Assembly (NCBI GenBank): GCA_013389115.1 | Contig: JACADY010000061.1 | Span: 62,001 to 126,000 of the forward strand | Reading direction: 5' to 3' | From: Alphaproteobacteria bacterium | GTDB lineage: Bacteria; Pseudomonadota; Alphaproteobacteria; Micropepsales; Micropepsaceae | Length of the DNA: 64,000 bases | Shown here: positions 1 through 64,000 of the stretch, piece after piece | Layout: every line of letters starts with the position of its first letter | Numbering within the stretch: the stretch's first letter is position 1 | Translations under genes and position numbers: made by a program | Notes under the pieces: model-generated | The model's database searches: none | Seen by the model: the letters and a program-made list of their open reading frames with translations, nothing else | What the model was told of the DNA's origin: nothing

Positions 1-1103
1 GCAGGGCGCGTCTGGGCGAGGCCCGAGAGATCGTTGATGTCCTCAACCATGCCTTCCGGCCGGCGCATCGCAAGAATGCAGACAAAGGTTCCGATCGTCA
101 TCGCCAGGTAGATGGCCAGGTAGATGATGACGCCCTGCACGCCTTCCTGCGTTCCCGCCGCAAGGCCGACCAGCATGTGCCCTACATTGGCGATCGAGGA
201 ATAGGCCATCAGGCGCTTGATATTGGTCTGGCCGATCGCCGCAAACGAGCCGAGGAGGATCGAGGCAATCGAGACAAAGACGATGATCTGCTGCCACTGA
301 ACGGCGATGGCAAACAGCGGATCGATCAGTACGCGCAAGACCAGCGCCATCGCCGCAAGCTTTGGCGCCGCGGCGAAGAAGGCGGTTACGGGCGTCGGTG
401 CGCCCTCATAAACATCCGGCGTCCACATATGGAAGGGGACGGCGCTGATCTTGAAGGCAAGGCCTGCAAGCAGGAACACAAGACCGACCGTGAGGCCGAT
501 GTTTTGTCCACCGCTCGCAACGGCATTGCCGATGGCGTCAAAGCCCGTCGCGCCGGAAAAACCATAGATGAGCGAGGCGCCATAGAGCAGCAGCCCGGAT
601 GAAAGCGCGCCCAAGACGAAATATTTGAGCCCGGCTTCCGTCGATCGCACCGAGTCCCGGCTATAGGCGGCAAGGACGTAGAGCGCCAGACTTTGCAGCT
701 CTAGCCCGATATAGAGCACCACAAGGTCGTTGGCCGAGATCATCAGCATCATGCCCGTCGTCGCAAAGACGATGAGCACGGGGAACTCAAACCGGCGCAG
801 ACGCTCCGTCGCGATGTAGCGCGCCGACATGATGACGGCGAGCGCCGCGCCCGTCAGCACCAGCAGCTTCATGACGCGCGTGAAACCATCGGCGATGTAG
901 GTGCCATGAAAGGCGAGCCGCTCCTCCGGCGCACCGGAAAAGACGCTGATCGAGACGAGCGCGAAGAGCACAAGGGTGAGGATGTTCAACTCGCCGGTCG
1001 CGCCATCGCCGCGAAAGACGCCCCACATCAAAAGCGTCATCGCGCCAAGCGCCAGGATGAGCTCGGGGAGGATGATCAAGAGATCCTGCTGCAGGGTTTC
1101 CAT
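1..1103 (-). CDS. nuoN: NADH-quinone oxidoreductase subunit N, 3' end beyond window
   Basis: Membrane-arm, antiporter-like subunit of complex I that helps couple NADH:quinone oxidoreduction to proton pumping. About 367 codons are visible of a family length near 480; the C-terminus lies outside the left edge. The start is the ATG at 1103, giving an N-terminus [14 protein letters not shown]. The frame then reads as repeated hydrophobic helices with the family signatures [13 protein letters not shown] and [18 protein letters not shown], which contain the conserved membrane lysines. It is the last nuo gene here, 11 bp after nuoM. Identity is certain; only the end is missing. Confidence 0.95.
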
Positions 1104-1114
1104 CGTCCCTTCCC

Positions 1115-2614
1115 TTACGGATTCGGCGCCATGAGGAGCATCGATTGCGTGTGCTCTGAAATCAGCGCCTGAACGGCGGCGCCCGTCACCTCAAAGACCG
1201 GCATCGGATAGAGGCCGAAAACGATCGTCGCAACGACGAGCGGCGCCAATATTATCCATTCGCGCCAGTCCAGATCGGCAATGGTCTGCAGGGCAGGCTT
1301 TTCAAGCGCGCCGAACACGACGCGGCGATAGAGCGTCAGCGCATAAGCGGCAGACAAGATCACGCCCGTCGTCGCGAAAAGCGCGACCCAGGTGTTCACC
1401 TGGTAGGCGCCGACCAGTGTCAGGAATTCACCGACGAAGCCGCTCGTTCCCGGCAGGCCCACATTCGCCATGGTGAAGACCATGAACATGAAGGCGTAGA
1501 CAGGCATGCGGTTGACGAGGCCGCCATAAGCCGCGATCTCGCGCGTGTGCATGCGGTCATAGATGACGCCGACGCACAGGAACAAGGCACCCGAGACGAT
1601 GCCGTGGCTCAGCATCTGCATCAGCGCGACGTCAATACCCTGACGCGTGATGGTGAAGATGCCCATCGTGACAAAGCCCATATGCGCAACCGAGGAATAG
1701 GCAATGAGCTTCTTGATGTCTTCCTGGGCAAGCGCAACGAGCGATGTGTAGATGATCGCGATGATCGAGAGCGCATAGACAAACGGCGCAAACTCGACCG
1801 AGGCCAAGGGGAACATCGGCAGCGAAAAGCGGATGAAGCCATAGCCGCCCATCTTCAGAAGAATGCCCGCAAGGATGACCGAGCCGGCGGTCGGTGCCTC
1901 CACATGCGCGTCGGGAAGCCAGGTGTGGACCGGCCACATCGGCATCTTGACGGCAAAGGAGGCGAAGAAGGCGAACCAAAGCCATCGCTGCGCCTCGGCG
2001 GCGAACTCGTAGTGGAGCAACGCCTTGATGTCGGTCGTGCCCGTGACGCCATACATGTAAAGGATGGCGAGCAGCATCAGGACGGAGCCGAGAAGCGTGT
2101 AGAGGAAGAATTTGTAGGTCGCGTACACGCGCCGCTTGCCACCCCAGACGCCGATGATGATGAACATCGGAATGAGGCCGCCCTCAAAGAAGAGATAGAA
2201 AAGGACGAGGTCGAGCGCGCAGAAAACGCCGATCATCAGCGTTTCGAGCACGAGAAACGCGATCATGTAGTCCTTGATGCGGAGGGTGATCGTGTTCCAG
2301 CTGGCCAGAATGCAGGCCGGCATCAAGAAAGCGGTCAGGACGACGAAGAGCATAGAAATGCCATCGACGCCCATGCGGTATTTGATGTTGCCACCCAGCC
2401 ATTCGGCGCTTTCCTCAAACTGAAAGCCGGGATTGGCCGGATCAAAAGTCCACCAGAGCGAGAGCGACAGGCCAAGCGTGACGATCGTCGTGTAGAGCGC
2501 GACCTGCTTGACGTTGCGCTCTCCCTCAGGTCCGTCCGCGCGAATTGCCACGATCAGAAGCGCGCCGATCAGCGGCAGGAAGGTGATGAGCGAGAGCAAA
2601 GGCACGGTTTCCAT
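1115..2614 (-). CDS. nuoM: NADH-quinone oxidoreductase subunit M
   Basis: Antiporter-like proton-pumping subunit of the complex I membrane arm, 499 aa, the usual family length. It is hydrophobic throughout. Visible signatures are the conserved glutamate in [12 protein letters not shown], the lysine in [18 protein letters not shown], and [19 protein letters not shown]. The ATG at 2614 shares one base with the TAA stop of nuoL, so the two are probably translationally coupled. It ends in TAA, which shows that TAA is a normal stop codon in this genome. Confidence 0.97.
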
Positions 2615-4587
2615 TATTGCGCTCCCATCGCCATGAAATAGGTGACGAGCGCGGCGATGCCGATCAACATCGCGAAGGCGTAGTGATAGATGTAACCCGA
2701 CTGGAGCTGAACCACCCGGCGGGTCGTGTCCATCACGCGCGCCGCCACGCCGTCTGGACCAAATCCATCGATGAGCCAGCCATCGCCGTCGCGCCAGAAC
2801 AGCCGCGCGAGCGCATAGGCCGGACGTACAAAGATGAGGTCGTAGAGCTCATCGAAGTACCATTTGCGGTAGATGAAGGTGTAAAGGAGGCCCTTGCGCT
2901 CTGCCATGCGGGCAGGCAGTCCCGGATTGTTCAGATAGAAGTGCCAGGCAATGGCAAGCCCCGTCAGCATGACGGCGAGCGGCGCCAGCTTGACCCAGGT
3001 CGGGACCTCGTGGCTCAGGTCCAGCGCCTTGTGCTCTTCAAGCACAAAGATCGCGCCCTTCCAGAATTCCCCGCGGTGATGGCCGATGAAATCATCGGCG
3101 AAGTACATTCCGGCAAAGGCCGCGCCGAACGCGAGGACCGCGAGCGGGATCATCATCACCGGCGGGCTCTCATGGACATGAGTGAGCGTTTCCTCATCCT
3201 CGTGATGCGGCCCGTGGAAGGTCATGAAGATGAGGCGCCAGGAATAGAATGAAGTCATCAAGGCGGCCGCGATGCCTGCGATGAAGGCATAGATGCCGGG
3301 GTCGGTCGCGGCGGCATAGACGCTCTCGATGATCGCATCCTTCGAATAGAAACCGGCAAAGCCGATATTCGGCAGTTCGTGCGAGAGGACGCCGAGCGGA
3401 ATGCCAACGCCCGTCAAGGCGAAGGTGCCCACCAGCATCATCATCCAGGTCATGGGGATGAGACGGAAGAGGCCGCCCATGTGCCGCATGTCCTGCTCAT
3501 GATGCATCGCGTGGATGACCGAGCCTGCGCCCAGGAACAGAAGCGCCTTGAAGAAGGCATAGGTGAAGAGATGGAACATCGCCGCCTCATAGGCCGAGAC
3601 GCCGCAGGCAAAGAACATGTAGCCGAGCTGGGAACAGGTCGAGTAGGCGATGACGCGCTTGATGTCGTTCTGGAACATGCCGACTGTGGCGGCAAAAAAA
3701 GCGGTCGTCGCGCCCACGATCGTGACGACGGCCAACGCAACCGGCGCGAACTCGAACATGGGCGAGCAACGGCAAACGAGGAAGACGCCCGCCGTCACCA
3801 TGGTCGCGGCATGGATGAGGGCCGAGACGGGCGTTGGACCCTCCATCGCGTCGGGAAGCCAGGTGTGAAGGGGAACCTGCGCGGACTTGCCCATCGCGCC
3901 CATGAAGAGGAGGAGACAGATCGTGTCGAGGACATCAAGCCTCATCCCCAGGAACTCGAAGGTCTGCCCGGCCTGTTCGGGGACCGCAGCAAAGACGGTG
4001 CTGAAGTCAAGCGAGCCAAAGGCAAAAAACACGCCCATGATGCCAAGTACGAAACCGAAATCGCCAACCCGGTTGACGATGAAGGCCTTGATGGCGGCCG
4101 CGTTCGCCTCGGGCTTGTGATACCAAAAGCCGATCAAGAGATAGGAGGCGAGGCCGACGCCCTCCCAGCCGAAGAACATCTGCAGGAAATTGTCGGCCGT
4201 CACCAGCATCAGCATGGCGAAGGTGAAGAGCGACAGATAGGCAAAGAAGCGCGGGCGGTGCGGATCCTCGGCCATGTAGCCGATCGAGTACAGGTGCACG
4301 AGCGCCGAGACCGTGTTGACAACGACCAGCATGACGCCCGTCAGCGCATCAAATCGCAGCTTCCAGGCAACCTCCAGGGCGCCGCTATCGATCCAAGTGA
4401 AGATCGTGAGCGTCACAGGCTCCCCATGGCCGAGGGCGAAGCGCGAGAAGGCGGCGAGCGAGAGCCCCAGCGCCAGCATCATGAAGGAAGTGGTGAGGTA
4501 TTCCGCCCCCCGCTCGCCCAATTGCCGGCCGAAAAAGCCAGCGATGATCGCGCCAGCGAGGGGAAGGAAGACAATGGCCGAAAGCAT
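2614..4587 (-). CDS. nuoL: NADH-quinone oxidoreductase subunit L
   Basis: Largest antiporter-like subunit of complex I, 657 aa, at the distal end of the membrane arm. Signatures include [19 protein letters not shown], which holds the conserved glutamate, and [19 protein letters not shown]. The region after about residue 500 fits the long lateral helix and terminal transmembrane helix that clamp the membrane arm in known structures. The gene starts 5 bp after nuoK and its stop overlaps the nuoM start. Confidence 0.97.
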
Positions 4588-4592
4588 GGGCC

Positions 4593-4910
4593 CTAACCCC
4601 GCATCATGTTGATGTCCTCAACCGCGATCGTGCCGCGGTTGCGGAAGTAGACGACGAGAATGGCAAGCCCGATGGCCGCTTCGGCCGCCGCAACGGTCAG
4701 CACCATGAGGGCAAAGACCTGTCCTGCCACCTGACCCAGATGCATGGAGAAGGCGACAAGGTTGATATTGACGGCGAGCAGAATGAGCTCAATCGACATC
4801 AGGATGACGATGACGTTCTTGCGATTGATGAAGATGCCAAGAATGCCAATCGTGAAGAGTATCGCGGCTGTCGTCAGATAGTGGCCAAGGCCAATGTCAA
4901 AGGGTGCCAT
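4593..4910 (-). CDS. nuoK: NADH-quinone oxidoreductase subunit K
   Basis: Small membrane subunit of complex I, 105 aa, with three predicted helices. The two functionally important membrane glutamates are present in the contexts [13 protein letters not shown] and [13 protein letters not shown]. The start is ATG at 4910, 5 bp after the nuoJ stop, in the standard J-K-L-M-N order. It ends in TAG. Confidence 0.96.
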
Positions 4911-4915
4911 CGCGT

Positions 4916-5524
4916 TCAGATCCCCTGCCCCGGTTTGACTTTCTTCAGCTCGACCGCCTCCTCACGCGTCCGGCCAACCTGGCGCGCAACCGATTGCCGG
5001 CGCACGCCCTCGCGATGACGAAGCGTGAGCACAATGGCACCGATCATCGCCAGCAACAGGACGAGGCCCGAAAGCTGAAACACAAAGAAATAGTCCGTAT
5101 AGAGAACGCGTCCGAGAGCCTCGGTATTGGAGATGCCGCCCGGGGGAAGTTCGGGCCTTGCCGTGACCGTGGTTCCCGCGGCGAAGTTCCAGGCCAGGAG
5201 CACGACAATCAACTCGGCAAGCAGCACGCCCGCGATGACGGCGCCAAAGGGCAGGTATTCCAGAAAGCCCTCGCGAAGCTCAGTGAAGTCGATGTCGAGC
5301 ATCATCACGACGAAAAGGAAGAGGACGGCGACAGCACCCACATAGACAACGACGAGGATCATCGCCAGGAACTCTGCCCCCATCAGCACGAAGAGGCCGG
5401 CCGCGTTGAAGAAAGCGAGAATGAGGAACAGCACCGAGTGGACGGGATTGCGTGCGGCAATCACCATGATGGCCGAGATCACCAGCACACCGCTGAACAG
5501 ATAGAAGGCGAGCGCTTGAAGCAC
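4916..5524 (-). CDS. nuoJ: NADH-quinone oxidoreductase subunit J
   Basis: Membrane subunit of complex I, about 202 aa with five predicted helices; the motif [19 protein letters not shown] is typical of NuoJ. The open frame extends upstream to 5611, but that stretch is low-complexity and unlike NuoJ. The GTG at 5524 (N-terminus [12 protein letters not shown]) matches the family N-terminus and is preceded by AGAAAAGGA, a plausible ribosome binding site, so it is chosen as the start. An unusually long, hairpin-rich spacer separates it from nuoI. Confidence 0.92.
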
Positions 5525-5572
5525 GCGGCAGTCCTTTTCTCTTTTCCCGCCTTTAAGACCGGAAGCGGCCCT

Positions 5573-5724
5573 TGGCCCGGCGGGCCATCTTGCGAGGCGC
5601 AAGTCGTCCATTCACGGGTAAGCCCGGCGCAGGAGGTGCGCCCGGATTTCGCGTGGGACAGACCCCGCCGCCCCTCATGGGGCCCGTCCTTTAGCTGATA
5701 CGCCGATTCGGCGGGAAATCCGCC
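5573..5724 (-). other. Hairpin-rich spacer between nuoI and nuoJ, candidate structured RNA
   Basis: The only long gap in the nuo operon (5525-5747) holds a run of short perfect inverted repeats. They are TGGCCC/GGGCCA (5573-5587), CTTGCG/CGCAAG (5589-5603), CGGG/CCCG (5615-5626), GGCGC/GCGCC (5626-5642), and GGAC/GTCC (5656-5689) enclosing CCCC/GGGG (5671-5682). Two mutually exclusive stems follow, CGCCG/CGGCG (5701-5713) and GGCGG/CCGCC (5710-5724). Any nuoI-nuoJ transcript would contain them. A decayed palindromic mobile repeat is the main alternative; no U-tract is present, so it is not a classic terminator. Confidence 0.45.
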
Positions 5725-5747
5725 CTGGTGAGGAAACCGGCGCCGTT

Positions 5748-6236
5748 CTAGCGGTAAGGTGCGTCCAACTCCAGATTTTTCGCGATTTCGCGCTCCCACC
5801 GGTCGCCGTTGGCGAGCAATTTCTCCTTGTTGTAGAGAAGCTCGGCGCGGGTCTCGGTTGAAAACTCGAAATTCGGTCCCTCCACGATCGCATCGACCGG
5901 GCAAGCCTCCTGGCAAAAGCCGCAATAGATGCATTTGACCATATCGATGTCATAGCGGGTCGTGCGGCGCGAGCCGTCATCGCGCGGCTCGGCCTCGATG
6001 GTGATCGCCTGGGCCGGGCAGATCGCCTCGCAGAGCTTGCAGGCGATGCACCGCTCCTCACCGTTGGGATAGCGACGCAGTGCATGCTCTCCCCGGAAAC
6101 GGGGCGATAGCGGCCCCTTCTCAAAGGGATAGTTCACGGTCGGCTTGGGCCGCGCCATGTATCTGAGCGCGAGGAACATGCCGGAGACGATGTCCATCAG
6201 CATCACTGCGCGCAGGTTCCGCTCCAGCCAGGACAT
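5748..6236 (-). CDS. nuoI: NADH-quinone oxidoreductase subunit I (two 4Fe-4S ferredoxin)
   Basis: Peripheral-arm subunit of complex I that carries electrons between NuoG and NuoB through clusters N6a and N6b. It is 162 aa, the usual alphaproteobacterial length. The two cluster motifs are clear: [12 protein letters not shown] near residue 63 and [12 protein letters not shown] near residue 102. The ATG at 6236 gives [15 protein letters not shown]. It lies 12 bp after the nuoH stop, and its assembly depends on the iron-sulfur machinery encoded later in this window. Confidence 0.97.
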
Positions 6237-6248
6237 GGACTTTCTCCT

Positions 6249-7304
6249 TCAGGTTGGATAGGCGCCAGTGAGAACGAGATAGCCCGCCGTCACCACGACC
6301 CAAACGAGCGTTGTCGGCAGAAAGACCTTCCAACCCAGCCGCATGAGCTGGTCATAGCGATAGCGCGGCACGATGGCCTTGGTGAGTGCGAAGATGCAGA
6401 AGATCAGCCAGACCTTGATCATGAACCAAATCGCGCCTGGCACGGCATTCAAGGGAAAGATGTCGAGCGGCGGCAGCCAACCGCCCAGGAACAGGGTCGT
6501 GAACATCGCGCACATGAGAACGATGCTTACATATTACCCGATCATGTAGAGCAGGAACGGCGTCGAGGAATATTCGACCATATAGCCGGCGACGAGCTCC
6601 GATTCGGCCTCAGGCAGGTCGAAGGGGGGGCGGTTCGTTTCAGCGTGGGCGGAAATCAGGAATATGACCGCCATCGGAAAGAGCAGCGTGAAGAGGTTCC
6701 AGCCGTGCTCGCCCTGCTGACGCACGATCTCCGACAGATTCAGCGATCCCGCCCAGAGCAGCACCGTGATCAGCACGAACCCGATCGAGACCTCGTAGGA
6801 CACCATCTGCGCCGCCGTGCGCATGGCGCCAAGAAAGGGATATTTCGAGTTCGATGCCCATCCGCCCATGATGATGCCGTAGACGCCGAGCGAAGAGATG
6901 GCGAAAAGATAGAGAATACCGACATTGATGTTGGAGACGACCCAGCCCTCGGACACGGGAATGACCGCCCAGGCCGATAGCGCGAGGGTCAGTGTGACGA
7001 TAGGCGCCAGCAGGAAGATGAACTTGTTCGCGCTAGCCGGAACAACCGGCTCCTTCACGATATACTTCAGAAAGTCGGCGAAGGACTGGAGCAAACCGAA
7101 GGCACCGACGACATTCGGTCCCTTGCGCAATTGCACCGAGGCCCAGATCTTGCGATCCGCCAGCAGGATGAAGGCCAGATTCACAAGCAGGGTGAGGACG
7201 AGGAGGAGGATGCCCGTCAGAACGCCCAGCACCCAGGAAAGCTCATAGGGAACCTCCCCGAACAATGCGGTGAGCGCCCAGTTCCAGAAATCAATCAAGA
7301 CCAT
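6249..7304 (-). pseudogene. nuoH: NADH-quinone oxidoreductase subunit H, interrupted by one in-frame TAA
   Basis: NuoH forms the quinone chamber at the joint of the two arms of complex I. From the ATG at 7304 the frame encodes 256 aa of typical NuoH, including [21 protein letters not shown]. It then meets TAA at 6534-6536 and continues in the same frame for 94 aa to the normal C-terminus at 6249. Full length with read-through would be about 351 aa, normal for the family. Family members read G-E-Y here (A-E-Y in mitochondrial ND1), so the stop replaces a conserved glutamate codon, consistent with GAA to TAA. Both halves look otherwise intact. A sequencing or assembly error, a very recent nonsense mutation, or read-through are all possible. 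An ATG at 6515 could start a separate C-terminal fragment but has a weak ribosome binding site. Confidence 0.9.
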
Positions 7305-7311
7305 GTCGGGT

Positions 7312-9462
7312 TCACTCCGCGGCGGATGCGAGCGGGCGCCCCGCGCTCGACCGGCTGCATTCAGCCAATGTCGCGCTGGCACGGGCGATCGGGTTCGTCA
7401 GATAGAAATCGCTGATGGGATAGACAAAGGGATGGGCATTGTCGATGGGTCCCGCGGTACCGATGGCGCGCCATATCGCGGGATCGGCCGGCGGAAAGCC
7501 GGGCGCCTTGTCCAATTGAGCGACGTGGGGCGCGTCGGACGCCATCGCCTCTCGCAACTGCGCGAGGCTGTCATAGGGAAGCTTCCTTCCCAGAACCTCG
7601 GACAGTGCGCGCAGGATCGTCCAATCCTCCTTTGCCTCGCCCGGGGGAAAGGACGCGCGGTTCGCCCGCTGCACACGGCCTTCAATATTCACATAGGTTC
7701 CAGGCTTTTCGGTATAGGCCGCCCCCGGCAGGATGATGTCGGCGCGGTGCGCGCCCTTATCGCCATGGCTGCCCAGATAGATCACGAAGGCCTTGCCAAG
7801 CGCCCGGGTGTCGATCTCATCGGCGCCGAGCAGGAAGAGCGTGTCGATCTCGCCCTTGCCGGCGCCCGCCACGATGCCGGCGGTGTCACGGCCGCCCTGC
7901 CCTGGCAGGAAACCCAGATCGAGCGCGGCGACACGCGCGGCTGCGGTGTGCAGCAGGTTGAAGCCGTTCCAACCCGCCTCGCCCTCCGGTCCGATCATGC
8001 CCGTCGCGCTGGCGATCTTCGCACAGGCGGCGAGGACGGCAGCGCCATCGGGCCGTGCGAGCGCACCCATGCCGATGATCAGCATCGGATGCTTCGCGCT
8101 CTTCAGCGTTTCGAAGGCGGCGTGGCGGCCATCCGCGATCGCGATCAGGTCGGCCGGGTTGTTACCCAACTCACAGACCGGGTAGTTGAGATCCGCAGGG
8201 GGACCGAGGCGGGCGATGTTGAGATTGCCGCGCAGCCATGCCTTGCGGATGCGGGCATTGAGGACCGGGGCCTCCATCCTCGGATTGGTGCCGATGAGCA
8301 GCAGCGCGTCAGCGGCCTCGACACTGGCGATGCCTGAATTGAACAGATAGCCCGCGCGGGGGCCACGCGTCCCATCCGGCGCAAGGCCGATCTTGGCGCC
8401 GTCCTGGCGGCAGTCGAGATTGACAACGCCGAGCGCGGTCATCAGGTCTTTCAGCGCCTTGATGCTCTCCGCGTCGGCAAGGTCGCCCACGATGGCGGCC
8501 ATGCGCTCGGGCTTCGTTGTGGCGAAGCGCGCGGCGATGGCGGCGAAGGCCTCCGGCCAATCGGCTTCCGTCAACTTTCCGTCCTTGCGGACATAGGGTC
8601 GGTCGAGACGCTGGCGTTTCAGTCCATCCCAGACGAAGCGCGTCTTATCGGAGATCCACTCCTCGTTCACATCGTCATTGTTGCGCGGCAGGATGCGCAT
8701 CACCTCCCGCCCGCGCGCGTCGATGCGAATGTTGGCGCCAAGCGCATCCATGACATCGATGCTCTCGATCTTCTTCAATTCCCATGGCCGCGCGTTGAAC
8801 GCGTAAGGCTTGGAGGTCAGCGCGCCCACAGGACAAAGATCGATGATGTTGCCCGAGAGCTCGCTCGTCACGGCCTTTTCAAGATAGGTCGTGATCTCCA
8901 TGTCCTCGCCCCGGCCGATGGCGCCGATCTCATCGACTCCAGCGACCTCGGCCGCGAAGCGCACACAGCGCGTGCAATGAATGCAGCGCGTCATGATCGT
9001 CTTGACGAGCGGGCCCATGTTCTTTTCGGTGACCGCGCGCTTGTTCTCCTTGAAGCGCTCGAGCTTATCGTGGCCATAGGCCATGGCCTGGTCCTGCAAA
9101 TCGCACTCGCCACCCTGGTCGCAGATCGGGCAATCGAGCGGGTGATTGATGAGCAGGAATTCCATCACGCCTTCGCGCGCCTTCTTGACCGTGGGCGATC
9201 CCGTCACGATCTCATGCAGCGGCTGGCCTTCCTTGACAGGCGGCAGGTCGCGCAATTGCTGCGCGCAGGAGGCGACGGGCTTGGGGCCGGGGCGGCCACC
9301 CATGCGCACCTCAACAAGGCACATGCGGCAATTGCCCGCGATCGACAGACGCTCATGGAAGCAGAAGCGCGGGATCTCCTTCCCCGCCGCCTCGCAAGCC
9401 TGAAGCAAGGTCAGGTTGGGGTCGAGGTCGTATTCCTTGCCGTCGATGATGATCTTGGTCAT
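7312..9462 (-). CDS. nuoG: NADH-quinone oxidoreductase subunit G
   Basis: Large iron-sulfur subunit of the NADH-oxidising module, 716 aa. The N-terminal ferredoxin-like region has the 2Fe-2S cysteines around [10 protein letters not shown], the His-Cys 4Fe-4S site [19 protein letters not shown], and a further site TRCIHCTRC. The remainder is the molybdopterin-oxidoreductase-like fold, which carries no molybdenum in this family. The start ATG at 9462 gives [13 protein letters not shown]. It lies 6 bp after the small pentapeptide-repeat gene and 7 bp before nuoH. Confidence 0.97.
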
Positions 9463-9468
9463 GGGGAG

Positions 9469-9741
9469 CTATGTCGTTCGTTGCGCGCGGTAGGCCGCGA
9501 AGAGGTCGGCGACGGCGACGCCATCGATGGTCATGCCGTCCAGATTGCAGTGCGAAATGGCGGCCCCGGAGAGATTCGCGTCCGTGATGCGCAGGTTGCC
9601 GAGGCACGCATTCTCGATGCGCGCGCCGGTCAGCTTCACATCCGTAAAACTTGCACCCGCAAGGTTCACGTTAACGAACCGAGAGGCCGAGAGATCTGCA
9701 TCGTTCGCATCAATCGTTTCGCGGGTGTGGTGAAGGTTCAT
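9469..9741 (-). CDS. Small pentapeptide-repeat protein inside the nuo operon
   Basis: A 90-aa protein made almost entirely of pentapeptide repeats, the A(D/N)LXX type that folds as a right-handed quadrilateral beta-helix. About twelve units are visible, for example DADLS, NVNLA, GASFT and DANLS. It ends in a short tail, VADLFAAYRAQ. It has no signal peptide or membrane segment, so a cytoplasmic location is expected. It sits between nuoF and nuoG with gaps of 6 bp on each side, so it is co-transcribed with complex I. The family ranges from DNA-mimic to structural proteins and no function can be assigned. Confidence 0.85.
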   Translation of the reverse strand: MNLHHTRETIDANDADLSASRFVNVNLAGASFTDVKLTGARIENACLGNLRITDANLSGAAISHCNLDGMTIDGVAVADLFAAYRAQRTT

Positions 9742-9747
9742 TGCACC

Positions 9748-11046
9748 CTACTCCGCCGCGATGGCCGGCTTGGCGCCGCGCTTCTGAGCGATGCGGCGCT
9801 CAAGCTCCGGACGGAAGTGGCGGATGAGACCCTGAATCGGCCAGGCCGCCGCATCGCCGAGCGCACAGATCGTGTGGCCTTCAACCTGCTTTGTCACTTC
9901 GAGCAGGAGATCGATTTCTTCTACCTCCGCCTCGCCCTTCACCAGTCTTGTCATCACGCGCCACATCCAGCCGGTGCCCTCACGGCACGGCGTGCACTGG
10001 CCGCAGCTTTCATGCTTGTAGAAATAGGACAGCCGCGCGATCGCCCGCACGATGTCGGTCGACTTGTCCATGACGATGACCGCCGCCGTGCCGAGGCCCG
10101 ACTGCACGTCGCGCAAGGAATCGAAATCCATCAGCACGGTGTCACAGATCGATTTGGGTAAGAGCGGCACCGAGGAGCCACCGGGGATCACGGCCAGGAG
10201 ATTGTCCCAGCCGCCGCGGACGCCGCCCGCGTGGCGATCGATCAGCTCACGTAGCGGGATGCCCATTTCCTCCTCGACATTGCAAGGCTTATTCACGTGC
10301 CCTGAGATGCAGAAGAGCTTGGTGCCGGTGTTGTTCGGGCGGCCGAGCGCGGCAAACCACGCCGCTCCCCGGCGCAGGATGGTCGGCGCCACCGCAATCG
10401 ATTCCACGTTGTTGACCGTGGTGGGGCAGCCATAGAGGCCGACATTGGCCGGAAAGGGCGGCTTCAGGCGCGGCATGCCCTTCTTGCCCTCAAGGCTTTC
10501 GATGAGCGCCGTTTCCTCACCGCAGATATAGGCGCCAGCGCCGTGATGCACGATCACGTCGAAATCATAGCCATGCACGTTGTTCTTGCCGATGAGACCC
10601 GCCGCATAGGCCTCTGCGACGGCCTCTTCCATGTGCTCACGCTCACGGATGAACTCGCCGCGGATATAGATGAAGGCGGCGACGGCGCGCATGGCGAAGC
10701 CCGCAACGAGGCAGCCCTCGATCAGGGTGTGAGGGTCGTGGCGCAGGATCTCGCGATCCTTGCAGGTGCCGGGTTCGGACTCGTCCGCATTGACGACGAG
10801 ATATGACGGGCGACCGTCGGACTGCTTGGGCATGAAGGACCACTTAAGGCCGGTCGGGAAGCCCGCGCCGCCGCGTCCGCGCAATCCCGATTTCTTCATC
10901 TCCTCGACGATCGCGTCGGGGCCTTTTTCAAGGATCGCCTTGGTGCCGTCCCAGATGCCGCGCTTGCGCGCGCCGGCGAGGCGCCAATCTTGGAAGCCGT
11001 ACAGATTCTGAAAGATGCGGTCCTTATCGGCGAGCATCTGTCGCAC
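9748..11046 (-). CDS. nuoF: NADH-quinone oxidoreductase subunit F (NADH/FMN/4Fe-4S)
   Basis: Catalytic entry subunit of complex I, which binds NADH and FMN and holds cluster N3. It is 432 aa. The nucleotide/flavin motif [16 protein letters not shown] is near residue 54, and the 4Fe-4S motif [14 protein letters not shown] is near residue 348. The start is ATG at 11046. The 36-bp gap to nuoE is the largest among the hydrophilic subunits but still fits one transcript. Confidence 0.97.
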
Positions 11047-11082
11047 CCAATGCGTTTTTCGTGTTCACATGGTCCGGCATTA

Positions 11083-11688
11083 TCAGGCCTTCACCTCTTT
11101 GAGGGTCGTCGCGCCGCCCAGCGGTTCTGATGAGAAGCGGCCATTCGCCGGGCCGGGCTTAGGCGCGCGGCCCGCCTTTAGATCATCGAGCAGGCGCTCG
11201 GTCGCGGGGCCGTCAAGATCTTCATAGAAATCCTTGCCAATCTGCACGACAGGCGCGTTCACGCAGGCGCCGAGACACTCAACCTCCATCCAGCTCCACA
11301 GTCCCTCGCCGTAAACGGTCTGTGGCTTGGGGCCGATATGCTTCTTGCAGGCATCGAGGATCTCGTCCGAGCCGCGCAGCATGCAGGGTGTCGTCGTGCA
11401 GACCTGGATCAGGTGCCGGCCCACAGGCGCCAAGTTAAACATCGTATAGAAGGTCGCGATCTCGTAGACGCGGATATAGGAAAGGCCGAGCATGTCGCCC
11501 AGATAGCGCAGCATAGGCTCGGTCACATATCCGCCCTGCTGCTCTTGCGCGCGCCAGAGCAACGGCACTATGGCGGAGGCCTGGCGCCCATCTGGATATT
11601 TCGCGATCCGGTCCTTGGCCCAGGCGAGGTTCTCGGCCGTGAAGGCGAAGGTCGCGGGCTGATCGGGGGCAAGACGGCGGGTGCTCAT
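11083..11688 (-). CDS. nuoE: NADH-quinone oxidoreductase subunit E (2Fe-2S thioredoxin-like)
   Basis: Thioredoxin-fold subunit of the NADH module that carries cluster N1a, 201 aa. The four ligands are visible as the pair in VCTTTPC and the pair in ECLGACVNAP. The C-terminal 30 residues are a proline/glycine-rich tail of the sort common in alphaproteobacterial NuoE. The start is ATG at 11688 (MSTRRLAPDQPATF), 4 bp after an NTF2-like gene. Confidence 0.95.
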   Translation of the reverse strand: MSTRRLAPDQPATFAFTAENLAWAKDRIAKYPDGRQASAIVPLLWRAQEQQGGYVTEPMLRYLGDMLGLSYIRVYEIATFYTMFNLAPVGRHLIQVCTTTPCMLRGSDEILDACKKHIGPKPQTVYGEGLWSWMEVECLGACVNAPVVQIGKDFYEDLDGPATERLLDDLKAGRAPKPGPANGRFSSEPLGGATTLKEVKA

Positions 11689-11692
11689 GCTC

Positions 11693-12034
11693 TCAAGCCT
11701 TCACGAATTCGCAGCGGGCAATCTTGCCGCCCGCAATGGTGTAGATGGCCGCGACATAAAAGGGGACCGCATCGGGCGCGCGGCGGACCTCCTCATGGTC
11801 GATGACGGTGTTGCCAAGGATGATGCGGCCGAGGAGTACGACCTGATTGCCGGGGAATTCGGCGAATACCTTGGCATAACGGTCACGCAGAGCCGCAAGC
11901 CCTTGGCAGTTCTCCGTGCCGCGATAGTCGGCGATGACGACATCGTCGGCGTAGTAGGCACAGAATCGGTCGAGATTCTGCACGTTGTAGGCGTCGAGCT
12001 GGCCTTGGGCGATCTGTCCGGCGGTTAGCGCCAT
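11693..12034 (-). CDS. NTF2-like / SnoaL-type small protein inside the nuo operon
   Basis: A 113-aa protein that reads as a single NTF2-like alpha+beta cone, as in ketosteroid isomerase and SnoaL-like proteins. It begins with the helix QIAQGQLDAYNVQNLDRFC, followed by YADDVVIADYRG, and ends in the sheet YTIAGGKIARCEFV. Its ATG overlaps the nuoD TAA by one base and nuoE follows after 4 bp, so it belongs to the complex I transcript. The family holds enzymes, binding proteins and scaffolds, and no substrate can be named. Confidence 0.82.
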   Translation of the reverse strand: MALTAGQIAQGQLDAYNVQNLDRFCAYYADDVVIADYRGTENCQGLAALRDRYAKVFAEFPGNQVVLLGRIILGNTVIDHEEVRRAPDAVPFYVAAIYTIAGGKIARCEFVKA

Positions 12035-13212
12035 TACCGGTCCACCTCTCCGAACACGATGTCGAGCGAACCCAGAATCGCCGAGACGTCAGCCAGCATG
12101 TGGCCCCGGCAGAGGAAGTCCATCGCCTGCAAGTGCGCAAATCCGGGCGCGCGGATCTTGCAGCGATAGGGCCTGTTGGTGCCGTCGGCGACGAGATAGA
12201 CGCCAAACTCTCCCTTGGGCGCTTCGACCGCCGCATAAACCTCGCCAGAAGGCACGTGATAGCCTTCGGTATAAAGCTTGAAGTGGTGGATGAGCGCTTC
12301 CATCGAACGCTTCATGTCGCCGCGCTTTGGCGGGACGATCTTGTTGTCGGTCACGGAAACGGGGCCGCCCGGCATCTTCTCGATGCACTGGCGCATGATC
12401 TTGTTGGCCTGGCGCATCTCTTCCATGCGGATGAGATAGCGGTCGTAATTGTCGCCGTTCTTGCCGACCGGGATGTCGAATTCGAGCTCGTTATAGCATT
12501 CGTAAGGCTGGGCCCGGCGCAGGTCCCAGGCCATGCCAGAGCCGCGCACCATGACGCCGGAGAAGCCCCAGGCCTGTGCATCCTCGGCCGAGACGACACC
12601 GATATCGACGTTGCGCTGCTTGAAGATGCGATTGCCGGTCAGCAGGGCGTCAATATCATCGAGGGCCTTTGGGAAGGTCTCGGTAAAGGCATAAATATCA
12701 TCGAGCAGGTCCTGCGGCAGGTCCTGATGCACGCCGCCCGGGCGCACATAGGCCGCGTGCATGCGGCTGCCGCTTGCGCGCTCATAGAAGATCATCAGCT
12801 TTTCGCGCTCTTCAAAGCCCCAAACGGGTGGGGTCAGCGCGCCGACATCCAAGGCTTGCGTCGTCACGTTCAGCATATGCGAGAGAATGCGGCCGATTTC
12901 GCTATAGAGGACGCGGATGTACTGACCCCGGGGCGGCACGTTCAGGCCCAGGAGGCGCTCAACGGCGAGCGCGAAGGCGTGCTCCTGGTTCATGGGGGCG
13001 ACATAGTCCAGGCGATCGAAATAGGGCACGGCCTGGAGATAGGTCTTGGCCTCGATCAGCTTTTCGGTGCCGCGATGAAGCAGGCCGATATGGGGGTCGA
13101 CACGCTCGACCACCTCACCGTCGAGTTCCAGAACCAAGCGCAAAACGCCATGCGCGGCAGGATGCTGCGGGCCGAAATTGATGTTGAAGCTGCGGGACTT
13201 TTCTTGCGACAT
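12034..13212 (-). CDS. nuoD: NADH-quinone oxidoreductase subunit D
   Basis: Quinone-site subunit of complex I, related to the large subunit of NiFe hydrogenases, 392 aa. The N-terminal loop [17 protein letters not shown] includes the conserved quinone-binding histidine, and [16 protein letters not shown] and the C-terminal [21 protein letters not shown] are diagnostic. It is separate from nuoC, as in most alphaproteobacteria. A GFA-family gene lies 9 bp upstream and an NTF2-like gene overlaps its stop. Confidence 0.97.
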
Positions 13213-13221
13213 CGCGGCGCG

Positions 13222-13650
13222 CTACTCCGATTGCTTGCTGAATGCGGCCAAGACTTCCGCGCCGGTCATGCGCTTGCGTTCGCCCGCGAAGGCGTAGTTC
13301 GCGGGCTTCTCATCGACAAAAATCTCAGTCGTGAATTCGAAGATTCCCGGATCATCGAAGGCCTGGGCCGAGACGCCTGTAAAGCTGCCATCGCGCATAC
13401 GCCAAAAGAGCGTTGAGCCGCAAACGGAACAAAAGCAGCGCTCCGCCCAATCGGAAGAGCCATAGACGCCAAGCTTGGCGCCGTCGGCGATCTTCAGCGA
13501 TGTGCCGACATCGACTGCGAAAAGTGGTCCAGCCGACCAGCGCCGGCACATGGAACAATGGCAGCTGTCCATGTGAAGCGCCCGCGGCTCAGCGGTGAAG
13601 GTTACAGCTCCGCACAGGCATCGACCGCTCAGTGTCTTACCGCTCGTCAT
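13222..13650 (-). CDS. GFA / CENP-V-type zinc-binding protein inside the nuo operon
   Basis: A 142-aa member of the GFA (glutathione-dependent formaldehyde-activating, CENP-V/GFA) fold. Zinc-ligand cysteines appear as GRCLCGAV near residue 10, [10 protein letters not shown] near residue 30, and [12 protein letters not shown] near residue 75. The start ATG overlaps the nuoC stop by 4 bp and nuoD begins 9 bp later, so it is embedded in the nuo operon. Most family members are not shown to act on formaldehyde, so the substrate is unknown. Confidence 0.88.
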
Positions 13651-14273
13651 TTGCCCTCCTTGGCCTTGCCGGCCTTTTCATCGCCGGGAAGCACGTATTT
13701 CGCGCCCTCCCAGGGAGACATGAAGTCAAAGCTGCGGAATTCTTGCATCAGTTTCACGGGTTCATAGACGACGCGCTTCTGCTCGTCGTCATAGCGCACC
13801 TCCACAAAGCCCGTAAGCGGGAAGTCCTTGCGCAGTGGATAGCCGGAGAAACCGTAATCGGTGAGGATGCGGCGCAGGTCGGGATGACCTGAAAACACGA
13901 TGCCGTAAAGGTCGAAGGCTTCACGCTCGAACCAGTTCGCCGCAGGAAAGAGATCGCAGCAAGAGGGAACGGGCGTTTCCTCATCGGTTTGAACCTTTAT
14001 CCGGATACGCTGGTTCTGGCGCATCGATAGCAGGTGATAGACAGCGTCAAAGCGACGCGCGCGCTCTGGATAGTCCGCGCCGCAAATGTCAATCAGCGTC
14101 GTGAACTGGCAGAGCGGCTCATCGCGCAAGGTGCGCAAGACCTTCAGGATGTCGGCAGGCGCCACCTCCAGCGTCAGGTCTCCCACCGCCACATGCACGG
14201 CGTTGACCTCTTTGGGCAGGAGCCCCGTCACGTGATCGGCGAGTTCGCGCAAGGCCTCATCGGTCATGGTCAT
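13647..14273 (-). CDS. nuoC: NADH-quinone oxidoreductase subunit C
   Basis: Hydrophilic connecting subunit of complex I (30-kDa subunit), 208 aa. The family core is clear: [29 protein letters not shown] near residue 117, followed by [10 protein letters not shown]. The start is ATG at 14273, 6 bp after nuoB. Its last codons overlap the start of the GFA gene by 4 bp. Confidence 0.96.
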
Positions 14274-14279
14274 GTCGCC

Positions 14280-14843
14280 TCAACGCTCGATGTTGCCGGT
14301 CCGGCGGATTTTCTTTTGAAGCTGCATCACGCCGTAAACGAGACCCTCCGCCGTCGGCGGGCAGCCGGGCACATAGATGTCAACCGGAACGATGCGGTCG
14401 CAGCCCCGCACGACCGAATAGGAATAGTGATAATAGCCGCCGCCATTGGCGCAGGAGCCCATCGAAATCACATAACGCGGCTCGGGCATCTGGTCATAGA
14501 CCTTGCGCAGGGCCGGTGCCATCTTGTTCGTCAACGTGCCTGCAACGATCATCACATCGGACTGACGCGGGCTGCCACGCGGGGCGAATCCAAAGCGCTC
14601 CAGGTCATAGCGCGGCATGGAGGCCTGCATCATCTCAACCGCGCAGCAGGCAAGGCCAAAGGTCATCCAGTGCAAAGAGCCGGTTCTGGCCCAATTTATG
14701 ACGTCGTCGAGAGCGGCAACCAGAAATCCCTTGTTGGCCAGTTCACCCTGCAGCGCATCGAACATCAGATCATCAGGGCCGGGCTTGTGGCCGCCCTCAA
14801 CGCCCGATCGCGCGCCCGCGCCCGCCGGTACGATCACTCCCAT
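14280..14843 (-). CDS. nuoB: NADH-quinone oxidoreductase subunit B (N2 cluster)
   Basis: Carries the terminal 4Fe-4S cluster N2 that reduces quinone, about 187 aa. The adjacent cysteines in [13 protein letters not shown], the cysteine in [16 protein letters not shown], and [11 protein letters not shown] supply the cluster ligands. The frame is open to 14864, but the ATG at 14843 (MGVIVPAG) has the ribosome binding site GAAGGGAG about 8 bp upstream and overlaps the nuoA stop, so it is preferred. Confidence 0.95.
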
Positions 14844-15199
14844 TCGAGCGCTCCCTTCTTCCACTCATAGATGAAGCCGACCGTAAGGACGGCGAGGAAG
14901 GCCAGCATGGAGAAGAAACCGGCCACGCCCGTTTCCTTCAAGGTAATCGCCCAAGGAAAGAGGAATGCGACCTCAAGGTCGAAAATGATGAAGAGGATGG
15001 CGACCAGATAGAAGCGCACGTCAAACTTCATGCGCGCATCGTCGAATGCGTTGAACCCGCATTCATAGGCCGAGAGCTTCTCCGGATCGGGCTTTTGCGG
15101 CGCGATCACAAAGGGCACGATGGTCAGCACGATGGAGAGCCCGAGCGCCAATCCGATGAACAGCAGAATGGGCAGGTACTCGATCAGAAGATTTTCCAT
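14834..15199 (-). CDS. nuoA: NADH-quinone oxidoreductase subunit A
   Basis: First gene of the complex I operon, 121 aa with three predicted helices. The conserved loop [21 protein letters not shown] and the acidic helix [14 protein letters not shown] identify it. The start is ATG at 15199, and its 3' end overlaps the nuoB start by 10 bp. The 251-bp region upstream to tRNA-Asp probably holds the operon promoter. Confidence 0.96.
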
Positions 15200-15321
15200 G
15201 CCCCTCGATCCTTAAGGTCATGAGGAAATGCACAGGCCTTGGGTTGGCCCTCGTCTTTATTGAGCCGGTTCTTTTGGTGCCGGGGTCCTTGCGCGGCTGC
15301 ACGCCCCGTTTGCCGCGGCGC

Positions 15322-15349
15322 AGTATAGTCAGCGAAGGCCCTGACACAA
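15322..15349 (-). promoter_or_regulatory. Candidate sigma-70 promoter for the nuo operon
   Basis: On the minus strand the region reads TTGTGT (15349-15344), a 16-bp spacer, then TATACT (15327-15322), about 120 bp upstream of the nuoA ATG. The boxes are close to housekeeping consensus. The assignment rests on sequence pattern only. Co-transcription from the upstream tRNA-Asp gene is an alternative. Confidence 0.4.
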
Positions 15350-15450
15350 TTGCGATATAGCGCGCGATTCGCGGAAAAGCCCATGGGGGACGCGTCAAAT
15401 ATCCACCCCTTTGTGAAAAGGGCATTCAATCCTCAAAAATTGGGTGGAAA

Positions 15451-15527
15451 TGGCGGGAGCGACGGGGCTCGAACCCGCGACCTTCGGCGTGACAGGCCGA
15501 CACTCTAACCAACTGAGCTACGCCCCC
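15451..15527 (-). tRNA. tRNA-Asp (GTC)
   Basis: A 77-nt cloverleaf. The acceptor arm GGGGGCG pairs with CGCTCCC with one G-T pair; the D-arm reads TAGCTCAGTTGGTTAG; the anticodon loop CCTGTCACG gives anticodon GTC; the T-loop contains GGTTCGAGCC. The CCA end is encoded (15453-15451). It lies upstream of nuoA on the same strand. Confidence 0.96.
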
Positions 15528-15624
15528 GCTCGGGCGAGCGGTTCGTGTAAGACTTTGCCCCAGGGGTGTCAAGCAAGGCTATAGTGTGTTCAGGGCTGAT
15601 TTTTCACGGATGGAGGCCTCTGCC

Positions 15625-16005
15625 ATGTCCCGGTTCGATCCCCGCATCCTCGGCGACAGCGATCCTGGCCGACACATCGATGCCCTGTTCGGCAAGGGTG
15701 CCCTTGCCCAGCGGCCGCTCTTTGATCTCATCCTTGCCTACACGGCCAGCCTGCCGCAGACCCGAACCGAGCCGGGTGAGGGCCATGTGCTCTTTTCGAG
15801 GGGTGCGACGTTTGCCGCGATCCGTCCCACGCCCGAAGGCGTGACGCTTGCCCTGGCGCTCAACGAAGCGGCGGGGGGCGGACGGCTCAGGCGGCTTCGT
15901 GCGCTAGTCGGCGGGCTCAGCCTTGGCATGACCTTGACCGGCACCAGCGCCTTTGATTCCGCGACAAAGGCACTCCTCAAGAGGGCCTGGGAAGCGGCCA
16001 GTTAG
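15625..16005 (+). CDS. Small protein resembling DUF5655
   Basis: A 126-aa cytoplasmic protein. The central stretch FDLILAYTASLP...FSRGATFAAIRPTPEGVTLALAL and the C-terminal FDSATKALLKRAWEAAS resemble DUF5655-type domains, which occur alone or in DUF4287 proteins and have no known biochemical role. The ATG at 15625 is preferred to earlier in-frame ATGs because GGAGG lies 8 bp upstream. It is convergent with the SRPBCC gene, and their ends overlap by 4 bp. Confidence 0.6.
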   Translation: MSRFDPRILGDSDPGRHIDALFGKGALAQRPLFDLILAYTASLPQTRTEPGEGHVLFSRGATFAAIRPTPEGVTLALALNEAAGGGRLRRLRALVGGLSLGMTLTGTSAFDSATKALLKRAWEAAS

Positions 16006-16523
16006 CCCTTTGTGCGCGCCAAATAGCGCTTGAACTGCGCGCCGATGACGCCATCGACGGCGGCGGGCCATTTGGCGAAGCCGTCTGGGTCAAAGCCGCC
16101 CGCGCTATAGGTCAGCGTGATTTTGGTGCCAGCGCCTTCGGGTGTGAAGGTGGCCATCATCGTGCCCGTTACGCCCATGAAATGAAGCGGCCCCAAGCCG
16201 CCTTCGAGCACAATCAGGCTGCCCGGCTCGGCGTGGATGACATCCATATGGCGCACAAAGCCGCCATGGGGCAGCGTCTCGCACCAGCAGCCGCCGGGAA
16301 CGGGTTCGAGCGTGAAGTTCTCAGCCTTGCCCGAGAATGTGTGGTCATCGCTCCACCAGGCGCCGATGTCGAGGAACTGCACATAGGCCTCGGCGGGGCT
16401 GAGCGGCACCGTACCCTCATAGGCGACTGAAAAGCCGCTCTGCGATTGTGCCGTGATCTTGGCCTCTGCCCCCGCCGCGGCCAGCGTCAGCGCGGCGGCC
16501 ATGGCGATACTCATGCGAAACAT
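16002..16523 (-). CDS. Exported SRPBCC-family protein
   Basis: A 173-aa protein with a signal peptide (MFRMSIAMAAALTLAAAGAEA) followed by an SRPBCC/START-like fold. Typical elements are VPLSPAEAYVQFLDIGAWW, the glycine-rich turn of the middle strands, and the C-terminal helix VDGVIGAQFKRYLA. The start at 16523 follows a strong GGGAGGGGA and gives the signal peptide directly. SRPBCC domains bind hydrophobic ligands, but the ligand here is unknown. It is monocistronic between two tRNA genes. Confidence 0.75.
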   Translation of the reverse strand: MFRMSIAMAAALTLAAAGAEAKITAQSQSGFSVAYEGTVPLSPAEAYVQFLDIGAWWSDDHTFSGKAENFTLEPVPGGCWCETLPHGGFVRHMDVIHAEPGSLIVLEGGLGPLHFMGVTGTMMATFTPEGAGTKITLTYSAGGFDPDGFAKWPAAVDGVIGAQFKRYLARTKG

Positions 16524-16580
16524 GGGTCCCCTCCCCGTTCGGAAGTGGCATTGGGAGCATGGGCGGGGGTGCGTGGCAAG

Positions 16581-16656
16581 TGGTGGGCGGTGACGGACTC
16601 GAACCGCCGACATCCTCGGTGTAAACGAGGCGCTCTACCAACTGAGCTAACCGCCC
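16581..16656 (-). tRNA. tRNA-Val (TAC)
   Basis: A 76-nt cloverleaf. The acceptor GGGCGGT pairs with ACCGCCC, the D-arm reads TAGCTCAGTTGGTAGAG, the anticodon stem-loop CTCGTTTACACCGAG gives anticodon TAC, and the T-loop is GGTTCGAGTCC. The CCA end is encoded at 16583-16581. Confidence 0.96.
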
Positions 16657-16770
16657 TCTCCCGCCGGCGAGGTTAATCAACCGCCGCGCAAAAGGGAACG
16701 CGTGGTACCAGCGGCCCACCCCCTGGCGCAAGGCCCCAATCCCCAAGAGGGCGAGGCAGCGCGCGCGAGG

Positions 16771-17235
16771 CTATTCCTTGCGGGTGCGGGCAAAGGCGTA
16801 GGCCTTCCCGTTCCAGGCCCAGACCGGATATTCAAAGCCCGGCACCCCAAGTTCAATGTCCTTGACGCCGTTCGTCATCGTTTCCTGCACCGTGACGCCA
16901 AGCGCGACGTTCTGGAAGATCACGTGCGGCTTGGCCTCCACAAAGTCGATCAACGCCGTCTCCGCCCCCGTGCCGCCATAGCAGGAGCTGCCCACAATCA
17001 CTTCCAGCACCTCGCCCACATCGCCGCCAAGGTCGAGCGCATGCTCTTCCGTCATCACGGACATGCCGCAGACATCGAGCCATTCCTGGCCCGCCTTGGT
17101 GAGGCCGATCGCAAGATAGGCAGCCTCCTTTTGCTCCGCGGTAAAGGGAAGCGGCGCCTCTGGTTCGGTGGCGGCGGCTGGCAGCGCGGCCAGGGTTGTA
17201 CCAATCAGTAACAATACCGGGGTGAAGCGAGACAT
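16771..17235 (-). CDS. Hypothetical exported protein
   Basis: A 154-aa protein with a clear signal peptide, MSRFTPVLLLIGTTLAALPA, cleaved near AAATEPEA. The mature part is short and acidic with two cysteines (DVCGMS and SSCYGG) that could form a disulfide. I do not recognise a family. It appears monocistronic, downstream of the CMD-family gene on the same strand but 93 bp apart. Confidence 0.6.
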   Translation of the reverse strand: MSRFTPVLLLIGTTLAALPAAATEPEAPLPFTAEQKEAAYLAIGLTKAGQEWLDVCGMSVMTEEHALDLGGDVGEVLEVIVGSSCYGGTGAETALIDFVEAKPHVIFQNVALGVTVQETMTNGVKDIELGVPGFEYPVWAWNGKAYAFARTRKE

Positions 17236-17328
17236 CTCTCAGACTCCGTTGATGGTGCGCGGGAGCCTAATCGGGGTTGGTGTCTAATTCGTGCCTTTGC
17301 GCGCGATCGGGCTTGTATGTCGCTGCGG

Positions 17329-17880
17329 TCACATCCGCGCTGGGAATTTGGCGCCAAAGGGCTCACCCTCAAGGCGGGCGGCGTTCGCAACGAAGCTCAC
17401 CGTGTGATAGGCCCCGCACAGCGCCAGGACCTCCAATTGCTGTTCGCGGGTGAAGTTCCTTGCGAAAGCCTCGCGCGTCGCGCCCGTCAACGTCGCCGTC
17501 TCGCTGAGCTCATCCACGAGCCTGAGCAGCAAGGCTTCGCTCTCGCTCCAGCATGGCGCCGATGGCATTTGCGTCCGCGTCGCCTCCAACTGGTTCTCGG
17601 TGAACCCCGCCGCGCGCGCGAAGGCCGCAACGTGAACGCCCCATTCATATTCGCAGTCGAGATTCGCAGTCACCCGCAGGATCACGATCTCGCGCTGACG
17701 CAAGGTGAGCGGACTTTCGTTGTCGAGCAGGTTCGGCACACCCTTCAGCAGAAATCGCTTGCTGTTGGCGAAGGTGCGAAACAGCGTCAGGAGGTAGCCG
17801 CCGCGCTGGGGATAGTTGGCGAGGATCGCCTGAATGTCTTCGGCGTAAGGGGGATTGAGGGGCGCAATCAGGTTGTGCAT
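17329..17880 (-). CDS. Carboxymuconolactone decarboxylase family protein
   Basis: A 183-aa member of the CMD/AhpD-like all-helical family. The signature is LTLRQREIVILRVTANLDCEYEWGVHV, where a Cys-x6-His arrangement replaces the CxxC seen in true AhpD. Members act as decarboxylases, peroxidase partners or uncharacterised oxidoreductases. It is transcribed divergently from an HxlR regulator 72 bp away, with two inverted-repeat operators between them, so it is very probably that regulator's target. Confidence 0.85.
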   Translation of the reverse strand: MHNLIAPLNPPYAEDIQAILANYPQRGGYLLTLFRTFANSKRFLLKGVPNLLDNESPLTLRQREIVILRVTANLDCEYEWGVHVAAFARAAGFTENQLEATRTQMPSAPCWSESEALLLRLVDELSETATLTGATREAFARNFTREQQLEVLALCGAYHTVSFVANAARLEGEPFGAKFPARM

Positions 17881-17894
17881 GACACCGTCTCCTT

Positions 17895-17911
17895 GCTACA
17901 TCATTTGTAGC
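17895..17911. promoter_or_regulatory. Operator 1 between CMD gene and HxlR regulator
   Basis: Perfect inverted repeat GCTACA-TCATT-TGTAGC, 15 bp from the CMD start codon. The same arms recur in operator 2, with centres 27 bp apart. It is the probable binding site of the divergent HxlR protein. Confidence 0.75.
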
Positions 17912-17921
17912 AGACGCTATT

Positions 17922-17938
17922 GCTACATATTTTGTAGC
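17922..17938. promoter_or_regulatory. Operator 2 between CMD gene and HxlR regulator
   Basis: Perfect inverted repeat GCTACA-TATTT-TGTAGC, identical arms to operator 1 and 15 bp from the HxlR start codon. The arrangement suggests autoregulation together with control of the CMD gene. Confidence 0.75.
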
Positions 17939-17952
17939 GCAAGAGACATGAG

Positions 17953-18288
17953 ATGACCGCGCAGAAAAAAAAGTCCGTGCGAGGGTCGCGCAGCGGAAGG
18001 CCGATCATGGTGCTGCTCGACGCGCTGGGTCAGCGATGGGCGCTGCGCGTGTTGTGGGAGTTGCGCGCGAAACGCCTCAGCTTCCGGTCTTTGCGCACGG
18101 CATGCGGCGAAATCTCACCGACCGTTCTCAATGTCCGGTTGCGGCACTTGCGCGATCTCGGGCTCGTCGCGCTTCATGAGGAAGGCTACGGCCTCACCCG
18201 GGAAGGCGAGGCCTTGGGCCAGCATTTCATGGCACTCGATGCCTGGGCGAATGATTGGGCGAAGGCCCGAGGCAGCGCCGGGGATTAG
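17953..18288 (+). CDS. HxlR-family winged-helix transcriptional regulator
   Basis: A 111-aa DNA-binding protein. The wHTH core is visible as LLDALGQRWALRVLWEL, then FRSLRTACGEISPTVLNVRLRHL (recognition helix) and DLGLVALHEEGYGLTREGEAL (wing). Many HxlR proteins sense aldehydes, quinones or oxidants, often through a cysteine, and one cysteine (TACGEIS) precedes the recognition helix. It is divergent from the CMD gene with twin operators between them. Its stop overlaps the convergent parE end by 4 bp. Confidence 0.87.
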   Translation: MTAQKKKSVRGSRSGRPIMVLLDALGQRWALRVLWELRAKRLSFRSLRTACGEISPTVLNVRLRHLRDLGLVALHEEGYGLTREGEALGQHFMALDAWANDWAKARGSAGD

Positions 18289-20273
18289 ATATCGAGGTCC
18301 TTCACGAATTGCGCGTTTTCCTGAATGAACTGAAAGCGCAACTCGGCCTTCTTGCCCATCAGGCGCTCAACGAGGCTGTCGGTGTCTTCCCTGTCGTCCT
18401 CCGGGATGACGACCCGCAGAAGCGTGCGCACGCCCGGCTTCATGGTCGTCTCCTTCAACTGCGCGGGCAGCATTTCGCCCAGGCCCTTGAAGCGGTTGAT
18501 CTCGACCTTGGCGTTCGGCTTGAACTCCTTTTTCAGAAGCTCCTCCTTGTGCGCATCATCACGCGCATAGACGACCTTGCCGCCATGGCTCAGGCGATAA
18601 AGCGGCGGCAGCGCAAGGTAAAGGTGCCCGCCCGCGATCAGTCCAGGCATCTCGCGATAGAAAAACGTCATCAGAAGCGAGGCGATGTGCGCGCCATCGA
18701 CATCGGCATCCGTCATGATGACGACCTTGTCGTAGCGCAGATCCTCCTCACGGTATTTCGCGCCCGTACCGCAGCCGAGCGCCTGCATCAGGTCGGACAA
18801 TTCCTGATTCTGGCCGAGCTTGCCGGCAGCCGCGCTTGCGACGTTGAGGATCTTGCCGCGCAGGGGCAGTACGGCCTGAAGATTGCGGTCGCGCGCCTGC
18901 TTGGCCGAACCCCCGGCGCTGTCGCCCTCAACGAGGAACAGTTCGGTTCCGTCGGCGGTCTGATTGGCGCAATCGGCGAGCTTGCCCGGCAGGCGCAATT
19001 TGCGCACGGCGCCCTTGCGGCTGACCTCTTTTTCCTCGCGGCGGCGCAGGCGCTCATCGGCGCGCTGGATGACAAAATCGAGGAGCTTGGCGCCTTCCTG
19101 TGGGTTCTGCGCCAGCCAATGGTCGAAATGGTCGCGCACCGCGTTCTCAACCAGACGCTGCGCCTCGGGGCTCGACAGCTTTTCCTTGGTCTGACCTTGA
19201 AATTCCGGCTCGCGGATGAAGATCGACAGCATGGCGCAGGCCTGGTCCATCACGTCATCAGGCGTGATCTGCGCCGTCTTGCGGTTGCCCGTCAGCTCAC
19301 CGAACGCGCGCAGGGACTTGGTCAGCGCGGTGCGCAGGCCCTGGTCATGCGTGCCGCCCTGGGGCGTTGGAATCGTGTTGCAGTAGGAATGCGAGAAGCC
19401 GTCGCGCGCCGGGGCCCAGGCCAGCGCCCATTCGACCGCGCCCTTGCCTTCCTTGTTCTCAACGCGGCCGGCGAAGGCCCGCGCCGTCACCGTCGTCTCC
19501 TTTTCGAGCACCGCGGCCAAATAGTCAGAGAGACCGCCAGGGAAGTGCAGCGTCGCTTCGGCCGGCGTTTCATCGCCCGCATGGATGAGCGCGGGGTCGC
19601 AGGACCAACGGATCTCGACGCCACGGAACAGATAGGCCTTGGAGCGCGCCATCTTGTAGAGGCGCTTGGGCTCGAAATGGGCGTCCTTGCCGAATATCTG
19701 CGCGTCGGGCTTGAAGCGCACGATCGTGCCGCGGCGATTCTGGATGGCGCCCAGGTCCTTCAATTTGCCTTGCGGAACGCCACGCTCGAAGCGCATCGCA
19801 TAGAGCCTGCGATCGCGCGCGACCTCGACCTCGAGCCACTCAGAAAGCGCATTCACGACCGAGGCGCCGACGCCGTGGAGGCCACCGCTCGTCTCATAGG
19901 CGTCACCGCCGAATTTTCCGCCCGCATGAAGCACGGTGAAAATGACTTCCAGGGCCGTCTTGGGCTTGAGCTTTGGATGCGGATCGATGGGAATGCCGCG
20001 GCCATTGTCGCGGACGGTGAGTATCCCTTCCGCGCTCAACTCCAACTCGATGAAAGAGGCATGGCCCGCGACCGCCTCATCCATCGCATTGTCGAGGGTT
20101 TCGGCCGCAAGGTGATGCAGTGCGCGGGCGTCGGTGCCGCCGATATACATGCCGGGGCGGCGCCGCACGGGCTCCAGGCCCTCCAGCACCTCGATGTCCT
20201 TGGCGGTATAGGTCTTGCCGCCCGCTTCCTCGTCACGCGCAAAAAGGTCAGGGGCGCGGTTCGCACGAGCCAT
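18285..20273 (-). CDS. parE: DNA topoisomerase IV subunit B
   Basis: ATPase subunit of topoisomerase IV, which decatenates daughter chromosomes. It is 662 aa. The GHKL ATPase motifs are ETLDNAMDEAV and VRDNGRGIPID, with the glycine loop GLHGVGASVVNAL. The TOPRIM domain has LVEGDSAGGSA and MTDADVDGAHI. The length without a gyrase-specific insertion and the C-terminal GEMLPAQLKETTM favour ParE over GyrB. The start at 20273 follows GGAGAGACGGACGA. Its ParC partner is not in the window. Confidence 0.93.
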   Translation of the reverse strand: MARANRAPDLFARDEEAGGKTYTAKDIEVLEGLEPVRRRPGMYIGGTDARALHHLAAETLDNAMDEAVAGHASFIELELSAEGILTVRDNGRGIPIDPHPKLKPKTALEVIFTVLHAGGKFGGDAYETSGGLHGVGASVVNALSEWLEVEVARDRRLYAMRFERGVPQGKLKDLGAIQNRRGTIVRFKPDAQIFGKDAHFEPKRLYKMARSKAYLFRGVEIRWSCDPALIHAGDETPAEATLHFPGGLSDYLAAVLEKETTVTARAFAGRVENKEGKGAVEWALAWAPARDGFSHSYCNTIPTPQGGTHDQGLRTALTKSLRAFGELTGNRKTAQITPDDVMDQACAMLSIFIREPEFQGQTKEKLSSPEAQRLVENAVRDHFDHWLAQNPQEGAKLLDFVIQRADERLRRREEKEVSRKGAVRKLRLPGKLADCANQTADGTELFLVEGDSAGGSAKQARDRNLQAVLPLRGKILNVASAAAGKLGQNQELSDLMQALGCGTGAKYREEDLRYDKVVIMTDADVDGAHIASLLMTFFYREMPGLIAGGHLYLALPPLYRLSHGGKVVYARDDAHKEELLKKEFKPNAKVEINRFKGLGEMLPAQLKETTMKPGVRTLLRVVIPEDDREDTDSLVERLMGKKAELRFQFIQENAQFVKDLDI

Positions 20274-20409
20274 TCGTCCGTCTCTCCGATTCGGGGATTT
20301 TGAGCCATCTTAGCCATTCGCGATGGTGATGGCGATCTTTCCTGCGCCGGCGATTCCCCCCTAGACTATCGTTACAAGCGACATTGCCTTCCCATTTAGG
20401 ATCGACGTC

Positions 20410-21702
20410 ATGACCGGATTTCTGTCGGAACCCTTGCGCCTGCCATGCGGCGCGACCTTGAAGAACCGCATTGCCAAGGGCGCCATGACCGAGGGGCTTG
20501 CCGACCCTCACAACCGGGCGACGGCGCGTCATCAGCGGCTCTACCGGCGCTGGGCAGAAGGGGGCGCAGGACTTCTCCTTACAGGCAACGTGCAGATCGA
20601 CCGGCGCGCGCTTGAGCGGCCCGGCAATGTCGTCATCGCGGGCGAGCAAAGCGCCGACGCGCTTGCCGCGCTCCGGGACTTTGCCAAGGCGGGCACGGTC
20701 AATGGCACCCATCTCTTTATGCAACTGAGCCACGCGGGACGCCAGACGCCCAAGGCCATCAACCCCCATCCGCCAGCACCCTCCGCCGTCAAGCTGGGGC
20801 TTCCGGGCGGCAATTTCGGCGTGCCGCGCGCCATGCGCGGCGATGAGATCGCAGACGTCATCGCGCGCTTCGCACATGCGGCCCGGATCGCGCGCGAGAC
20901 CGGCTTTACCGGCGTGCAGGTGCATGCGGCACATGGCTATCTGTTGTCGGAGTTTCTCAGCCCCAGAAGCAATCTGCGAACGGATGAGTGGGGTGGCAGC
21001 CTGGAGAATCGCGCAAGGCTGCTCCTGGAGACCGTCAAAGCCGTGCGGGCGGCCGTGGGCGATGATTTTCCAGTCGCCGTCAAACTCAACTCCGCAGACT
21101 TCCAGAAGGACGGATTCTCGCACGAGGATTGCCTTCAGGTTGTCGCGTCCCTCAACGCCCTCTCGATCGACCTCCTGGAAATCTCGGGCGGCACCTATGA
21201 ACAACCGCGCATGATGGGCGCGAGCGGACTTGAGCCGGTGTTCGAGACCGGTACGCGGGCGAGCACCAGGGCGCGCGAAGCCTATTTCCTTGAGTATGCC
21301 GCTTCCATTGCCAAGGTGGCTCAAGTCCCACTGATGGTGACGGGCGGTTTCCGCACGAAGTCCGGCATGGAAGAGGCGCTCAAATCGGGCGAAGTCGATG
21401 TCATTGGGCTTGCACGGCCGCTATGCGTTGACCCGGCGGCGCCCCAAAAGCTGATGGAGGGCCGGCTGGAGGTCTTGCCATCGCTTGAAAAAACACTGCG
21501 CCTCGGCCCTGGATGGCTTTCGGGGAACTCGCCCTTCAATCTCATCAAGCTGCTCAACGCGATGGGGGTTCAGGGCTGGTTCTGCCTTCAAATCCAGAGG
21601 CTCGCGGAAGGGCAAGACCCAGACCTTGGCCTTGGCGTATTTCAGGCCTTTCGGCGCTATATGGCGGCCGAGCAGGCGGCCGCGACGGCGCTGGCACGCT
21701 GA
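20410..21702 (+). CDS. NADH:flavin oxidoreductase / old yellow enzyme family
   Basis: A 430-aa FMN-dependent TIM-barrel oxidoreductase. Recognisable elements are the N-terminal LKNRIAKGAMTEGLAD, the active-site region GVQVHAAHGYLLSEFLSPRSNLRTDEWGG, and the late FMN-phosphate strand MVTGGFRTKSGMEEAL. It lacks the extra 4Fe-4S and NAD domains of 2,4-dienoyl-CoA reductase, so it is a short OYE-type enzyme. AGGATCG precedes the ATG. Family members reduce activated alkenes; the substrate is unknown. Confidence 0.88.
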   Translation: MTGFLSEPLRLPCGATLKNRIAKGAMTEGLADPHNRATARHQRLYRRWAEGGAGLLLTGNVQIDRRALERPGNVVIAGEQSADALAALRDFAKAGTVNGTHLFMQLSHAGRQTPKAINPHPPAPSAVKLGLPGGNFGVPRAMRGDEIADVIARFAHAARIARETGFTGVQVHAAHGYLLSEFLSPRSNLRTDEWGGSLENRARLLLETVKAVRAAVGDDFPVAVKLNSADFQKDGFSHEDCLQVVASLNALSIDLLEISGGTYEQPRMMGASGLEPVFETGTRASTRAREAYFLEYAASIAKVAQVPLMVTGGFRTKSGMEEALKSGEVDVIGLARPLCVDPAAPQKLMEGRLEVLPSLEKTLRLGPGWLSGNSPFNLIKLLNAMGVQGWFCLQIQRLAEGQDPDLGLGVFQAFRRYMAAEQAAATALAR

Positions 21703-21846
21703 CAAGGATAACACGCACCAGGTGCGCATAACCTTTTCGAACACAACCCTGTGGTGTGGGAAGCGCGTGTTAACGAGTCCCCCTTAGGCTGCCCGCGGTC
21801 ATGCACAGGGCCGAGGGCAAGCGGTCAGTTGGGGATTCGTGTCGAC

Positions 21847-23265
<1,419 letters not shown>

Positions 23266-23276
23266 GACAGTGCCGA

Positions 23277-24746
23277 TCAGCGCTTCACGCGCCCACCCAG
23301 CATTTTGCGGAAGGCATCGCCATAAGGGGGCCGCATCATCTTTCCAACGACGTCGAGCTTGGCCTGGCTATAGACGGCCTTGGCGTGCGAGAAGGTTCTG
23401 AAGCCGTCGATGCCGTGATAGGCGCCCATGCCTGAGGGGCCAACACCGCCGAAGGGCAGATCCTCCATCGAGACGTGCATGATCACGTCATTGATCGTCA
23501 CGCCACCGGCCGTCGTGCGGGACAGCACGCGGTCCTGCTCGGTTGAATCCTGGCCGAAATAGTAAAGGCCGAGCGGGCGGGGGTGATCGTTGATGTAGCC
23601 GATCACTTCGTCGATCTGGCGATAGGTCTTCACCGGCAGCAGGGGGCCGAAAATCTCATCCTGCATGATCTTCATGTCGTCGCTGGGATCGAGCACGAGA
23701 GTCGGCGGGATCTTGTAGTGCGGCTGCTGGGAGAAATTCTCCTTGGCGGGATTGATCTCGATGATCTTGGCGCCCTTCTGCCTTGCGTCCTCGATATAGG
23801 CGTTGAGGCGGTCGTAATGGCGCTGATTGATGACGGAGGTATAGTCCGGATTGTCCTTGAGGGTCGGGTACATCGCCTTGACGGCCGCCTGGGCGCCCGA
23901 CACAAAACCCTCGAGCCTCGCCTCAGGGACAAAGACATAATCCGGCGCAAGGCAGATCTGACCCGCGTTCATCATCTTGCCGGCCATGATCTTGGTCGTC
24001 GCATCCGACATGCTTGCCGTGTTGCTCAGGATGACGGGCGACTTGCCCCCCAACTCCAGCGTCACGGGCACAAGATGTTCAGCGGCAGCGCGCATAACGT
24101 GATGGCCGATCGCGGTGGAGCCGGTGAAAATGAGGTGGTCAAAGGCAAGCCGGCTGAAGGCTTCGCCGATCGCGGGGCCGCCGGTGATGACAGCGATCTC
24201 GGTTTCATCGAACGCGGTCCGGAACATCCGCGCCATCAATTCGCCCGAGGCGGGCGTATATTCTGAGGGCTTGATCATCACGCGATTGCCCGAGGCAAGG
24301 ATGCCGGCGAGGGGCGAGAAGGTGAGATTGATGGGGAAGTTCCAGGGACTGATCACACCCACCACGCCCTTGGGGACATAGTGCACCTCTGCCCTTGCGC
24401 CCATGAAGCCCAAGGGGAAGGCAGGTTTGCGCTTCTCGATACGCATCCACTTGCGCACATTGGCTTTGGCGTATTTCAGCGGCTCGATCGATCCGAAAAC
24501 GTCCGTCAGAAGCGTCTGGTCCTTGGAGCGGTGTCCGAAATCGGATGCGAGGGCGTCCATGATCTCCTGCTTGTGATCGACGAGCAGGCCGATGCAGCGA
24601 TCGAGCGCCTCAATCCGCTTTTCAGCGGAGGGCGGACCATCCCTCAAAAAGGCAGCCTTTTGCCGCGCGAGCAGCATCTGCATCCCTTCAGGCGATGCGG
24701 ACGCAACGTTAACATTCGGGCTGTTGAGGTTCTCGGCAAGGCTCAT
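23277..24746 (-). CDS. calB: Coniferyl aldehyde dehydrogenase
   Basis: A 489-aa NAD(P)-dependent aldehyde dehydrogenase of the short coniferyl-aldehyde type, oxidising coniferaldehyde and related aromatic or long-chain aldehydes to acids. The catalytic cysteine lies in GQICLAPDYVFVP and the general-base glutamate in LELGGKSPV. PWNFPINLTFSPLAG and FTGSTAIGHHVM are cofactor-site motifs. The C-terminal part SGMGAYHGIDGFRTFSHAK is typical of this subgroup. GGGAGA precedes the ATG. It is convergent with the sensor kinase. Exact substrate is inferred from similarity. Confidence 0.85.
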   Translation of the reverse strand: MSLAENLNSPNVNVASASPEGMQMLLARQKAAFLRDGPPSAEKRIEALDRCIGLLVDHKQEIMDALASDFGHRSKDQTLLTDVFGSIEPLKYAKANVRKWMRIEKRKPAFPLGFMGARAEVHYVPKGVVGVISPWNFPINLTFSPLAGILASGNRVMIKPSEYTPASGELMARMFRTAFDETEIAVITGGPAIGEAFSRLAFDHLIFTGSTAIGHHVMRAAAEHLVPVTLELGGKSPVILSNTASMSDATTKIMAGKMMNAGQICLAPDYVFVPEARLEGFVSGAQAAVKAMYPTLKDNPDYTSVINQRHYDRLNAYIEDARQKGAKIIEINPAKENFSQQPHYKIPPTLVLDPSDDMKIMQDEIFGPLLPVKTYRQIDEVIGYINDHPRPLGLYYFGQDSTEQDRVLSRTTAGGVTINDVIMHVSMEDLPFGGVGPSGMGAYHGIDGFRTFSHAKAVYSQAKLDVVGKMMRPPYGDAFRKMLGGRVKR

Positions 24747-24921
24747 TCGGGATCTCCCAATTTCGGCTAGAAATTTCTTGTTTCCTGGCTTTTAGCGCGA
24801 AAGCGGCCCTGTTGCACGCATCACGCTCGTTCAGGTCCGTCATTAACGGGTTCTTTGGCCTCGCGTGGTACTGGAAGCAGACCCTCGCCTTCCCCCTTTT
24901 TTGCGTTCCGGTGCCTTGCGC

Positions 24922-25800
24922 ATGTCTCAGCCAGAGAACGACCTCCAAGCAGCACTTTTGGCCGGTGATCATATTCACGCCATCAGCGAGGAGCTACGCA
25001 ATCAGCTTGCGAAACTCACCGCCGTCATGGGTGACGTCGGGGACAAGACGGCTCACTATGGGCGGGCCCTCTCGGCCGCGTCGGGCCAGCTGGGCGTCAA
25101 TACCGAGCCAGGCCAGATCAAGACCCTGGTCGAGGGTCTGGTCGCCGCGACCCGCCTCATGGAGCAGCATAATCGCAATCTCGAACAGCAGCTCAAACAG
25201 TCGAACGATGAAGTGGGCATGCTGAAGGCGCGCGTCGAAATGGTGCGCCGGGAGGCGATGACGGATGCGCTGACGGGCCTTTCGAACCGCAAGGCCTTCG
25301 ATGTGACGCTGATGTCAAGCGTTATCGAGGCGGAGCGCACGGGTGATCCCGTCACGCTCCTGATCGGCGATGTCGATCACTTCAAGACCTTCAATGACAG
25401 TTACGGACACCAGGTGGGTGACCATGTGCTGCGGCTTGTCGCCAAGTGCCTGACAGACTCCATTAAGGGGCGCGATACGGCGGCACGCTATGGCGGCGAG
25501 GAATTCGCGGTCATCCTCCCCGGCACCAGTGTCGCCAACGCCAGGATCGTCGCCGACCAAATCCGACGGATCGTCGCGAGCAAGAAGATCATCAAGCGTT
25601 CGACGAACGAAAGCTTTGGGACGGTCACGATCTCCATCGGCGCCGCGGCGTGGCGCAAGGGCGACAATCCCAATTCCCTCATCGAGAGGGCCGATGCTTG
25701 CCTTTATGCGGCGAAGCGGTCGGGGCGGAACCGTGTCGTAACGGAACTCGATATTGACGCCACGAAAGGCGCCGATGCCGAAGGCCGCCGGTCGGCCTGA
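24922..25800 (+). CDS. Diguanylate cyclase (GGEEF)
   Basis: About 292 aa. A helical N-terminal region (residues 1-125), ending in a probable coiled coil around QHNRNLEQQLKQSNDEVGML, precedes a complete GGDEF domain with the active-site motif GGEEF at residues 191-195. It should make cyclic di-GMP from GTP. The inhibitory site upstream reads KGRD instead of RxxD, so product inhibition may be weak or absent. No membrane segment or receiver domain is present, resembling soluble coiled-coil cyclases such as Caulobacter DgcB. The start at ATG 24922 is chosen because residues before it are low-complexity. Confidence 0.88.
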   Translation: MSQPENDLQAALLAGDHIHAISEELRNQLAKLTAVMGDVGDKTAHYGRALSAASGQLGVNTEPGQIKTLVEGLVAATRLMEQHNRNLEQQLKQSNDEVGMLKARVEMVRREAMTDALTGLSNRKAFDVTLMSSVIEAERTGDPVTLLIGDVDHFKTFNDSYGHQVGDHVLRLVAKCLTDSIKGRDTAARYGGEEFAVILPGTSVANARIVADQIRRIVASKKIIKRSTNESFGTVTISIGAAAWRKGDNPNSLIERADACLYAAKRSGRNRVVTELDIDATKGADAEGRRSA

Positions 25801-25870
25801 ACTCTCTCTTTCGCGTTGCCTGACGTTCGTCCTAATCTCCAGGAAAGTCATCCCTGGAGAGAAACAGCCC

Positions 25871-26677
25871 ATGGCCTTCGACAGCATCCTGCTTCAGCAG
25901 GAAGATGGCATCGCGACGGTGACGCTCAACCGTCCGCAGGCACTCAATAGTCTCAACCGGCAGATCATCGAGGACATCCGCGCCGCATTGCGTCAGACAT
26001 CGGCGGACAATTCCGTCCGTGCCCTGATCATCACCGGCGCAGGCCGCGGTTTCTGCGCTGGCGCTGATCTCATCGACAATGGTTTTGGCGGAGATGGCGT
26101 TGCGCGCTCGCGGGGGCAAGGCATCCTTCACAGCATGGAGATCGGCTACAATCCGCTCGTGCGAGATCTCTCGCAATATCCAAAGCCGATCGTGACCGCC
26201 GTCAATGGCGTCGCCGCGGGGGGCGGCGTCGGGCTCGCGCTGTCGGGCGATATCGTGCTCGCGGGAAAGTCCGCCTATTTCGTGCAAGTGTTCGGCCCGA
26301 GGCTCGGTCTTGTCCCTGACATGGGATGCACCTGGTATCTGCCGATGCTGCTGGGGCGGGCGCGTTCGCGAGCGCTGGCGCTTCTGGGCGACCGGCTTCC
26401 AGCCGAGAAGGCGGCGGAGTGGGGCCTCATCTGGCAGGCAGTCGATGACGATGGCTTGCAGCAAGAGGCGCGCAATCTCGCTCAGCGCCTTGCCGCCGGG
26501 CCGACCCAGGCCTTTGCGCGCATCAAAGAGCTGCTCGATGCCGCGCCGCGCAACACGCTTGACGAACAGCTCGAACTCGAACGGCGGGTGCAGGGCGTGC
26601 TTGGCGAACAACAGGATTTCATCGAGGGCGTGACCGCCTTCATCCAGAAGCGCGAACCAAAATTCAAAGGGGAGTAA
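25871..26677 (+). CDS. PaaG-like enoyl-CoA hydratase/isomerase
   Basis: A 268-aa crotonase-fold enzyme. The oxyanion-hole motifs are ITGAGRGFCAGADL and VNGVAAGGGVGLAL. The active-site region reads GLVPDMGCTWYLP, with the aspartate typical of PaaG-type isomerases where classic enoyl-CoA hydratases have a glutamate. It may therefore act in phenylacetyl-CoA-type or fatty acyl-CoA catabolism. The ATG at 25871 follows GGAGAGAAA. It lies 5 bp before a second crotonase, with which it forms an operon. Confidence 0.85.
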   Translation: MAFDSILLQQEDGIATVTLNRPQALNSLNRQIIEDIRAALRQTSADNSVRALIITGAGRGFCAGADLIDNGFGGDGVARSRGQGILHSMEIGYNPLVRDLSQYPKPIVTAVNGVAAGGGVGLALSGDIVLAGKSAYFVQVFGPRLGLVPDMGCTWYLPMLLGRARSRALALLGDRLPAEKAAEWGLIWQAVDDDGLQQEARNLAQRLAAGPTQAFARIKELLDAAPRNTLDEQLELERRVQGVLGEQQDFIEGVTAFIQKREPKFKGE

Positions 26678-26682
26678 GGCTC

Positions 26683-27492
26683 ATGGCCCGGATCGATTTC
26701 GAAAAAGCGTTCATCGAAACGCATGGCCCCGTCGCCGTGCTGACGATGAACGATCCTGCGACCTTGAACGCGGCGGCGCTGGAGATGGTTACAGGCCTCA
26801 GCAAGGCGTGCGATTGGATCGCCAAGAAATCCAACGGCGTGCGGGCCGTCATCCTGACCGGTGCGGGGCGCGGCTTTTGCTCGGGCGCCAATCTGCAAGG
26901 TGGCGCGAGCTCTGATATCCTCGATCCGGCCGAGCGCGACACGGGTGCGGCGCTTGAGACCCATTACCATCCGTTCCTTCGCAAATTGCAGGGCCTTCCC
27001 TGCCCCCTCGTCACAGCCGTCAATGGTCCGGCCGCAGGCGTCGGCATGAGCTTTGCCCTCATGGGCGATCTCATCGTCGCGGCGCGCTCGGCCTATTTTC
27101 TACAGGCCTTCCGGCGCATCGGGCTGGTGCCCGATGGCGGCTCGACCTGGATGCTGCCGCGCCTCATCGGTTCGGCGCGGGCGCGCGAGCTGTCGCTCCT
27201 GGGCGAGAAACTGCCTGCCGAGAAGGCGCTTGAATGGGGGCTCATCAATCGCGTCACCGACGACAGCGACCTGATGGATGAGGCGATGAAGCTGGCCAGC
27301 GAGCTGGCGAACGGGCCGACGGTTGCTCTCTCGATGATCCGTCAGCTCTATTGGCAGAGCCTTGAAAACTCGTTCGAGCAGCAGATCAACGCCGAACGCT
27401 GGGCCCAGCAAAAGGCCGGGCGCAGCGCAGACTTCACCGAGGGCGTGATGGCGTTCCTGCAGAAGCGGCCGGCAAAGTTCACGGGCGAGTGA
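26683..27492 (+). CDS. Second PaaG-like enoyl-CoA hydratase/isomerase
   Basis: A 269-aa paralogue of the preceding gene. It has LTGAGRGFCSGANL and VNGPAAGVGMSFAL for the oxyanion hole and GLVPDGGSTWMLPRLIG at the active site, again with Asp in place of the hydratase Glu. Both proteins end in a similar C-terminal helix and K-F-x-G-E tail (AKFTGE here), suggesting an old tandem duplication followed by divergence. GGAGTAAGG precedes the ATG. Confidence 0.85.
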   Translation: MARIDFEKAFIETHGPVAVLTMNDPATLNAAALEMVTGLSKACDWIAKKSNGVRAVILTGAGRGFCSGANLQGGASSDILDPAERDTGAALETHYHPFLRKLQGLPCPLVTAVNGPAAGVGMSFALMGDLIVAARSAYFLQAFRRIGLVPDGGSTWMLPRLIGSARARELSLLGEKLPAEKALEWGLINRVTDDSDLMDEAMKLASELANGPTVALSMIRQLYWQSLENSFEQQINAERWAQQKAGRSADFTEGVMAFLQKRPAKFTGE

Positions 27493-27503
27493 GGCGCGTG
27501 CTT

Positions 27504-27539
27504 GAGCATCTCCCGATCAGGTGGAATCGGGAAATGCTC
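27504..27539. repeat. Extragenic palindrome, possible bidirectional terminator
   Basis: Stem of GAGCAT plus CCCGAT pairing with ATCGGG plus ATGCTC, with an 8-nt loop and a small internal mismatch. It lies between the convergent crotonase operon and the suf operon. Similar GAGCAT...ATGCTC palindromes are common between genes in alphaproteobacteria. It has no clear U-tract. Confidence 0.6.
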
Positions 27540-27581
27540 GCAAGTCGTTGCAGGATCGCGTTTCGTTACGGCGAACCGGTA

Positions 27582-27607
27582 GCATCCCCGCCTTCGCGGG
27601 GACATGC
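27582..27607. repeat. GC-rich hairpin between convergent operons
   Basis: CCCCGC (27586-27591) pairs with GCGGGG (27596-27601) around a 4-nt loop, and outer GCAT/ATGC arms extend it with a 2-nt bulge. It lies just beyond the sufA stop, so it could end suf transcription. Confidence 0.5.
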
Positions 27608-27623
27608 TTCGCCGAGAAGCGCT

Positions 27624-28016
27624 CTACTCGGCCGTTGCCGGCGTGATCGCGACGCTTTCACCGCAGCCGCAGGCGTCGGTCTCGTTGGGATTGTTGAAGA
27701 CGAAGCGCGATGACAGCTTGTCGGTGACGAAGTCGAGCTCCGTGCCCAAAAGAAACAGCACGGCCTTGGGTTCGATGAGAACACGCACGCCTTTTTCCTC
27801 GATGACCTCATCGAGCGGTCCGGGTTCTGCCGCGTATTCCATCGTATAGCTCTGGCCCGCGCAGCCGCCATTCTTGACGCCCAGCCGGACTCCGAAAACC
27901 GGCTTGTCCGAGTTTGCCATAATCTCGCAAAGCCGCGATGCCGCCCGATCGGTCAGGCGGATGGCACGGGGCCGCTCGCGGCGCTTCGTCGTTTCAGTCC
28001 TTACGCTCTGTGCCAT
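27624..28016 (-). CDS. sufA: HesB/IscA-type iron-sulfur assembly protein
   Basis: A-type cluster carrier of 130 aa that delivers Fe-S clusters to apoproteins. The three conserved cysteines are in NGGCAGQSY and DACGCGES. A basic N-terminal extension of about 18 residues precedes the domain. It is the last gene of the suf operon, 8 bp after a secreted protein gene. Confidence 0.92.
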   Translation of the reverse strand: MAQSVRTETTKRRERPRAIRLTDRAASRLCEIMANSDKPVFGVRLGVKNGGCAGQSYTMEYAAEPGPLDEVIEEKGVRVLIEPKAVLFLLGTELDFVTDKLSSRFVFNNPNETDACGCGESVAITPATAE

Positions 28017-28024
28017 CGTCCTGC

Positions 28025-28786
28025 CTATTTGCCCTTGCGGCGATAGACCCCTGAAAAGGTCACGTTATGACCACCGCAATTGAGATTGTCCTTCACAAGA
28101 AGATAGGGACCCAGGCGCCGCATCCAAATGGCGCAGTCAAACTCGCCCGCTTCGGCCGCCTCCACCTGTCCGTTCTGCGACATGGCAAAGCTGATGACGC
28201 CATCAACCGGCGCCGCCTCGCCACGCAATTCGCCCGTGTTGACCGAGCCTTGTTCCATCGACTCCTTACTCGATGCCCACACGGCATCGCCCAGGATCGC
28301 ATAGGCGCCACGCTTGCCCGGCATCAGCTTGAGCGTCGCCAAGGGCTCGGACTTCCAGGTCCCTTCCCAGTCATCGGCGGCGGCCAGGCGATCGGGCGGG
28401 CTTTCCTCGAGCCTGGACTTGGGGAGGAACCCCGTCGTCACCGCACCCTTGGCATCGACGAAAGCGGTGCAGGCGAACTCGTTCACCATGCCCATCACCA
28501 GCACCTGGTCGCCCGGAACGAGATAGCTCTTGCCGAGGCAATTTTCGGTATTGGCCGGACAGGTCGTGTCTTCGTCCTCAGCCTTGATGAAGTAGAGATT
28601 TTCTCCCAGCGTCACCTGACGCAGCGCGACAGCGGCGAAATCGCCCCCGCCAAAGCGGCTGCACAGTGCGCTTTCCGCGCCTTGCGCTACCGCGGGCGTC
28701 ACCGCGGCAAGGACAATCAATGCGGTCGCGGCCAACCTCGCGCGCCTTCCCGCCCCTACAAGCGCTTTAAAACATGTTGAGCTCAA
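28025..28786 (-). CDS. Exported protein of unknown function within the suf operon
   Basis: A 253-aa protein with a signal peptide (RRARLAATALIVLAAVTPAVAQG). Residues ~50-125 look like an SH3-like beta domain ending FLPKSRLE; the C-terminal half contains DDWEGTWKSEP and ends in a cysteine-bearing beta segment (CNCGGHN-like, NLNCGGHNVTFSGVYRR). The start appears to be TTG at 28786, inside the end of sufT, with AGGAAG 6 bp upstream; no in-frame ATG gives a signal peptide. It is the only exported product in this operon and I do not recognise its family. Confidence 0.7.
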   Translation of the reverse strand: MSSTCFKALVGAGRRARLAATALIVLAAVTPAVAQGAESALCSRFGGGDFAAVALRQVTLGENLYFIKAEDEDTTCPANTENCLGKSYLVPGDQVLVMGMVNEFACTAFVDAKGAVTTGFLPKSRLEESPPDRLAAADDWEGTWKSEPLATLKLMPGKRGAYAILGDAVWASSKESMEQGSVNTGELRGEAAPVDGVISFAMSQNGQVEAAEAGEFDCAIWMRRLGPYLLVKDNLNCGGHNVTFSGVYRRKGK

Positions 28787-29108
28787 GGCGCGCTTCCTCC
28801 GACATACGCGAGGGGTCCCAAGGCGGATCGAACGTCATGTTGACCGTGATTTCACCAATCCCTTCGATCGTGCGCAATGCCGATTTGACCATATTGGGCA
28901 TTTCTCCCGCGACGGGGCAGCCCGGCGCCGTCAGGGTCATGTCGATGATGAGGTCGCGGCCATCCGTGACATCGATCTTGTAGATGAGCCCCAGCTCAAA
29001 AATATCGACCGGAATCTCGGGGTCATAGACGGTTTTCAGCGCCGCGATCACCTTGTCGGTGAGTTCGGCCAGTTCCTGGTCCGAAAGCGGGGCGAGCGCC
29101 GGCGTCAT
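28767..29108 (-). CDS. sufT: SufT / DUF59 (MIP18-type) iron-sulfur maturation protein
   Basis: A 113-aa DUF59 protein that helps mature Fe-S proteins under high demand. The signature is TVYDPEIPVDIFELGLIYKI, followed by LTAPGCPVAGEMP with the conserved cysteine and the C-terminal VNMTFDPPWDPSRMSEEA. It overlaps sufU by 4 bp and the downstream secreted gene by 20 bp. Confidence 0.92.
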   Translation of the reverse strand: MTPALAPLSDQELAELTDKVIAALKTVYDPEIPVDIFELGLIYKIDVTDGRDLIIDMTLTAPGCPVAGEMPNMVKSALRTIEGIGEITVNMTFDPPWDPSRMSEEARLELNMF

Positions 29109-29572
29109 GGGGTCTCGTCCTGCGAACTGACCGTCTCATGGCCGCCCGTCACCGCCTCGTGCAGCGTGTGCCAGGCAAGGGTTGCGCATTTCACCCGCAT
29201 GGGAAATTGCTGCACGCCGGCCATGACCTCCAGGCGCTCACGGTCATCCTCGCTCATGCCCGTGTGTTCGTGCCCCTTCACGAGGTGAAGGAAGGCGTCG
29301 CGCAGACTCTCGGCCTCCTCAATCGTGCGGCCCTGAAGCATTTCCACCATCAAGGAGGCCGAGGCTTGGCTGATGGCGCAGCCCTTGCCCTCGAAGGTGA
29401 GGCCCGCGATGCGTCCATCCTTGAGGCGCGCATAGATCTTCACCCGGTCGCCGCAAAGCGGGTTGTAGCCCTCGGCCTCTGCGTTTGCATCGGCGAGCAC
29501 GCCCGCGTGGCGCGGATGGCGCGCGTGGTCGAGGATGATCTCCTGATAGAGCTCCTTGAGGCTGTCGCTCAT
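29105..29572 (-). CDS. sufU: SufU/IscU-like iron-sulfur scaffold
   Basis: A 155-aa protein of the SufU/IscU family that accepts sulfur from SufS and acts as scaffold or zinc-dependent sulfur shuttle. The three conserved cysteines are in YNPLCGDRV, FEGKGCAISQASAS and RVKCATLAW, with an extra ~20-residue insertion typical of SufU between the second and third. It overlaps sufS and sufT by 4 bp each. Confidence 0.93.
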   Translation of the reverse strand: MSDSLKELYQEIILDHARHPRHAGVLADANAEAEGYNPLCGDRVKIYARLKDGRIAGLTFEGKGCAISQASASLMVEMLQGRTIEEAESLRDAFLHLVKGHEHTGMSEDDRERLEVMAGVQQFPMRVKCATLAWHTLHEAVTGGHETVSSQDETP

Positions 29573-30798
29573 GCGAAGACCTCGCGCACATGATGGAGGG
29601 CCGCGATCAGGCGGTCGGCATCCTCACGCGTGTTGTAGATCGCGAAACTCGCCCGTGCCGTCGCGGGCGTGCCGAGGCGCTGCATCAGCGGCTGGGCACA
29701 GTGATGGCCAGCCCGCACAGCGACGCCGCGGCTGTCGATGATGGTCGCCACATCGTGGGCGTGTACGCCCTCGACCTCGAAGGCGATGATCGCACCTTTG
29801 CCTTCCGCCTCGCCGAAGATGCGGATCCAGTTCAGCTCCTTCAGGCGCTCGGCCGTGTAGGTGAGAAGATCGTGCTCATGCGCAAAGCCCGCGTCGCGGT
29901 CCTCGCCCATCCACCATTCAAGGGCGGCGCCAAGTCCGATCGCCTCGATGATGGGCGGCGTTCCCGCCTCGAAACGATGCGGTGCGGCGGCATAGGTGAT
30001 CTTGTCAAAGCCGACCGTGCGGATCATCTCGCCACCGCCCTGATAGGGGCGCATCACCTTCAGGTGCCTTGCCTTTGCATAGAGCAGACCGATGCCGGTG
30101 GGGCCGAACAGCTTGTGCCCCGTCGCAACATAGAAGTCGCAGTCGAGCGCGCGTACATCGATGCGCCGGTGCACCGCCGCCTGGCAGCCATCAAAGAGCA
30201 CCGGCACGCCATGGGCGTGAGCGATATGCACGATCTCGTTTGCCGGCGTCACCGTGCCTAGCACGTTCGACATGTGGCTCGTCGCCACGAGCCGCGTGCG
30301 GCGATTGAGGAGCGAGGCGAAATGGTCGAGGTCGAGCGATCCGTCCGGCTTGAGCGCCGCCCAGCGCAAGACGGCGCCCTTGCGCTCGCGCAGGAAATGC
30401 CAGGGCACGATATTCGAATGGTGCTCCATCTCGGAGAGCACGATCTCATCGCCCGGCTCGATCGTGGGTTCAAGGAAACTCGACGCGATGAGATTGAAGG
30501 CCTCCGTGCCCCCATGCGTGAAGAGAACCTCCTCTTCCTTTTCCGCGTTGAGAAACCTGCGCGCCGTTTCGCGCGCGGCCTCGAAACGCAGGGTCGCCCT
30601 GGCCGAGAGATAATGCACGCCGCGATGGACATTCGCATATTCCTCTTCCATCACCTCGCGCATCGCCTCGATCACCGCGCGCGGCTTTTGCGCCGAGGCG
30701 GCGTTGTCGAGATAGGTGAGCGGATGGCCATTCACGCTTCGCGCGAGGATGGGGAATTCGGCGCGGATGCGCGCAACATCGAAGGGGCGCGGGCTCAT
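29569..30798 (-). CDS. sufS: Cysteine desulfurase, SufS type (group II)
   Basis: PLP-dependent enzyme of 409 aa that removes sulfur from cysteine to form a persulfide for cluster assembly. The PLP lysine is in VATGHKLFGPTGIG near residue 228 and the catalytic cysteine is in VRAGHHCAQPLM near residue 365. It starts with ATG at 30798, overlapping sufD by 4 bp, and overlaps sufU by 4 bp. Confidence 0.95.
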   Translation of the reverse strand: MSPRPFDVARIRAEFPILARSVNGHPLTYLDNAASAQKPRAVIEAMREVMEEEYANVHRGVHYLSARATLRFEAARETARRFLNAEKEEEVLFTHGGTEAFNLIASSFLEPTIEPGDEIVLSEMEHHSNIVPWHFLRERKGAVLRWAALKPDGSLDLDHFASLLNRRTRLVATSHMSNVLGTVTPANEIVHIAHAHGVPVLFDGCQAAVHRRIDVRALDCDFYVATGHKLFGPTGIGLLYAKARHLKVMRPYQGGGEMIRTVGFDKITYAAAPHRFEAGTPPIIEAIGLGAALEWWMGEDRDAGFAHEHDLLTYTAERLKELNWIRIFGEAEGKGAIIAFEVEGVHAHDVATIIDSRGVAVRAGHHCAQPLMQRLGTPATARASFAIYNTREDADRLIAALHHVREVFA

Positions 30799-32099
30799 TT
30801 CGCGGGCTCCATCGCGACAAGGCGCTTGAGGGTCGCGGTGCGAAGGACCTCGCGGATCGGCTCCGGGGAAAGGCCATCGAGATCTTCGGCCAGAAAGGCT
30901 TCGAGCAGCATGGCATTCGCCTCGTTAAGCGGAACGCCGCGCGCGCGCAAATAGAAAAGCGCGTCGGGATCAAGCGCGCCGACGGTGGCGCCATGGCCGC
31001 ATTTCACATCATCGGCGAAAATTTCAAGTTCGGGCTTCGTCATCGCCTCCGCTTCGCCCGAGAGCAGCACGGCGCGCGCAAGCTGATGGCTGTCGGTGCC
31101 GAGCGCCCCTTCGCGCACGATCACCTTGCCCTGATAGATGCCGCACGACTTGCCAGCCAATACCGACTTCACGCGCTGATCGGCACGCGCGCCCGGCCCC
31201 GCATGATCGATAATCGTCGTTAAGTCCGCATGCGCCGTGCCCTCGAGCAGGCGAAGGGCGCCAAGCAAGAATTGCGCGCCCATCCCTTCCAGGCGCACAA
31301 AGAGGTCGTCACGCTCCAGCCCGTCGCCCGTCTGGATCTGGGACAGGCGATAGGCGGCGCCAGCGCCAATCTCGGCGAAAAGACTGGAGATGCGGTCGTG
31401 TCTTGCATGGGCGGCGGTGAACCGCACATGTTCGAGCGCCGCGTCCCGTTCAAGCGCAAGCTCCGTCACGCGGCTCGCGAGCGTGCGGCGGCCCGTTGCC
31501 GCCTCATGCGTCTCTGTGAGGGTGAGGCTTGCGCCCTCTTCCAGCACGATCAAGACGCGGGCGTGGGATGCGGCGGGCGCGCCCTCGCCGCCCGTCTCCA
31601 GGAATTGCAGATGCAGGGGGCGGAGCGCCGCAAAACCCCTCGGCACGCGAATAGCCACGCCATCCTGCATGAGCGCCAGGTTGAGCGCGCTCATGACATG
31701 ATCCGCCTGCGGATTAACCGCGCCGAGGCGCGCCAGGGCCCAAGGCGGCAGGCTGTCCTTTGCGAGCGATGCGATCTCCAACCCTTCCGGGCGGTCCGAG
31801 CGCGCGTCGCTCAAGATCCCATCGATGATGACGAAGCGGTTCGCCTCCCATGCCGGCAACGCGCTCTGCGGGGCCGGGGCGGCAGCTTGATCCGTATCGT
31901 ATCGCTCATTCAGGCGGGCGCGCAGATCGGTGTATTTGAACGCTTCTATGCGCCGATGCGGCAGGCCCGCGCGGCGAAACAGCGCCATCGCGGCTTCGCG
32001 TTTCTCCATAAGGGCGCTGTCGCCGGCGCCAGGGAGCTTGCGCGCCCTTGCGGCGAATTCGTCAAACCAGAATTGTTCGGGCGCTGTCGCTGCACTCAT
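30795..32099 (-). CDS. sufD: Fe-S cluster assembly scaffold subunit SufD
   Basis: About 434 aa, partner of SufB in the SufBC2D scaffold. The C-terminal beta-helix region is recognisable by GKSCGIYQGKVIVREGA and by DVKCGHGATVGALDPDALFYLRARG, with the conserved histidine. The open frame extends to 32237, but the ATG at 32099 (MSAATAPEQFWF) gives the usual N-terminus and removes an arginine-rich artefact. It lies 10 bp after sufC. Confidence 0.94.
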   Translation of the reverse strand: MSAATAPEQFWFDEFAARARKLPGAGDSALMEKREAAMALFRRAGLPHRRIEAFKYTDLRARLNERYDTDQAAAPAPQSALPAWEANRFVIIDGILSDARSDRPEGLEIASLAKDSLPPWALARLGAVNPQADHVMSALNLALMQDGVAIRVPRGFAALRPLHLQFLETGGEGAPAASHARVLIVLEEGASLTLTETHEAATGRRTLASRVTELALERDAALEHVRFTAAHARHDRISSLFAEIGAGAAYRLSQIQTGDGLERDDLFVRLEGMGAQFLLGALRLLEGTAHADLTTIIDHAGPGARADQRVKSVLAGKSCGIYQGKVIVREGALGTDSHQLARAVLLSGEAEAMTKPELEIFADDVKCGHGATVGALDPDALFYLRARGVPLNEANAMLLEAFLAEDLDGLSPEPIREVLRTATLKRLVAMEPAK

Positions 32100-32109
32100 C
32101 CATCCGTCC

Positions 32110-32865
32110 TCATGCGGCCGATCTGATGACCGCGTCGTAGCCCTTGGCCTCCAACTCGCGCGCGAGGCCTGCGCCGCCCGACTTGACGATGCGTCCGTCC
32201 GCCAGGATGTGCACGTGATCGGGCACGATGTAGTCAAGCAGGCGCTGGTAATGGGTGATGACCAGCATCGCGCGTTCAGGCGAGCGCAGCGCGTTCACGC
32301 CATCGGCGACGAGCTTCAGCGCATCTATATCGAGGCCGGAATCGGTTTCATCGAGGATCGCGAGCCGCGGCTTCAGGATCGCCATTTGCAGGGCTTCGAG
32401 CCGCTTCTTCTCGCCGCCTGAGAAGCCGACGTTGAGCGCGCGGCGCAGCATCTCTTCTGAAATGTTCAGCGTCTTGGCGGCGGCGCGGGCAGCCTTGAGG
32501 AACTGGGCCGCATCGATCTCCTTCTCACCGCGGGCGCGGGCCTGCGCGTTGAGCGCCGTGCGCAGGAAATTCATCGTCACGACGCCAGGTATTTCGACCG
32601 GATACTGGAAGGCGAGAAAGACGCCCATCGCCGCGCGCGCCTCCGGCGCCATGGCGCGCAGGTCCTCGCCATCGAAGCGCATGGTGCCTTGCGTCACCTC
32701 ATAGCCGTCGCGACCTGCGAGCGCGTAGGAGAGCGTCGACTTGCCCGAGCCATTAGGCCCCATGATCGCGTGCACTTCGCCCACGTTGAGTTTGAGGCTC
32801 AAGCCCTTCAGGATTTCCTTGCCATCGACAGTGACGTGAAGGTTTTCGATCTCAAGCACGCTCAA
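32110..32865 (-). CDS. sufC: Fe-S cluster assembly ATPase SufC
   Basis: ABC-type ATPase of the SufBC2D complex, 251 aa. The Walker A is GPNGSGKST, the ABC signature is FSGGEKKRLEALQ, and the Walker B is LAILDETDSGLDIDAL. It powers conformational change of the scaffold. It overlaps the upstream VOC gene by 4 bp. Confidence 0.96.
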   Translation of the reverse strand: MSVLEIENLHVTVDGKEILKGLSLKLNVGEVHAIMGPNGSGKSTLSYALAGRDGYEVTQGTMRFDGEDLRAMAPEARAAMGVFLAFQYPVEIPGVVTMNFLRTALNAQARARGEKEIDAAQFLKAARAAAKTLNISEEMLRRALNVGFSGGEKKRLEALQMAILKPRLAILDETDSGLDIDALKLVADGVNALRSPERAMLVITHYQRLLDYIVPDHVHILADGRIVKSGGAGLARELEAKGYDAVIRSAA

Positions 32866-33224
32866 TTGTTCCCATCAATGATTTCGATGCGATTGCCGAA
32901 GGGGTCGGCGGTGAAGAAGCGGGTGGTACCCTCGTTCGCCTCGTCGCTTTTCGTTTCGTATCCGGCGGCGGCAAGGCGCGCACGCAGGTCCTCGTAGTTG
33001 CTGACACGGAAGGCCACATGCGCCTTGCGCGCGGGGCGGAAGTCGGCCTCGATGCCCAGATGCACCTCCTGCGCGCCTACGGCGAACCATGCGCCGCCGC
33101 GCTTGGCCAGCATCGTGGGCTTCGGCAGTTCGATAAGACCGAGCAAGGTGCCATAGAAGGCGCGGCCCTTGTCTTCCTCACCAGCCGGCATGGCGATCTG
33201 AACGTGATCGATGCGGATGCTCAC
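32862..33224 (-). CDS. VOC-family (glyoxalase-like) protein inside the suf operon
   Basis: A 120-aa single-domain VOC protein. The first betaalphabetabetabeta unit begins with [25 protein letters not shown] and the domain ends [15 protein letters not shown], a common glyoxalase/bleomycin-resistance ending. The start is GTG at 33224, overlapping the sufB TGA by 3 bp, and its end overlaps sufC by 4 bp. The frame is open to 33368, but that part lies in sufB. VOC proteins are usually metal enzymes; the reaction here is unknown. Confidence 0.86.
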
Positions 33225-34675
33225 CCCACGCTTCCTTCCAGGCTGATACCGACCAGCTTTTGCGCCTCGACGGCGAATTCCATCGGCAATTGCTGCAGCA
33301 CTTCGCGGCAGAAGCCGTTGACGATGAGCGTCACCGCCTCTTCCTGAGGTATGCCCCGCGCGCGGCAATAGAAGAGCTGGTCGTCGGAGATTTTCGAGGT
33401 CGAGGCCTCATGCTCGAGCCGTGCGGTCGGGTTGCGGCTTTCGATATAGGGAATCGTGTGCGCGCCGCATTTGCCGCCAATGAGCAGACTGTCGCATTGC
33501 GTGTAGTTGCGTGCGTTCGCGGCCCTTGCATGCACGCTCACGAGGCCGCGATAGGTGTTCTGCGCGTGCCCTGCGCTGATCCCCTTGGCGATGATGCGCG
33601 AACGCGTGTTGCGGCCCAAATGGATCATCTTGGTGCCGGTATCGGCCTGCTGGAAATGATTGGCGATGGCGATCGAATAGAACTCGCCGACCGAATTGTC
33701 GCCGCGCAGGATGCAGCTTGGATATTTCCAGGTGATGGCCGAGCCCGTTTCCACCTGGGTCCAGGAGATCTTGGCATTGCGGCCGCGGCAATCGCCACGC
33801 TTCGTTACGAAATTATAGATGCCGCCCTTGCCTTCCTCATCGCCTGGGTACCAGTTCTGCACGGTCGAATACTTGATCTCGGCGTCATCGAGCGCGATCA
33901 GTTCCACGACCGCGGCGTGCAGCTGGTTCTCATCGCGCTTGGGCGCGGTGCAGCCCTCAAGATAGGAAACATAGGCGCCTTCCTCGGCGATGATCAGCGT
34001 GCGCTCGAACTGGCCCGTCTCGGCCGCGTTGATGCGGAAATAGGTCGAGAGCTCCATCGGGCAGCGCACGCCCTTTGGCACATAGACGAAAGAGCCATCG
34101 GAGAATACGGCCGAGTTCAGCGTCGCGTAGAAATTGTCAGTCAGCGGAACAACGCTGCCAAGATATTTGCGCACAAAGTCGGGATAGTCGCGCACCGCCT
34201 CCGAGATCGGGCAGAAGATGACGCCCGCTTCCTTCAGCTTTTCCTTGAAGGTGGTCGCGACCGAGACACTATCGAACACGGCATCGACGGCGACGCCCGC
34301 GAGCATCTTCTGCTCGGTCAAGGGAATGCCGAGCTTTTCATAGGTCTTCAGCAGCTCGGGGTCGACCTCATCGAGGCTGTCGAGCTTTTTCTTCGTCTTG
34401 GGCGCCGAATAGTAATAGGCGTCCTGAAAATCGATGGGCGGATAGTGCACGCGTGCCCAGGCTGGCACCGGCATCTCTTTCCAGCGCGCGAAAGCCTCAA
34501 GCCGCCAGGCGAGCAGCCATTCCGGCTCACCCTTCTTCTCTGAGATGAAGCGCACCGTATCTTCGCTGAGGCCCTTGGGCGCACGTTCCGATTCGATGTC
34601 GGTGAAGAAGCCGTATTTGTACTTGTCGCCGCCGAGTTCGGCGACCTGGCGCTTTGTTTCTTCGACGATCGCCAT
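33221..34675 (-). CDS. sufB: Fe-S cluster assembly scaffold SufB
   Basis: A 484-aa core scaffold on which the nascent Fe-S cluster is built. Typical SufB segments include [52 protein letters not shown] and [17 protein letters not shown]. The conserved cysteine implicated in cluster assembly is in GGKCGAHT. The start is ATG at 34675, 14 bp after the upstream desulfurase. Confidence 0.96.
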
Positions 34676-34689
34676 GATCCTTCAATCCT

Positions 34690-35853
34690 TCACTCTGCGG
34701 CGCCGGCCACCTTGGGCCGCACGCGCGTTGCGCGGGCGATATGGGCGGCCCATGCGTCGCGAAAACGTTCAAGCTCTTCCTGCCGCGTCTCTTGTCCCCA
34801 ACTGACGCGAATGGCCGAGGAGGCCGACAGACTATCCACGCCCATCGCCGTCAGCACGCGGCTTTGACGCACCTTACCTGATGAACACGCCGCGCCCGCG
34901 CTTACGGCAAATCCCGCAAGATCGAGCGCTATCACCTGGGTCTCGGCTTGGAAACCCTCAACGCCCACACAAACCGTGTTTGGAAGACGCGGGGCACCTT
35001 CGCCATAAATGACCGCGTGTGGAACGGCGCGCCTCAACTCCTCTTCGAACCAGTGGCGCAGCGCCGGCCGCGCAAAATGATCTTCGTTGCGCGCCTTTGC
35101 CGCGGCGAGACCAAGGCCCATGATCGCCGCCACGTTCTCGGTGCCGGCACGGCGCCCCAGCTCCTGGCGCCCACCGCGAATTTGCGGCTCAATCTCAACA
35201 CCCTCGCGCAGGATGAGCGCGCCCGTTCCCTGCGGCGCGCCGAATTTGTGGCCGGAGATCGTCATGGCGTCGAGCCCGAGCGCCTTGAAGCTCACAGTGA
35301 TCTTGCCTGGCCCCTGGACCGCGTCGCTGTGGATGAGAGCGCCCGCCTTCGCCGCCAATCGCGCCGCATCCTCAACCGGCTGCATGACGCCCGTCTCGTT
35401 GTTTGCCAGCATCAGCGAGACGAGGGATGCCGGCTCACGGGAGAGCTGCGTCTCCAGTGCATCAAGGTCGATCTGGCCCGAGGCGAGGACCGGCAGTTCG
35501 TAAACATCAAGCCCGAGGGCGCGCGCGCTTTCCCAGACAGAATCATGCTCGATGGCCGATACGATGATCTGCCGCACGGGGCGGCCCGCTGCCGCCCTCG
35601 CCGCGACGAGGCCCCGAAGCGCGAGGGCATTTGCCTCCGAGCCGCCGCTCAAGAATACCACCTCGCCGGGCGCCGCATCGAGGAGGCGGGCGATCTCTTC
35701 GCGCGCCCGCTCGATCTCGCGGCGGGCCTCCCGCCCCTCGGCGTGCGTGGAGGACGCATTGCCGGGACGGGTGAGCCTTTCGGCGACGGCGTGCGCCACG
35801 TCGGGCGCGACGGGGGCCGTCGCGTTCCAATCGAGGTAAACGCGCGCGGTCAT
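34690..35853 (-). CDS. Second cysteine desulfurase, NifS/IscS-like (group I)
   Basis: A 387-aa PLP enzyme distinct from sufS. It begins with VYLDWNATAPVAPDVAHAV, has the PLP lysine in ISGHKFGAPQGTGAL, and places the active cysteine on the longer SAGAACSSGKVRQSRVL loop typical of group I (NifS/IscS). It overlaps rrf2 by 4 bp and precedes sufB. This rrf2-desulfurase-sufBCDS order is common in alphaproteobacteria. It may feed a different acceptor, such as tRNA thiolation, than SufS. Confidence 0.93.
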   Translation of the reverse strand: MTARVYLDWNATAPVAPDVAHAVAERLTRPGNASSTHAEGREARREIERAREEIARLLDAAPGEVVFLSGGSEANALALRGLVAARAAAGRPVRQIIVSAIEHDSVWESARALGLDVYELPVLASGQIDLDALETQLSREPASLVSLMLANNETGVMQPVEDAARLAAKAGALIHSDAVQGPGKITVSFKALGLDAMTISGHKFGAPQGTGALILREGVEIEPQIRGGRQELGRRAGTENVAAIMGLGLAAAKARNEDHFARPALRHWFEEELRRAVPHAVIYGEGAPRLPNTVCVGVEGFQAETQVIALDLAGFAVSAGAACSSGKVRQSRVLTAMGVDSLSASSAIRVSWGQETRQEELERFRDAWAAHIARATRVRPKVAGAAE

Positions 35854-36374
35854 TGGCCCTGCGAGGCCTCCCAGTCCGCTGCCGGCACGGGCGAGGCGCC
35901 GGGCGCCGGTCCCCTGCCGTTCTGCGCGTCAACCTGCGGCCGTTGCGGGGGACTTGCCATGCCAAGGACCCGGTTCTCGAGGATGTCCTCCAGCGTCACG
36001 GCCGACAGGAAGACATGGATCTGGCGTCCAAGTTCCTCCCAGAGGTCATGGGTGAGGCAGCGGCCCTGCTGGAGGCAGCCTTTGGGGCTTCCCTGCTCGC
36101 AGCGCGTCGCCGTGATCGGCTCGTCCACCGCAAGGATGATGTCCGAGACGCGCGTGTTCGATGCATCCCTCGCCAAGCGATAGCCGCCGCCCGGACCGCG
36201 CGTCGATTTGACGAGGCCACCCTGGCGCAGCTTGGCAAACAGCTGTTCCAGGTAGGAAAGGGAAATCTCCTGGCGCGTCGCGATATCGGCAAGCGTCACG
36301 GGCCGCTCTGTCGCGTGATGCGCCAGATCCGCCATCGCCATAACCGCATAGCGGCCTTTGGTCGTAAGCTTCAC
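35850..36374 (-). CDS. Rrf2/IscR-type transcriptional regulator
   Basis: A 174-aa first gene of the suf operon. It has the Rrf2 winged helix (KLTTKGRYAVMAMADLAHH, then ISLSYLEQLFAKLRQGGLVKSTRGPGGGYRLAR). A cluster-binding loop with three cysteines follows, spaced C-x7-C-x5-C and ending CLTHDLW, which also supplies the histidine ligand of IscR. E. coli IscR has C-x5-C-x5-C, so the loop is two residues longer. The start is GTG at 36374 preceded by AAGGAA. It probably senses Fe-S status and controls its own operon. Confidence 0.92.
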   Translation of the reverse strand: MKLTTKGRYAVMAMADLAHHATERPVTLADIATRQEISLSYLEQLFAKLRQGGLVKSTRGPGGGYRLARDASNTRVSDIILAVDEPITATRCEQGSPKGCLQQGRCLTHDLWEELGRQIHVFLSAVTLEDILENRVLGMASPPQRPQVDAQNGRGPAPGASPVPAADWEASQGQ

Positions 36375-36489
36375 GAGCGATGTTCCTTCTTCATAAAAAT
36401 GTGTCAGCCCAGCCCTGGGGGCGCGTCGACATGCTTGCAATGGAGGCCGTGTGCTGTGCTAAGACACGCGGCCTTGATGGCCTAGTCCT

Positions 36490-36518
36490 CATATAGATTA
36501 CCCTAGTGCTGCTATCAA
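36490..36518 (-). promoter_or_regulatory. Candidate promoter of the suf operon
   Basis: On the minus strand TTGATA (36518-36513), a 17-bp spacer and TATATG (36495-36490) lie about 115 bp upstream of the rrf2 GTG. The hexamer ACTAGG occurs twice, once in the spacer and once just after the -10, and may mark a regulator site. Evidence is pattern only. Confidence 0.4.
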
Positions 36519-36632
36519 GTATTTCGGAGCAAGATGGCACCCTCTTCGGTAAGCGCCTGGAATCACATGCGTTCTTTGTCCAACTCCGGCACCCATTAAC
36601 TGAGAACCATTATCAGGCAGAGACGCAACCCC

Positions 36633-37289
36633 ATGGCGGAAGTTATATTTCAGGGACCGACGGGACGGCTGGAGGGGCGCTATACGCACCAGAAAACGGC
36701 CGGCGCGCCCATTGCGCTGATCCTGCACCCGCATCCGCAAGGCGGCGGTTCGATGAACAATACGATCGCCTACAATCTCTTTCAGGCGTTCGAGCGGCGC
36801 GGATTCTCGGTGCTGCGGTTCAATTTCCGCGGCGTCGGGCGCAGCCAGGGCATTTATGACGGCGGGATCGGCGAATTGTCCGATGCGGCGGCGGCGCTCG
36901 ACTGGATGCAGTCGTTCAACCCCAGCGCCAAGCAATGCTGGGTCGCGGGCTATTCCTTTGGCGCCTGGATCGCCATGCAGCTCTTGATGCGCCGGCCGGA
37001 AATCGCCGGCTTCATCTCGGTTTCGCCGCCCGCCAATCTCTATGATTTCTCGTTCCTCGCACCCTGCCCCGCCTCCGGCATCATCGTGCATGGCCGATCC
37101 GACCGGGTGGTGCCCGAAGCCGATGTGGACCGCCTGGCCGAGCGGCTGAAGACACAGAAGGGCATCGTCGTCGAGTACCAAAAGCTCGAAGGCGCGAATC
37201 ACTTCTATGAGGCGACGCTCGCCGACCTGATGGGGCTGGTCGAAGGCTATCTCGACAAGCGCCTGCCGCGGGTCGTCGAAAGCGGTTAG
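36633..37289 (+). CDS. Alpha/beta hydrolase of the dienelactone-hydrolase-like type
   Basis: A 218-aa alpha/beta hydrolase. The nucleophile serine is in VAGYSFGAWIAM near residue 112, the acid is in HGRSDRVVPEADV, and the histidine is in LEGANHFYEATL. The N-terminal HPHPQGGGSMNN and FNFRGVGRSQG place it in a widespread group of uncharacterised proteobacterial hydrolases. It is transcribed divergently from rrf2 across a 258-bp gap and is convergent with anmK. Confidence 0.85.
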   Translation: MAEVIFQGPTGRLEGRYTHQKTAGAPIALILHPHPQGGGSMNNTIAYNLFQAFERRGFSVLRFNFRGVGRSQGIYDGGIGELSDAAAALDWMQSFNPSAKQCWVAGYSFGAWIAMQLLMRRPEIAGFISVSPPANLYDFSFLAPCPASGIIVHGRSDRVVPEADVDRLAERLKTQKGIVVEYQKLEGANHFYEATLADLMGLVEGYLDKRLPRVVESG

Positions 37290-37300
37290 GCGAAATCCTC

Positions 37301-38416
37301 TCAATCCGGCGTTGCGATGCGGCCGCCCGGCATGGGCTCGGGCACACCCGTCGTCGTAGGCAGGCTGAGGGGCAGACCGCGCATCGCGCGCGCGGCCAGG
37401 AAGGCAAAGGCCTCGGCCTCGATGAAGTCGCCGCGCCAGCCCACCACGTCGCAAGGCTCAACCGACACATTCAGATAATCGCGCAAGGCCTTCATCAGGC
37501 TTGGATTATGGCGCCCACCGCCGCAGACGATCCAGCGCGCGGGCGCCGCCGCCATATGGGCGCGGGCGGCCGCGACACTGGCCGCTGTGAAGGCGGTGAG
37601 GGTTGCGGCACCGTCCTCCAGCGACAATCCTTCAACCGGCGCGCTGGTGAAATCCTGGCGATCGAGCGATTTTGGCGGCGCCTCTTGAAACCAAGGATGG
37701 AGAAGCAGCCGCGCCACGATTGTCTCGTCCACGCGCCCTCTCGCCGCGTGCGCGCCATTGGCGTCAACGGGGACACCCAGATGGCGCATGACCCAATCAT
37801 CGATGGGGGCATTGCCGGGGCCGGTGTCGAAGGCAAGGACGCCCCCTTGCGCATCAAGATAGGTGACGTTCGCAACTCCGCCGATATTGAGGATCGCGAG
37901 CGCTTCGCCGGGACGGCGCAGCGTTTCGGCCAAAGCCTGGTGATAAAGGGGCACCAGCGGCGCACCCTCCCCCCCGGCCGCGACATCGCGCGTGCGAAAG
38001 TCAAAGGCGACGGGGATGCCGAGCGTCCGTGCCAGGTCTTCGCCCATGCCCAGCTGCACGGTCCACTGATCCTTGGGCCGGTGAAGGACGGTCTGGCCGT
38101 GAAAGCCGACAAGCGCGACCTCGCCTTCGCTCAAGCCTTGCCCGGCGATGAAGGCCTTCACGGCCTCCGCATGCTTTTCGGTGACAAGGCGCTCGGCGCG
38201 ATCCAGTTCCTGCGGCCGTTCATTGCCACGGGTGGCCATGCCCGCGGCCGCATCGAGGGCCGCTTTGAGGATCGCGCGCTCCTCGGGCGAATAGGCAAGG
38301 GCCATGGCGGGGCCGAAGCCCAGGACGCGCTCGCCGTCCGTTTCGATGAGCGCGACATCTATGCCGTCGAGCGAGGTGCCGCTCATCAACCCTATGACTT
38401 TCAGAATTTGCGCCAT
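37301..38416 (-). CDS. anmK: Anhydro-N-acetylmuramic acid kinase
   Basis: About 371 aa. It phosphorylates and hydrates 1,6-anhydroMurNAc released during cell-wall turnover, giving MurNAc-6-phosphate. The N-terminal IGLMSGTSLDGIDVALIETDG is diagnostic. FHGQTVLHRP, NIGGVANVTYL and FDTGPGNAPIDDW are ASKHA-type ATPase and substrate motifs. The ATG at 38416 is chosen because the motif normally begins a few residues after the start. It is divergent from tyrS with only 52 bp between them. Confidence 0.94.
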   Translation of the reverse strand: MAQILKVIGLMSGTSLDGIDVALIETDGERVLGFGPAMALAYSPEERAILKAALDAAAGMATRGNERPQELDRAERLVTEKHAEAVKAFIAGQGLSEGEVALVGFHGQTVLHRPKDQWTVQLGMGEDLARTLGIPVAFDFRTRDVAAGGEGAPLVPLYHQALAETLRRPGEALAILNIGGVANVTYLDAQGGVLAFDTGPGNAPIDDWVMRHLGVPVDANGAHAARGRVDETIVARLLLHPWFQEAPPKSLDRQDFTSAPVEGLSLEDGAATLTAFTAASVAAARAHMAAAPARWIVCGGGRHNPSLMKALRDYLNVSVEPCDVVGWRGDFIEAEAFAFLAARAMRGLPLSLPTTTGVPEPMPGGRIATPD

Positions 38417-38468
38417 TCGTGCTACAGAGCCGCCCCTTCCTTTGCCTTCCTCATAACATATCCGTGTC

Positions 38469-39716
38469 ATGTCAAAGCTCGATTTCCTCTCCTTGATGGC
38501 GGCGCGCCGCGCCTTGCACCAATGCACCGATGCTGCGGCGCTGCTCGATCTTTTCGGCAAGGAGACGGTCGTCGGCTATATCGGCTTTGATTGCACGGCC
38601 CCCAGCCTCCATGTCGGGCATATGATGCAGATCATGTCGCTGCGCCGGCTGCAGCAGTCGGGCGGCAAGCCCATCGTCGTCATGGGCGGGGTCACGACCA
38701 AGGTCGGCGATCCCTCTTTCCGCGACGAAGCGCGGCCGCTTCTGACGGACGCGATGATCGAGGCGAACAAGCAAAGCATCAAGCGCGTCTTTGAGAACTA
38801 TCTCACCTTCGGCGAGGGCCGGACGGACGCCATCATGGTCGACAACGCCGAATGGCTGGACGAACAGCGCTATGTGCCGTTCCTGCGCGATATCGGACGG
38901 CATTTCTCGGTCAACGCCATGATCAAGATGGATAGCGTGCGTATGCGCCTCGAGCGCGAGCAGTCGCTCTCGTTCCTTGAGTTCAACTACATGCTGCTGC
39001 AATCGTTCGATTTCGTCGAACTCTACCGGCGCTATGGCTGCCGGCTGCAGCTGGGCGGCTCCGACCAGTGGGGCAACATCGTCAGCGGCATCGATCTTGG
39101 CCGGCGCACGGACAATGCCGAGCTTTACGGCGTGACCTCGCCGCTCATCACGACCGCCTCTGGCGCCAAGATGGGCAAAACGGCCAAGGGCGCGGTCTGG
39201 CTGAACGCCGATCAATTGTCGCCTTACGATTTCTGGCAGTACTGGCGCAACACCGAGGATGCCGATGTCGGCCGGTTCCTGCGCATCTTCACGGATCTGC
39301 CGGAAGAGGAGATCGCGCGGCTCGAAGTGCTCGAGGGCGCCGAACTGAACGAGGCAAAAAAGGTGCTGGCGACCGAGGCGACGGCGCTCTGTCACGGGCG
39401 GGCGGCGGCGGAGGCCTCGGCCGAGACCGCGCGCAAAACCTTCGAGGAAGGCGTGGCGGCGGCCGATTTGCCCAGCATCACCGTTCCTCTTGCTCAACTC
39501 GAGCAAGGCTTCGGCGTCGCGCAGGCCGCTGTCGCGGCCGGCCTTACCAAATCGACGAGCGAAGCGCGCAGGATGATCGAGAATCGCGGCATCTCCCTCA
39601 ACGATGCGGTGGTCGAGGATGTAAAGGCGATGCTGACGGTGGCCGATCTGCGGGATGGCGCGATCAAGATCTCGGCCGGAAAAAAGAAGCACGTGCTGAT
39701 CCGGCCGCGGGATTGA
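38469..39716 (+). CDS. tyrS: Tyrosyl-tRNA synthetase
   Basis: Class I aminoacyl-tRNA synthetase of 415 aa. The HIGH-type motif reads [10 protein letters not shown] near residue 47 and the KMSKS-type motif reads AKMGKTAKG near residue 235. [11 protein letters not shown] is the tyrosine/tRNA signature, and a C-terminal S4 RNA-binding domain covers [19 protein letters not shown]. No Shine-Dalgarno sequence is visible and the gap to anmK is 52 bp, so the leader may be very short. Confidence 0.96.
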
Positions 39717-39719
39717 CCC

Positions 39720-42700
39720 TCAAGGCGTCGCGGAACGGCTGCGATCGTTGGTACTGGCGCTGGGGCTGTCGCTATATTCGAAGATGCGCCGGAAAATGCC
39801 GGGCGCGATCGCGGAAAGCGGGTTGACCGAGATTCTCAGATCATCGGACGAGCCTCTGACCGCATAGGTCATGCCAAGAATGCCCTCGCCCTCGCGCGAG
39901 GTGAGGATGTCGCCGATCAGGGGAATGCCATCGAGGATCGAGTTGATGCCATAGATGGGCACCAAGGTCCCCACGATGTTGATGCCGCCATTGGCGCCAA
40001 GCGATCCTTCCGCCGTCAAGCCGATCGAAGGGCCGCTCGCCTTCGCATCCTCGATGCTCCAGCGCTCATCCTTGCGGCTGAAGGGCACATCCAGGCGGTC
40101 AAAGGCGATGCCCTCGCCACGCAGAAGATCGGAAATGCCGACCAGCGATCCGGCGGCAAACAGCCGGGCAAGAAAGGGCTGATCGACGATGCGGAATTTG
40201 TCGACGCGCAGCTTTCCCGATGCGGTCGCGGTGCTGGTCTTGCCCGCATCGAGCGAGGCGGTGAGGTTGAGATTTCCGCCCTTCATGCTTTCAAAGCCTG
40301 TAATGCCCTCGACAAGCTCTCCGGCATTGGCGGTCTCAACCGCCATTTCCCGCCGGCCGCTCTTCTGTCTGATGGCGATGCTGGCCGCTCCGCCGCGGGA
40401 AAGGGCGCCGGTCAGAACAAGCTCCGCAAGCTCCCCGCTTTCGTGGCGGGAGCGCAAGCGGACACCCGTCATGGCGGCGGTCCCGCGCAGGTAGAGCTGA
40501 TCGAGGCTGCCGTCGAGCGTGAGGGGCGTCGCCGCGCTTGCCTCTTCGGCGGGTGTCGCGGGCGCTTTGGACTCATCCCCGCCGTCTTCTTCGCCATCGG
40601 CGAACATTTTGGCAATCGCGCCCGACAGATCGGCGCTCCTGCCGGCAAAGGTGATGAGAAAGCCGTTGTCACGGCGCGCAACGGCGGCGCGGAAGTCGTT
40701 GCGCGCGCCCAGATTGACGAGCGGGAATTCGGCCGCCGTCAGGCTTCCCTCGGCGTCGAAGTCGAGGTCGCCGGACACGGCGAGCTTGCGCCCTGAAATC
40801 TCAAGATCATCGATGCGGTCGAGCCGGCCCTTCGCGTCCAGTCGGAACGAGAAACGCGCGGCGGCGGCCTCGCCCTCACTCTTCGACCAGGAGAGCGGCG
40901 TGAAGGAGAGTGTCGTTTGCGTCAGATCGAGCGTCACCTTGCCCGTCTCAACTTCACCTCCCCTGCCCCTCAGATCCGCCTTGAGGCCGATAGGTCCTGT
41001 CACATTGTCCATGTGCGGGAAGCCGATGCTGGCGCGCTGCGCATCATCGAGGGTCGCGGCGATCGTGACGTTGCTTGAGGGTTTGCTGCCTGCATCGAAA
41101 CGCTCAATCCATTTCAGATCGAGGGGGATGTCCTTCATCGTCACGGGACCCTTTGCCTCAAGCCGGGTGCCATCGATGGCAAAGTCAAGCGCGCCCTTCG
41201 AAAGTACGAGCCCGTCGCCCAGATCAAGGCCCAGGCCGTTCGTCTTCGCCGCGATGTCGAACGCGATTTCCGAAACAGGAAGGTCCTTCTTCAAGGGCAG
41301 AGTGAGATCGAGCGAGAGCGAAGCGGTTCCCGCGGCGTCCTCCGGCTTGATGCCAAAGCGGCTCGCATAGCCAAGCGGCTGCATGTCGATGAGGGCGAGG
41401 ATGTCCTTGACCTCACCTTCGGCCTTCGCCTTGAAGTTGCCCGGTCCATAGTCGATGTGAAAATCATCGATCAGGATCGCGCCGCCCGTCAGGCGGAGAC
41501 TGCCCACCTTGCCGGATTCGAGATCGGCCTCGAAGCGATCGCCATAGAGCGTCGCGCTGCCCTTTGCTTCTGTGATGTGCGTCAGACCGCTGAGGAAGTT
41601 CGCCTCCAGACCCTCAAAGGAAAAATCGAGACGCAGCATCTCGTCGGGCAGAAACTCGCCGTCCATGGCCCCAACAGGGAGATCAGCCTTGAGCACGCCT
41701 TTGGTGATGAGGCCGGTGCTCAAATTGGCGTCGATCCAGTCGCGCGCGCCAGCGCCCATACCCTTTGGCCAATAGGCCGCGAGGTCCCGCACCTTGAGGG
41801 CGCTCAACTGGCCCTCAAGGGCAAGCGCGGGGGATGCGTCGGGCCTGTCTTGCGCATAGGCGAGACGGCCCTTCAGGCTCATCTCGAAATCACCAGCGCG
41901 CAGGGAAGCATTCTCGATGTCGAGCGAATTCTCAGACCCATCGTACCCGCCGCGAAAGCCAATGCGGTCGAGGCTGAGTTTTTGCGAGAATAGGCCCGGA
42001 AGGTTCACCGTCACGGCATCGCCCGTCATGCCGCCCCAAATGCCGGAAATCGAACCGCTGCTTGTGTAGGTGAGATTGGCCTGACCGGAGAAAGAGCCCG
42101 ACAGGCCCTCAGCCCTCAAGGTCAGCTGTTCGATGAGCACGCTTTGGCTGGGGCCGTCATAGGTCATCGCCAGTTCGGCGGAATCGACAGCGATGCCGTC
42201 GGGGCCGGCCGGCGACACCACGATGCTTCCCTTGCCCAGCGAGACCCAGGCCGTGAGCGCGCTCAGTTCTCCCCGGCGCGTGAGCTCGGCCGTCAGCGTC
42301 CCTTAGCCGGGCACATTGATCCCGTCAAAGAAGCCGAGGAGGCGGGTGGATTGCGCGAGCCGGGAGAGGACGATCTCAGGAAAGCTCAGCTCCAGATGGA
42401 TGCCTTCGCTGCCCTGCTTGTAGAGGCCGCGCGCGGAAACCGGCCATATCTCGCCGTTGATATCGAGCCCCGCGTCCACAAGGGCGCTCACGCCCGCCCC
42501 GTCACGCGACAGCGACAAGGACGCGGAGGGCGCGGTCAACTTCGAGCCCGTCTCGGCATCCCTCAGCGTCAGCGATGCGTTCTTGACGCCCACATAGGCG
42601 AGGTAGGTCGAGGTATCGGCGGGATCAGGCGGCAGGAGCATATCGGCCAGGAGGGCTTCAACAACGCGCGGATCGCTCGGACTGGCCGCGCCTTCGCTCT

Positions 42701-43187
42701 TCACCCCGATCGTGACACTGCCGTCTTCCTGGCGCACGGCTTCGGCCGAAAGCCCCGTGACCTCCACGCGGCGCGGCGCGATCTTGCCGTTCAGAATGGC
42801 GCTCAAGGCCAGCTCGACCCGCACGGCCGGCATGCGCATGATCTCGCGATTGTCCGGGTCCACAATCCGCAGGTCGTAGGCAAGAAAGCCGACACGGCTC
42901 TCGCCTGGAAACCATGACAGGTAAAGGCTGCCGACCTTAGCCGATATCTCGCCATCGGCCGCCTCATTCAGCGCTTTTTCCAGCACGGGCGCGAGGAAGG
43001 CCACCGGCATGGGCGCCACCATCAGCCAAACGAGGAAGATCAGGCCAGCCAAGATGACCCCCGCTGGCAGCAGCAACACACGCAAGAGCCAACGCCTCCA
43101 CGCCGGCGCCTTGTGCGGCACCGTCACGGGCTCCAGCGGCGCACCATGCGGGTCACTATCCATACGCAGTCCGTCCATCGACGGCAT
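39720..43187 (-). pseudogene. AsmA/DUF3971-family (YhdP-like) protein, interrupted by one in-frame TAA
   Basis: One frame of 1156 codons. The ATG at 43187 follows AAGGAGGAAG. Residues 1-294 hold a basic cytoplasmic segment, a transmembrane helix (LLRVLLLPAGVILAGLIFLVW) and the first part of the DUF3971 region. TAA occurs at 42303-42305 (codon 295), and the same frame continues without a break for 860 more codons to 39720. The C-terminal part ends in the AsmA-like segment GTLVPIYGINSILDGIPLIGD. Family members bridge the periplasm and move lipids to the outer membrane. The combined length is normal for the family. Sequencing error, recent nonsense mutation or read-through are possible. A restart at the GTG near 42221 would lack the membrane anchor. 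Confidence 0.85.
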
Positions 43188-43379
43188 CTTCCTCCTTATG
43201 CGCGTTCATTCTGCCCGCGCCGCGGCCGCGAACGCTTGACGCAGCACAATAGCCCTTAAACCCGCCCCCGGGGATTACTTAGGCTTGGTTATGTCAATTT
43301 CGGGGCTGATGCCAACTGAACCTGAGGAAAGGCGCGGGCGTTAAGGCTTTGGTTACCATTCGCGGCTGCTCTTGGGGCT

Positions 43380-44381
43380 ATGGCTGTTGCTGCGCGAAAA
43401 ATCGGCGATCCACATCTTGATGCGGCGAGGGAGCCCGTCGCCTTGCGCCTGCAATGGTATGAAGGTGCGCCCGCGGGGTGGGAGGAGCGCCTGCGCCGCG
43501 TGCCGCGCTCCAACCTGTTGCAAAGCTTTGCCTATGGACGCGCCATGCGCTTGACGCGGCAGTTGATGCCGCGCTTCGGACTCATTTGCGAGGGCGAGCA
43601 GGAAATCGGGCTCTGCCTCGTGCAGGAAGCCTCGCTCCTTGGCGCCCACGCCGTCGTCATCGACCGGGGACCGCTCTGGTATCAGCCTGGCAATCCGGAT
43701 CGCGATGAGGCCTTTGCCGCGCTCGTTGCCCGGCTCTATCCGCGCCGGCTGATGCGGTTTCGCCGGTTCATGCCGGAATTTCCCGCCGATCCGACTTATC
43801 ACGACCTTATGACGCGGCAGGGGTTCCGGCTCGCGCGGAAAGACCAGATCGGGCAGCGCTCACTGTGGATCGACCTGACGCGCGACGATGTCGCCTTGCG
43901 CGCCGGCTTGCGCAGCAACTGGCGCCAGCACCTCGCCCAGGCGGAGCGCTCGACATTGACGATCGAGGTTGACCGCACGGGCGCGCTTCTTCCCTTCATG
44001 CTCAATCGCTATGCCGCCGACAAAACAGCGCGCGGCTATCCAGGCCCCCATCCCTCCCTGCTGCGGACCATCGCCCTTCCCTGTTTTGCAAGCGGGAGCG
44101 GACTTGTGCTGCGGGCGCTCCACCAGGGTCATGCCGTCGCCAGCGTCCTCATCCTTGGGCATGGGCGGTCCGCGACCTATCAGGCGGGCTGGTCGGGCGA
44201 GGCGGGGCGCAAGCTGAGCGCCCACCACCTTCTCCTCTGGCGGGCGTTCGGTACCTTGCGGGCACAGGGCTATCGCGACTTCGACCTCGGCGGCATCAAC
44301 CCCGAGCAGGCCGAGGGCGTGACGATCTTCAAGAAGGGCATGGGCGGAGAGGCCTATGAACTGCTGCCCATTTATCGCTGA
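43380..44381 (+). CDS. FemAB-like GNAT-fold aminoacyl/acyltransferase
   Basis: A 333-aa protein with two GNAT-like halves as in FemX/FemAB (lipid II peptide-bridge) and related acyltransferases. Recognisable parts are LLQSFAYGRAMRL near the N-terminus, RSLWIDLTRDDVALRAGLRSNWRQHLAQA in the middle, and SAHHLLLWRAFGTL with FDLGGINPEQAEGVTIFKKGMGG near the end. Gram-negative homologues act on uncharacterised substrates, so a cell-wall role is only inferred. It is likely co-directional with bcp. Confidence 0.82.
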   Translation: MAVAARKIGDPHLDAAREPVALRLQWYEGAPAGWEERLRRVPRSNLLQSFAYGRAMRLTRQLMPRFGLICEGEQEIGLCLVQEASLLGAHAVVIDRGPLWYQPGNPDRDEAFAALVARLYPRRLMRFRRFMPEFPADPTYHDLMTRQGFRLARKDQIGQRSLWIDLTRDDVALRAGLRSNWRQHLAQAERSTLTIEVDRTGALLPFMLNRYAADKTARGYPGPHPSLLRTIALPCFASGSGLVLRALHQGHAVASVLILGHGRSATYQAGWSGEAGRKLSAHHLLLWRAFGTLRAQGYRDFDLGGINPEQAEGVTIFKKGMGGEAYELLPIYR

Positions 44382-44446
44382 TCAGGCGTGACAGGCCTCT
44401 CCGCTGCGGCTAAACCCTGCCGCCTTATCATAGCGGAGCAACAGCC

Positions 44447-44917
44447 ATGGCCTTAGCCATCGAAGAGGGCGTGAAAGCCCCCGCGTTCTCACTTCCCGCC
44501 GATGGCGGCGCGAAGGTGAGCCTCAAAGATTTCAACGGTCGGATCCTCGTCCTTTACTTCTACCCAAAGGACGACACCACGGGCTGTACCAAAGAGGCGA
44601 TCGGCTTTTCAGAGAAACTGCCGGACTTCACGAAGGCCGGAGCTGCCGTCATCGGCGTGTCCAAAGACAGCATCGCCAAGCATGACAAGTTCAAGGAGAA
44701 GCACGACCTTTCGATCACGCTTGCGTCTGATGAGGAAGGCAAGGTCATCGAGGCCTATGGCGCCTGGGTCGAGAAGAGCATGTATGGCCGAAAGTATATG
44801 GGCATCGACCGCTCGACCTTTCTCATCGATGGCAAGGGGATCGTGCGGAAGGTTTGGCGCAAGGTGAAGGTGCCGGGGCATGTGGAGGCAGTGCTCGCGG
44901 CGGTCAAGGCGCTTTGA
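44447..44917 (+). CDS. bcp: Thioredoxin-dependent peroxiredoxin, Bcp/PrxQ type
   Basis: A 156-aa peroxide reductase. The peroxidatic cysteine is in YPKDDTTGCTKEAIGFSE near residue 47. The position five residues later, which is cysteine in 2-Cys PrxQ proteins, is isoleucine here, so it behaves as an atypical or 1-Cys form. GIDRSTFLIDGKGIVRKVW is the usual C-terminal strand. It ends at TGA overlapping the TTG start of the next gene. Confidence 0.93.
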   Translation: MALAIEEGVKAPAFSLPADGGAKVSLKDFNGRILVLYFYPKDDTTGCTKEAIGFSEKLPDFTKAGAAVIGVSKDSIAKHDKFKEKHDLSITLASDEEGKVIEAYGAWVEKSMYGRKYMGIDRSTFLIDGKGIVRKVWRKVKVPGHVEAVLAAVKAL

Positions 44918-45792
44918 GCGGCGGGGGGCCTCATGCGCCCGACTTCGGCGTGCCGGACTTCGGTGCGCTAGTGCGCGGCGTGCTCCTGACGGGCGAGCCC
45001 CATGCAAAGGCCGAGGCGGCGCGCGATGCCTATCGCATGTTTCTTGAGGGCGGCGCGCGGCTCGACCCTGTGCCTGCGCTCTTGATGCCGGAGCGTCCCG
45101 CGCGGCCCGAGCGCCCCCTCCTCCTCCTGCCGCGCGACATGCCCCGCCGGTCAACGGGTGTGAAGGGCCGCATCGCGCTTCTCCATGCCCTCGCCCATAT
45201 CGAGCTCAATGCCATCGACCTCGCCCTCGACATGGCGGGACGGTTCTACCTGGCGCCCGAACTGGCCGGGGAGAACCACGCGTTCGTCGCGGACTGGCTC
45301 AAAGTGGGCGAGGAGGAGGCGCGGCATTTCCTCTTGCTTGCGGAGCGGCTGCAAAGCCTTGGCGCGGCCTATGGCGACCTGCCGGCCCATGATGGACTTT
45401 GGTCGGTTGCCCTTGAAACGGCCAGCGATGTCGCGGCCCGGCTCGCCATTGCGCCGCTCGTCCATGAAGCGCGTGGGCTCGATGTGACGCCGGGCCTCAT
45501 CCGCAAGCTGCGCGCCGCCGGGGATGAGACAAGCGCCCGCGTGCTCGATGTCATCTACGCGGAGGAAATCGGTCACGTCGCGACGGGATGGCGCTGGTTT
45601 AACCATGTTTGCGCCGCCCGCCACGCGTCTCCGGGGCAAGAATTTCTGGCGATGGTAAACCGCTATCACCGAGGCGGGCTCAAGCCGCCGTTCAATGCCA
45701 CAGCCCGTGAAAAAGCAGGACTTTTGCCGGATTTTTATTTGACAGTTGCGCAAAAACTAACCGAACCCGGCCCACTCGGCGGCGCGAATTAA
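44914..45792 (+). CDS. DUF455 ferritin-like protein
   Basis: About 292 aa. A four-helix ferritin-like domain is shown by HALAHIELNAIDLALDM, VGEEEARHFLLLAERL and VIYAEEIGHVATGWRWF, whose E and ExxH residues fit a di-iron site. DUF455 proteins are distantly related to the tRNA hydroxylase MiaE, but their substrate is unknown. The start is probably TTG at 44914, overlapping the bcp stop (TTGA), so translation is coupled. Confidence 0.85.
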   Translation: MSGGGPHAPDFGVPDFGALVRGVLLTGEPHAKAEAARDAYRMFLEGGARLDPVPALLMPERPARPERPLLLLPRDMPRRSTGVKGRIALLHALAHIELNAIDLALDMAGRFYLAPELAGENHAFVADWLKVGEEEARHFLLLAERLQSLGAAYGDLPAHDGLWSVALETASDVAARLAIAPLVHEARGLDVTPGLIRKLRAAGDETSARVLDVIYAEEIGHVATGWRWFNHVCAARHASPGQEFLAMVNRYHRGGLKPPFNATAREKAGLLPDFYLTVAQKLTEPGPLGGAN

Positions 45793-45919
45793 CTCGAAAT
45801 TTTTACGACAAGGCCGGTTCTGCGCGCCTAGGTGCTTGCAAGGGCGGAGATTTTCTTGTGTACTCCCGGCCGTTGGGGTCAGGAAAATTAACTTTTGGTT
45901 TTGTTGGGGGTGGCGTGCG

Positions 45920-47308
45920 ATGACCACAGGCATTGTGGCCGGCGTTCGCGATTTCGTTTATAAGGCCTTTCCGCAACGGCAAATCTACCACCGCAGCAAT
46001 GGGGTGGTACATTTCACCGAGCTCGGGCCTTGGACGCAATTCGCCATGACGCTGTTAACGCTCACCTTCTTAGGGTGGGTTGCTTACGCAAGCGTTAACG
46101 TTGTCTTCAAAGACCAGATCATTGCGGCAAAAGATGCCCGCTTCCGGTCGATGCAGCAGGCCTATGAAGGCCGCATTTCCAAGATGCAGCTCGCCTATGA
46201 GGAGCTGAACGGGCTGCTCGCGCTCGCCGAAGACCGCTTCCGCGCGACGACCGATGATCTTGAGGGAAGGCAGCGCCAGATCGAGGCGCTTCTTTCCCGG
46301 CTCAACACGATCGAAAAGTCGCAGGCCGCCCTTGAGGAGCGCGCCCGCGTGCTCGAGGGCAAGGAATATTTGCTGCCCAATCTGACCGAGCAGCAGGTCG
46401 CGTCGGTCACGGCCGCGCGCGATGAAGCTGCAACCCCCGTCATCCAGGTCGATCGCGATTCCTATATGAGCGCCAGCGTCGCCGCGCTTCCGGGCGGCAA
46501 GGGCCAGTCCGATCCGCTCCAACGCTATCTCCAAACCAGCCACATGGCCCGCCAGGCGCAGCAATTCGCACTGCTGCGCGACCGCCAGGTCGGCATCTAT
46601 GACCGGCAGCTCGAACAGATGACGCGCCTCTCGCAAAAGGCCGAGGCGCAGATCCGGGAGTTTGAAGGGATCATCCGCCTCACCGGGCTCGACGCCGACG
46701 CCGTCGCCGGGCCCCGTCAGATGGCGGAACTCCAACCAGTCGATACAGCACAGCAGGGCGGCCCCCTGCTGTCTTTGTTTGGGGAGACCATCGACCCTTC
46801 CGACGGCGGCGATGATCCGATCTTTCAGAACCAGCTGATGATCCTGTCGAACCAATACGACCGGCTGTCATCTCTCGAAGATGCCCTGACAACGATGCCG
46901 ATCGTTCTGCCGATGCCCTATGCCGAGCGGCTTTCGAGCGGGTTCGGCACGCGCGTTGATCCCTTCACGCGGCGGCTTGCGCATCATGGCGGCCTTGATT
47001 TCGCGGCGAGCACGGGCGATCCGGTGATCGCAACCTCGTCCGGCGTCGTCGTGTGGGCGGAGCGGCGCGGTCCTTACGGCAACATGGTCGAGATCGACCA
47101 TGGCGGCGGCTTCAAAACCCGCTATGCTCACCTCTCCGCCATTAACGTCACTCTCGGACAACAGGTTGAGCCGGGAACGGTTGTGGGTAAAGTGGGATCG
47201 ACAGGGCGCAGCACCGGACCGCATCTCCACTACGAAGTGTGGTACGACGGCAAGCCCCGCGATCCGAAAAATTTCCTCAGGGCAGGGCGATATGTTTTCG
47301 AGAAGTAA
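45920..47308 (+). CDS. M23 (LytM-type) peptidoglycan endopeptidase
   Basis: About 462 aa. A membrane anchor (FAMTLLTLTFLGWVAYASV) follows a 40-residue cytoplasmic start, then a long coiled coil (residues ~70-160), then an M23 domain. Zinc ligands fit HHGGLDFAASTG and the HLHYEVW motif, with the middle histidine in the Y-A-H-L turn. It should cut or regulate cutting of peptide cross-links in the periplasm. The ATG at 45920 is preceded by GGGGGTGG. Its 3' end overlaps the bactofilin start by 17 bp, as in other bacteria where the two act together in cell shape. Confidence 0.9.
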   Translation: MTTGIVAGVRDFVYKAFPQRQIYHRSNGVVHFTELGPWTQFAMTLLTLTFLGWVAYASVNVVFKDQIIAAKDARFRSMQQAYEGRISKMQLAYEELNGLLALAEDRFRATTDDLEGRQRQIEALLSRLNTIEKSQAALEERARVLEGKEYLLPNLTEQQVASVTAARDEAATPVIQVDRDSYMSASVAALPGGKGQSDPLQRYLQTSHMARQAQQFALLRDRQVGIYDRQLEQMTRLSQKAEAQIREFEGIIRLTGLDADAVAGPRQMAELQPVDTAQQGGPLLSLFGETIDPSDGGDDPIFQNQLMILSNQYDRLSSLEDALTTMPIVLPMPYAERLSSGFGTRVDPFTRRLAHHGGLDFAASTGDPVIATSSGVVVWAERRGPYGNMVEIDHGGGFKTRYAHLSAINVTLGQQVEPGTVVGKVGSTGRSTGPHLHYEVWYDGKPRDPKNFLRAGRYVFEK

Positions 47309-47918
47309 GAGTAATCAAGCCGGTACCGATGCTCCCGCCGCTCCCGCTCCTGTCGCGCCGGCGCCAAACGGCAAGCAGCGCGGGGCCGTGCGGACGGCAC
47401 CCTCCATCATCTCGCCCGACTTGACCTTTGTCGGCACGATCGTCTCGTCCGGCGATATCCAGATCGACGGCAAGATCGAAGGCGAGATCCGAACCACCTC
47501 CTTGACCATCGGTGAAAAGGCGCTCGTACAGGGCGACATTTTCGCCGAGGAAGTGACCGTGCGCGGCAAGGTCATCGGCACGATCCGTGGACGGCGCGTG
47601 CAGCTTTCCTCAACCTGCCATGTCGAGGGCACGATCCTGCATGAAGCGCTCGCGGTGGAAGCCGGCGCGTTCTTCGAGGGTCATTGCCGCCACTCCGGCG
47701 ATCCGCTGAACGAGATGGCCGCGGCAACGCCGGCCGTGCGCCCGCAATTGGTCGCGCCCGCCCCTGCCCCCGCCGCTCAGCCCGCGCCGGTTCAAGCGGC
47801 GCCCGAACCCACGCCAGCGCCGCAGCCGCAGGCGACGCCGGTAATCCTCAAGCAACCCGCCGTGCAGCCTATCACGCTGCCCAAGGCCGCGAACGGGCTT
47901 TATCCCAAGTCGCGCTGA
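47292..47918 (+). CDS. Bactofilin
   Basis: A 208-aa cytoskeletal protein of the DUF583 beta-helix family. The core is SPDLTFVGTIVSSGDIQIDGKIEGEI, followed by hexapeptide-like turns (GEKALVQGDIFAEEVTVRGKVIGTIRG). It is flanked by an N-terminal Pro/Ala tail and a long C-terminal Pro/Ala-rich tail. Bactofilins polymerise under the membrane and localise M23 or other wall enzymes. The start overlaps the M23 gene, supporting joint function. Confidence 0.94.
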   Translation: MFSRSKSNQAGTDAPAAPAPVAPAPNGKQRGAVRTAPSIISPDLTFVGTIVSSGDIQIDGKIEGEIRTTSLTIGEKALVQGDIFAEEVTVRGKVIGTIRGRRVQLSSTCHVEGTILHEALAVEAGAFFEGHCRHSGDPLNEMAAATPAVRPQLVAPAPAPAAQPAPVQAAPEPTPAPQPQATPVILKQPAVQPITLPKAANGLYPKSR

Positions 47919-47942
47919 CGCTCGCGGGTTCTGCCCGATCAG

Positions 47943-47974
47943 AACGCTGCCGGATGCACTTCCGGCAGCGTTTT
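47943..47974 (+). terminator. Intrinsic terminator after bactofilin
   Basis: Perfect 12-bp stem, AACGCTGCCGGA pairing with TCCGGCAGCGTT, with a 6-nt loop and a TTTT tract. It is 24 bp downstream of the bactofilin stop and is the clearest intrinsic terminator in the window. Confidence 0.9.
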
Positions 47975-47990
47975 CGTGTCGGCGTGATGC

Positions 47991-48611
47991 TCAGCCCATG
48001 CGGGCGCGGGCCCTTGCACTCAAGAGATGCGCGAGCTTGAGCACTAGCACGAGGAGCAGCACAGCAGCGAAACCCTGATAGAAGGGATCGCCAGGCGCGC
48101 GCTTGCCGTAGGCGACGGCGAAACTGATGAAGATGTACCAGGTGCCCATCGTATGGAGCGTCTTCCAGGCGCCCGCGCCCATCGCCCGCACTGCCGCGTC
48201 GAAGGAGGTCAAGGCCATCGCCGCAATGAACACATAGGCGATGGCGCCCGATATGATCGTCACAGGGTTGGTCAAAGTATGAAACAGGACTGGGTCCATA
48301 CGCAGCAGCAGCAGAATCGCCCCCAGGTGGACGAAATGCGAAACGGCGAAGGACAGTCCCAGGTAACGCCGGTTGGCTCTCAGCCAACGCGTGCCCTCGC
48401 TCGGCCAGAAATGGGCCAGCGCGGATGCCGTAAAGGCCAACAGAAACAGCACGAACGAGCTTCTCGCCGTCATGCGGATGAAAAGCCGCACCCCATCGGT
48501 GCCGCCCAGGCTCCATGCCGTCACCGCGGCCGCCAGCGCAAGCGCGGCGGCAACGGCAAGCACGAGCCGCCAGCCGGACAGGATTCCACTTCCGAGACGA
48601 TGGTCTTGCAT
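47991..48611 (-). CDS. Ferric-reductase-like transmembrane protein
   Basis: About 206 aa with six predicted helices. Histidines in SHFVHLGAI and KTLHTMGTWYIF fit heme ligands of the ferric-reductase-like (YedZ/MsrQ-related) family. It should carry electrons across the inner membrane. No MsrP-like partner is adjacent. The ATG at 48611 follows AAAAAAAGGAA and is preferred to the upstream in-frame start at 48692. It is divergent from a TetR regulator with paired operator-like repeats between them. Confidence 0.83.
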   Translation of the reverse strand: MQDHRLGSGILSGWRLVLAVAAALALAAAVTAWSLGGTDGVRLFIRMTARSSFVLFLLAFTASALAHFWPSEGTRWLRANRRYLGLSFAVSHFVHLGAILLLLRMDPVLFHTLTNPVTIISGAIAYVFIAAMALTSFDAAVRAMGAGAWKTLHTMGTWYIFISFAVAYGKRAPGDPFYQGFAAVLLLVLVLKLAHLLSARARARMG

Positions 48612-48647
48612 CAAACGGTTCCTTTTTTTGTGCCCCCGGCCCCGCTT

Positions 48648-48662
48648 GTAAGCATTGATTAC
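48648..48662. promoter_or_regulatory. Operator-like repeat 1, ferric-reductase/TetR interval
   Basis: Reads GTAAGCATTGATTAC, an imperfect palindrome (TAAGC/GATTA). It shares AT(T/C)GATTACATT with repeat 2; centres are 37 bp apart. It is a likely TetR binding site. Confidence 0.55.
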
Positions 48663-48684
48663 ATTATTGGGTTGCCCACACAAT

Positions 48685-48699
48685 ATAATCATCGATTAC
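48685..48699. promoter_or_regulatory. Operator-like repeat 2, ferric-reductase/TetR interval
   Basis: Reads ATAATCATCGATTAC, with perfect arms TAATC/GATTA around ATC. It is the better of the two palindromes and lies in an AT-rich stretch that probably contains the promoter of the membrane protein gene. Confidence 0.6.
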
Positions 48700-48750
48700 A
48701 TTTGCGTGATCAGCCCCAGGCGGCCATGATCGCGGCGCAAGAAGCCCCCG

Positions 48751-49524
48751 ATGCGGCCATTGCCGCGGGAAACGACCTTGCACCTTGAGGTACGGGACTT
48801 GTCATCCTCTAAGACCCAGACGATGCGCGCGCGGCGACCAGCGCCATCCTCGACTGAGGCGAAGCGGCGCTATCATCATGGCGATCTGCGCGCGGCGCTC
48901 ATCGCCGAGGCGCTGTCGATCGCGGCAACGGAGGGGATCGAGAAGGTCAGCGTGCGCGAGGTTGCGCGGCGCGCCGGGGTTTCTCCTGGCGCGCCATTCC
49001 GGCATTTCGCAGACAAGACCGCGCTCATGACCGCCGTCGCTGAGGAAGCGATGGACCGGTTCCGGGCGGAAATCGATGCCGCGCTTGCCAAGGCCGATGC
49101 CGATGATCCGATCGCCGGTTTCAGGGCTGTCGGCCGCGCCTTCTTGTCATGGGCCATGCGCAATCCCACGCATTTCGCGATCATCTCCTCGCGGCAGGCG
49201 ATCGATTTTCCAGGCTCGCAGCGGCTCGTGAACCAAAACACTGCCATCCAGGAGCTGGTCGACCATCTGCTGCAAAAGGCGCTTTCCGCGGGCCGGCTGC
49301 GCAGCGGCGATACGCGGCTCGTCCAACTGGCGGGCCGTGCGCTCGTCTATGGGCTTGCGCGCATGTTCACGGACGGGCATTTCGAGAGCTGGCACGTGCC
49401 GGCCACCGAAGTCGAGACGCGCATGGAAGCGGTGCTCGACCTCGTCGTCGAAAGCCTCGCGAAGCCACCTTCCGACGCAACGACTAATCCAAATCCGCGA
49501 CCGCGGTCTCGGCGCCGCCCTTGA
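48751..49524 (+). CDS. TetR/AcrR-family transcriptional regulator
   Basis: Up to 257 aa. The N-terminal helix-turn-helix reads [49 protein letters not shown]. The remainder is a helical ligand-binding domain of the type with WHG-like C-terminus ([26 protein letters not shown]). The start is uncertain: ATG 48751 is the first in frame, while ATG 48823 would remove a non-conserved leader. It is divergent from the ferric-reductase-like gene, its probable target. Its 3' end overlaps the prfB 3' end by 41 bp. Confidence 0.86.
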
Positions 49525-50615
49525 GGCGCTGAGAAAGCGCGGCGGCCATAAAGGCATCGAGATCGCCGTCGAGCACATCCTGGGGCGAGAAATTCTCGAC
49601 CCCCGTGCGGAGATCCTTCACGAGCTGATAGGGCTGCAAGACATAGGAACGGATCTGATGGCCCCAGCCGATATCCGTCTTCTGCGCGTTCTGCGCATCG
49701 GTGGCGGCTTCGCGCTTTTCCAGCTCCAGCTCATAAAGCCGCGCGCGCAGCATGCCCCAGGCCGTCGAGCGGTTCTTGTGCTGGGAGCGATCGTTCTGGC
49801 ATTGCACGACAATGCCTGTTGCAAGATGCGTGATGCGCACGGCGGACTCGGTCTTGTTGACGTGCTGACCACCCGCGCCGCTTGCCCTATAGACGTCGAT
49901 GCGGACGTCCTTTTCCTGCACGTCGATCTCGATCGAGTCATCGACGACGGGATAGACCCAGACCGAGGCAAAGCTGGTGTGGCGGCGCGCGTTCGAATCA
50001 TAGGGCGAGATGCGCACCAGACGGTGCACGCCCGATTCCGTCTTCAGCCAACCATAGGCGTTCTCGCCACGCACAAGGATCGTCGCCGATTTGATGCCTG
50101 CTTCCTCGCCCGCGCTCTCCTCGATCAGCTCCCATTTGTGCCCGCGCGCCTCGGCCCAGCGCGTGTACATGCGCAGCAACATCGAGGCCCAATCCTGCGC
50201 CTCGGTACCGCCCGCGCCCGCGTGGATTTCAAGATAGGTGTCGTTGCCGTCGGCTTCGCCTGAGAGCAGCGATTGCAGTTCGGCGTCTTGAGCGCGCTTC
50301 GCGGCGTCGCGCAAAGCCGCCTCGGCTTCCTTCAAGAGATCGGCATCGCCCTCGGCCTCGGCAAGCTCGATCATCTCGCGCGCGTCATTGGCGTCGCGCT
50401 CAAGCGCCTGATAGCTGGATATGGCGGCATCGAGGCGATTGCGCTCGCGCATCAGTTTCTGCGCGGCTAAGGGATCGTTCCAGAGGGTCGGGTCTTCAGC
50501 CTTCGCGTTCAATTCCGCGAGGCGCTTCTGGGCCGTATCCCAGTCAAAGAGACCTCCTGAGCAGTCTCAGCGACTGCTCGATGGCGTTGGCATAGTCCTG
50601 CATTTCGGTGCGCAT
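49484..50615 (-). CDS. prfB: Peptide chain release factor 2 with programmed +1 frameshift
   Basis: RF2 recognises UGA and UAA. The ATG at 50615 opens a 23-codon frame ending ...LLRRSL, then CTT TGA C at 50544-50546. An AGGAGG Shine-Dalgarno-like element lies just upstream of the shift codon. This is the classic autoregulatory site: slow termination at UGA shifts the ribosome +1 into GAC. Reading on gives [18 protein letters not shown] and a 376-aa protein. The main frame has [19 protein letters not shown] and the GGQ motif in [19 protein letters not shown]. Confidence 0.96.
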
Positions 50616-50712
50616 GGGGGCAATGTCCCGTTCAATCTCGTCAGGGGCGCCGTGTCTCTCATACCCGTGGGGCGTTCCGCAAGGGGCATGTTGGCAGGGA
50701 CGGCGGGGCCTC

Positions 50713-53166
50713 TCAGTAAAGGCCGCCCGTGCCACTGCTTACCGTGCCCGTATCAACGGGGCGCTGCGCGGGGTCGCCGTTCTCGTCATAACGGGCCGCG
50801 TATTCGCCCTCGAGCAGGTCGGTGCCAGTGTCAGGGCCGGTGCCCGACTTGAAGGCTTCCATGATGGCCTTCGGGTCGCCCGAGCTTGTCGCCTTGCCGG
50901 TGAGGCGGTTGACGCGGATGAGCGTGATGCCGAGCGGCACGCGGAAGGGAACCGCTGGCTGATCGCCGATCGCCGCCTTCATGAAATCGCGGAACACAGG
51001 CGCCGCGATGCCGCCGCCCGTCTCGCCGTGGCCCATCGGCCGGGGCTGGTCGAAGCCCAGATAGACGCCGACGACGAGGTCGGGCGAGAAGCCGATGAAC
51101 CACGCGTCCTTTTCATCATTGGTGGTGCCCGTCTTGCCGGCGAGCGGCACGCCCACTTCCTTCACCGCAGTGCCGGTGCCGTAATTCACGACCCCTTCGA
51201 GCAGCGAGACGACCTGATAGGCGGTACGGGGGTCAAGCACTTCTTTACCGGGCGCGGCGAGGGCGGGTTCGGTCGAGCCAGACGTCCAGCCCGCCGCGCG
51301 GCAGCCGGGGCATTCGCGATTGTCATGGCGATAGATGGTCTTGCCGTGGCGGTCCTGAACGCGGTCGATGAAGGTCGGCTCGATCCGGCGGCCGCCATTG
51401 ACGAAGACGGCGTAGGCCGAGGTGAGCTCAATCAGCGTTGTATCGTTGGCGCCCAGCGACATCGAAAGCAGCGGTGGCATGGTGCGCGCCGCGCCAAGGC
51501 GCAGGGCATAGTCGACGACCTTCTCCATGCCGATGGCGTGCGCCATGCGCACCGTCATCAGGTTGCGCGATTTGGCCAGCCCCATGCGGAGGGTCGTCGG
51601 GCCGAGGAAGTCATCGGAATAGTTTTCGGGCTTCCACAAAGGCAGGCCCGGACCCTGCTCGATGACGAAGGGCGCGTCCATCACCTCGGACGAAGGCGTA
51701 TAGCCGCTGTCGAGCGCGGCGGCGTAGACGATGGGCTTGAAGGACGACCCCGTCTGGCGCATCGCCTGGGTGACGCGGTTGAACTCGCTCTGGAAGTAGG
51801 AGAAGCCGCCGACGGCGGCGAGCACACGGCCCGTATGCGGGTCCATGGCGACGAGACCGCCATTGACGCCCGGCACCTGGCGCAGGCCATAGGTGTCGCC
51901 GCTATCCCCGATGCGCTCGACATAAATGACATCGCCAACGGCCAGCACATCGGCAGCCGCCTTCACCTCCGGACCGCGCTCCTTGTCGGAAATGAAACGA
52001 CGCGCCCAGGTCAGCTCGGTCAATGGGATGATGCCCCTGCCCCCATCCTCAAAACCGATCAGGACGGACTGGTCGTCACGGATCTCCGTCGCGACCGCGA
52101 GGCGCCATTCGGTCACATCGCTGTAGCGCGGGACGGCCTTCAGCCGCTTTTCCCACTCATCGCCCAGCTCAATATGGGCGACGGGGCCTCGCCAGCCATG
52201 ACGGACGTCATAGCGCTCCAGTCCGTCGCGCAGGGCCTTGATCCCGATCCGCTGGAGCCGGGGGTCGATGGTCGAGCGGACGATAAGCCCGCCGTCGTAG
52301 AGGCTTTGCTCGCCATAACGCTGCATGATGATGCGGCGCACTTCCTCGGCGAAGTATTCGGCCTCGGCGGTCTGCGCGCCGACGGGCCTGAAGAACACGG
52401 TCAATTCCTGGTTGCGGGCCTGCTCCGCCTCGGAGCGAGAGACATAGCCGTTCTCCTCCATCTGGCCGATGACCCAATTGCGCCGCGCGATCGCGGCCTT
52501 TTTGCGGAAGATGGGGTGATAGGTGCTTGGCGCCTTGGGCAGCGCCGCGAGATAGGCGACCTCGGCCACGCTGAGCTCGTTGAGCGCCTTGTCGAAGTAG
52601 TTGAGCGCGGCGGCGGCGACGCCATAGGAGCCGTTGCCGAGATAGATCTCGTTCAAATAGAGCTCGAGGATCTTCTCCTTCGAATAGGCATCCTCGATGC
52701 GGAAGGCGAGCAGCGCCTCCTTTACCTTGCGATCGAACCTCACCTCGCCCGAGAGCAGAAAGTTCTTCGCCACCTGCTGGGTGATTGTCGATGCGCCCTC
52801 GAGCCTGCGGCCTTCCAGGTAGTTGAACACGTTGTCGAGCGCCGCGCGCACGATGCCCCACACATCGATGCCGGGATGGGTAAAGAAATTCTTGTCCTCG
52901 GCCGAGATGAAGGCCTGGATCACGCGGGGCGGAATGTCCTCATAAGGGACGAACAGACGCCGCTCACGTGCGAATTCGGCGATGAGGCTGCCGTCGCCCG
53001 CATGCACGCGGGTGGTGATCGGCGGCTCATATTTCTGCAAGGCCTGATAGTCGGGGAGCTCGGAAAGCAGCGAATAGACCCAGACGCCGACCGCAACGCC
53101 CGCGACGAGGCCCGCGACAGTCAACGCGCCCAGCAGATAGAGGAAGAGGCGGAGGAAAATGTTCAT
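50713..53166 (-). CDS. mrcA: Penicillin-binding protein 1A
   Basis: Bifunctional class A peptidoglycan synthase of about 817 aa. A short cytoplasmic N-terminus and transmembrane helix (LFLYLLGALTVAGLVAGVAVG) come first. The glycosyltransferase domain has SAEDKNFFTHPGIDVWG and GASTITQQVAKNFLL. An OB-like insert near DVLAVGDVIYVE is followed by the transpeptidase with TGSSFKPIVY (Ser nucleophile) and AGKTGTTNDEKDAW. The ATG at 53166 starts the typical MNIFLRLF; the frame is open to 53241. It follows amiC, giving a cell-wall pair. Confidence 0.95.
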   Translation of the reverse strand: MNIFLRLFLYLLGALTVAGLVAGVAVGVWVYSLLSELPDYQALQKYEPPITTRVHAGDGSLIAEFARERRLFVPYEDIPPRVIQAFISAEDKNFFTHPGIDVWGIVRAALDNVFNYLEGRRLEGASTITQQVAKNFLLSGEVRFDRKVKEALLAFRIEDAYSKEKILELYLNEIYLGNGSYGVAAAALNYFDKALNELSVAEVAYLAALPKAPSTYHPIFRKKAAIARRNWVIGQMEENGYVSRSEAEQARNQELTVFFRPVGAQTAEAEYFAEEVRRIIMQRYGEQSLYDGGLIVRSTIDPRLQRIGIKALRDGLERYDVRHGWRGPVAHIELGDEWEKRLKAVPRYSDVTEWRLAVATEIRDDQSVLIGFEDGGRGIIPLTELTWARRFISDKERGPEVKAAADVLAVGDVIYVERIGDSGDTYGLRQVPGVNGGLVAMDPHTGRVLAAVGGFSYFQSEFNRVTQAMRQTGSSFKPIVYAAALDSGYTPSSEVMDAPFVIEQGPGLPLWKPENYSDDFLGPTTLRMGLAKSRNLMTVRMAHAIGMEKVVDYALRLGAARTMPPLLSMSLGANDTTLIELTSAYAVFVNGGRRIEPTFIDRVQDRHGKTIYRHDNRECPGCRAAGWTSGSTEPALAAPGKEVLDPRTAYQVVSLLEGVVNYGTGTAVKEVGVPLAGKTGTTNDEKDAWFIGFSPDLVVGVYLGFDQPRPMGHGETGGGIAAPVFRDFMKAAIGDQPAVPFRVPLGITLIRVNRLTGKATSSGDPKAIMEAFKSGTGPDTGTDLLEGEYAARYDENGDPAQRPVDTGTVSSGTGGLY

Positions 53167-53274
53167 GGTGCTGCGCTCAAGAGCCCTCGGGCGGATTGTT
53201 GCCCCACCAGCCGCCTTTCCTTCCTTCTCATGGACAGGCAACGCATGTCCAGTCTGGAAGCAACAGTTTATGAG

Positions 53275-54624
53275 TCATTGGTTTCCAACCGATTCGGCCA
53301 TCCGCCGTATGGGTACGGGGATCACCTCGGCGGGCGGGGACGGAGGAGCCTCCGCGGGCGCCGCGGGCGTCACCCTTGCTGTGTCAAGAGATTCACGGCC
53401 GGCGAAATAATCGTCAATCGCGCGCACGAGCGCCGTCGAGAAACGCTTGCGATAAGAAGCGCTCGTCAGCTCTTTTTCATCCTTCGTGTTCGACAGGAAG
53501 CCCATCTCGACGAGAACGGAAGGGATATCGGGCGCCTTCAACACGATAAAGCCGGCCGCGCGCACAGGGCGGTCGAGCACGGCGATCTCGCGCGCAAATT
53601 GTGTCACCGCGCGATTGGCAATCGCGGTCGAGGCGTTAATCGTTTCCCGCTGGGCCAGGTCGATGAGGATCGTGCGCACTTCGCTGCTCTCGGCCGAGAG
53701 ATCCGCGCCATCGATGATATCGGCTGCGTTTTCCGCCTCGGCCAAGGCGGCAGCCTCGCGGTCGGAGGCCTTTTCAGAGAGCGTGTAAACCGAGACGCCC
53801 CTGATCTTGGGCTTGTTCTCGATCGCGTCGGCGTGGAGCGATATGAAGAGATCGCCATGGGCGCGGCGGGCCATGTCCACGCGCTCTCGCAGCTTGATGA
53901 ACACATCCGTCTCGCGGGTGAGCACGACCTCATAGCGCCCGGTCGCCAGCAGCGCGTCGCGCAGCGAGAGCGCGGCGGCAAGCACGACATCCTTTTCATA
54001 GGTGCCGGTCGCCCCCTTCGTGCCGGGATCCTTGCCGCCATGCCCGGGATCGATGACGATGACGGGCTTCTCGCGCCGGGGCTTGGCGGGCTTTGCATCC
54101 GCCCCCTCGATCAGCGTGGCTATGGCGTCCTTGGGCCAGCCGGCGCCGGCCAGAAAGACATCCGCCGACACGGGGCCGAGTTCGATCACGAGCCTTGCGC
54201 TCTCCGCGTTCTTGCCCGGAATGACATAGTGCTTGAGGACGGCGGCCGGCTTCCACAAATCCATCACGATTCGGGTGCGCCCGGCGGCAAAGCGGCCATA
54301 GCGATAGCCCTTGACGAGGCCTTGGCCGGTCAGGCCCGTATCGGCGGGAAGGCGCCACTCGGCCTCCGGCAGTTCGAGGACGATCCGGTAAGGATCGGCA
54401 AGCGAGAACACGCGGTATTCCGGCACGCCTGAGATTTCCATCACGAAGCGGGTGTGATCGGGATGCTCGCCAAGGCGCGCGGCGGAAATGATCAGCGGCT
54501 CCTGCGCCCTTGCGGAAGCGCCAAGATCCAACCCCATAAGGATGCCGGCCAGAACAAACAGGGATAGCAGGCGCCACAATCGCCCCTTCCCGCTCATGCC
54601 ACTCTTCGCGCGCGCAATTCTCAT
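53275..54624 (-). CDS. amiC: N-acetylmuramoyl-L-alanine amidase with AMIN domain
   Basis: About 449 aa. A signal peptide (LWRLLSLFVLAGILMGLDLGASARAQ) is followed by an AMIN domain that binds peptidoglycan (residues ~45-160) and an Amidase_3 domain. Zinc ligands fit IDPGHGGKDPGT, the Glu in TYEKDVVLAAAL and the His in FISLHADAIE; the catalytic Glu is in SVLVEMGFLSN. It cleaves stem peptides during septum splitting and is normally activated by EnvC/NlpD-type LytM proteins; an M23 protein lies 6 kb away. The start at 54624 follows AGGGGAT. The amiC symbol is by family resemblance. Confidence 0.92.
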   Translation of the reverse strand: MRIARAKSGMSGKGRLWRLLSLFVLAGILMGLDLGASARAQEPLIISAARLGEHPDHTRFVMEISGVPEYRVFSLADPYRIVLELPEAEWRLPADTGLTGQGLVKGYRYGRFAAGRTRIVMDLWKPAAVLKHYVIPGKNAESARLVIELGPVSADVFLAGAGWPKDAIATLIEGADAKPAKPRREKPVIVIDPGHGGKDPGTKGATGTYEKDVVLAAALSLRDALLATGRYEVVLTRETDVFIKLRERVDMARRAHGDLFISLHADAIENKPKIRGVSVYTLSEKASDREAAALAEAENAADIIDGADLSAESSEVRTILIDLAQRETINASTAIANRAVTQFAREIAVLDRPVRAAGFIVLKAPDIPSVLVEMGFLSNTKDEKELTSASYRKRFSTALVRAIDDYFAGRESLDTARVTPAAPAEAPPSPPAEVIPVPIRRMAESVGNQ

Positions 54625-55233
54625 ATCCCCTGCCTTCGTGCCCGCGCCAACGCGTTCGCGCTTCGGCATGGCCGTGTTGGGGGGACTCACCCCGCCGCCA
54701 TGCTCAAGATACTTACAATCACTAAACCTTGGTAAAAAGGCCGTTAAGACGTTACGGGTTGCCGTCGAGCCCGCTTAGACTTAAAAGGTCATTAACCCGC
54801 CGCATGCTGGTCTAGATCCGGCTCGCGGCGTGGCTTACGCTTGCGGTCCGGTACTTGTGGTCCAGCAGATGACAGCGCAACAGCACGTTCTGGGCGCGGG
54901 TCTTGAGCTTGAGGGAGGGGAGAGTTCCCCACCGACCACCCGGTCCGCCGCGGCCAATCTGATGACGGCTCCGATTAGTTGGATGCCCTATCAGCCAATC
55001 CTTATCGCCAATCCGGCGACGAGGCAGGAGTTCGAGCTTTATGATGTCTTTGCTGGCCTTTGCACCGCATCTTCCCACCGCTTCCGGCGCGATGCCGGGC
55101 GGCCTGCGGCGGCGGACCGGCACTCCTGCCTTCCCCATCAGCCATAGCCTGCGCGCGCTGCCACACGGTCGAGCGGCCCCTGCCGCTCCCGAAGCCCGTC
55201 ACGCGACGCGCGCGCACCAACAGGATCTTGTCT
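54625..55233. other. 609-bp region upstream of rne and amiC, probable rne leader
   Basis: It separates divergent amiC and rne. An AT-richer part near 54700-54795 (with TTAAAAGG and AACCTTGG) probably holds the two promoters. If so, rne has a leader of more than 400 nt. Short frames in it are not convincing genes. Long rne leaders mediate autoregulation in gammaproteobacteria; whether this one does is inference. Confidence 0.5.
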
Positions 55234-58200
55234 ATGCCAAAGAAAATGCTCATCGATGCAAGCCACCCGGAAGAAACCCGGGTCGTGATCGTCGAGGGAA
55301 ATCGCGTTGAAGATTTCGACTTCGAATCGCTCTCAATAAAGCCGCTCAAAGGGAACATCTATCTCGCAAAAGTGACCCGCGTGGAGCCCTCGCTCCAGGC
55401 CTGTTTCGTCGAATATGGCGGGAACCGGCACGGATTCCTCGCGTTCTCCGAAATCCATCCCGACTACTATCAAATCCCCGTCGCGGACCGTCAGGCCCTG
55501 CTTGCGGCCCAGCGCGAGGATGAGCGTTCGGCGGAGGTCGATGAGGAGCGCGGCGCACGGCGCGGCTCGCGGCGGCGCCGGGGCGGCCCGGAAAACCATG
55601 CCGAGGCCGCGCCTCACGCCGAGGCGGCCGAACTCCTGGCGGCGAGCCCTCAGGCAGAGGCGGATACGCCTTCTTCCCTCGAGGAAGGTGCAGCATTCGA
55701 AGCATCCGAGTTTCTCGATCTGCCCGATGCCGTGATGCCCGAGAACGGCAGCACGGTCGCCTCTGAGCCCCCGGCGCCTACGATGGCAATCGAGGTGGAT
55801 GAGGACGCGGCGCAAAGCCTCGCGTCTGAATCCTATGCGCCGGATGATTCGGGGTCCATCGCCGCGCCTTGGCCGATGGATGACCTGCAAGAAGACTCAC
55901 AAGAAAACGGTCCTGTCTCGACCCTCCCCGACCTGCAGGAGCCCCTGTCAGAGCCGGGCATCGAGGGGAATGTGCAGGAAATCAACCCCCCCCCCGATGA
56001 GATCGAATCGGTTGGCGGCGAGGACGATGAAGAAGACGATTTCGAAGAGAAGCCCGCACGCCGGCAGCCGCGGAACATCCGTCCCTACAAGATCCAGGAA
56101 GTCATCAAGCGGCGCCAGGTGATGCTGGTGCAGGTGGTGAAGGAGGAGCGCGGCAGCAAGGGCGCGGCGCTGACCACCTATCTCTCGCTCGCGGGGCGCT
56201 ATTGCGTGCTGATGCCCAATACGCCGCGCGGCGGCGGCATCAGCCGCAAGATCACGAACCAGTCCGACCGCAAGCGCCTGAAGGAAATCGTGAGCGATTT
56301 CGAAGTCCCCGAGGGCATGGGCGTCATCGTGCGCACGGCCGGGGCGGCGCGCACGCGGCCTGAAATCCGGCGCGACTATGAGTATCTGCTCCGGCTTTGG
56401 GAGAATATCCGCTCAGCCACGATGCGCTCGGCGGCGCCCTCCCTCATCTATGAGGAAGGCAATATCGTCAAACGCGCGATCAGGGACAATCTCTCCAAGG
56501 ATATCGATAGCGTGCTCGTCGAGGGCGCGGCGGGATACAGCGAGGCGCGCGACTTCATGCGCATGCTGCTTCCGGCGCAGGTCGACACAATCCAGCTCTA
56601 TCAGGAGCGCACGCCGCTCTTTCAGGCGTATCGCGTCGAGACGCAGCTCGATTCGATGTTCAACCCGCGCGTCCAGCTTCGCTCGGGCGGCTATATCGTC
56701 ATCAATGTGACGGAGGCCCTCGTCTCCATCGATGTGAACTCGGGCAAGGCAACGCGCGAGCACAATATCGAAGACACGGCGCTCAAGACCAATCTTGAGG
56801 CGTCGGAGGAAATCGCGCGGCAATTGCGCCTGCGCGACATGGCGGGCCTCATCGTCATCGACTTCATCGACATGGAGGAGAACCGCAACAACCGCGCCGT
56901 CGAAAAGCGGCTGAAGGACTGCCTTCGCCATGACCGCGCGCGCATCCAGGTGGGGCGGATCTCACCCTTCGGCCTCCTGGAAATGTCACGCCAGCGGCTG
57001 CGGCCGGGGATCCTTGAGGGTTCGACCGTGCCCTGCCCGCATTGCGCGGGAACGGGCATCATCCGCTCGGTCGAGAGCATGGCGCTGCGGGTCCTGCGCC
57101 AGATCGATGAGGAAGGCCACAAGGGGCGGGAGCGCCACCTGACCGTGCGCGTGCCCATGGAAGTGGCGATCTATCTCCTCAATCAGAAGCGCTTCGAGCT
57201 CTCGCAGGTGGAAGCGCGCTGGAGCCTTTCCGTCTATATCGAGACGAAGACGAACATGATCGGGGCCGACACCGAAATCGTCCCCGGTGTGCCGGAGAAC
57301 TACCGGCCGCGGCGGGTGGCGATCGAGGCCATGATCGGTCCTCAAACGGGCCTGGAAGCGCCGCTCGACGCCGCCCTCGAGGAGGCCGAGGAGGATGATC
57401 TCGAAGAGGTCGAGGTCGTGGACGATGCGGAGCGGGCCGAAGAGATGCGCGAAGAGGGCGATGACGCGCGCGAGCCGCGCCGCCGCCGGCGTCGGCGCCG
57501 TCGCGGACGCGGACGCGGAGAAGAGGGTCGCGGAGAAGAGGGGCGCGGTGAAGAGGGGCGCGGTGAAGAGGGGCGCGGCGAAGAGGTTCGCAGTGATGAG
57601 GCACACGAAGCGCCATTGTCGGCGGAGGGTGCCACCGCCGGTGAAGGCCTTGATACACAGGCCGGCGCGCTGCCTGAGAACGAGTTTGGCGGCGATCGGA
57701 CGCGCTTTGCCGACACGGATGACGCTGACGGCGAGGCCGGCGATGAGGATGACGCAGCTGGCGGCGCCTCGCTCGCGGGGGATGATGAGGGTGCCAATGG
57801 CGGCCGCCGGCGCCGCCGTGGACGGCGGGGCGGACGGCGCCATCGGCGCGGGGAAGGCGGGCCCCTGCCCGCGCCACGCGATCCCTTCACCGGGCCTGGC
57901 GATGGCGATGGTTCACCCGCGCCTGAAATGGCGGAGCTTGCGCCCGGGTTCGACGAGCCTCTGCCCGCGGATCGCGCGGTCGCGGCAGCGGGCGTCGAGC
58001 CACCCGTATCAGCAGGCGCCGCGGTCACACTCCTTGAACCCGTTACGCTGAGCGAAACACTCGCGGTCGCGGCGACGCGAGAAACCCCGCAGGACGAAGC
58101 GCTGATGCCTGTGATCGAACCCGCGAAACCGGAGCCGGCCGCGCCGCCCGCGGAACCGGTGAAGGAGCGCCCGACGATCGCCTCCTATTTCGGTTTCGGT

Positions 58201-58296
58201 GCCAAGCCCGCCGCTCCCGTCGAAGCCGGATCGCCGCCGCAAGCGGAGGACGAGGCTCGCCCGGCGCGGCGCGGATGGTGGCAGAAGAAGGACTAA
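55234..58296 (+). CDS. rne: Ribonuclease E
   Basis: Endoribonuclease and degradosome scaffold, 1020 aa. The start MPKKMLIDASHPEETRVVIVEGNRVEDFDFES is typical. The S1 domain is split by an acidic insertion of roughly 180 residues (about 90-275), an alphaproteobacterial feature. The catalytic region has VSIDVNSGKATREHNIEDTA and GLIVIDFIDMEE, with the metal-binding aspartates. The zinc link CPHC is at residues 601-604. The C-terminal part beyond about 700 is disordered, with Arg-rich blocks and acidic repeats that bind RNA and partners. A C10 tract lies in the insertion at 55986-55995. Confidence 0.95.
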   Translation: MPKKMLIDASHPEETRVVIVEGNRVEDFDFESLSIKPLKGNIYLAKVTRVEPSLQACFVEYGGNRHGFLAFSEIHPDYYQIPVADRQALLAAQREDERSAEVDEERGARRGSRRRRGGPENHAEAAPHAEAAELLAASPQAEADTPSSLEEGAAFEASEFLDLPDAVMPENGSTVASEPPAPTMAIEVDEDAAQSLASESYAPDDSGSIAAPWPMDDLQEDSQENGPVSTLPDLQEPLSEPGIEGNVQEINPPPDEIESVGGEDDEEDDFEEKPARRQPRNIRPYKIQEVIKRRQVMLVQVVKEERGSKGAALTTYLSLAGRYCVLMPNTPRGGGISRKITNQSDRKRLKEIVSDFEVPEGMGVIVRTAGAARTRPEIRRDYEYLLRLWENIRSATMRSAAPSLIYEEGNIVKRAIRDNLSKDIDSVLVEGAAGYSEARDFMRMLLPAQVDTIQLYQERTPLFQAYRVETQLDSMFNPRVQLRSGGYIVINVTEALVSIDVNSGKATREHNIEDTALKTNLEASEEIARQLRLRDMAGLIVIDFIDMEENRNNRAVEKRLKDCLRHDRARIQVGRISPFGLLEMSRQRLRPGILEGSTVPCPHCAGTGIIRSVESMALRVLRQIDEEGHKGRERHLTVRVPMEVAIYLLNQKRFELSQVEARWSLSVYIETKTNMIGADTEIVPGVPENYRPRRVAIEAMIGPQTGLEAPLDAALEEAEEDDLEEVEVVDDAERAEEMREEGDDAREPRRRRRRRRRGRGRGEEGRGEEGRGEEGRGEEGRGEEVRSDEAHEAPLSAEGATAGEGLDTQAGALPENEFGGDRTRFADTDDADGEAGDEDDAAGGASLAGDDEGANGGRRRRRGRRGGRRHRRGEGGPLPAPRDPFTGPGDGDGSPAPEMAELAPGFDEPLPADRAVAAAGVEPPVSAGAAVTLLEPVTLSETLAVAATRETPQDEALMPVIEPAKPEPAAPPAEPVKERPTIASYFGFGAKPAAPVEAGSPPQAEDEARPARRGWWQKKD
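55986..55995 (+). repeat. C10 homopolymer within rne
   Basis: Ten consecutive cytosines, read in frame as ...N-P-P-P-D within the acidic insertion of the S1 domain. A change of one base would truncate RNase E. It is also an error-prone spot for sequencing. Confidence 0.9.
57517..57591 (+). repeat. Five 15-bp tandem repeats within rne
   Basis: Five in-frame units of the type GGTGAAGAGGGGCGC, encoding G-E-E-G-R or a close variant (last unit G-E-E-V-R), at residues ~762-786. The three central units are nearly identical, which suggests recent copy-number change in the disordered scaffold region. Confidence 0.92.
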
Positions 58297-58300
58297 CGAC

Positions 58301-58345
58301 TGAGGCGCGGCGCCCTTTAGGATCTCCTCCGGAGGCGCCGCCTCA
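58301..58345 (+). terminator. GC-rich hairpin after rne, possible terminator
   Basis: TGAGGCGCGGCGCC (58301-58314) pairs with GGCGCCG-CCTCA (58334-58345) with a 2-nt bulge, 5 bp beyond the rne stop. There is no T-tract, so it may be a processing or Rho-linked 3' end. Confidence 0.5.
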
Positions 58346-58587
58346 CCCGCGTGAAAGCCCAGTACTTTCAAGCATTCCGCAAGTCCGCGCGCGAGCGCCG
58401 CGGACCGTCACCAATTTATGACAAGTGGCATTTGGGTCACGAGACGCCAATACAAGCGGCTCCACCTGCCACAGGGCTTTATGCTGGCCGAGGCCTCCCC
58501 TATCTCTGCTTTGACCGTGCCGCCTTGTTTTCAGCTTGTCTTGTCAGGGGAAGGCGGCGCGCTGGTCTCGCGCTCAAGGGGTGAACG

Positions 58588-60006
58588 ATGACGCTTGGGT
58601 CCCTTCCCGTCGAATCCGTTGGCCTCATCCTCGTCACCATCCTCATTTTCGGCGCCTTCGTCTTCGGCAAAGCGCCGTTTCGCGCGATCGGGCGCATCGC
58701 CTATATCGCGACCTTTCCGCTGCGCGCCACCGTGCGGCTGTTGCAGGTGTTGCGCCTTCTCCCCAAGGGTGCGGCGAAAGGCGGACGAGCGGGCAATGGC
58801 TTTATCGGAGCCAGCGGGCTGTCAATTGTCGGCCGCGCGTTCTGGAGCCAAACAGAAACTGACCTTGCGCTCTTTGAGAGCGAAGGGAGCCAGGTGGAGG
58901 GCGAGGTCGCGGCCTATGACTATACGGCCGAAGAAAGCGGTCTTGCCCGGCGTGGCGGGTTCTTCCGCTCCATCCGCATCCTGCCGCGCTATATGCCCGA
59001 TGTGAATGCGCTCGATGAGCCGACCGCCGAAATCTATCGGGGGCAGAGCGACAGGTTCTTCAGCCAGCAGGTTCCCATCTATTCCAACGCCGCCGCCTTC
59101 TATGAGGATGTCGAGGGCGCCGTCGCCATCCGCATGTTCCGCGCGCGCGACCGGCGCTTCTATTACCTCGCCAACGAGATGCGCAAAATCATCAATGCGA
59201 ATGTGAAAAACCTGGCGCTGGCTTTGTCGCTGATCGTGTTCGGCTATGCGGTGATCGAGATGGTGCTGCCGCGCGAAGCCCAGCTCGATTTCGCCGCGCT
59301 GATACAGTACCCTGTCGGAATGCAGGTGATCGCGCTGCCGCTCGGAGCGGAGGTGGGGCGCAGCACACTCAATCACATCCTTCTTGATCTGCTGCTCTTT
59401 CTTTTCAGCCTGGGCTTGATGGGGTGGTTCAATTTCCTGTTCGGGCGGGCGCAGGAGCGCAACGATGAGCAAATGCGCGGTTTCCTCAACCGCTATCTCA
59501 GCCGCCTCGCCGACCGCTATCGCCAAGCCATCGCCAATGCGCGCGGGGTGACGGTGGGCGATGAACGCGACGCGCATCGCGCCGCGGCGACGGCGCAGAA
59601 ATGGAACAAGATCATCCTTTGGATGTCGTTCCGCACCTTCTTCGTCGAGACCTATCTGCGCAACATCCTGTTCCAGATCAAACGCAATAGCGGCTATTAC
59701 ATCGTTGGGATTCCGGCCGTGTTTGCCCTGGCGCTGAGCGTGTTCATGCTGGCCGCTGTCTCAGGCGATGGGAGTGCCGGCCCCGAGGGCAGCCATTCCT
59801 GGTCCGCCATGCTGTTCGGCATCCTCCTCGTCGTCTCCTATGTCTTCATCCTCCATCGGGCGATGCAGCAGAGCATGGAGATGGACCAGGTGGACTGGCT
59901 CGGTTTTGACAATCTCCAGGTGCACAACGCGATGGACCAGATCATCGGCGGTTATGTCGAGGAGATCGTTCATCTGCGCAATCGCGTGCGGGGCGGCCAG
60001 GGCTGA
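58588..60006 (+). CDS. Unrecognised multi-pass membrane protein
   Basis: A 472-aa protein I do not recognise. It has one helix at the N-terminus (VGLILVTILIFGAFVFG), a 160-residue soluble stretch rich in arginine and acidic residues, a helix near 205-225, another near 262-285, and a charged segment with DRYRQAIANARG and FRTFFVETYLRN. Two closing helices are near 370-390 and 400-420, followed by a cytoplasmic tail that includes GGYVEEIVHLRNRV. AAGGGGTGAACG precedes the ATG. It lies 291 bp after rne on the same strand and before a palindrome cluster. Confidence 0.75.
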   Translation: MTLGSLPVESVGLILVTILIFGAFVFGKAPFRAIGRIAYIATFPLRATVRLLQVLRLLPKGAAKGGRAGNGFIGASGLSIVGRAFWSQTETDLALFESEGSQVEGEVAAYDYTAEESGLARRGGFFRSIRILPRYMPDVNALDEPTAEIYRGQSDRFFSQQVPIYSNAAAFYEDVEGAVAIRMFRARDRRFYYLANEMRKIINANVKNLALALSLIVFGYAVIEMVLPREAQLDFAALIQYPVGMQVIALPLGAEVGRSTLNHILLDLLLFLFSLGLMGWFNFLFGRAQERNDEQMRGFLNRYLSRLADRYRQAIANARGVTVGDERDAHRAAATAQKWNKIILWMSFRTFFVETYLRNILFQIKRNSGYYIVGIPAVFALALSVFMLAAVSGDGSAGPEGSHSWSAMLFGILLVVSYVFILHRAMQQSMEMDQVDWLGFDNLQVHNAMDQIIGGYVEEIVHLRNRVRGGQG

Positions 60007-60042
60007 TGATGACCTTTTGATGGTGGATGGCCCGGTCAAGCC

Positions 60043-60100
60043 GGCCATGACGGTTAAGGGGTTGCCCTCACCCTTCGAGGGCCGCGAAGGCGGCCGCCTC
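60043..60100. repeat. Intergenic direct repeat, copy 1
   Basis: A 58-bp unit beginning GGCCATGACGGTTAAGG and ending GCGGCCGCCTC. It matches copy 2 with one mismatch at an offset of 154 bp. It contains CCCTCACCC that pairs with GGGTGAGGG just beyond it, so it can form a hairpin. Confidence 0.9.
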
Positions 60101-60121
60101 TGGGTGAGGGCTTATGAAAGA

Positions 60122-60167
60122 ACCTCGTCCTGAGGTGCGAGCCTTCGCGAGCCTCGAAGGATGAGGT
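60122..60167. repeat. Extragenic palindrome between the direct repeats
   Basis: Imperfect inverted repeat with outer arms ACCTC/GAGGT and inner arms based on TCCT-GAGG and CGAG. It resembles the CCTCATCCTTCGAGG-type palindromes dispersed in Caulobacter, Parvibaculum and related genomes. Confidence 0.75.
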
Positions 60168-60196
60168 GGATAGACAAGATGATGGCCTGCGCTGGC

Positions 60197-60254
60197 GGGC
60201 CATGACGGTTAAGGGGTTGCCCTCACCCTTCGAGGGCTGCGAAGGCGGCCGCCT
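60197..60254. repeat. Intergenic direct repeat, copy 2
   Basis: Second copy of the 58-bp unit, differing from copy 1 by one C-to-T change. It lies 32 bp from the end of the gamma-glutamyltransferase-like gene. Confidence 0.9.
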
Positions 60255-60286
60255 CAGTGAGGGGGCTCAATAGACCTCATCCTACA

Positions 60287-61642
60287 CTAGAACGCCCGGC
60301 CATAGCCGCTGCCGGTCGGTACCGACACGCCCGAGCCGCCGGGGGTGGCGGAAAAGCGGCATTTGCGCTCATCAATTCCGGAGGGGCAGGCAAGGATCGC
60401 AAGGCCTTGCTGGGGTCCCTTGGGCTCGACGCTCAAGGCGGCCCGCGCCGTCGTCGCCTTGGCCGGGTCGAGCATCGTCAGAAACAGCTCCGCCAGGCGG
60501 CCCCAGGATTCAACGCCGCCCGCCGCAACGCCGGCGAAAATGACTTGGCCATTGCGCTCCGCCAGCATGGGCTGAAGCAGATCGCTGCCCAGCCCGCCCG
60601 TGTCGACGCTTGGCGAGAGCGCAAAGGCAAAGCCCAGCTCCGCGGGCATATGCCGCGCGCCGAAGGGGCCGTTCATCGTCAAGCCGCAAACGATGACGCG
60701 GCCCTCATTGTCGGCGACGAGAAAACTCGTCGCGCCCAGATCCTCATAGAGCTTGCGCCCCGCCCAGTACTCATCGAGCGCCGCGCGCGCATGCGCGGCC
60801 GTCTTCGCCGGATCGGGGTCGGCCGCGACCGCCATCCAGAAATGGCCCGCGATGTTCGCCGCATGAGAGCTGCCGCTTGGAAAATAGACCGCGACATCGC
60901 CAAAGAGCACGGCTTCGGCGGACAGAAGGCGCGGCTTTGTGATGGGGAGATCGGCGGCGGTGAGCCGGCCGCCCACCCTGTCGCTGGCCGCCAGGAGCCT
61001 TTCCCCAGCCTCGCCCGTGTAGAACGACTCCGGCCCCTTCTCGCGCAGGTCCATCAAGACCGCCGCCAAGGCCGGCTGCCTCACGGGCAGTCCGTCCGTC
61101 AGCACGCCGCCAACGAGATCGGCGAATTCGCGGGGCGTTGCCGACAGTGCCGGCTCGCCCGCCAAGCGGCGCACAAGCGCGCGCGAAGCCTTCAGCTCGC
61201 CCGCCAGCTTCTCGGCCGGCAGCACCACCTCGGCCCAGCGCCTCGTTCCATAGCGGGCCTGCAGAAGGGCAAGCCCGCGCGGCAGCATCGGCAAGGCGAT
61301 GGCCCCACCATTGATGGCCGTGCCCGGCAGAAACTCGATCACCTCGACAGGTGCCTTCGCGCCCGCGCCCGTGACGCATACGCCGCCCGAGCCCAGCCCG
61401 GCGGCGAGCGGAAAGGTCACCGCAAGCGAAAGGCCGAGCGCGGCGGCAGCGTCGCCCGCACTTCCACCCTGGCGCAGCACTTGCGCGGCCGCCTCCGCCG
61501 CCAAGGGCTCATCGGCAATGACAAGGCCGGATGGCGGCGGGAGCTTGGGGGGAAGCCCGGAGCAGGCCACCAGGGAAAGTATGGTACTCATAGCGACGGC
61601 CTTGATGAGGCCGCGCTTTAACCACATGTCATACGCGTGCAT
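60287..61642 (-). CDS. Gamma-glutamyltransferase-like lipoprotein with altered active site
   Basis: About 451 aa. The N-terminus is a lipoprotein signal with lipobox LVACSG near residue 28, so the product is membrane-anchored in the periplasm. The body follows the GGT/Ntn-hydrolase fold: GLVIADEPLAAEAAAQVLRQGGSAGDAAAA at the start and LGSGGVC. The maturation-site region reads ATSFLVADNEGRVIVCGLTMNGPFG where GGTs have TTHYSVVD. The autoprocessing threonine aligns with alanine, so classic cleavage and catalysis are doubtful. The start could be ATG 61642 or 61627. Confidence 0.8.
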   Translation of the reverse strand: MHAYDMWLKRGLIKAVAMSTILSLVACSGLPPKLPPPSGLVIADEPLAAEAAAQVLRQGGSAGDAAAALGLSLAVTFPLAAGLGSGGVCVTGAGAKAPVEVIEFLPGTAINGGAIALPMLPRGLALLQARYGTRRWAEVVLPAEKLAGELKASRALVRRLAGEPALSATPREFADLVGGVLTDGLPVRQPALAAVLMDLREKGPESFYTGEAGERLLAASDRVGGRLTAADLPITKPRLLSAEAVLFGDVAVYFPSGSSHAANIAGHFWMAVAADPDPAKTAAHARAALDEYWAGRKLYEDLGATSFLVADNEGRVIVCGLTMNGPFGARHMPAELGFAFALSPSVDTGGLGSDLLQPMLAERNGQVIFAGVAAGGVESWGRLAELFLTMLDPAKATTARAALSVEPKGPQQGLAILACPSGIDERKCRFSATPGGSGVSVPTGSGYGRAF

Positions 61643-61810
61643 AAGAATTCATCTTTGAGCCAATTGACGCCCTACGGGGGCTTGATACGTTTCAGGGCGC
61701 CAGTCCCGCCCATCGGGGCGAGCCTGCAGCGTGCGGTTCGGCCCGCATGCGTTAGGGGGACTTCTTCGCAGCAATTAGTACGCAGGCCCTGGCCCTAGTG
61801 AAAGTCCTCA

Positions 61811-63205
61811 ATGATGAAACAAGTCATTCAGTCCTGGCGTGTGGCGATCGGGTGGCGGCTTTCGCAGCTCCTGGTGTTTTTCTGCGCGCTTTCCCTCGCA
61901 ATTGCGCCCGTGCATGCGCAAAGCCTCGCGCTCATCCGCGATGCGGAAACCGAGCGGCTGCTGCGCAGCTATACGGACCCGATTCTCATCGCGGCAGGTC
62001 TCGATCCCAAGGCCGTGCGCCTCTACATCATTAACGATCGGACCATCAACGCCTTCGTCGCCGAGGGCCAGAACATCTTCATCCACACCGGCCTTATCAT
62101 GGAGCTGGAAAAGCCCAACCAGCTCATCGGCGTGATCGCACACGAAACCGGCCATATCTCGGGCGGGCACCTCACACGGCGGAAAGAGGCGATCGAGGAT
62201 GCGACCGTGCCTTACATCATTTCGATGCTGCTCGGCGTCGCGGCGATCGCCGCAGGCTCGCCGGACGCGGGCGTCGGCATCATGGCGGGCGGCTCGCAGG
62301 TGGCGCAGCGCTCCATCCTCGCCTTTACCAGGCAGCAGGAATCCTCGGCCGACCAGGCCGGCATGACCTTCCTCGACAAGACCGGCCAATCAGGCCGCGG
62401 CATGCTGGAGACGTTCGAGGGCTTTGCCGAAAGCGAAATCCTCGTCTCGCGCAAACAGGATCCCTTCGCGCGCACGCATCCCATGTCGCGCGAGCGCTTC
62501 GCGGCACTGCAGGAGCGGGTCGAATCCTCGCCATACGCGAACAAAGAGGACAGCCCGCAATCCAAGCGTGCCTATGCGCTCGTGCGGGCAAAGCTGTTCG
62601 GCTTCATGGAGCGCCCGGACATCACATTGCGGCGCTTCCCCACGAAGGATCAATCGGAGCCCGCACGCTATGCCAGGGCCATCGCCTATTACCGGACACC
62701 CGATTTCGACCGCGCCCTGATCGAGCTGACCTCGCTCTTGCGGGATGATCCCGACAATCCCTACTACTATGAATTGATGGGCCAGATCCTGACCGAGATG
62801 GGCAAGCCGCGGGAAGGCATTGCGCCCTATCGCCGGTCTGTCGCGCTCCTGCCCGATGAACCGCTTCTGAGGGTCAGCCTTGCCGGCACGCTGATCGCGA
62901 CCGAGGACCCCTCCTATCTCGCCGAAGCCAAGCGCGAGCTTCTCGCGTCCTTGCGCGACGATATGCGCAATCCGATGGCGTGGCGCTATCTTTCCATGGC
63001 CGAAGAGCAGCTTGGCAATCACGACCTCGCCAATCTTGCCGCGGCCGAACAAAACTATGTGATCCGGAATTACGGACGGGCTCTTGATTTTGCGCAGCGC
63101 GCCAAGCACGACCTTCGTGAAGGAAGCGTCGAATGGCAGCGGGCCATCGACATCATCGCCACGGCAGAGGCCAATGCAGGCGAAGGTCGGATCAGGCGCA
63201 ATTAA
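61811..63205 (+). CDS. bepA: M48 metalloprotease with TPR domain (BepA/YfgC-like)
   Basis: A 464-aa periplasmic protein. The signal peptide is LSQLLVFFCALSLAIAPVHAQS. The M48 zinc motif HETGH is at residues 111-115 and the third ligand lies in FTRQQESSADQAG. From about residue 290 come TPR-like helix pairs (ARAIAYYRTPDFDRALIEL, YYELMGQILTEMGKPREGIAPYRRS). BepA-type proteins degrade or assist stalled outer-membrane proteins such as LptD. The gene symbol is by architecture. A DsbA-family gene follows 15 bp later, which fits disulfide-dependent LptD assembly. Confidence 0.9.
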   Translation: MMKQVIQSWRVAIGWRLSQLLVFFCALSLAIAPVHAQSLALIRDAETERLLRSYTDPILIAAGLDPKAVRLYIINDRTINAFVAEGQNIFIHTGLIMELEKPNQLIGVIAHETGHISGGHLTRRKEAIEDATVPYIISMLLGVAAIAAGSPDAGVGIMAGGSQVAQRSILAFTRQQESSADQAGMTFLDKTGQSGRGMLETFEGFAESEILVSRKQDPFARTHPMSRERFAALQERVESSPYANKEDSPQSKRAYALVRAKLFGFMERPDITLRRFPTKDQSEPARYARAIAYYRTPDFDRALIELTSLLRDDPDNPYYYELMGQILTEMGKPREGIAPYRRSVALLPDEPLLRVSLAGTLIATEDPSYLAEAKRELLASLRDDMRNPMAWRYLSMAEEQLGNHDLANLAAAEQNYVIRNYGRALDFAQRAKHDLREGSVEWQRAIDIIATAEANAGEGRIRRN

Positions 63206-63220
63206 AGGAGTCGTCGAAGC

Positions 63221-64000
63221 ATGTTTCTCATTCGCGCGCGTTATCGGCTCGCCGCAGCCCTGCTCTTCGCATCGCTTTTGGGCATCGGCATCTTCTTCGC
63301 CGCCGTTCCGCCCGCGCAGACGGCCGAACCGTCGCTCACGCGCGAGGAGATCGAGAAGATTGTCCACGACTATCTCGTCGCGCACCCTGAAATCCTCACC
63401 GAGATGATCAGCGAACTTGAATCGCGCGATCGCGCGGCGGCGGAGAAATCGGCGCTCGGCGCCATCGCCGAACACCGCAAGATGCTGGACGATGACGGCT
63501 ATTCCTTCGTTGCGGGCAACCCCAAGGGCGATGTCACGGTCGTTGAGTTCTTCGACTATAATTGCGGCTATTGCAAACAAGTGAGGCCGAGCGTCGTGGC
63601 GCTTCTTGAGAGCGACCCCAATGTGCGCCTCGTGCTCAAGGAGTTCCCCATTCTCGGGCCTACTTCCGTGATTGCCACGCGCGCGGCGATGGCGGCGCAG
63701 AAGCAGGGCGCCGTCTATTGGGACTATCACAACAAGATGCTGGCGCATGAGGGGCGACTTGACGAAGCCACCATCTTCGCGCTCGCGGGCGAAGCCGGCC
63801 TCGATGTCGCGCGGCTCAAGGCGGATATGGAAGACCCGGCGATCGCCGAGCGGATCAGCCGCACGGAGGAGCTTGCGCGCAAGATCGGGGTCGATGGCAC
63901 GCCCTCTTTCGTGATCGGCGACAAGCTGGCGGGCGGGGCGGAAGACCTTGACGGGCTCAAAGCACTGGTCGCGGCGGCGCGCGCCAAGTGCGAGACCTGC
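63221..64000 (+). CDS. DsbA-family thiol-disulfide protein, cut by window edge
   Basis: At least 260 codons; no stop before the right edge. The start ATG at 63221 follows AAAGGAG. A signal anchor (LAAALLFASLLGIGIFFAAVP) and a helical segment with ILTEMISELESRDRAAAEKS (DsbA N-terminal-like) precede the thioredoxin fold. The active site CGYC is at residues 115-118 in FFDYNCGYCKQV, and the cis-proline lies in GVDGTPSFVIG. Two cysteines at the visible end (KCETC) are unusual. It resembles Com1/BdbD-type DsbA proteins. Confidence 0.9.
   Translation, partial: MFLIRARYRLAAALLFASLLGIGIFFAAVPPAQTAEPSLTREEIEKIVHDYLVAHPEILTEMISELESRDRAAAEKSALGAIAEHRKMLDDDGYSFVAGNPKGDVTVVEFFDYNCGYCKQVRPSVVALLESDPNVRLVLKEFPILGPTSVIATRAAMAAQKQGAVYWDYHNKMLAHEGRLDEATIFALAGEAGLDVARLKADMEDPAIAERISRTEELARKIGVDGTPSFVIGDKLAGGAEDLDGLKALVAAARAKCETC

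Follow-up and report, generated by a model that had tools for sequence, protein, structure and literature searches.

An in-frame TAA in the nuoH gene of a draft alphaproteobacterial genome, most likely a sequence error or else a very recent mutation

An interrupted nuoH gene within the nuo operon

Members of the NuoH/ND1 family (PF00146) have an unbroken reading frame that includes a glutamate of the E-channel. In published structures, Glu227 of human ND1 lines the ND1 cavity and adjoins Glu192 and Glu202 (PMC9120487). Two kinds of described system come closest to an interrupted gene of this family. One is a solved complex I in which ND1 is split into two chains, ND1 and ND1b (7tgh chains 1 and 1B), and the other is the lesion found in draft and metagenome assemblies. 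The nuoH gene analysed here resembles the former in being interrupted in its C-terminal half, and the latter in that one base disrupts a conserved gene that is otherwise intact, while further lesions, one of them in a homopolymer, occur in the same assembly. Searching the literature for stop codons of metagenome-assembled genomes gave no papers on the matter, only general remarks about long-read indels.

The gene is located in a window of 64,000 nucleotides, the whole stretch of DNA that was analysed, within a 168,639-base contig. The assembly is a fragmented draft (2.79 Mb, 83 contigs, 87.9% complete) and is probably metagenome-derived; its nearest relatives are for the most part MAGs of uncultured Alphaproteobacteria, and one of these bears the label Micropepsaceae. 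The features of the nuo region are as follows.

6249-7304, minus strand: nuoH, a 351-codon frame interrupted at codon 257
6537-7304, minus strand: 5' part of nuoH, codons 1-256, with ATG at 7302-7304; Pfam NADHdh match (7.7e-89, profile positions 3-221)
6534-6536, minus strand: in-frame TAA at nuoH codon 257, a Glu codon in relatives
6249-6533, minus strand: 3' part of nuoH, codons 258-351 plus the natural TGA; Pfam NADHdh match (4e-23, profile positions 226-298)
1-14864, minus strand: remaining nuo operon, with nuoN (about 6-1106), M, L, K, J and I, then G, F, E, D, C and B
9469-9741, 11693-12034 and 13222-13650, minus strand: three small genes inside the operon, for pentapeptide-repeat, SnoaL-like and GFA-family proteins

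The plus strand reads TTA at 6534-6536, which gives TAA on the minus strand. The first-pass annotation of this window had placed a stop at codon 257 with normal NuoH sequence continuing beyond it, and this is borne out: the frame is open on either side, each side independently matches the NADHdh family profile, and the stop is flanked by LLYMIG before and YVSIVLM after, both of which are conserved. The gene thus departs from the NuoH/ND1 family in having TAA at codon 257 in place of an unbroken frame with the E-channel glutamate. The annotation's statement that the other nuo genes are intact holds for nuoB to nuoG and nuoI to nuoM, none of which has an internal stop. The genome contains a single copy of nuoH. 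The three small genes inside the operon had no match in the 20-kb nuo region of a relative from the same genus.

Conservation at and around codon 257

The same annotation had pointed to a conserved glutamate at the position of the stop. In our alignment the column holds glutamate, encoded by GAA or GAG, in 110 of 110 distinct relatives, with GAG in the sole same-genus genome. Sixty-one genomes were searched and 56 had NADHdh matches; in none of the 55 other genomes with matches was the domain interrupted by an internal stop. By alignment with a human ND1 sequence in which residues 59, 142, 143, 192, 202, 214 and 227 fit the published numbering, codon 257 corresponds to human Glu227. Assignment to human E214 (E. 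coli E228) was considered and rejected, because the alignment gives E227. The equivalent of human ND1 Glu227 is a residue of the quinone/E-channel cavity (PMC9120487).

Identity to the same-genus NuoH is 74% over codons 258-351 and 75% over codons 1-256, and the differences between the two genes are mostly at third positions. Judging from these comparisons, the frame downstream of the stop is under purifying selection. Decay of the kind expected in an old pseudogene was not seen in nuoH, which contains no further lesions and is equally conserved on both sides of the stop; the lesion is accordingly either not real or very recent.

Codons 163, 220 and 332 of nuoH encode T, H and T, respectively, at conserved sites, the histidine lying within the SALAETNR motif. 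The same odd residues are found in the same-genus genome, and thus they are traits of the lineage. Relaxed selection on nuoH was rejected as an explanation, because these residues are common to the two genomes and the identity of the gene is normal for membrane nuo genes.

Other broken genes in the assembly

The nuoH stop does not stand alone, a point unknown to the first-pass annotation. The window contains a second in-frame TAA, the sole other candidate from a coding-potential scan, and genes are broken elsewhere in the assembly as well.

39720-43187, minus strand: YhdP/DUF748-like gene of about 1,156 codons, with an in-frame TAA at 42303-42305
L163 (G000:C19:72800-74200): SDR gene with an in-frame TAG near 73424; Pfam matches on either side
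L161 (G000:C65:57500-61000): frameshifted ABC ATPase gene, the break lying at an A6 run
L171, about 10830-10853 (G000:C28): AMP-binding enzyme gene with a frameshift; Pfam matches on both halves
L178, about 6034-6060 (G000:C12): DUF3631 gene with a probable frameshift; Pfam match on one half only

Among relatives of the YhdP-like gene, taken from more than 20 genomes, no internal stop was seen, and the site is occupied by S, R, Q, N or D. Of 32 SDR genes surveyed in the genome, two are broken, one by the in-frame TAG and one by a frameshift, and internal stops were absent from all 119 SDR matches in three relatives. In total, about four frameshifts were recognized elsewhere in the assembly (ABC, SDR, AMP-binding and probably DUF3631). 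These lesion rates were drawn from sampled stretches, which gave the AMP-binding and DUF3631 cases, and from family searches, and the coding-potential scan for frameshifts was of poor sensitivity, missing two known cases.

The same-genus relative has one frameshift in 80 kb, so that lesions of this kind also occur outside this assembly, where their excess is modest. Internal stops were also absent from the 45 ABC domains above the cut-off in the genome; together with the frameshift of the relative, this indicates that the lesion rate is not dramatic. Of random substitutions in the nuo genes, about 3% create a stop, so that a modest error rate should yield a few stops of this kind. The two stops within some 58 kb of coding sequence in the window, along with the other lesions, would fit either a draft consensus of modest error rate or a lineage in which a few genes have freshly become pseudogenes. 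Error or mutation accounts for the presence of both substitutions and indels among the lesions, and recoding does not.

Origin of the stop codon

Because other genes of the assembly are broken likewise and nothing points to special decoding, the nuoH stop is most likely ordinary, the product of an error in the sequence or of a very recent mutation. The four options raised at first pass are thereby reduced to two: a base error and a fresh null mutation remain, and a split subunit and programmed read-through find no support.

We consider it probable that the TAA is a single-base consensus error, a mistaken base being more likely here than a true mutation. One wrong base in the draft consensus would have turned the glutamate codon of nuoH into TAA. 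The evidence that makes this reading the most likely is that the frame is otherwise intact, the residue is invariant, nuoH is present once, the operon is intact and NDH2_C has no match, and that the same assembly holds other isolated gene-breaking lesions of several kinds. Several observations count against a consensus error. Private base changes are not clustered around the stop (P about 0.11), the largest cluster being elsewhere; the genome does not stand out in its private missense changes at conserved sites; the lesion rate is not dramatic, as noted above; and the lesions are not all homopolymer indels, so that some may be true pseudogenes. A local burst of errors was considered from the unusual codons GGG, TAA and GTA and an F-to-Y change near the stop, and was rejected, since the rare-codon score reaches only about the top 5% of windows and the private base changes are not clustered there.

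It is possible, and we advance it tentatively, that the stop is real and very recent, being either a null allele of the sampled strain or a minority variant that entered the consensus. Carrier cells of such an allele would make no complex I. The remainder of nuoH and the operon are without decay, as a fresh mutation predicts, and the other broken genes could mark a lineage that is gathering loss-of-function changes. G-to-T changes, which arise commonly by mutation and also as artefacts of damage, were counted for a null allele. However, the residue and the gene are invariant in relatives, and loss of the sole nuoH despite a complete nuo operon should be costly. An alternative dehydrogenase, looked for as the NDH-2 C-terminal domain (NDH2_C), was not found in the genome, a weak test in that this family gave no signal in the E. 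coli control either.

Special decoding and a split subunit are highly unlikely even when taken together. Under special decoding, the stop would be real and translated at a frequency sufficient for full-length NuoH, either by programmed read-through or by reassignment of UAA to a residue, in a bacterium that tolerates internal UAA and UAG elsewhere; we regard this as very improbable. The purifying selection past the stop and the further in-frame TAA and TAG in the genome speak for it. However, none of the 38 tRNA genes found has a UAA-reading anticodon (the assembly, at 87.9% completeness, may lack about 12% of the genome), the two release-factor (PCRF) genes are both intact, and UAA is kept as the natural terminator of nuoM, nuoL and nuoD; neither a UAA-reading tRNA nor loss of UAA as a terminator, as reassignment would require, was thus seen among these tRNAs and nuo stops. 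As for read-through, the stop is absent from all relatives, the same-genus genome included, the 120 nt after it fold no better than shuffled sequences (z 0.03), and its context, UAA-U, is not leaky, UAA followed by U being an efficient stop in bacteria; neither a conserved stop nor a stimulatory structure or leaky context was therefore found in nuoH. Recoding would also leave the frameshifts among the lesions unexplained. If the codon were read through, nuoH would be a rare bacterial example of a core respiratory subunit with a decoded UAA.

A split NuoH, in which two chains are assembled, a 256-residue N-terminal piece and a C-terminal one begun afresh at codon 264, is barely conceivable: the first ATG after the stop does lie at codon 264 (6513-6515), seven codons downstream of the TAA, and 7tgh provides a precedent, but no relative is split at codon 257, the sequence ahead of this ATG, CGGGTAATATGTAAGCATCGTTCTC, has no clear ribosome-binding site as judged by eye, and the break costs the invariant glutamate within the conserved LLYMIG/YVSIVLM stretch. 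Of the two 7tgh chains, one aligns with query residues 23-280 and the other with 297-338, so that ND1 is divided there about 25-40 residues farther downstream with the conserved glutamate kept, whereas the nuoH stop removes it. The break thus differs in position from that of 7tgh, and does not match the loop break of a split ND1.

With a consensus error as the preferred reading, a lone stop in a draft genome is to be weighed against the other lesions of its assembly before a biological mechanism is proposed for it. The living organism would most likely carry an ordinary glutamate codon at this position and make a full-length NuoH.

Follow-up and report, generated by a model that had tools for sequence, protein, structure and literature searches.

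Paired putative operators of a cysteine-less HxlR subfamily between divergent hxlR and CMD genes

Within the window (the whole stretch of DNA that was analysed, 64,000 nucleotides), two divergent genes flank a short intergenic region that holds two palindromes. On the minus strand, positions 17329-17880 encode a carboxymuconolactone decarboxylase/AhpD-like protein (CMD) of 183 amino acids, with the motif CEYEWGVH and without CxxC, whose start codon is the ATG at 17880. On the plus strand, an hxlR-family regulator gene (17953-18288, ATG at 17953) encodes 111 amino acids, with a single Cys at residue 51, an Arg (Arg16) at the usual sensor-Cys position, and the recognition helix S55-P56-T57-V58-L59-N60-V61-R62. 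Pfam scores of 45.0 bits for CMD against PF02627 (cut-off 23) and 42.4 bits for HxlR against PF01638 (cut-off 20.8) place both proteins in the families to which an earlier note on this DNA had assigned them when it described a divergent CMD/HxlR module. The 3' end of hxlR overlaps by 4 bases (18285-18288) a convergent minus-strand gene of 662 amino acids (18285-20273), which we take to be parE by name. Because of this overlap, the unit consists of CMD and hxlR only, in line with the compact regulator-effector pair proposed earlier.

The CMD-proximal palindrome, putative operator 1 (17895-17911, GCTACATCATTTGTAGC), carries the arms GCTACA and TGTAGC around TCATT, and the hxlR-proximal one, putative operator 2 (17922-17938, GCTACATATTTTGTAGC), has the same arms around TATTT; both have conserved counterparts in related loci. 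The two 17-bp sites with identical arms were thus exactly where the earlier note had placed them, and their centres, at 17903 and 17930, are indeed 27 bp apart. The distance of 15 bp that it had given from each site to the nearer start codon was corrected to 14 bases, on the CMD and the hxlR side alike. The gap between the operators (17912-17921) measures 10 bp here and varies in length among relatives, where the centres lie between 17 and 50 bp apart. A ribosome-binding-like AAGGAG adjoins operator 1 in the CMD leader (17881-17894, minus strand), with the same placement in relatives; the hxlR leader (17939-17952, plus strand, GCAAGAGACATGAG) lies immediately past operator 2 and is aligned with that of relatives. 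A scan for sigma-70-like promoters passed none at the locus, and hexamer profiles averaged over the flanks of the sites gave an ambiguous picture, so that no -10 or -35 element was placed.

A scan of the window's own genome (G000; 83 contigs, 2.79 Mb, 87.85% complete) for GCTACA-N5-TGTAGC, as had been proposed in the note, gave no exact copy besides these two among its 2,793,230 bases; a single other copy, with one mismatch, lies within a coding frame (L003). When up to two mismatches were allowed, the window held just these two sites, against a shuffle mean of 0.80, and the motif count in the window alone is weak statistics. It is because the sites are conserved across related loci that they stand far beyond chance.

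This conservation was assessed in several samples. An HxlR orthologue search of 100 relatives gave matches at an E value of 1e-3 or better in 36, and 12 besides the window's own had E below 1e-20; a profile (A1) run against 385 genomes of the class matched 33 at 1e-20. The motif was defined on a discovery set of 43 loci (39 + 4), in which twin sites were visible by eye. Its core is GCTA-N9-TAGC, and a site was counted upstream of hxlR when at least 7 of the 8 core bases were present. Two or more sites were found in 38 of the 43 discovery loci, with a shuffled mean of 0.09, in a count made with a misplaced anchor at L062, a locus that itself has two sites. Among held-out loci, two sites were present in 36 of 38 from the order draws (the orders of G099 and G243; one of these draws comprises 30 loci among the matches listed) and in 22 of 26 from the phylum draw, where one match (G547) falls outside the set. 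In the pooled sample, 97 of 107 loci have two sites, six have one and four have none (shuffled mean 0.26 loci), a count to be read with the loci not being independent, many in the held-out order draw belonging to one genus. Both sites are perfect (8/8) in 61 of the 107, a number never reached in 100 shuffles (mean 0.00). Outside the subfamily, none of 19 control HxlR genes, made up of 17 weaker matches from the search of 100 relatives and two paralogues from the window's own genome, has two sites. The pooled half-site consensus reads G C T A, then C more often than T, then A, G, T and C in decreasing order, with an A/T centre.

The sites are associated with the regulator rather than with CMD. 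Of the 107 loci, 87 have a divergent CMD gene, 85 of these with two sites, and the 20 loci that lack such a gene comprise 12 with two sites, four with one and four with none. Nine of the 12 divergent non-CMD proteins listed were scanned and correspond to six EamA transporters, one SGL, one DUF6196 and one YCII protein; the EamA transporter genes face a subfamily hxlR and its operators in L051, L063, L067, L068, L137 and L142. As twin sites persist beside divergent genes other than CMD, they follow the HxlR subfamily. At the locus beside the YCII-domain gene (L141), each of the twin sites has one altered outer arm, with GAAGC replacing the TAGC type.

Four contigs (L034-L037) were gathered independently, by CMD sequence; L035, L036, L037 and L151 were inspected separately and stand outside the 107. 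Both hxlR and GCTA-N9-TAGC twin sites are present in L035 and L036, and in the latter (L036:1473-1514) one operator is the exact reverse complement of its twin. The Kordiimonas contig (L034) has a CMD gene without a site, in a genome without a subfamily HxlR. In L037 (1940-1984; Hyphomonas sp. CY54-11-8) and L151 (1428-1471), CMD has twin GCTACG-type sites and no adjoining HxlR gene; by eye, the divergent frame at these two CMD genes resembles a SulP transporter.

The arrangement in L037 is what one would expect if a different cellular regulator bound the sites and HxlR were a bystander. We find this very improbable, given that the sites accompany the HxlR subfamily even where the divergent gene is another one, and that the same Hyphomonas genome encodes a subfamily HxlR away from CMD, where a further pair of twin sites, spaced 27 bp, accompanies it. 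L037 is therefore an exception to simple linkage, yet fits action in trans. Nor do we see more than a slight chance that the palindromes act as RNA, in the form of a leader hairpin or terminator. One terminator-like stem does exist (17906-17927, plus strand, with a T-rich tail), but it is built from the inner half-sites of both operators and would arise with any two such palindromes; its loop would shift with the spacing, which varies among relatives, and the arm bases covary with the recognition helix (see below). The stem is probably a by-product of the twin palindromes.

Geometry bears on two further readings. Among the 85 CMD loci with two sites, the centres are 17-50 bp apart in several helical phases, with spacings of 34 bp (21 loci), 22 bp (12) and 27 bp (7) among them. 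Were the pair to act cooperatively, with two dimers touching on the DNA, it would be expected to hold a single phase, so the variable spacing counts against such a fixed arrangement, as do the six single-site loci among the 107. Twin occurrence is nonetheless the rule (97 of 107) and the 34-bp and 22-bp spacings recur, although this recurrence may reflect lineage; overall, we regard the cooperative unit as unlikely. The proposal in the earlier note that the sites serve both promoters through dimer pairs accordingly divides: one HxlR operator per divergent promoter stands, whereas a fixed dimer-pair geometry does not. Across the same 85 loci, where start calls are noisy, the distance from site to start has a median of 14.5 bp on the CMD side and 15 bp on the hxlR side; in relatives, an SD-like sequence stands directly behind each site. 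This position, about 15 bp from the starts, suits steric repression, while a site for an activator would be expected further upstream. Activation of CMD instead of repression, in the manner of Bacillus HxlR on hxlAB, does have a precedent, in that B. subtilis HxlR is reported as an activator (PMC7835342, PMC4776306); we consider it an outside chance here, if a real one.

The paired sites very probably belong to the regulator encoded alongside, and we hold with considerable confidence that they are two separate operators of the adjacent HxlR-family protein, which would probably repress both divergent promoters. Each likely lies over a transcription-start region, one per promoter, and repression is the likely sign. 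The data show the sites, how they are conserved and that they are linked to the regulator; binding by HxlR, repression over activation, and control by a ligand are what we infer. An HxlR dimer, whose binding to palindromic DNA is suggested by the conserved palindromes in 97 of 107 loci, would read each 17-bp palindrome by docking one recognition helix on either GCTAC half-site, with operator 2 over the hxlR start region and operator 1 over that of CMD. The bound regulator would block both divergent promoters, giving autorepression as well as repression of CMD, until a ligand, and not thiol chemistry at the usual sensor Cys, loosened the dimer from the DNA; release would then turn CMD on and reset the regulator. 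We take this switch, most likely non-thiol, ligand-controlled and autorepressing, to be real and of a familiar kind.

The non-thiol character of the putative signal is suggested by the absence of the residues used by characterized relatives. In HxlR/DUF24 proteins studied so far, oxidants, quinones or formaldehyde are sensed by an N-terminal Cys or a Cys-Lys pair; YodB and QsrR sense via the N-terminal Cys (PMC8063818, PMC6798810). We matched the sensor position by hand to the B. subtilis HxlR peptide FNCEKELTLAVIGGK, as given in PMC7835342, anchoring the alignment on the following G. In this alignment, Arg16 of the window's protein occupies the position of HxlR Cys11 and Ile18 that of Lys13, in place of the crosslinking Cys11 and Lys13 of formaldehyde sensing. 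Across the subfamily, the sensor-Cys column holds Cys in none of 107 members, Arg in 86 and Lys in nine, and at column 18 all 107 have Ile or Val; neither the window's HxlR nor any of the 107 thus has the N-terminal sensor Cys of a thiol-switch DUF24 regulator. Elsewhere in the protein, Cys is most frequent at column 51, where 77 of 107 members have it. On the enzyme side, none of the 87 divergent CMD proteins, among them that of the window, has the AhpD-type thiol peroxidase motif CxxCxxxH, and 86 of these 87 keep the Y, E, W and H of the YEWGVH-type motif. The oxidants, aldehydes and quinones that had been suggested as inducers consequently find no support, and the lack of the sensor Cys disfavours them as direct thiol signals; such compounds could bind HxlR non-covalently.

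The window's HxlR belongs to the same winged-helix family as YodB, QsrR, HypR (YybR) and HxlR of the MarR-like HxlR/DUF24 group, and a profile of 13 orthologues matched the structures of YodB (5hs7, 3.2e-10), HxlR (7bze), YybR (4a5n) and QsrR (4hqm). It would share with these proteins the character of a small dimeric regulator controlling enzymes that act on reactive compounds, but its subfamily differs in having no N-terminal sensor Cys and putative operator arms of the GCTAC type. CMD resembles the CMD/AhpD proteins of PF02627 (Atu0492, 2gmy; Silicibacter, 2pfx; mlr4105, 3c1l; AhpD) by its Pfam match and by a predicted structure of low confidence (mean pLDDT 61.6) for which AhpD-like folds ranked first in fold comparison; a look-up of the PDB by CMD sequence gave no match, or weak ones only. 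Unlike AhpD, it has the YEWGVH-type motif in place of CxxCxxxH. A further likeness is the NmlR/AdhR regulon of B. subtilis, in which a CMD protein (YraC) is under a stress regulator (PMC4776306); NmlR is however a regulator distinct from HxlR, and adhA and yraA also belong to its regulon, whereas the unit here is limited to CMD and hxlR.

Literature searches, which covered mostly open-licence papers, returned none that describes an operator of an HxlR-CMD pair. We regard the conserved operator pair of this Cys-less HxlR subfamily as genuine and ordinary in kind, and it is apparently undescribed in the literature searched. What was a lone observation becomes a defined putative regulon across about 100 genomes, with a regulator subfamily, an operator motif and its spacing tolerance, and a usual target. 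With a two-gene reporter, it becomes possible to test what induces the unit and what YEWxxH CMD enzymes do, and the set of loci is useful for deriving rules of HxlR-DNA recognition.

One such rule may involve residue 57 of the recognition helix. In the 43 discovery loci, column 57 tracked arm bases 5-6 best among the variable columns. Thresholds for testing this residue were fixed before the held-out draws, which later reached them: CA occurs with Thr57 in 89 of 110 half-sites (81%) against 5 of 30 (17%) with Ser57 in the order draws, and in 41 of 64 (64%) against 1 of 24 (4%) in the phylum draw. Over all loci, the values are 187 of 254 for Thr57 and 9 of 114 for Ser57. In the two held-out sets, the column came 11th and 5th among 87 columns and, since it led in neither, lineage effects are large. 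Phylogeny-controlled contrasts gave about nine pairs, of which four to five agreed, none was opposite in most runs and four to five were ties; on well supported branches only, two to three pairs were available. The link between residue 57 and arm bases 5-6 is thus suggestive. T57 as the unique specificity column was dropped, having come first in the discovery set and not in the held-out sets.

A more inclusive reading would be that a widespread Cys-less subfamily of proteobacterial HxlR proteins regulates hxlR itself together with a divergent CMD (or EamA) gene via two independent GCTA-N9-TAGC operators, with residue 57 setting arm bases 5-6 (CA for Thr, CG or CT for Ser) and with non-thiol sensing of a small molecule by a mechanism used in no studied HxlR protein. 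We offer this full combination tentatively, its chances as a whole being somewhat below even. In the profile alignment, T57 lies opposite the Lys of YodB ISQKML, which we would equate, assuming an offset of two residues, with Lys48 of the DNA-recognition helix of YodB.

Follow-up and report, generated by a model that had tools for sequence, protein, structure and literature searches.

Does the TAA that cuts through a long YhdP-like frame exist in the cell or in the file, and, if in the cell, does it silence the gene, divide it or get read through? The frame runs from 43187 to 39720 on the minus strand of the window (the whole stretch of 64,000 nucleotides analysed here), and translation confirms what the first-pass annotation had read there: codon 295 is TAA (42305-42303, within GTG CCC GGC TAA GGG ACG CTG), preceded by 294 open codons and followed by 860 more up to the terminal stop. 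Judged from the assembled sequence, the TAA would be a single-base error in the consensus of an otherwise ordinary, intact YhdP/AsmA-like gene, a reading to which we give about three chances in four. The features on which this argument draws are listed in Table 1.

Table 1. In-frame stops and associated features (window positions, or locus and position in the draft genome G000 where a locus handle is given).
Feature	Position	Strand	Basis or remark
In-frame TAA, YhdP/DUF3971-family gene	42303..42305	-	translation; stop absent here from relatives
N-terminal part, 294 codons	42306..43187	-	translation; weak DUF748 match; 41% identity to G001
Remaining C-terminal part, 860 codons	39720..42302	-	PF13116 YhdP, 110 bits (cut-off 46)
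tyrS (tyrosine--tRNA ligase), convergent neighbour	38469..39716	+	tyrS also adjoins the gene in relative L020
prfB (release factor 2), intact	49484..50512	-	intact frame; TAA/TGA termination machinery present
TAA, nuoH (the window's other in-frame TAA)	6534..6536	-	one profile position replaced (between 246 and 248 of NF004745); relatives Glu
TAA, beta-ketoacyl synthase	L135:12847		coding-signal screen
TAG, NAD-glutamate dehydrogenase (NAD-GDH)	L036:11592		coding-signal screen
TAG, thyA	L041:19369		profile skips exactly one position
TAG, recF	L043:6678		coding-signal screen
TAG, panC	L048:10331		coding-signal screen
TAG, hisG and RND-type protein	L101:4959 and 12755		coding-signal screen
TAG, coaBC	L103:3807		profile skips exactly one position
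TAG, polyprenyl diphosphate synthase	L124:8368		coding-signal screen
TAG, glutathione transferase (GST)	L131:10179		coding-signal screen
TAG, thiC	L138:2838		profile skips exactly one position
TAG, flavodoxin-like protein	L034		coding signal; among the three weakest cases
TAG, ATPase-like protein	L047		coding signal; among the three weakest cases
TAG, small conserved protein	L117		coding signal and G001 homologue; among the three weakest cases

On coding signal and conservation, the two halves of the frame are one gene and not two adjacent genes, because the signal is as strong after the TAA as before it (log-likelihood of 15.0 for the 60 codons before it and 13.8 after it, without a competing frame) and the identity to the closest other copy is the same in both halves (41%). 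This copy, from a genome of the same genus (G001), is 41-42% identical, with 109 of 266 residues matching before the stop and 349 of 850 after it. Read across the TAA, the frame has 1,155 codons as against a median of 1,158 in relatives, which agrees with the earlier statement that the two parts add up to normal family length; the claim that the gene holds no other lesions stands as well. Its placement in the AsmA/DUF3971 family is upheld by the match of the downstream part to PF13116 (YhdP, formerly DUF3971), which scores well above the gathering threshold and covers residues 71-603 of that part, and membership is further indicated by the full length and by the N-terminal membrane anchor, a signal-anchor-like hydrophobic stretch at about residues 33-60. 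A search of PDB sequences with the 860-codon part gave no match. The gene is, on these scores, an alphaproteobacterial relative of YhdP and not an E. coli-type equivalog, because the corresponding model (TIGR02099) gives 27 bits for the downstream part where 519 are needed.

Homologues were found in 35 of the 41 genomes of the same class that were searched, and in the best-aligned copies the frame is undivided, at about 1,040-1,180 codons. An alignment scan of named genomes added 80 loci, most of them from alphaproteobacterial MAGs without a classification, while those with a name include Micropepsaceae/Rhizomicrobium and Parvibaculum; a first single-protein scan of the named genomes had returned no relative, and plasmid records no match. 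Full-length frames make up 101 of the 104 that are uncut. Among the 109 homologous loci, 100 align across the site of codon 295, and none of these 100 has a stop there or is split there into two genes, an arrangement that the first-pass annotation had held would speak against its reading. The same annotation had proposed to learn the expected amino acid from such an alignment. The relatives do span the site without a stop, but the residues they have there differ and are for the most part polar (Ser 19, Asp 18, Asn 9, Thr 9, Lys 7, Phe 7, Gln 6, Ala 6, and others), so that no single residue can be expected. Nothing in these alignments points to a stop that is conserved, to a division of the gene or to an event programmed at the site.

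Three of the relatives deserve separate mention. One MAG copy has an in-frame TAG elsewhere in the gene, at query position 646 (L262), and another (L288) has what is likely a frameshift around query position 590-603. In the relative G006, an open frame beyond the gene (L020:3991-4469, plus strand) carries repeats, degenerate and about 18-22 residues long (RPRLEGRTADNPQTLLILRSGR...), which are probably a DNA repeat array lying between the YhdP-family gene and tyrS.

The first-pass annotation had called this TAA the second in its stretch, rightly, as nuoH in the same window is interrupted by another. Such stops extend well beyond the window, which belongs to a draft genome (G000) whose 83 contigs add up to 2.79 Mb at 88% completeness. 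Stops with strong coding signal on both sides were sought in 989 kb of it, and pairs of neighbouring genes were removed by inspection; we retained 16 stops, each the single interruption of a frame that is intact apart from it: 13 TAG, 3 TAA and no TGA (about 2-3 TGA expected from codon usage; p about 0.05-0.09). The codon-score candidates rejected on inspection include uppP, surE-pcm and accB-accC, which are neighbouring-gene pairs with a gene starting right after the stop. The density of the retained stops, about one per 62 kb, is close to that of the window (2 per 64 kb), and roughly 45 false stops would be expected in the whole genome. They are spread from about 10% to 82% of the length of the proteins, with no clustering towards the C-terminus. 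A reciprocal comparison with G001, in which counts were judged by eye rather than automatically and wrong-frame ORF alignments were discarded, gave 11 stops inside genes for G000, over about 104k aligned codons, and none for G001 over 103k (Fisher p about 0.001), and no convincing frameshift in either genome. The stops are confined to G000, strike unrelated genes and are absent from this close control, as befits errors.

Some of the genes struck are ones a cell can hardly do without. Both coaBC and nuoH occur in G000 in one copy, the copy bearing the stop, and thyX, which could substitute for a broken thyA, was looked for in the 88% complete genome and not found. As written, the cell would be without CoA synthesis, thymidylate synthesis and a complete complex I, and could hardly live; at 88% completeness a second copy of one such gene could be missing from the assembly, but hardly second copies of all of them. 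It is because similar stops hit many unrelated and indispensable genes of one genome, without convincing frameshifts, that we place the error in the assembly. Any implication of read-through or of special interest attached to the TAA in the YhdP-family gene fares badly against this background.

What kind of error may be involved is indicated by the residues lost. Where relatives agree, the residue is Glu (nuoH, 4 of 4; thiC, 3 of 3; the RND-type protein, 5 of 5 close homologues); it is Ser in three of four relatives of NAD-GDH, and relatives of the polyprenyl synthase have Glu, Glu, Asn and Asp at its stop. Glu and Ser codons are above all those from which G:C to T:A changes make stops, and at none of the 16 stops do relatives have an invariant Gln or Trp, the expected targets of transitions. 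The residues found at the stops of thyA (Asp) and coaBC (Ala, Leu or Asp) are not one such step from TAG. Where a stretch shares at least 85% identity with G001, radical amino-acid changes are skewed in the same direction, 18 being of the G:C to T:A kind against 4 of the reverse (p about 0.004; 16 against 4 without two stops, p about 0.012), a signature that is suggestive, given that it rests on few sites and on genomes of unequal G+C (62.3% in G000, 65.8% in G001). The tRNA genes have no clear excess of such changes, the bases compared being too few to expect any.

These observations would fit a process of substitutions only, writing isolated false stops into the consensus of G000. The changes are probably mostly G:C to T:A, judging from the lost residues, as would be left by guanine oxidised in the library DNA; oxidised guanine is known from human data to give rise to G to T artefacts (PMC12390751). 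Errors of this sort would show through where read coverage is thin, and the same process would also yield missense errors, matching the skew among radical changes. That the mistake lies in the file and not in the cell is our inference, as is the oxidative cause. The YhdP-family gene would then have no further lesions because the density of errors is low, not because of any special tolerance.

The explanation that survives best beside consensus error is a real and recent nonsense mutation, perhaps in a mutator lineage with faulty repair of oxidised guanine, leaving a young pseudogene that makes an anchored N-terminal stump only. The single lesion between two equally conserved halves would suit such an event, and the repair gene mutY is truncated by a contig end (G000 contig 43, bases 3-545, L140), so that its N-terminal part, missing from the contig, is uncheckable; against it, the repair gene mutM/fpg is intact. 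An essential function in the lipid homeostasis of the E. coli outer membrane is shared by YhdP, TamB and YdbH, each of which is enough by itself for growth, YhdP being dispensable if TamB or YdbH is present (PMC8593681). In G000, however, no TamB match was found that could act as a substitute, and there is just one other AsmA-like gene, shorter, on contig 60 and under the YhdP cut-off, because of which loss of the gene is probably not harmless; this too favours an error. A nonsense mutation would moreover leave unexplained the like lesions in coaBC, nuoH, thyA and polyprenyl diphosphate synthase of one viable genome, and real decay brings several kinds of lesion, frameshifts among them, and spares indispensable genes, whereas single stops were all that was found and coaBC and nuoH are among the genes struck. 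We therefore consider a real mutation unlikely, if still the most serious competitor of an error.

Far less probable is that the TAA divides the frame into two working genes, of which the second would start anew at GTG 42221. This in-frame GTG, about 28 codons past the stop, does have a purine-rich, Shine-Dalgarno-like AAGGGAAG motif a few bases before it (42219-42233, minus strand), which is probably there by chance; the downstream product would be without the membrane anchor, a promoter-like site was looked for in the region and not found, the 100 relatives aligned across the site are undivided there, and many single-domain enzymes of G000 are interrupted in like manner.

Suppression or recoding of TAA and TAG, by a suppressor tRNA or a reassigned code, would give a full-length protein, and is about as improbable. 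The restriction of the 16 stops to TAA and TAG is what an ochre suppressor would allow, indispensable genes are hit, and the share of conserved genes ended by TAG is 24% in G000 as against 42% in G001. At these conserved gene ends, TGA makes up the shortfall of TAG relative to the same-genus genome. Three marks of recoding were sought and none was found: 1) the codons have not fallen out of use, since TAA ends 28 and TAG 43 of 179 genes whose C-terminus is conserved with G001 (71/179), with no excess of back-up tandem stops after them; 2) the residues lost are not one consistent amino acid but Glu, Ser or variable ones; 3) prfB is intact, and so is prfA with its PAT and GGQ motifs, and none of the 38 tRNAs has a TTA, CTA or TCA anticodon, although an unassembled tRNA is conceivable in a genome 88% complete. 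Suppression would also leave the skewed missense changes unexplained. Least probable of all is that the stops are real and served by an ochre-type suppressor tRNA within the unassembled 12%, TAA and TAG being leaky in dozens of essential genes while still terminating others.

A consensus error at this locus would have consequences beyond it. One draft genome may contain false stops by the dozen in the genes that are best conserved, mimicking pseudogenes or recoding, and pseudogene or presence/absence calls from the G000 assembly need care. A genome-wide search for similar stops, combined with a sister genome and attention to indispensable genes, can decide much in such cases even before reads are consulted. 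The genome would be remarkable if the stops proved real, as it would have to tolerate them in genes for CoA, thymidylate and respiration.

Among known systems, the gene resembles the YhdP family (PF13116, AsmA-like clan) in its profile match and in a total length like that of its relatives, and differs from E. coli-type YhdP in a TIGR02099 score far under the cut-off as well as in the one TAA that its frame bears. Stop codons are recoded elsewhere, TAG as Gln in some phages and TGA as Trp or Gly in some bacteria. The present case is like these in having in-frame stops within conserved genes; unlike them, it has the same codons ending many genes, intact release factors, no suppressor tRNA among those found and lost residues that differ. 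A third likeness is to the false stops of draft and metagenome-assembled genomes, including oxidised-guanine artefacts (PMC12390751). While the latter are usually proven by strand asymmetry and depth of reads, and the case made here is drawn from the assembly, the likeness extends to isolated single-base stops across numerous conserved genes of one genome that are unrelated to each other, to the lack of convincing frameshifts, to Glu and Ser codons being those struck, and to radical missense changes skewed likewise.
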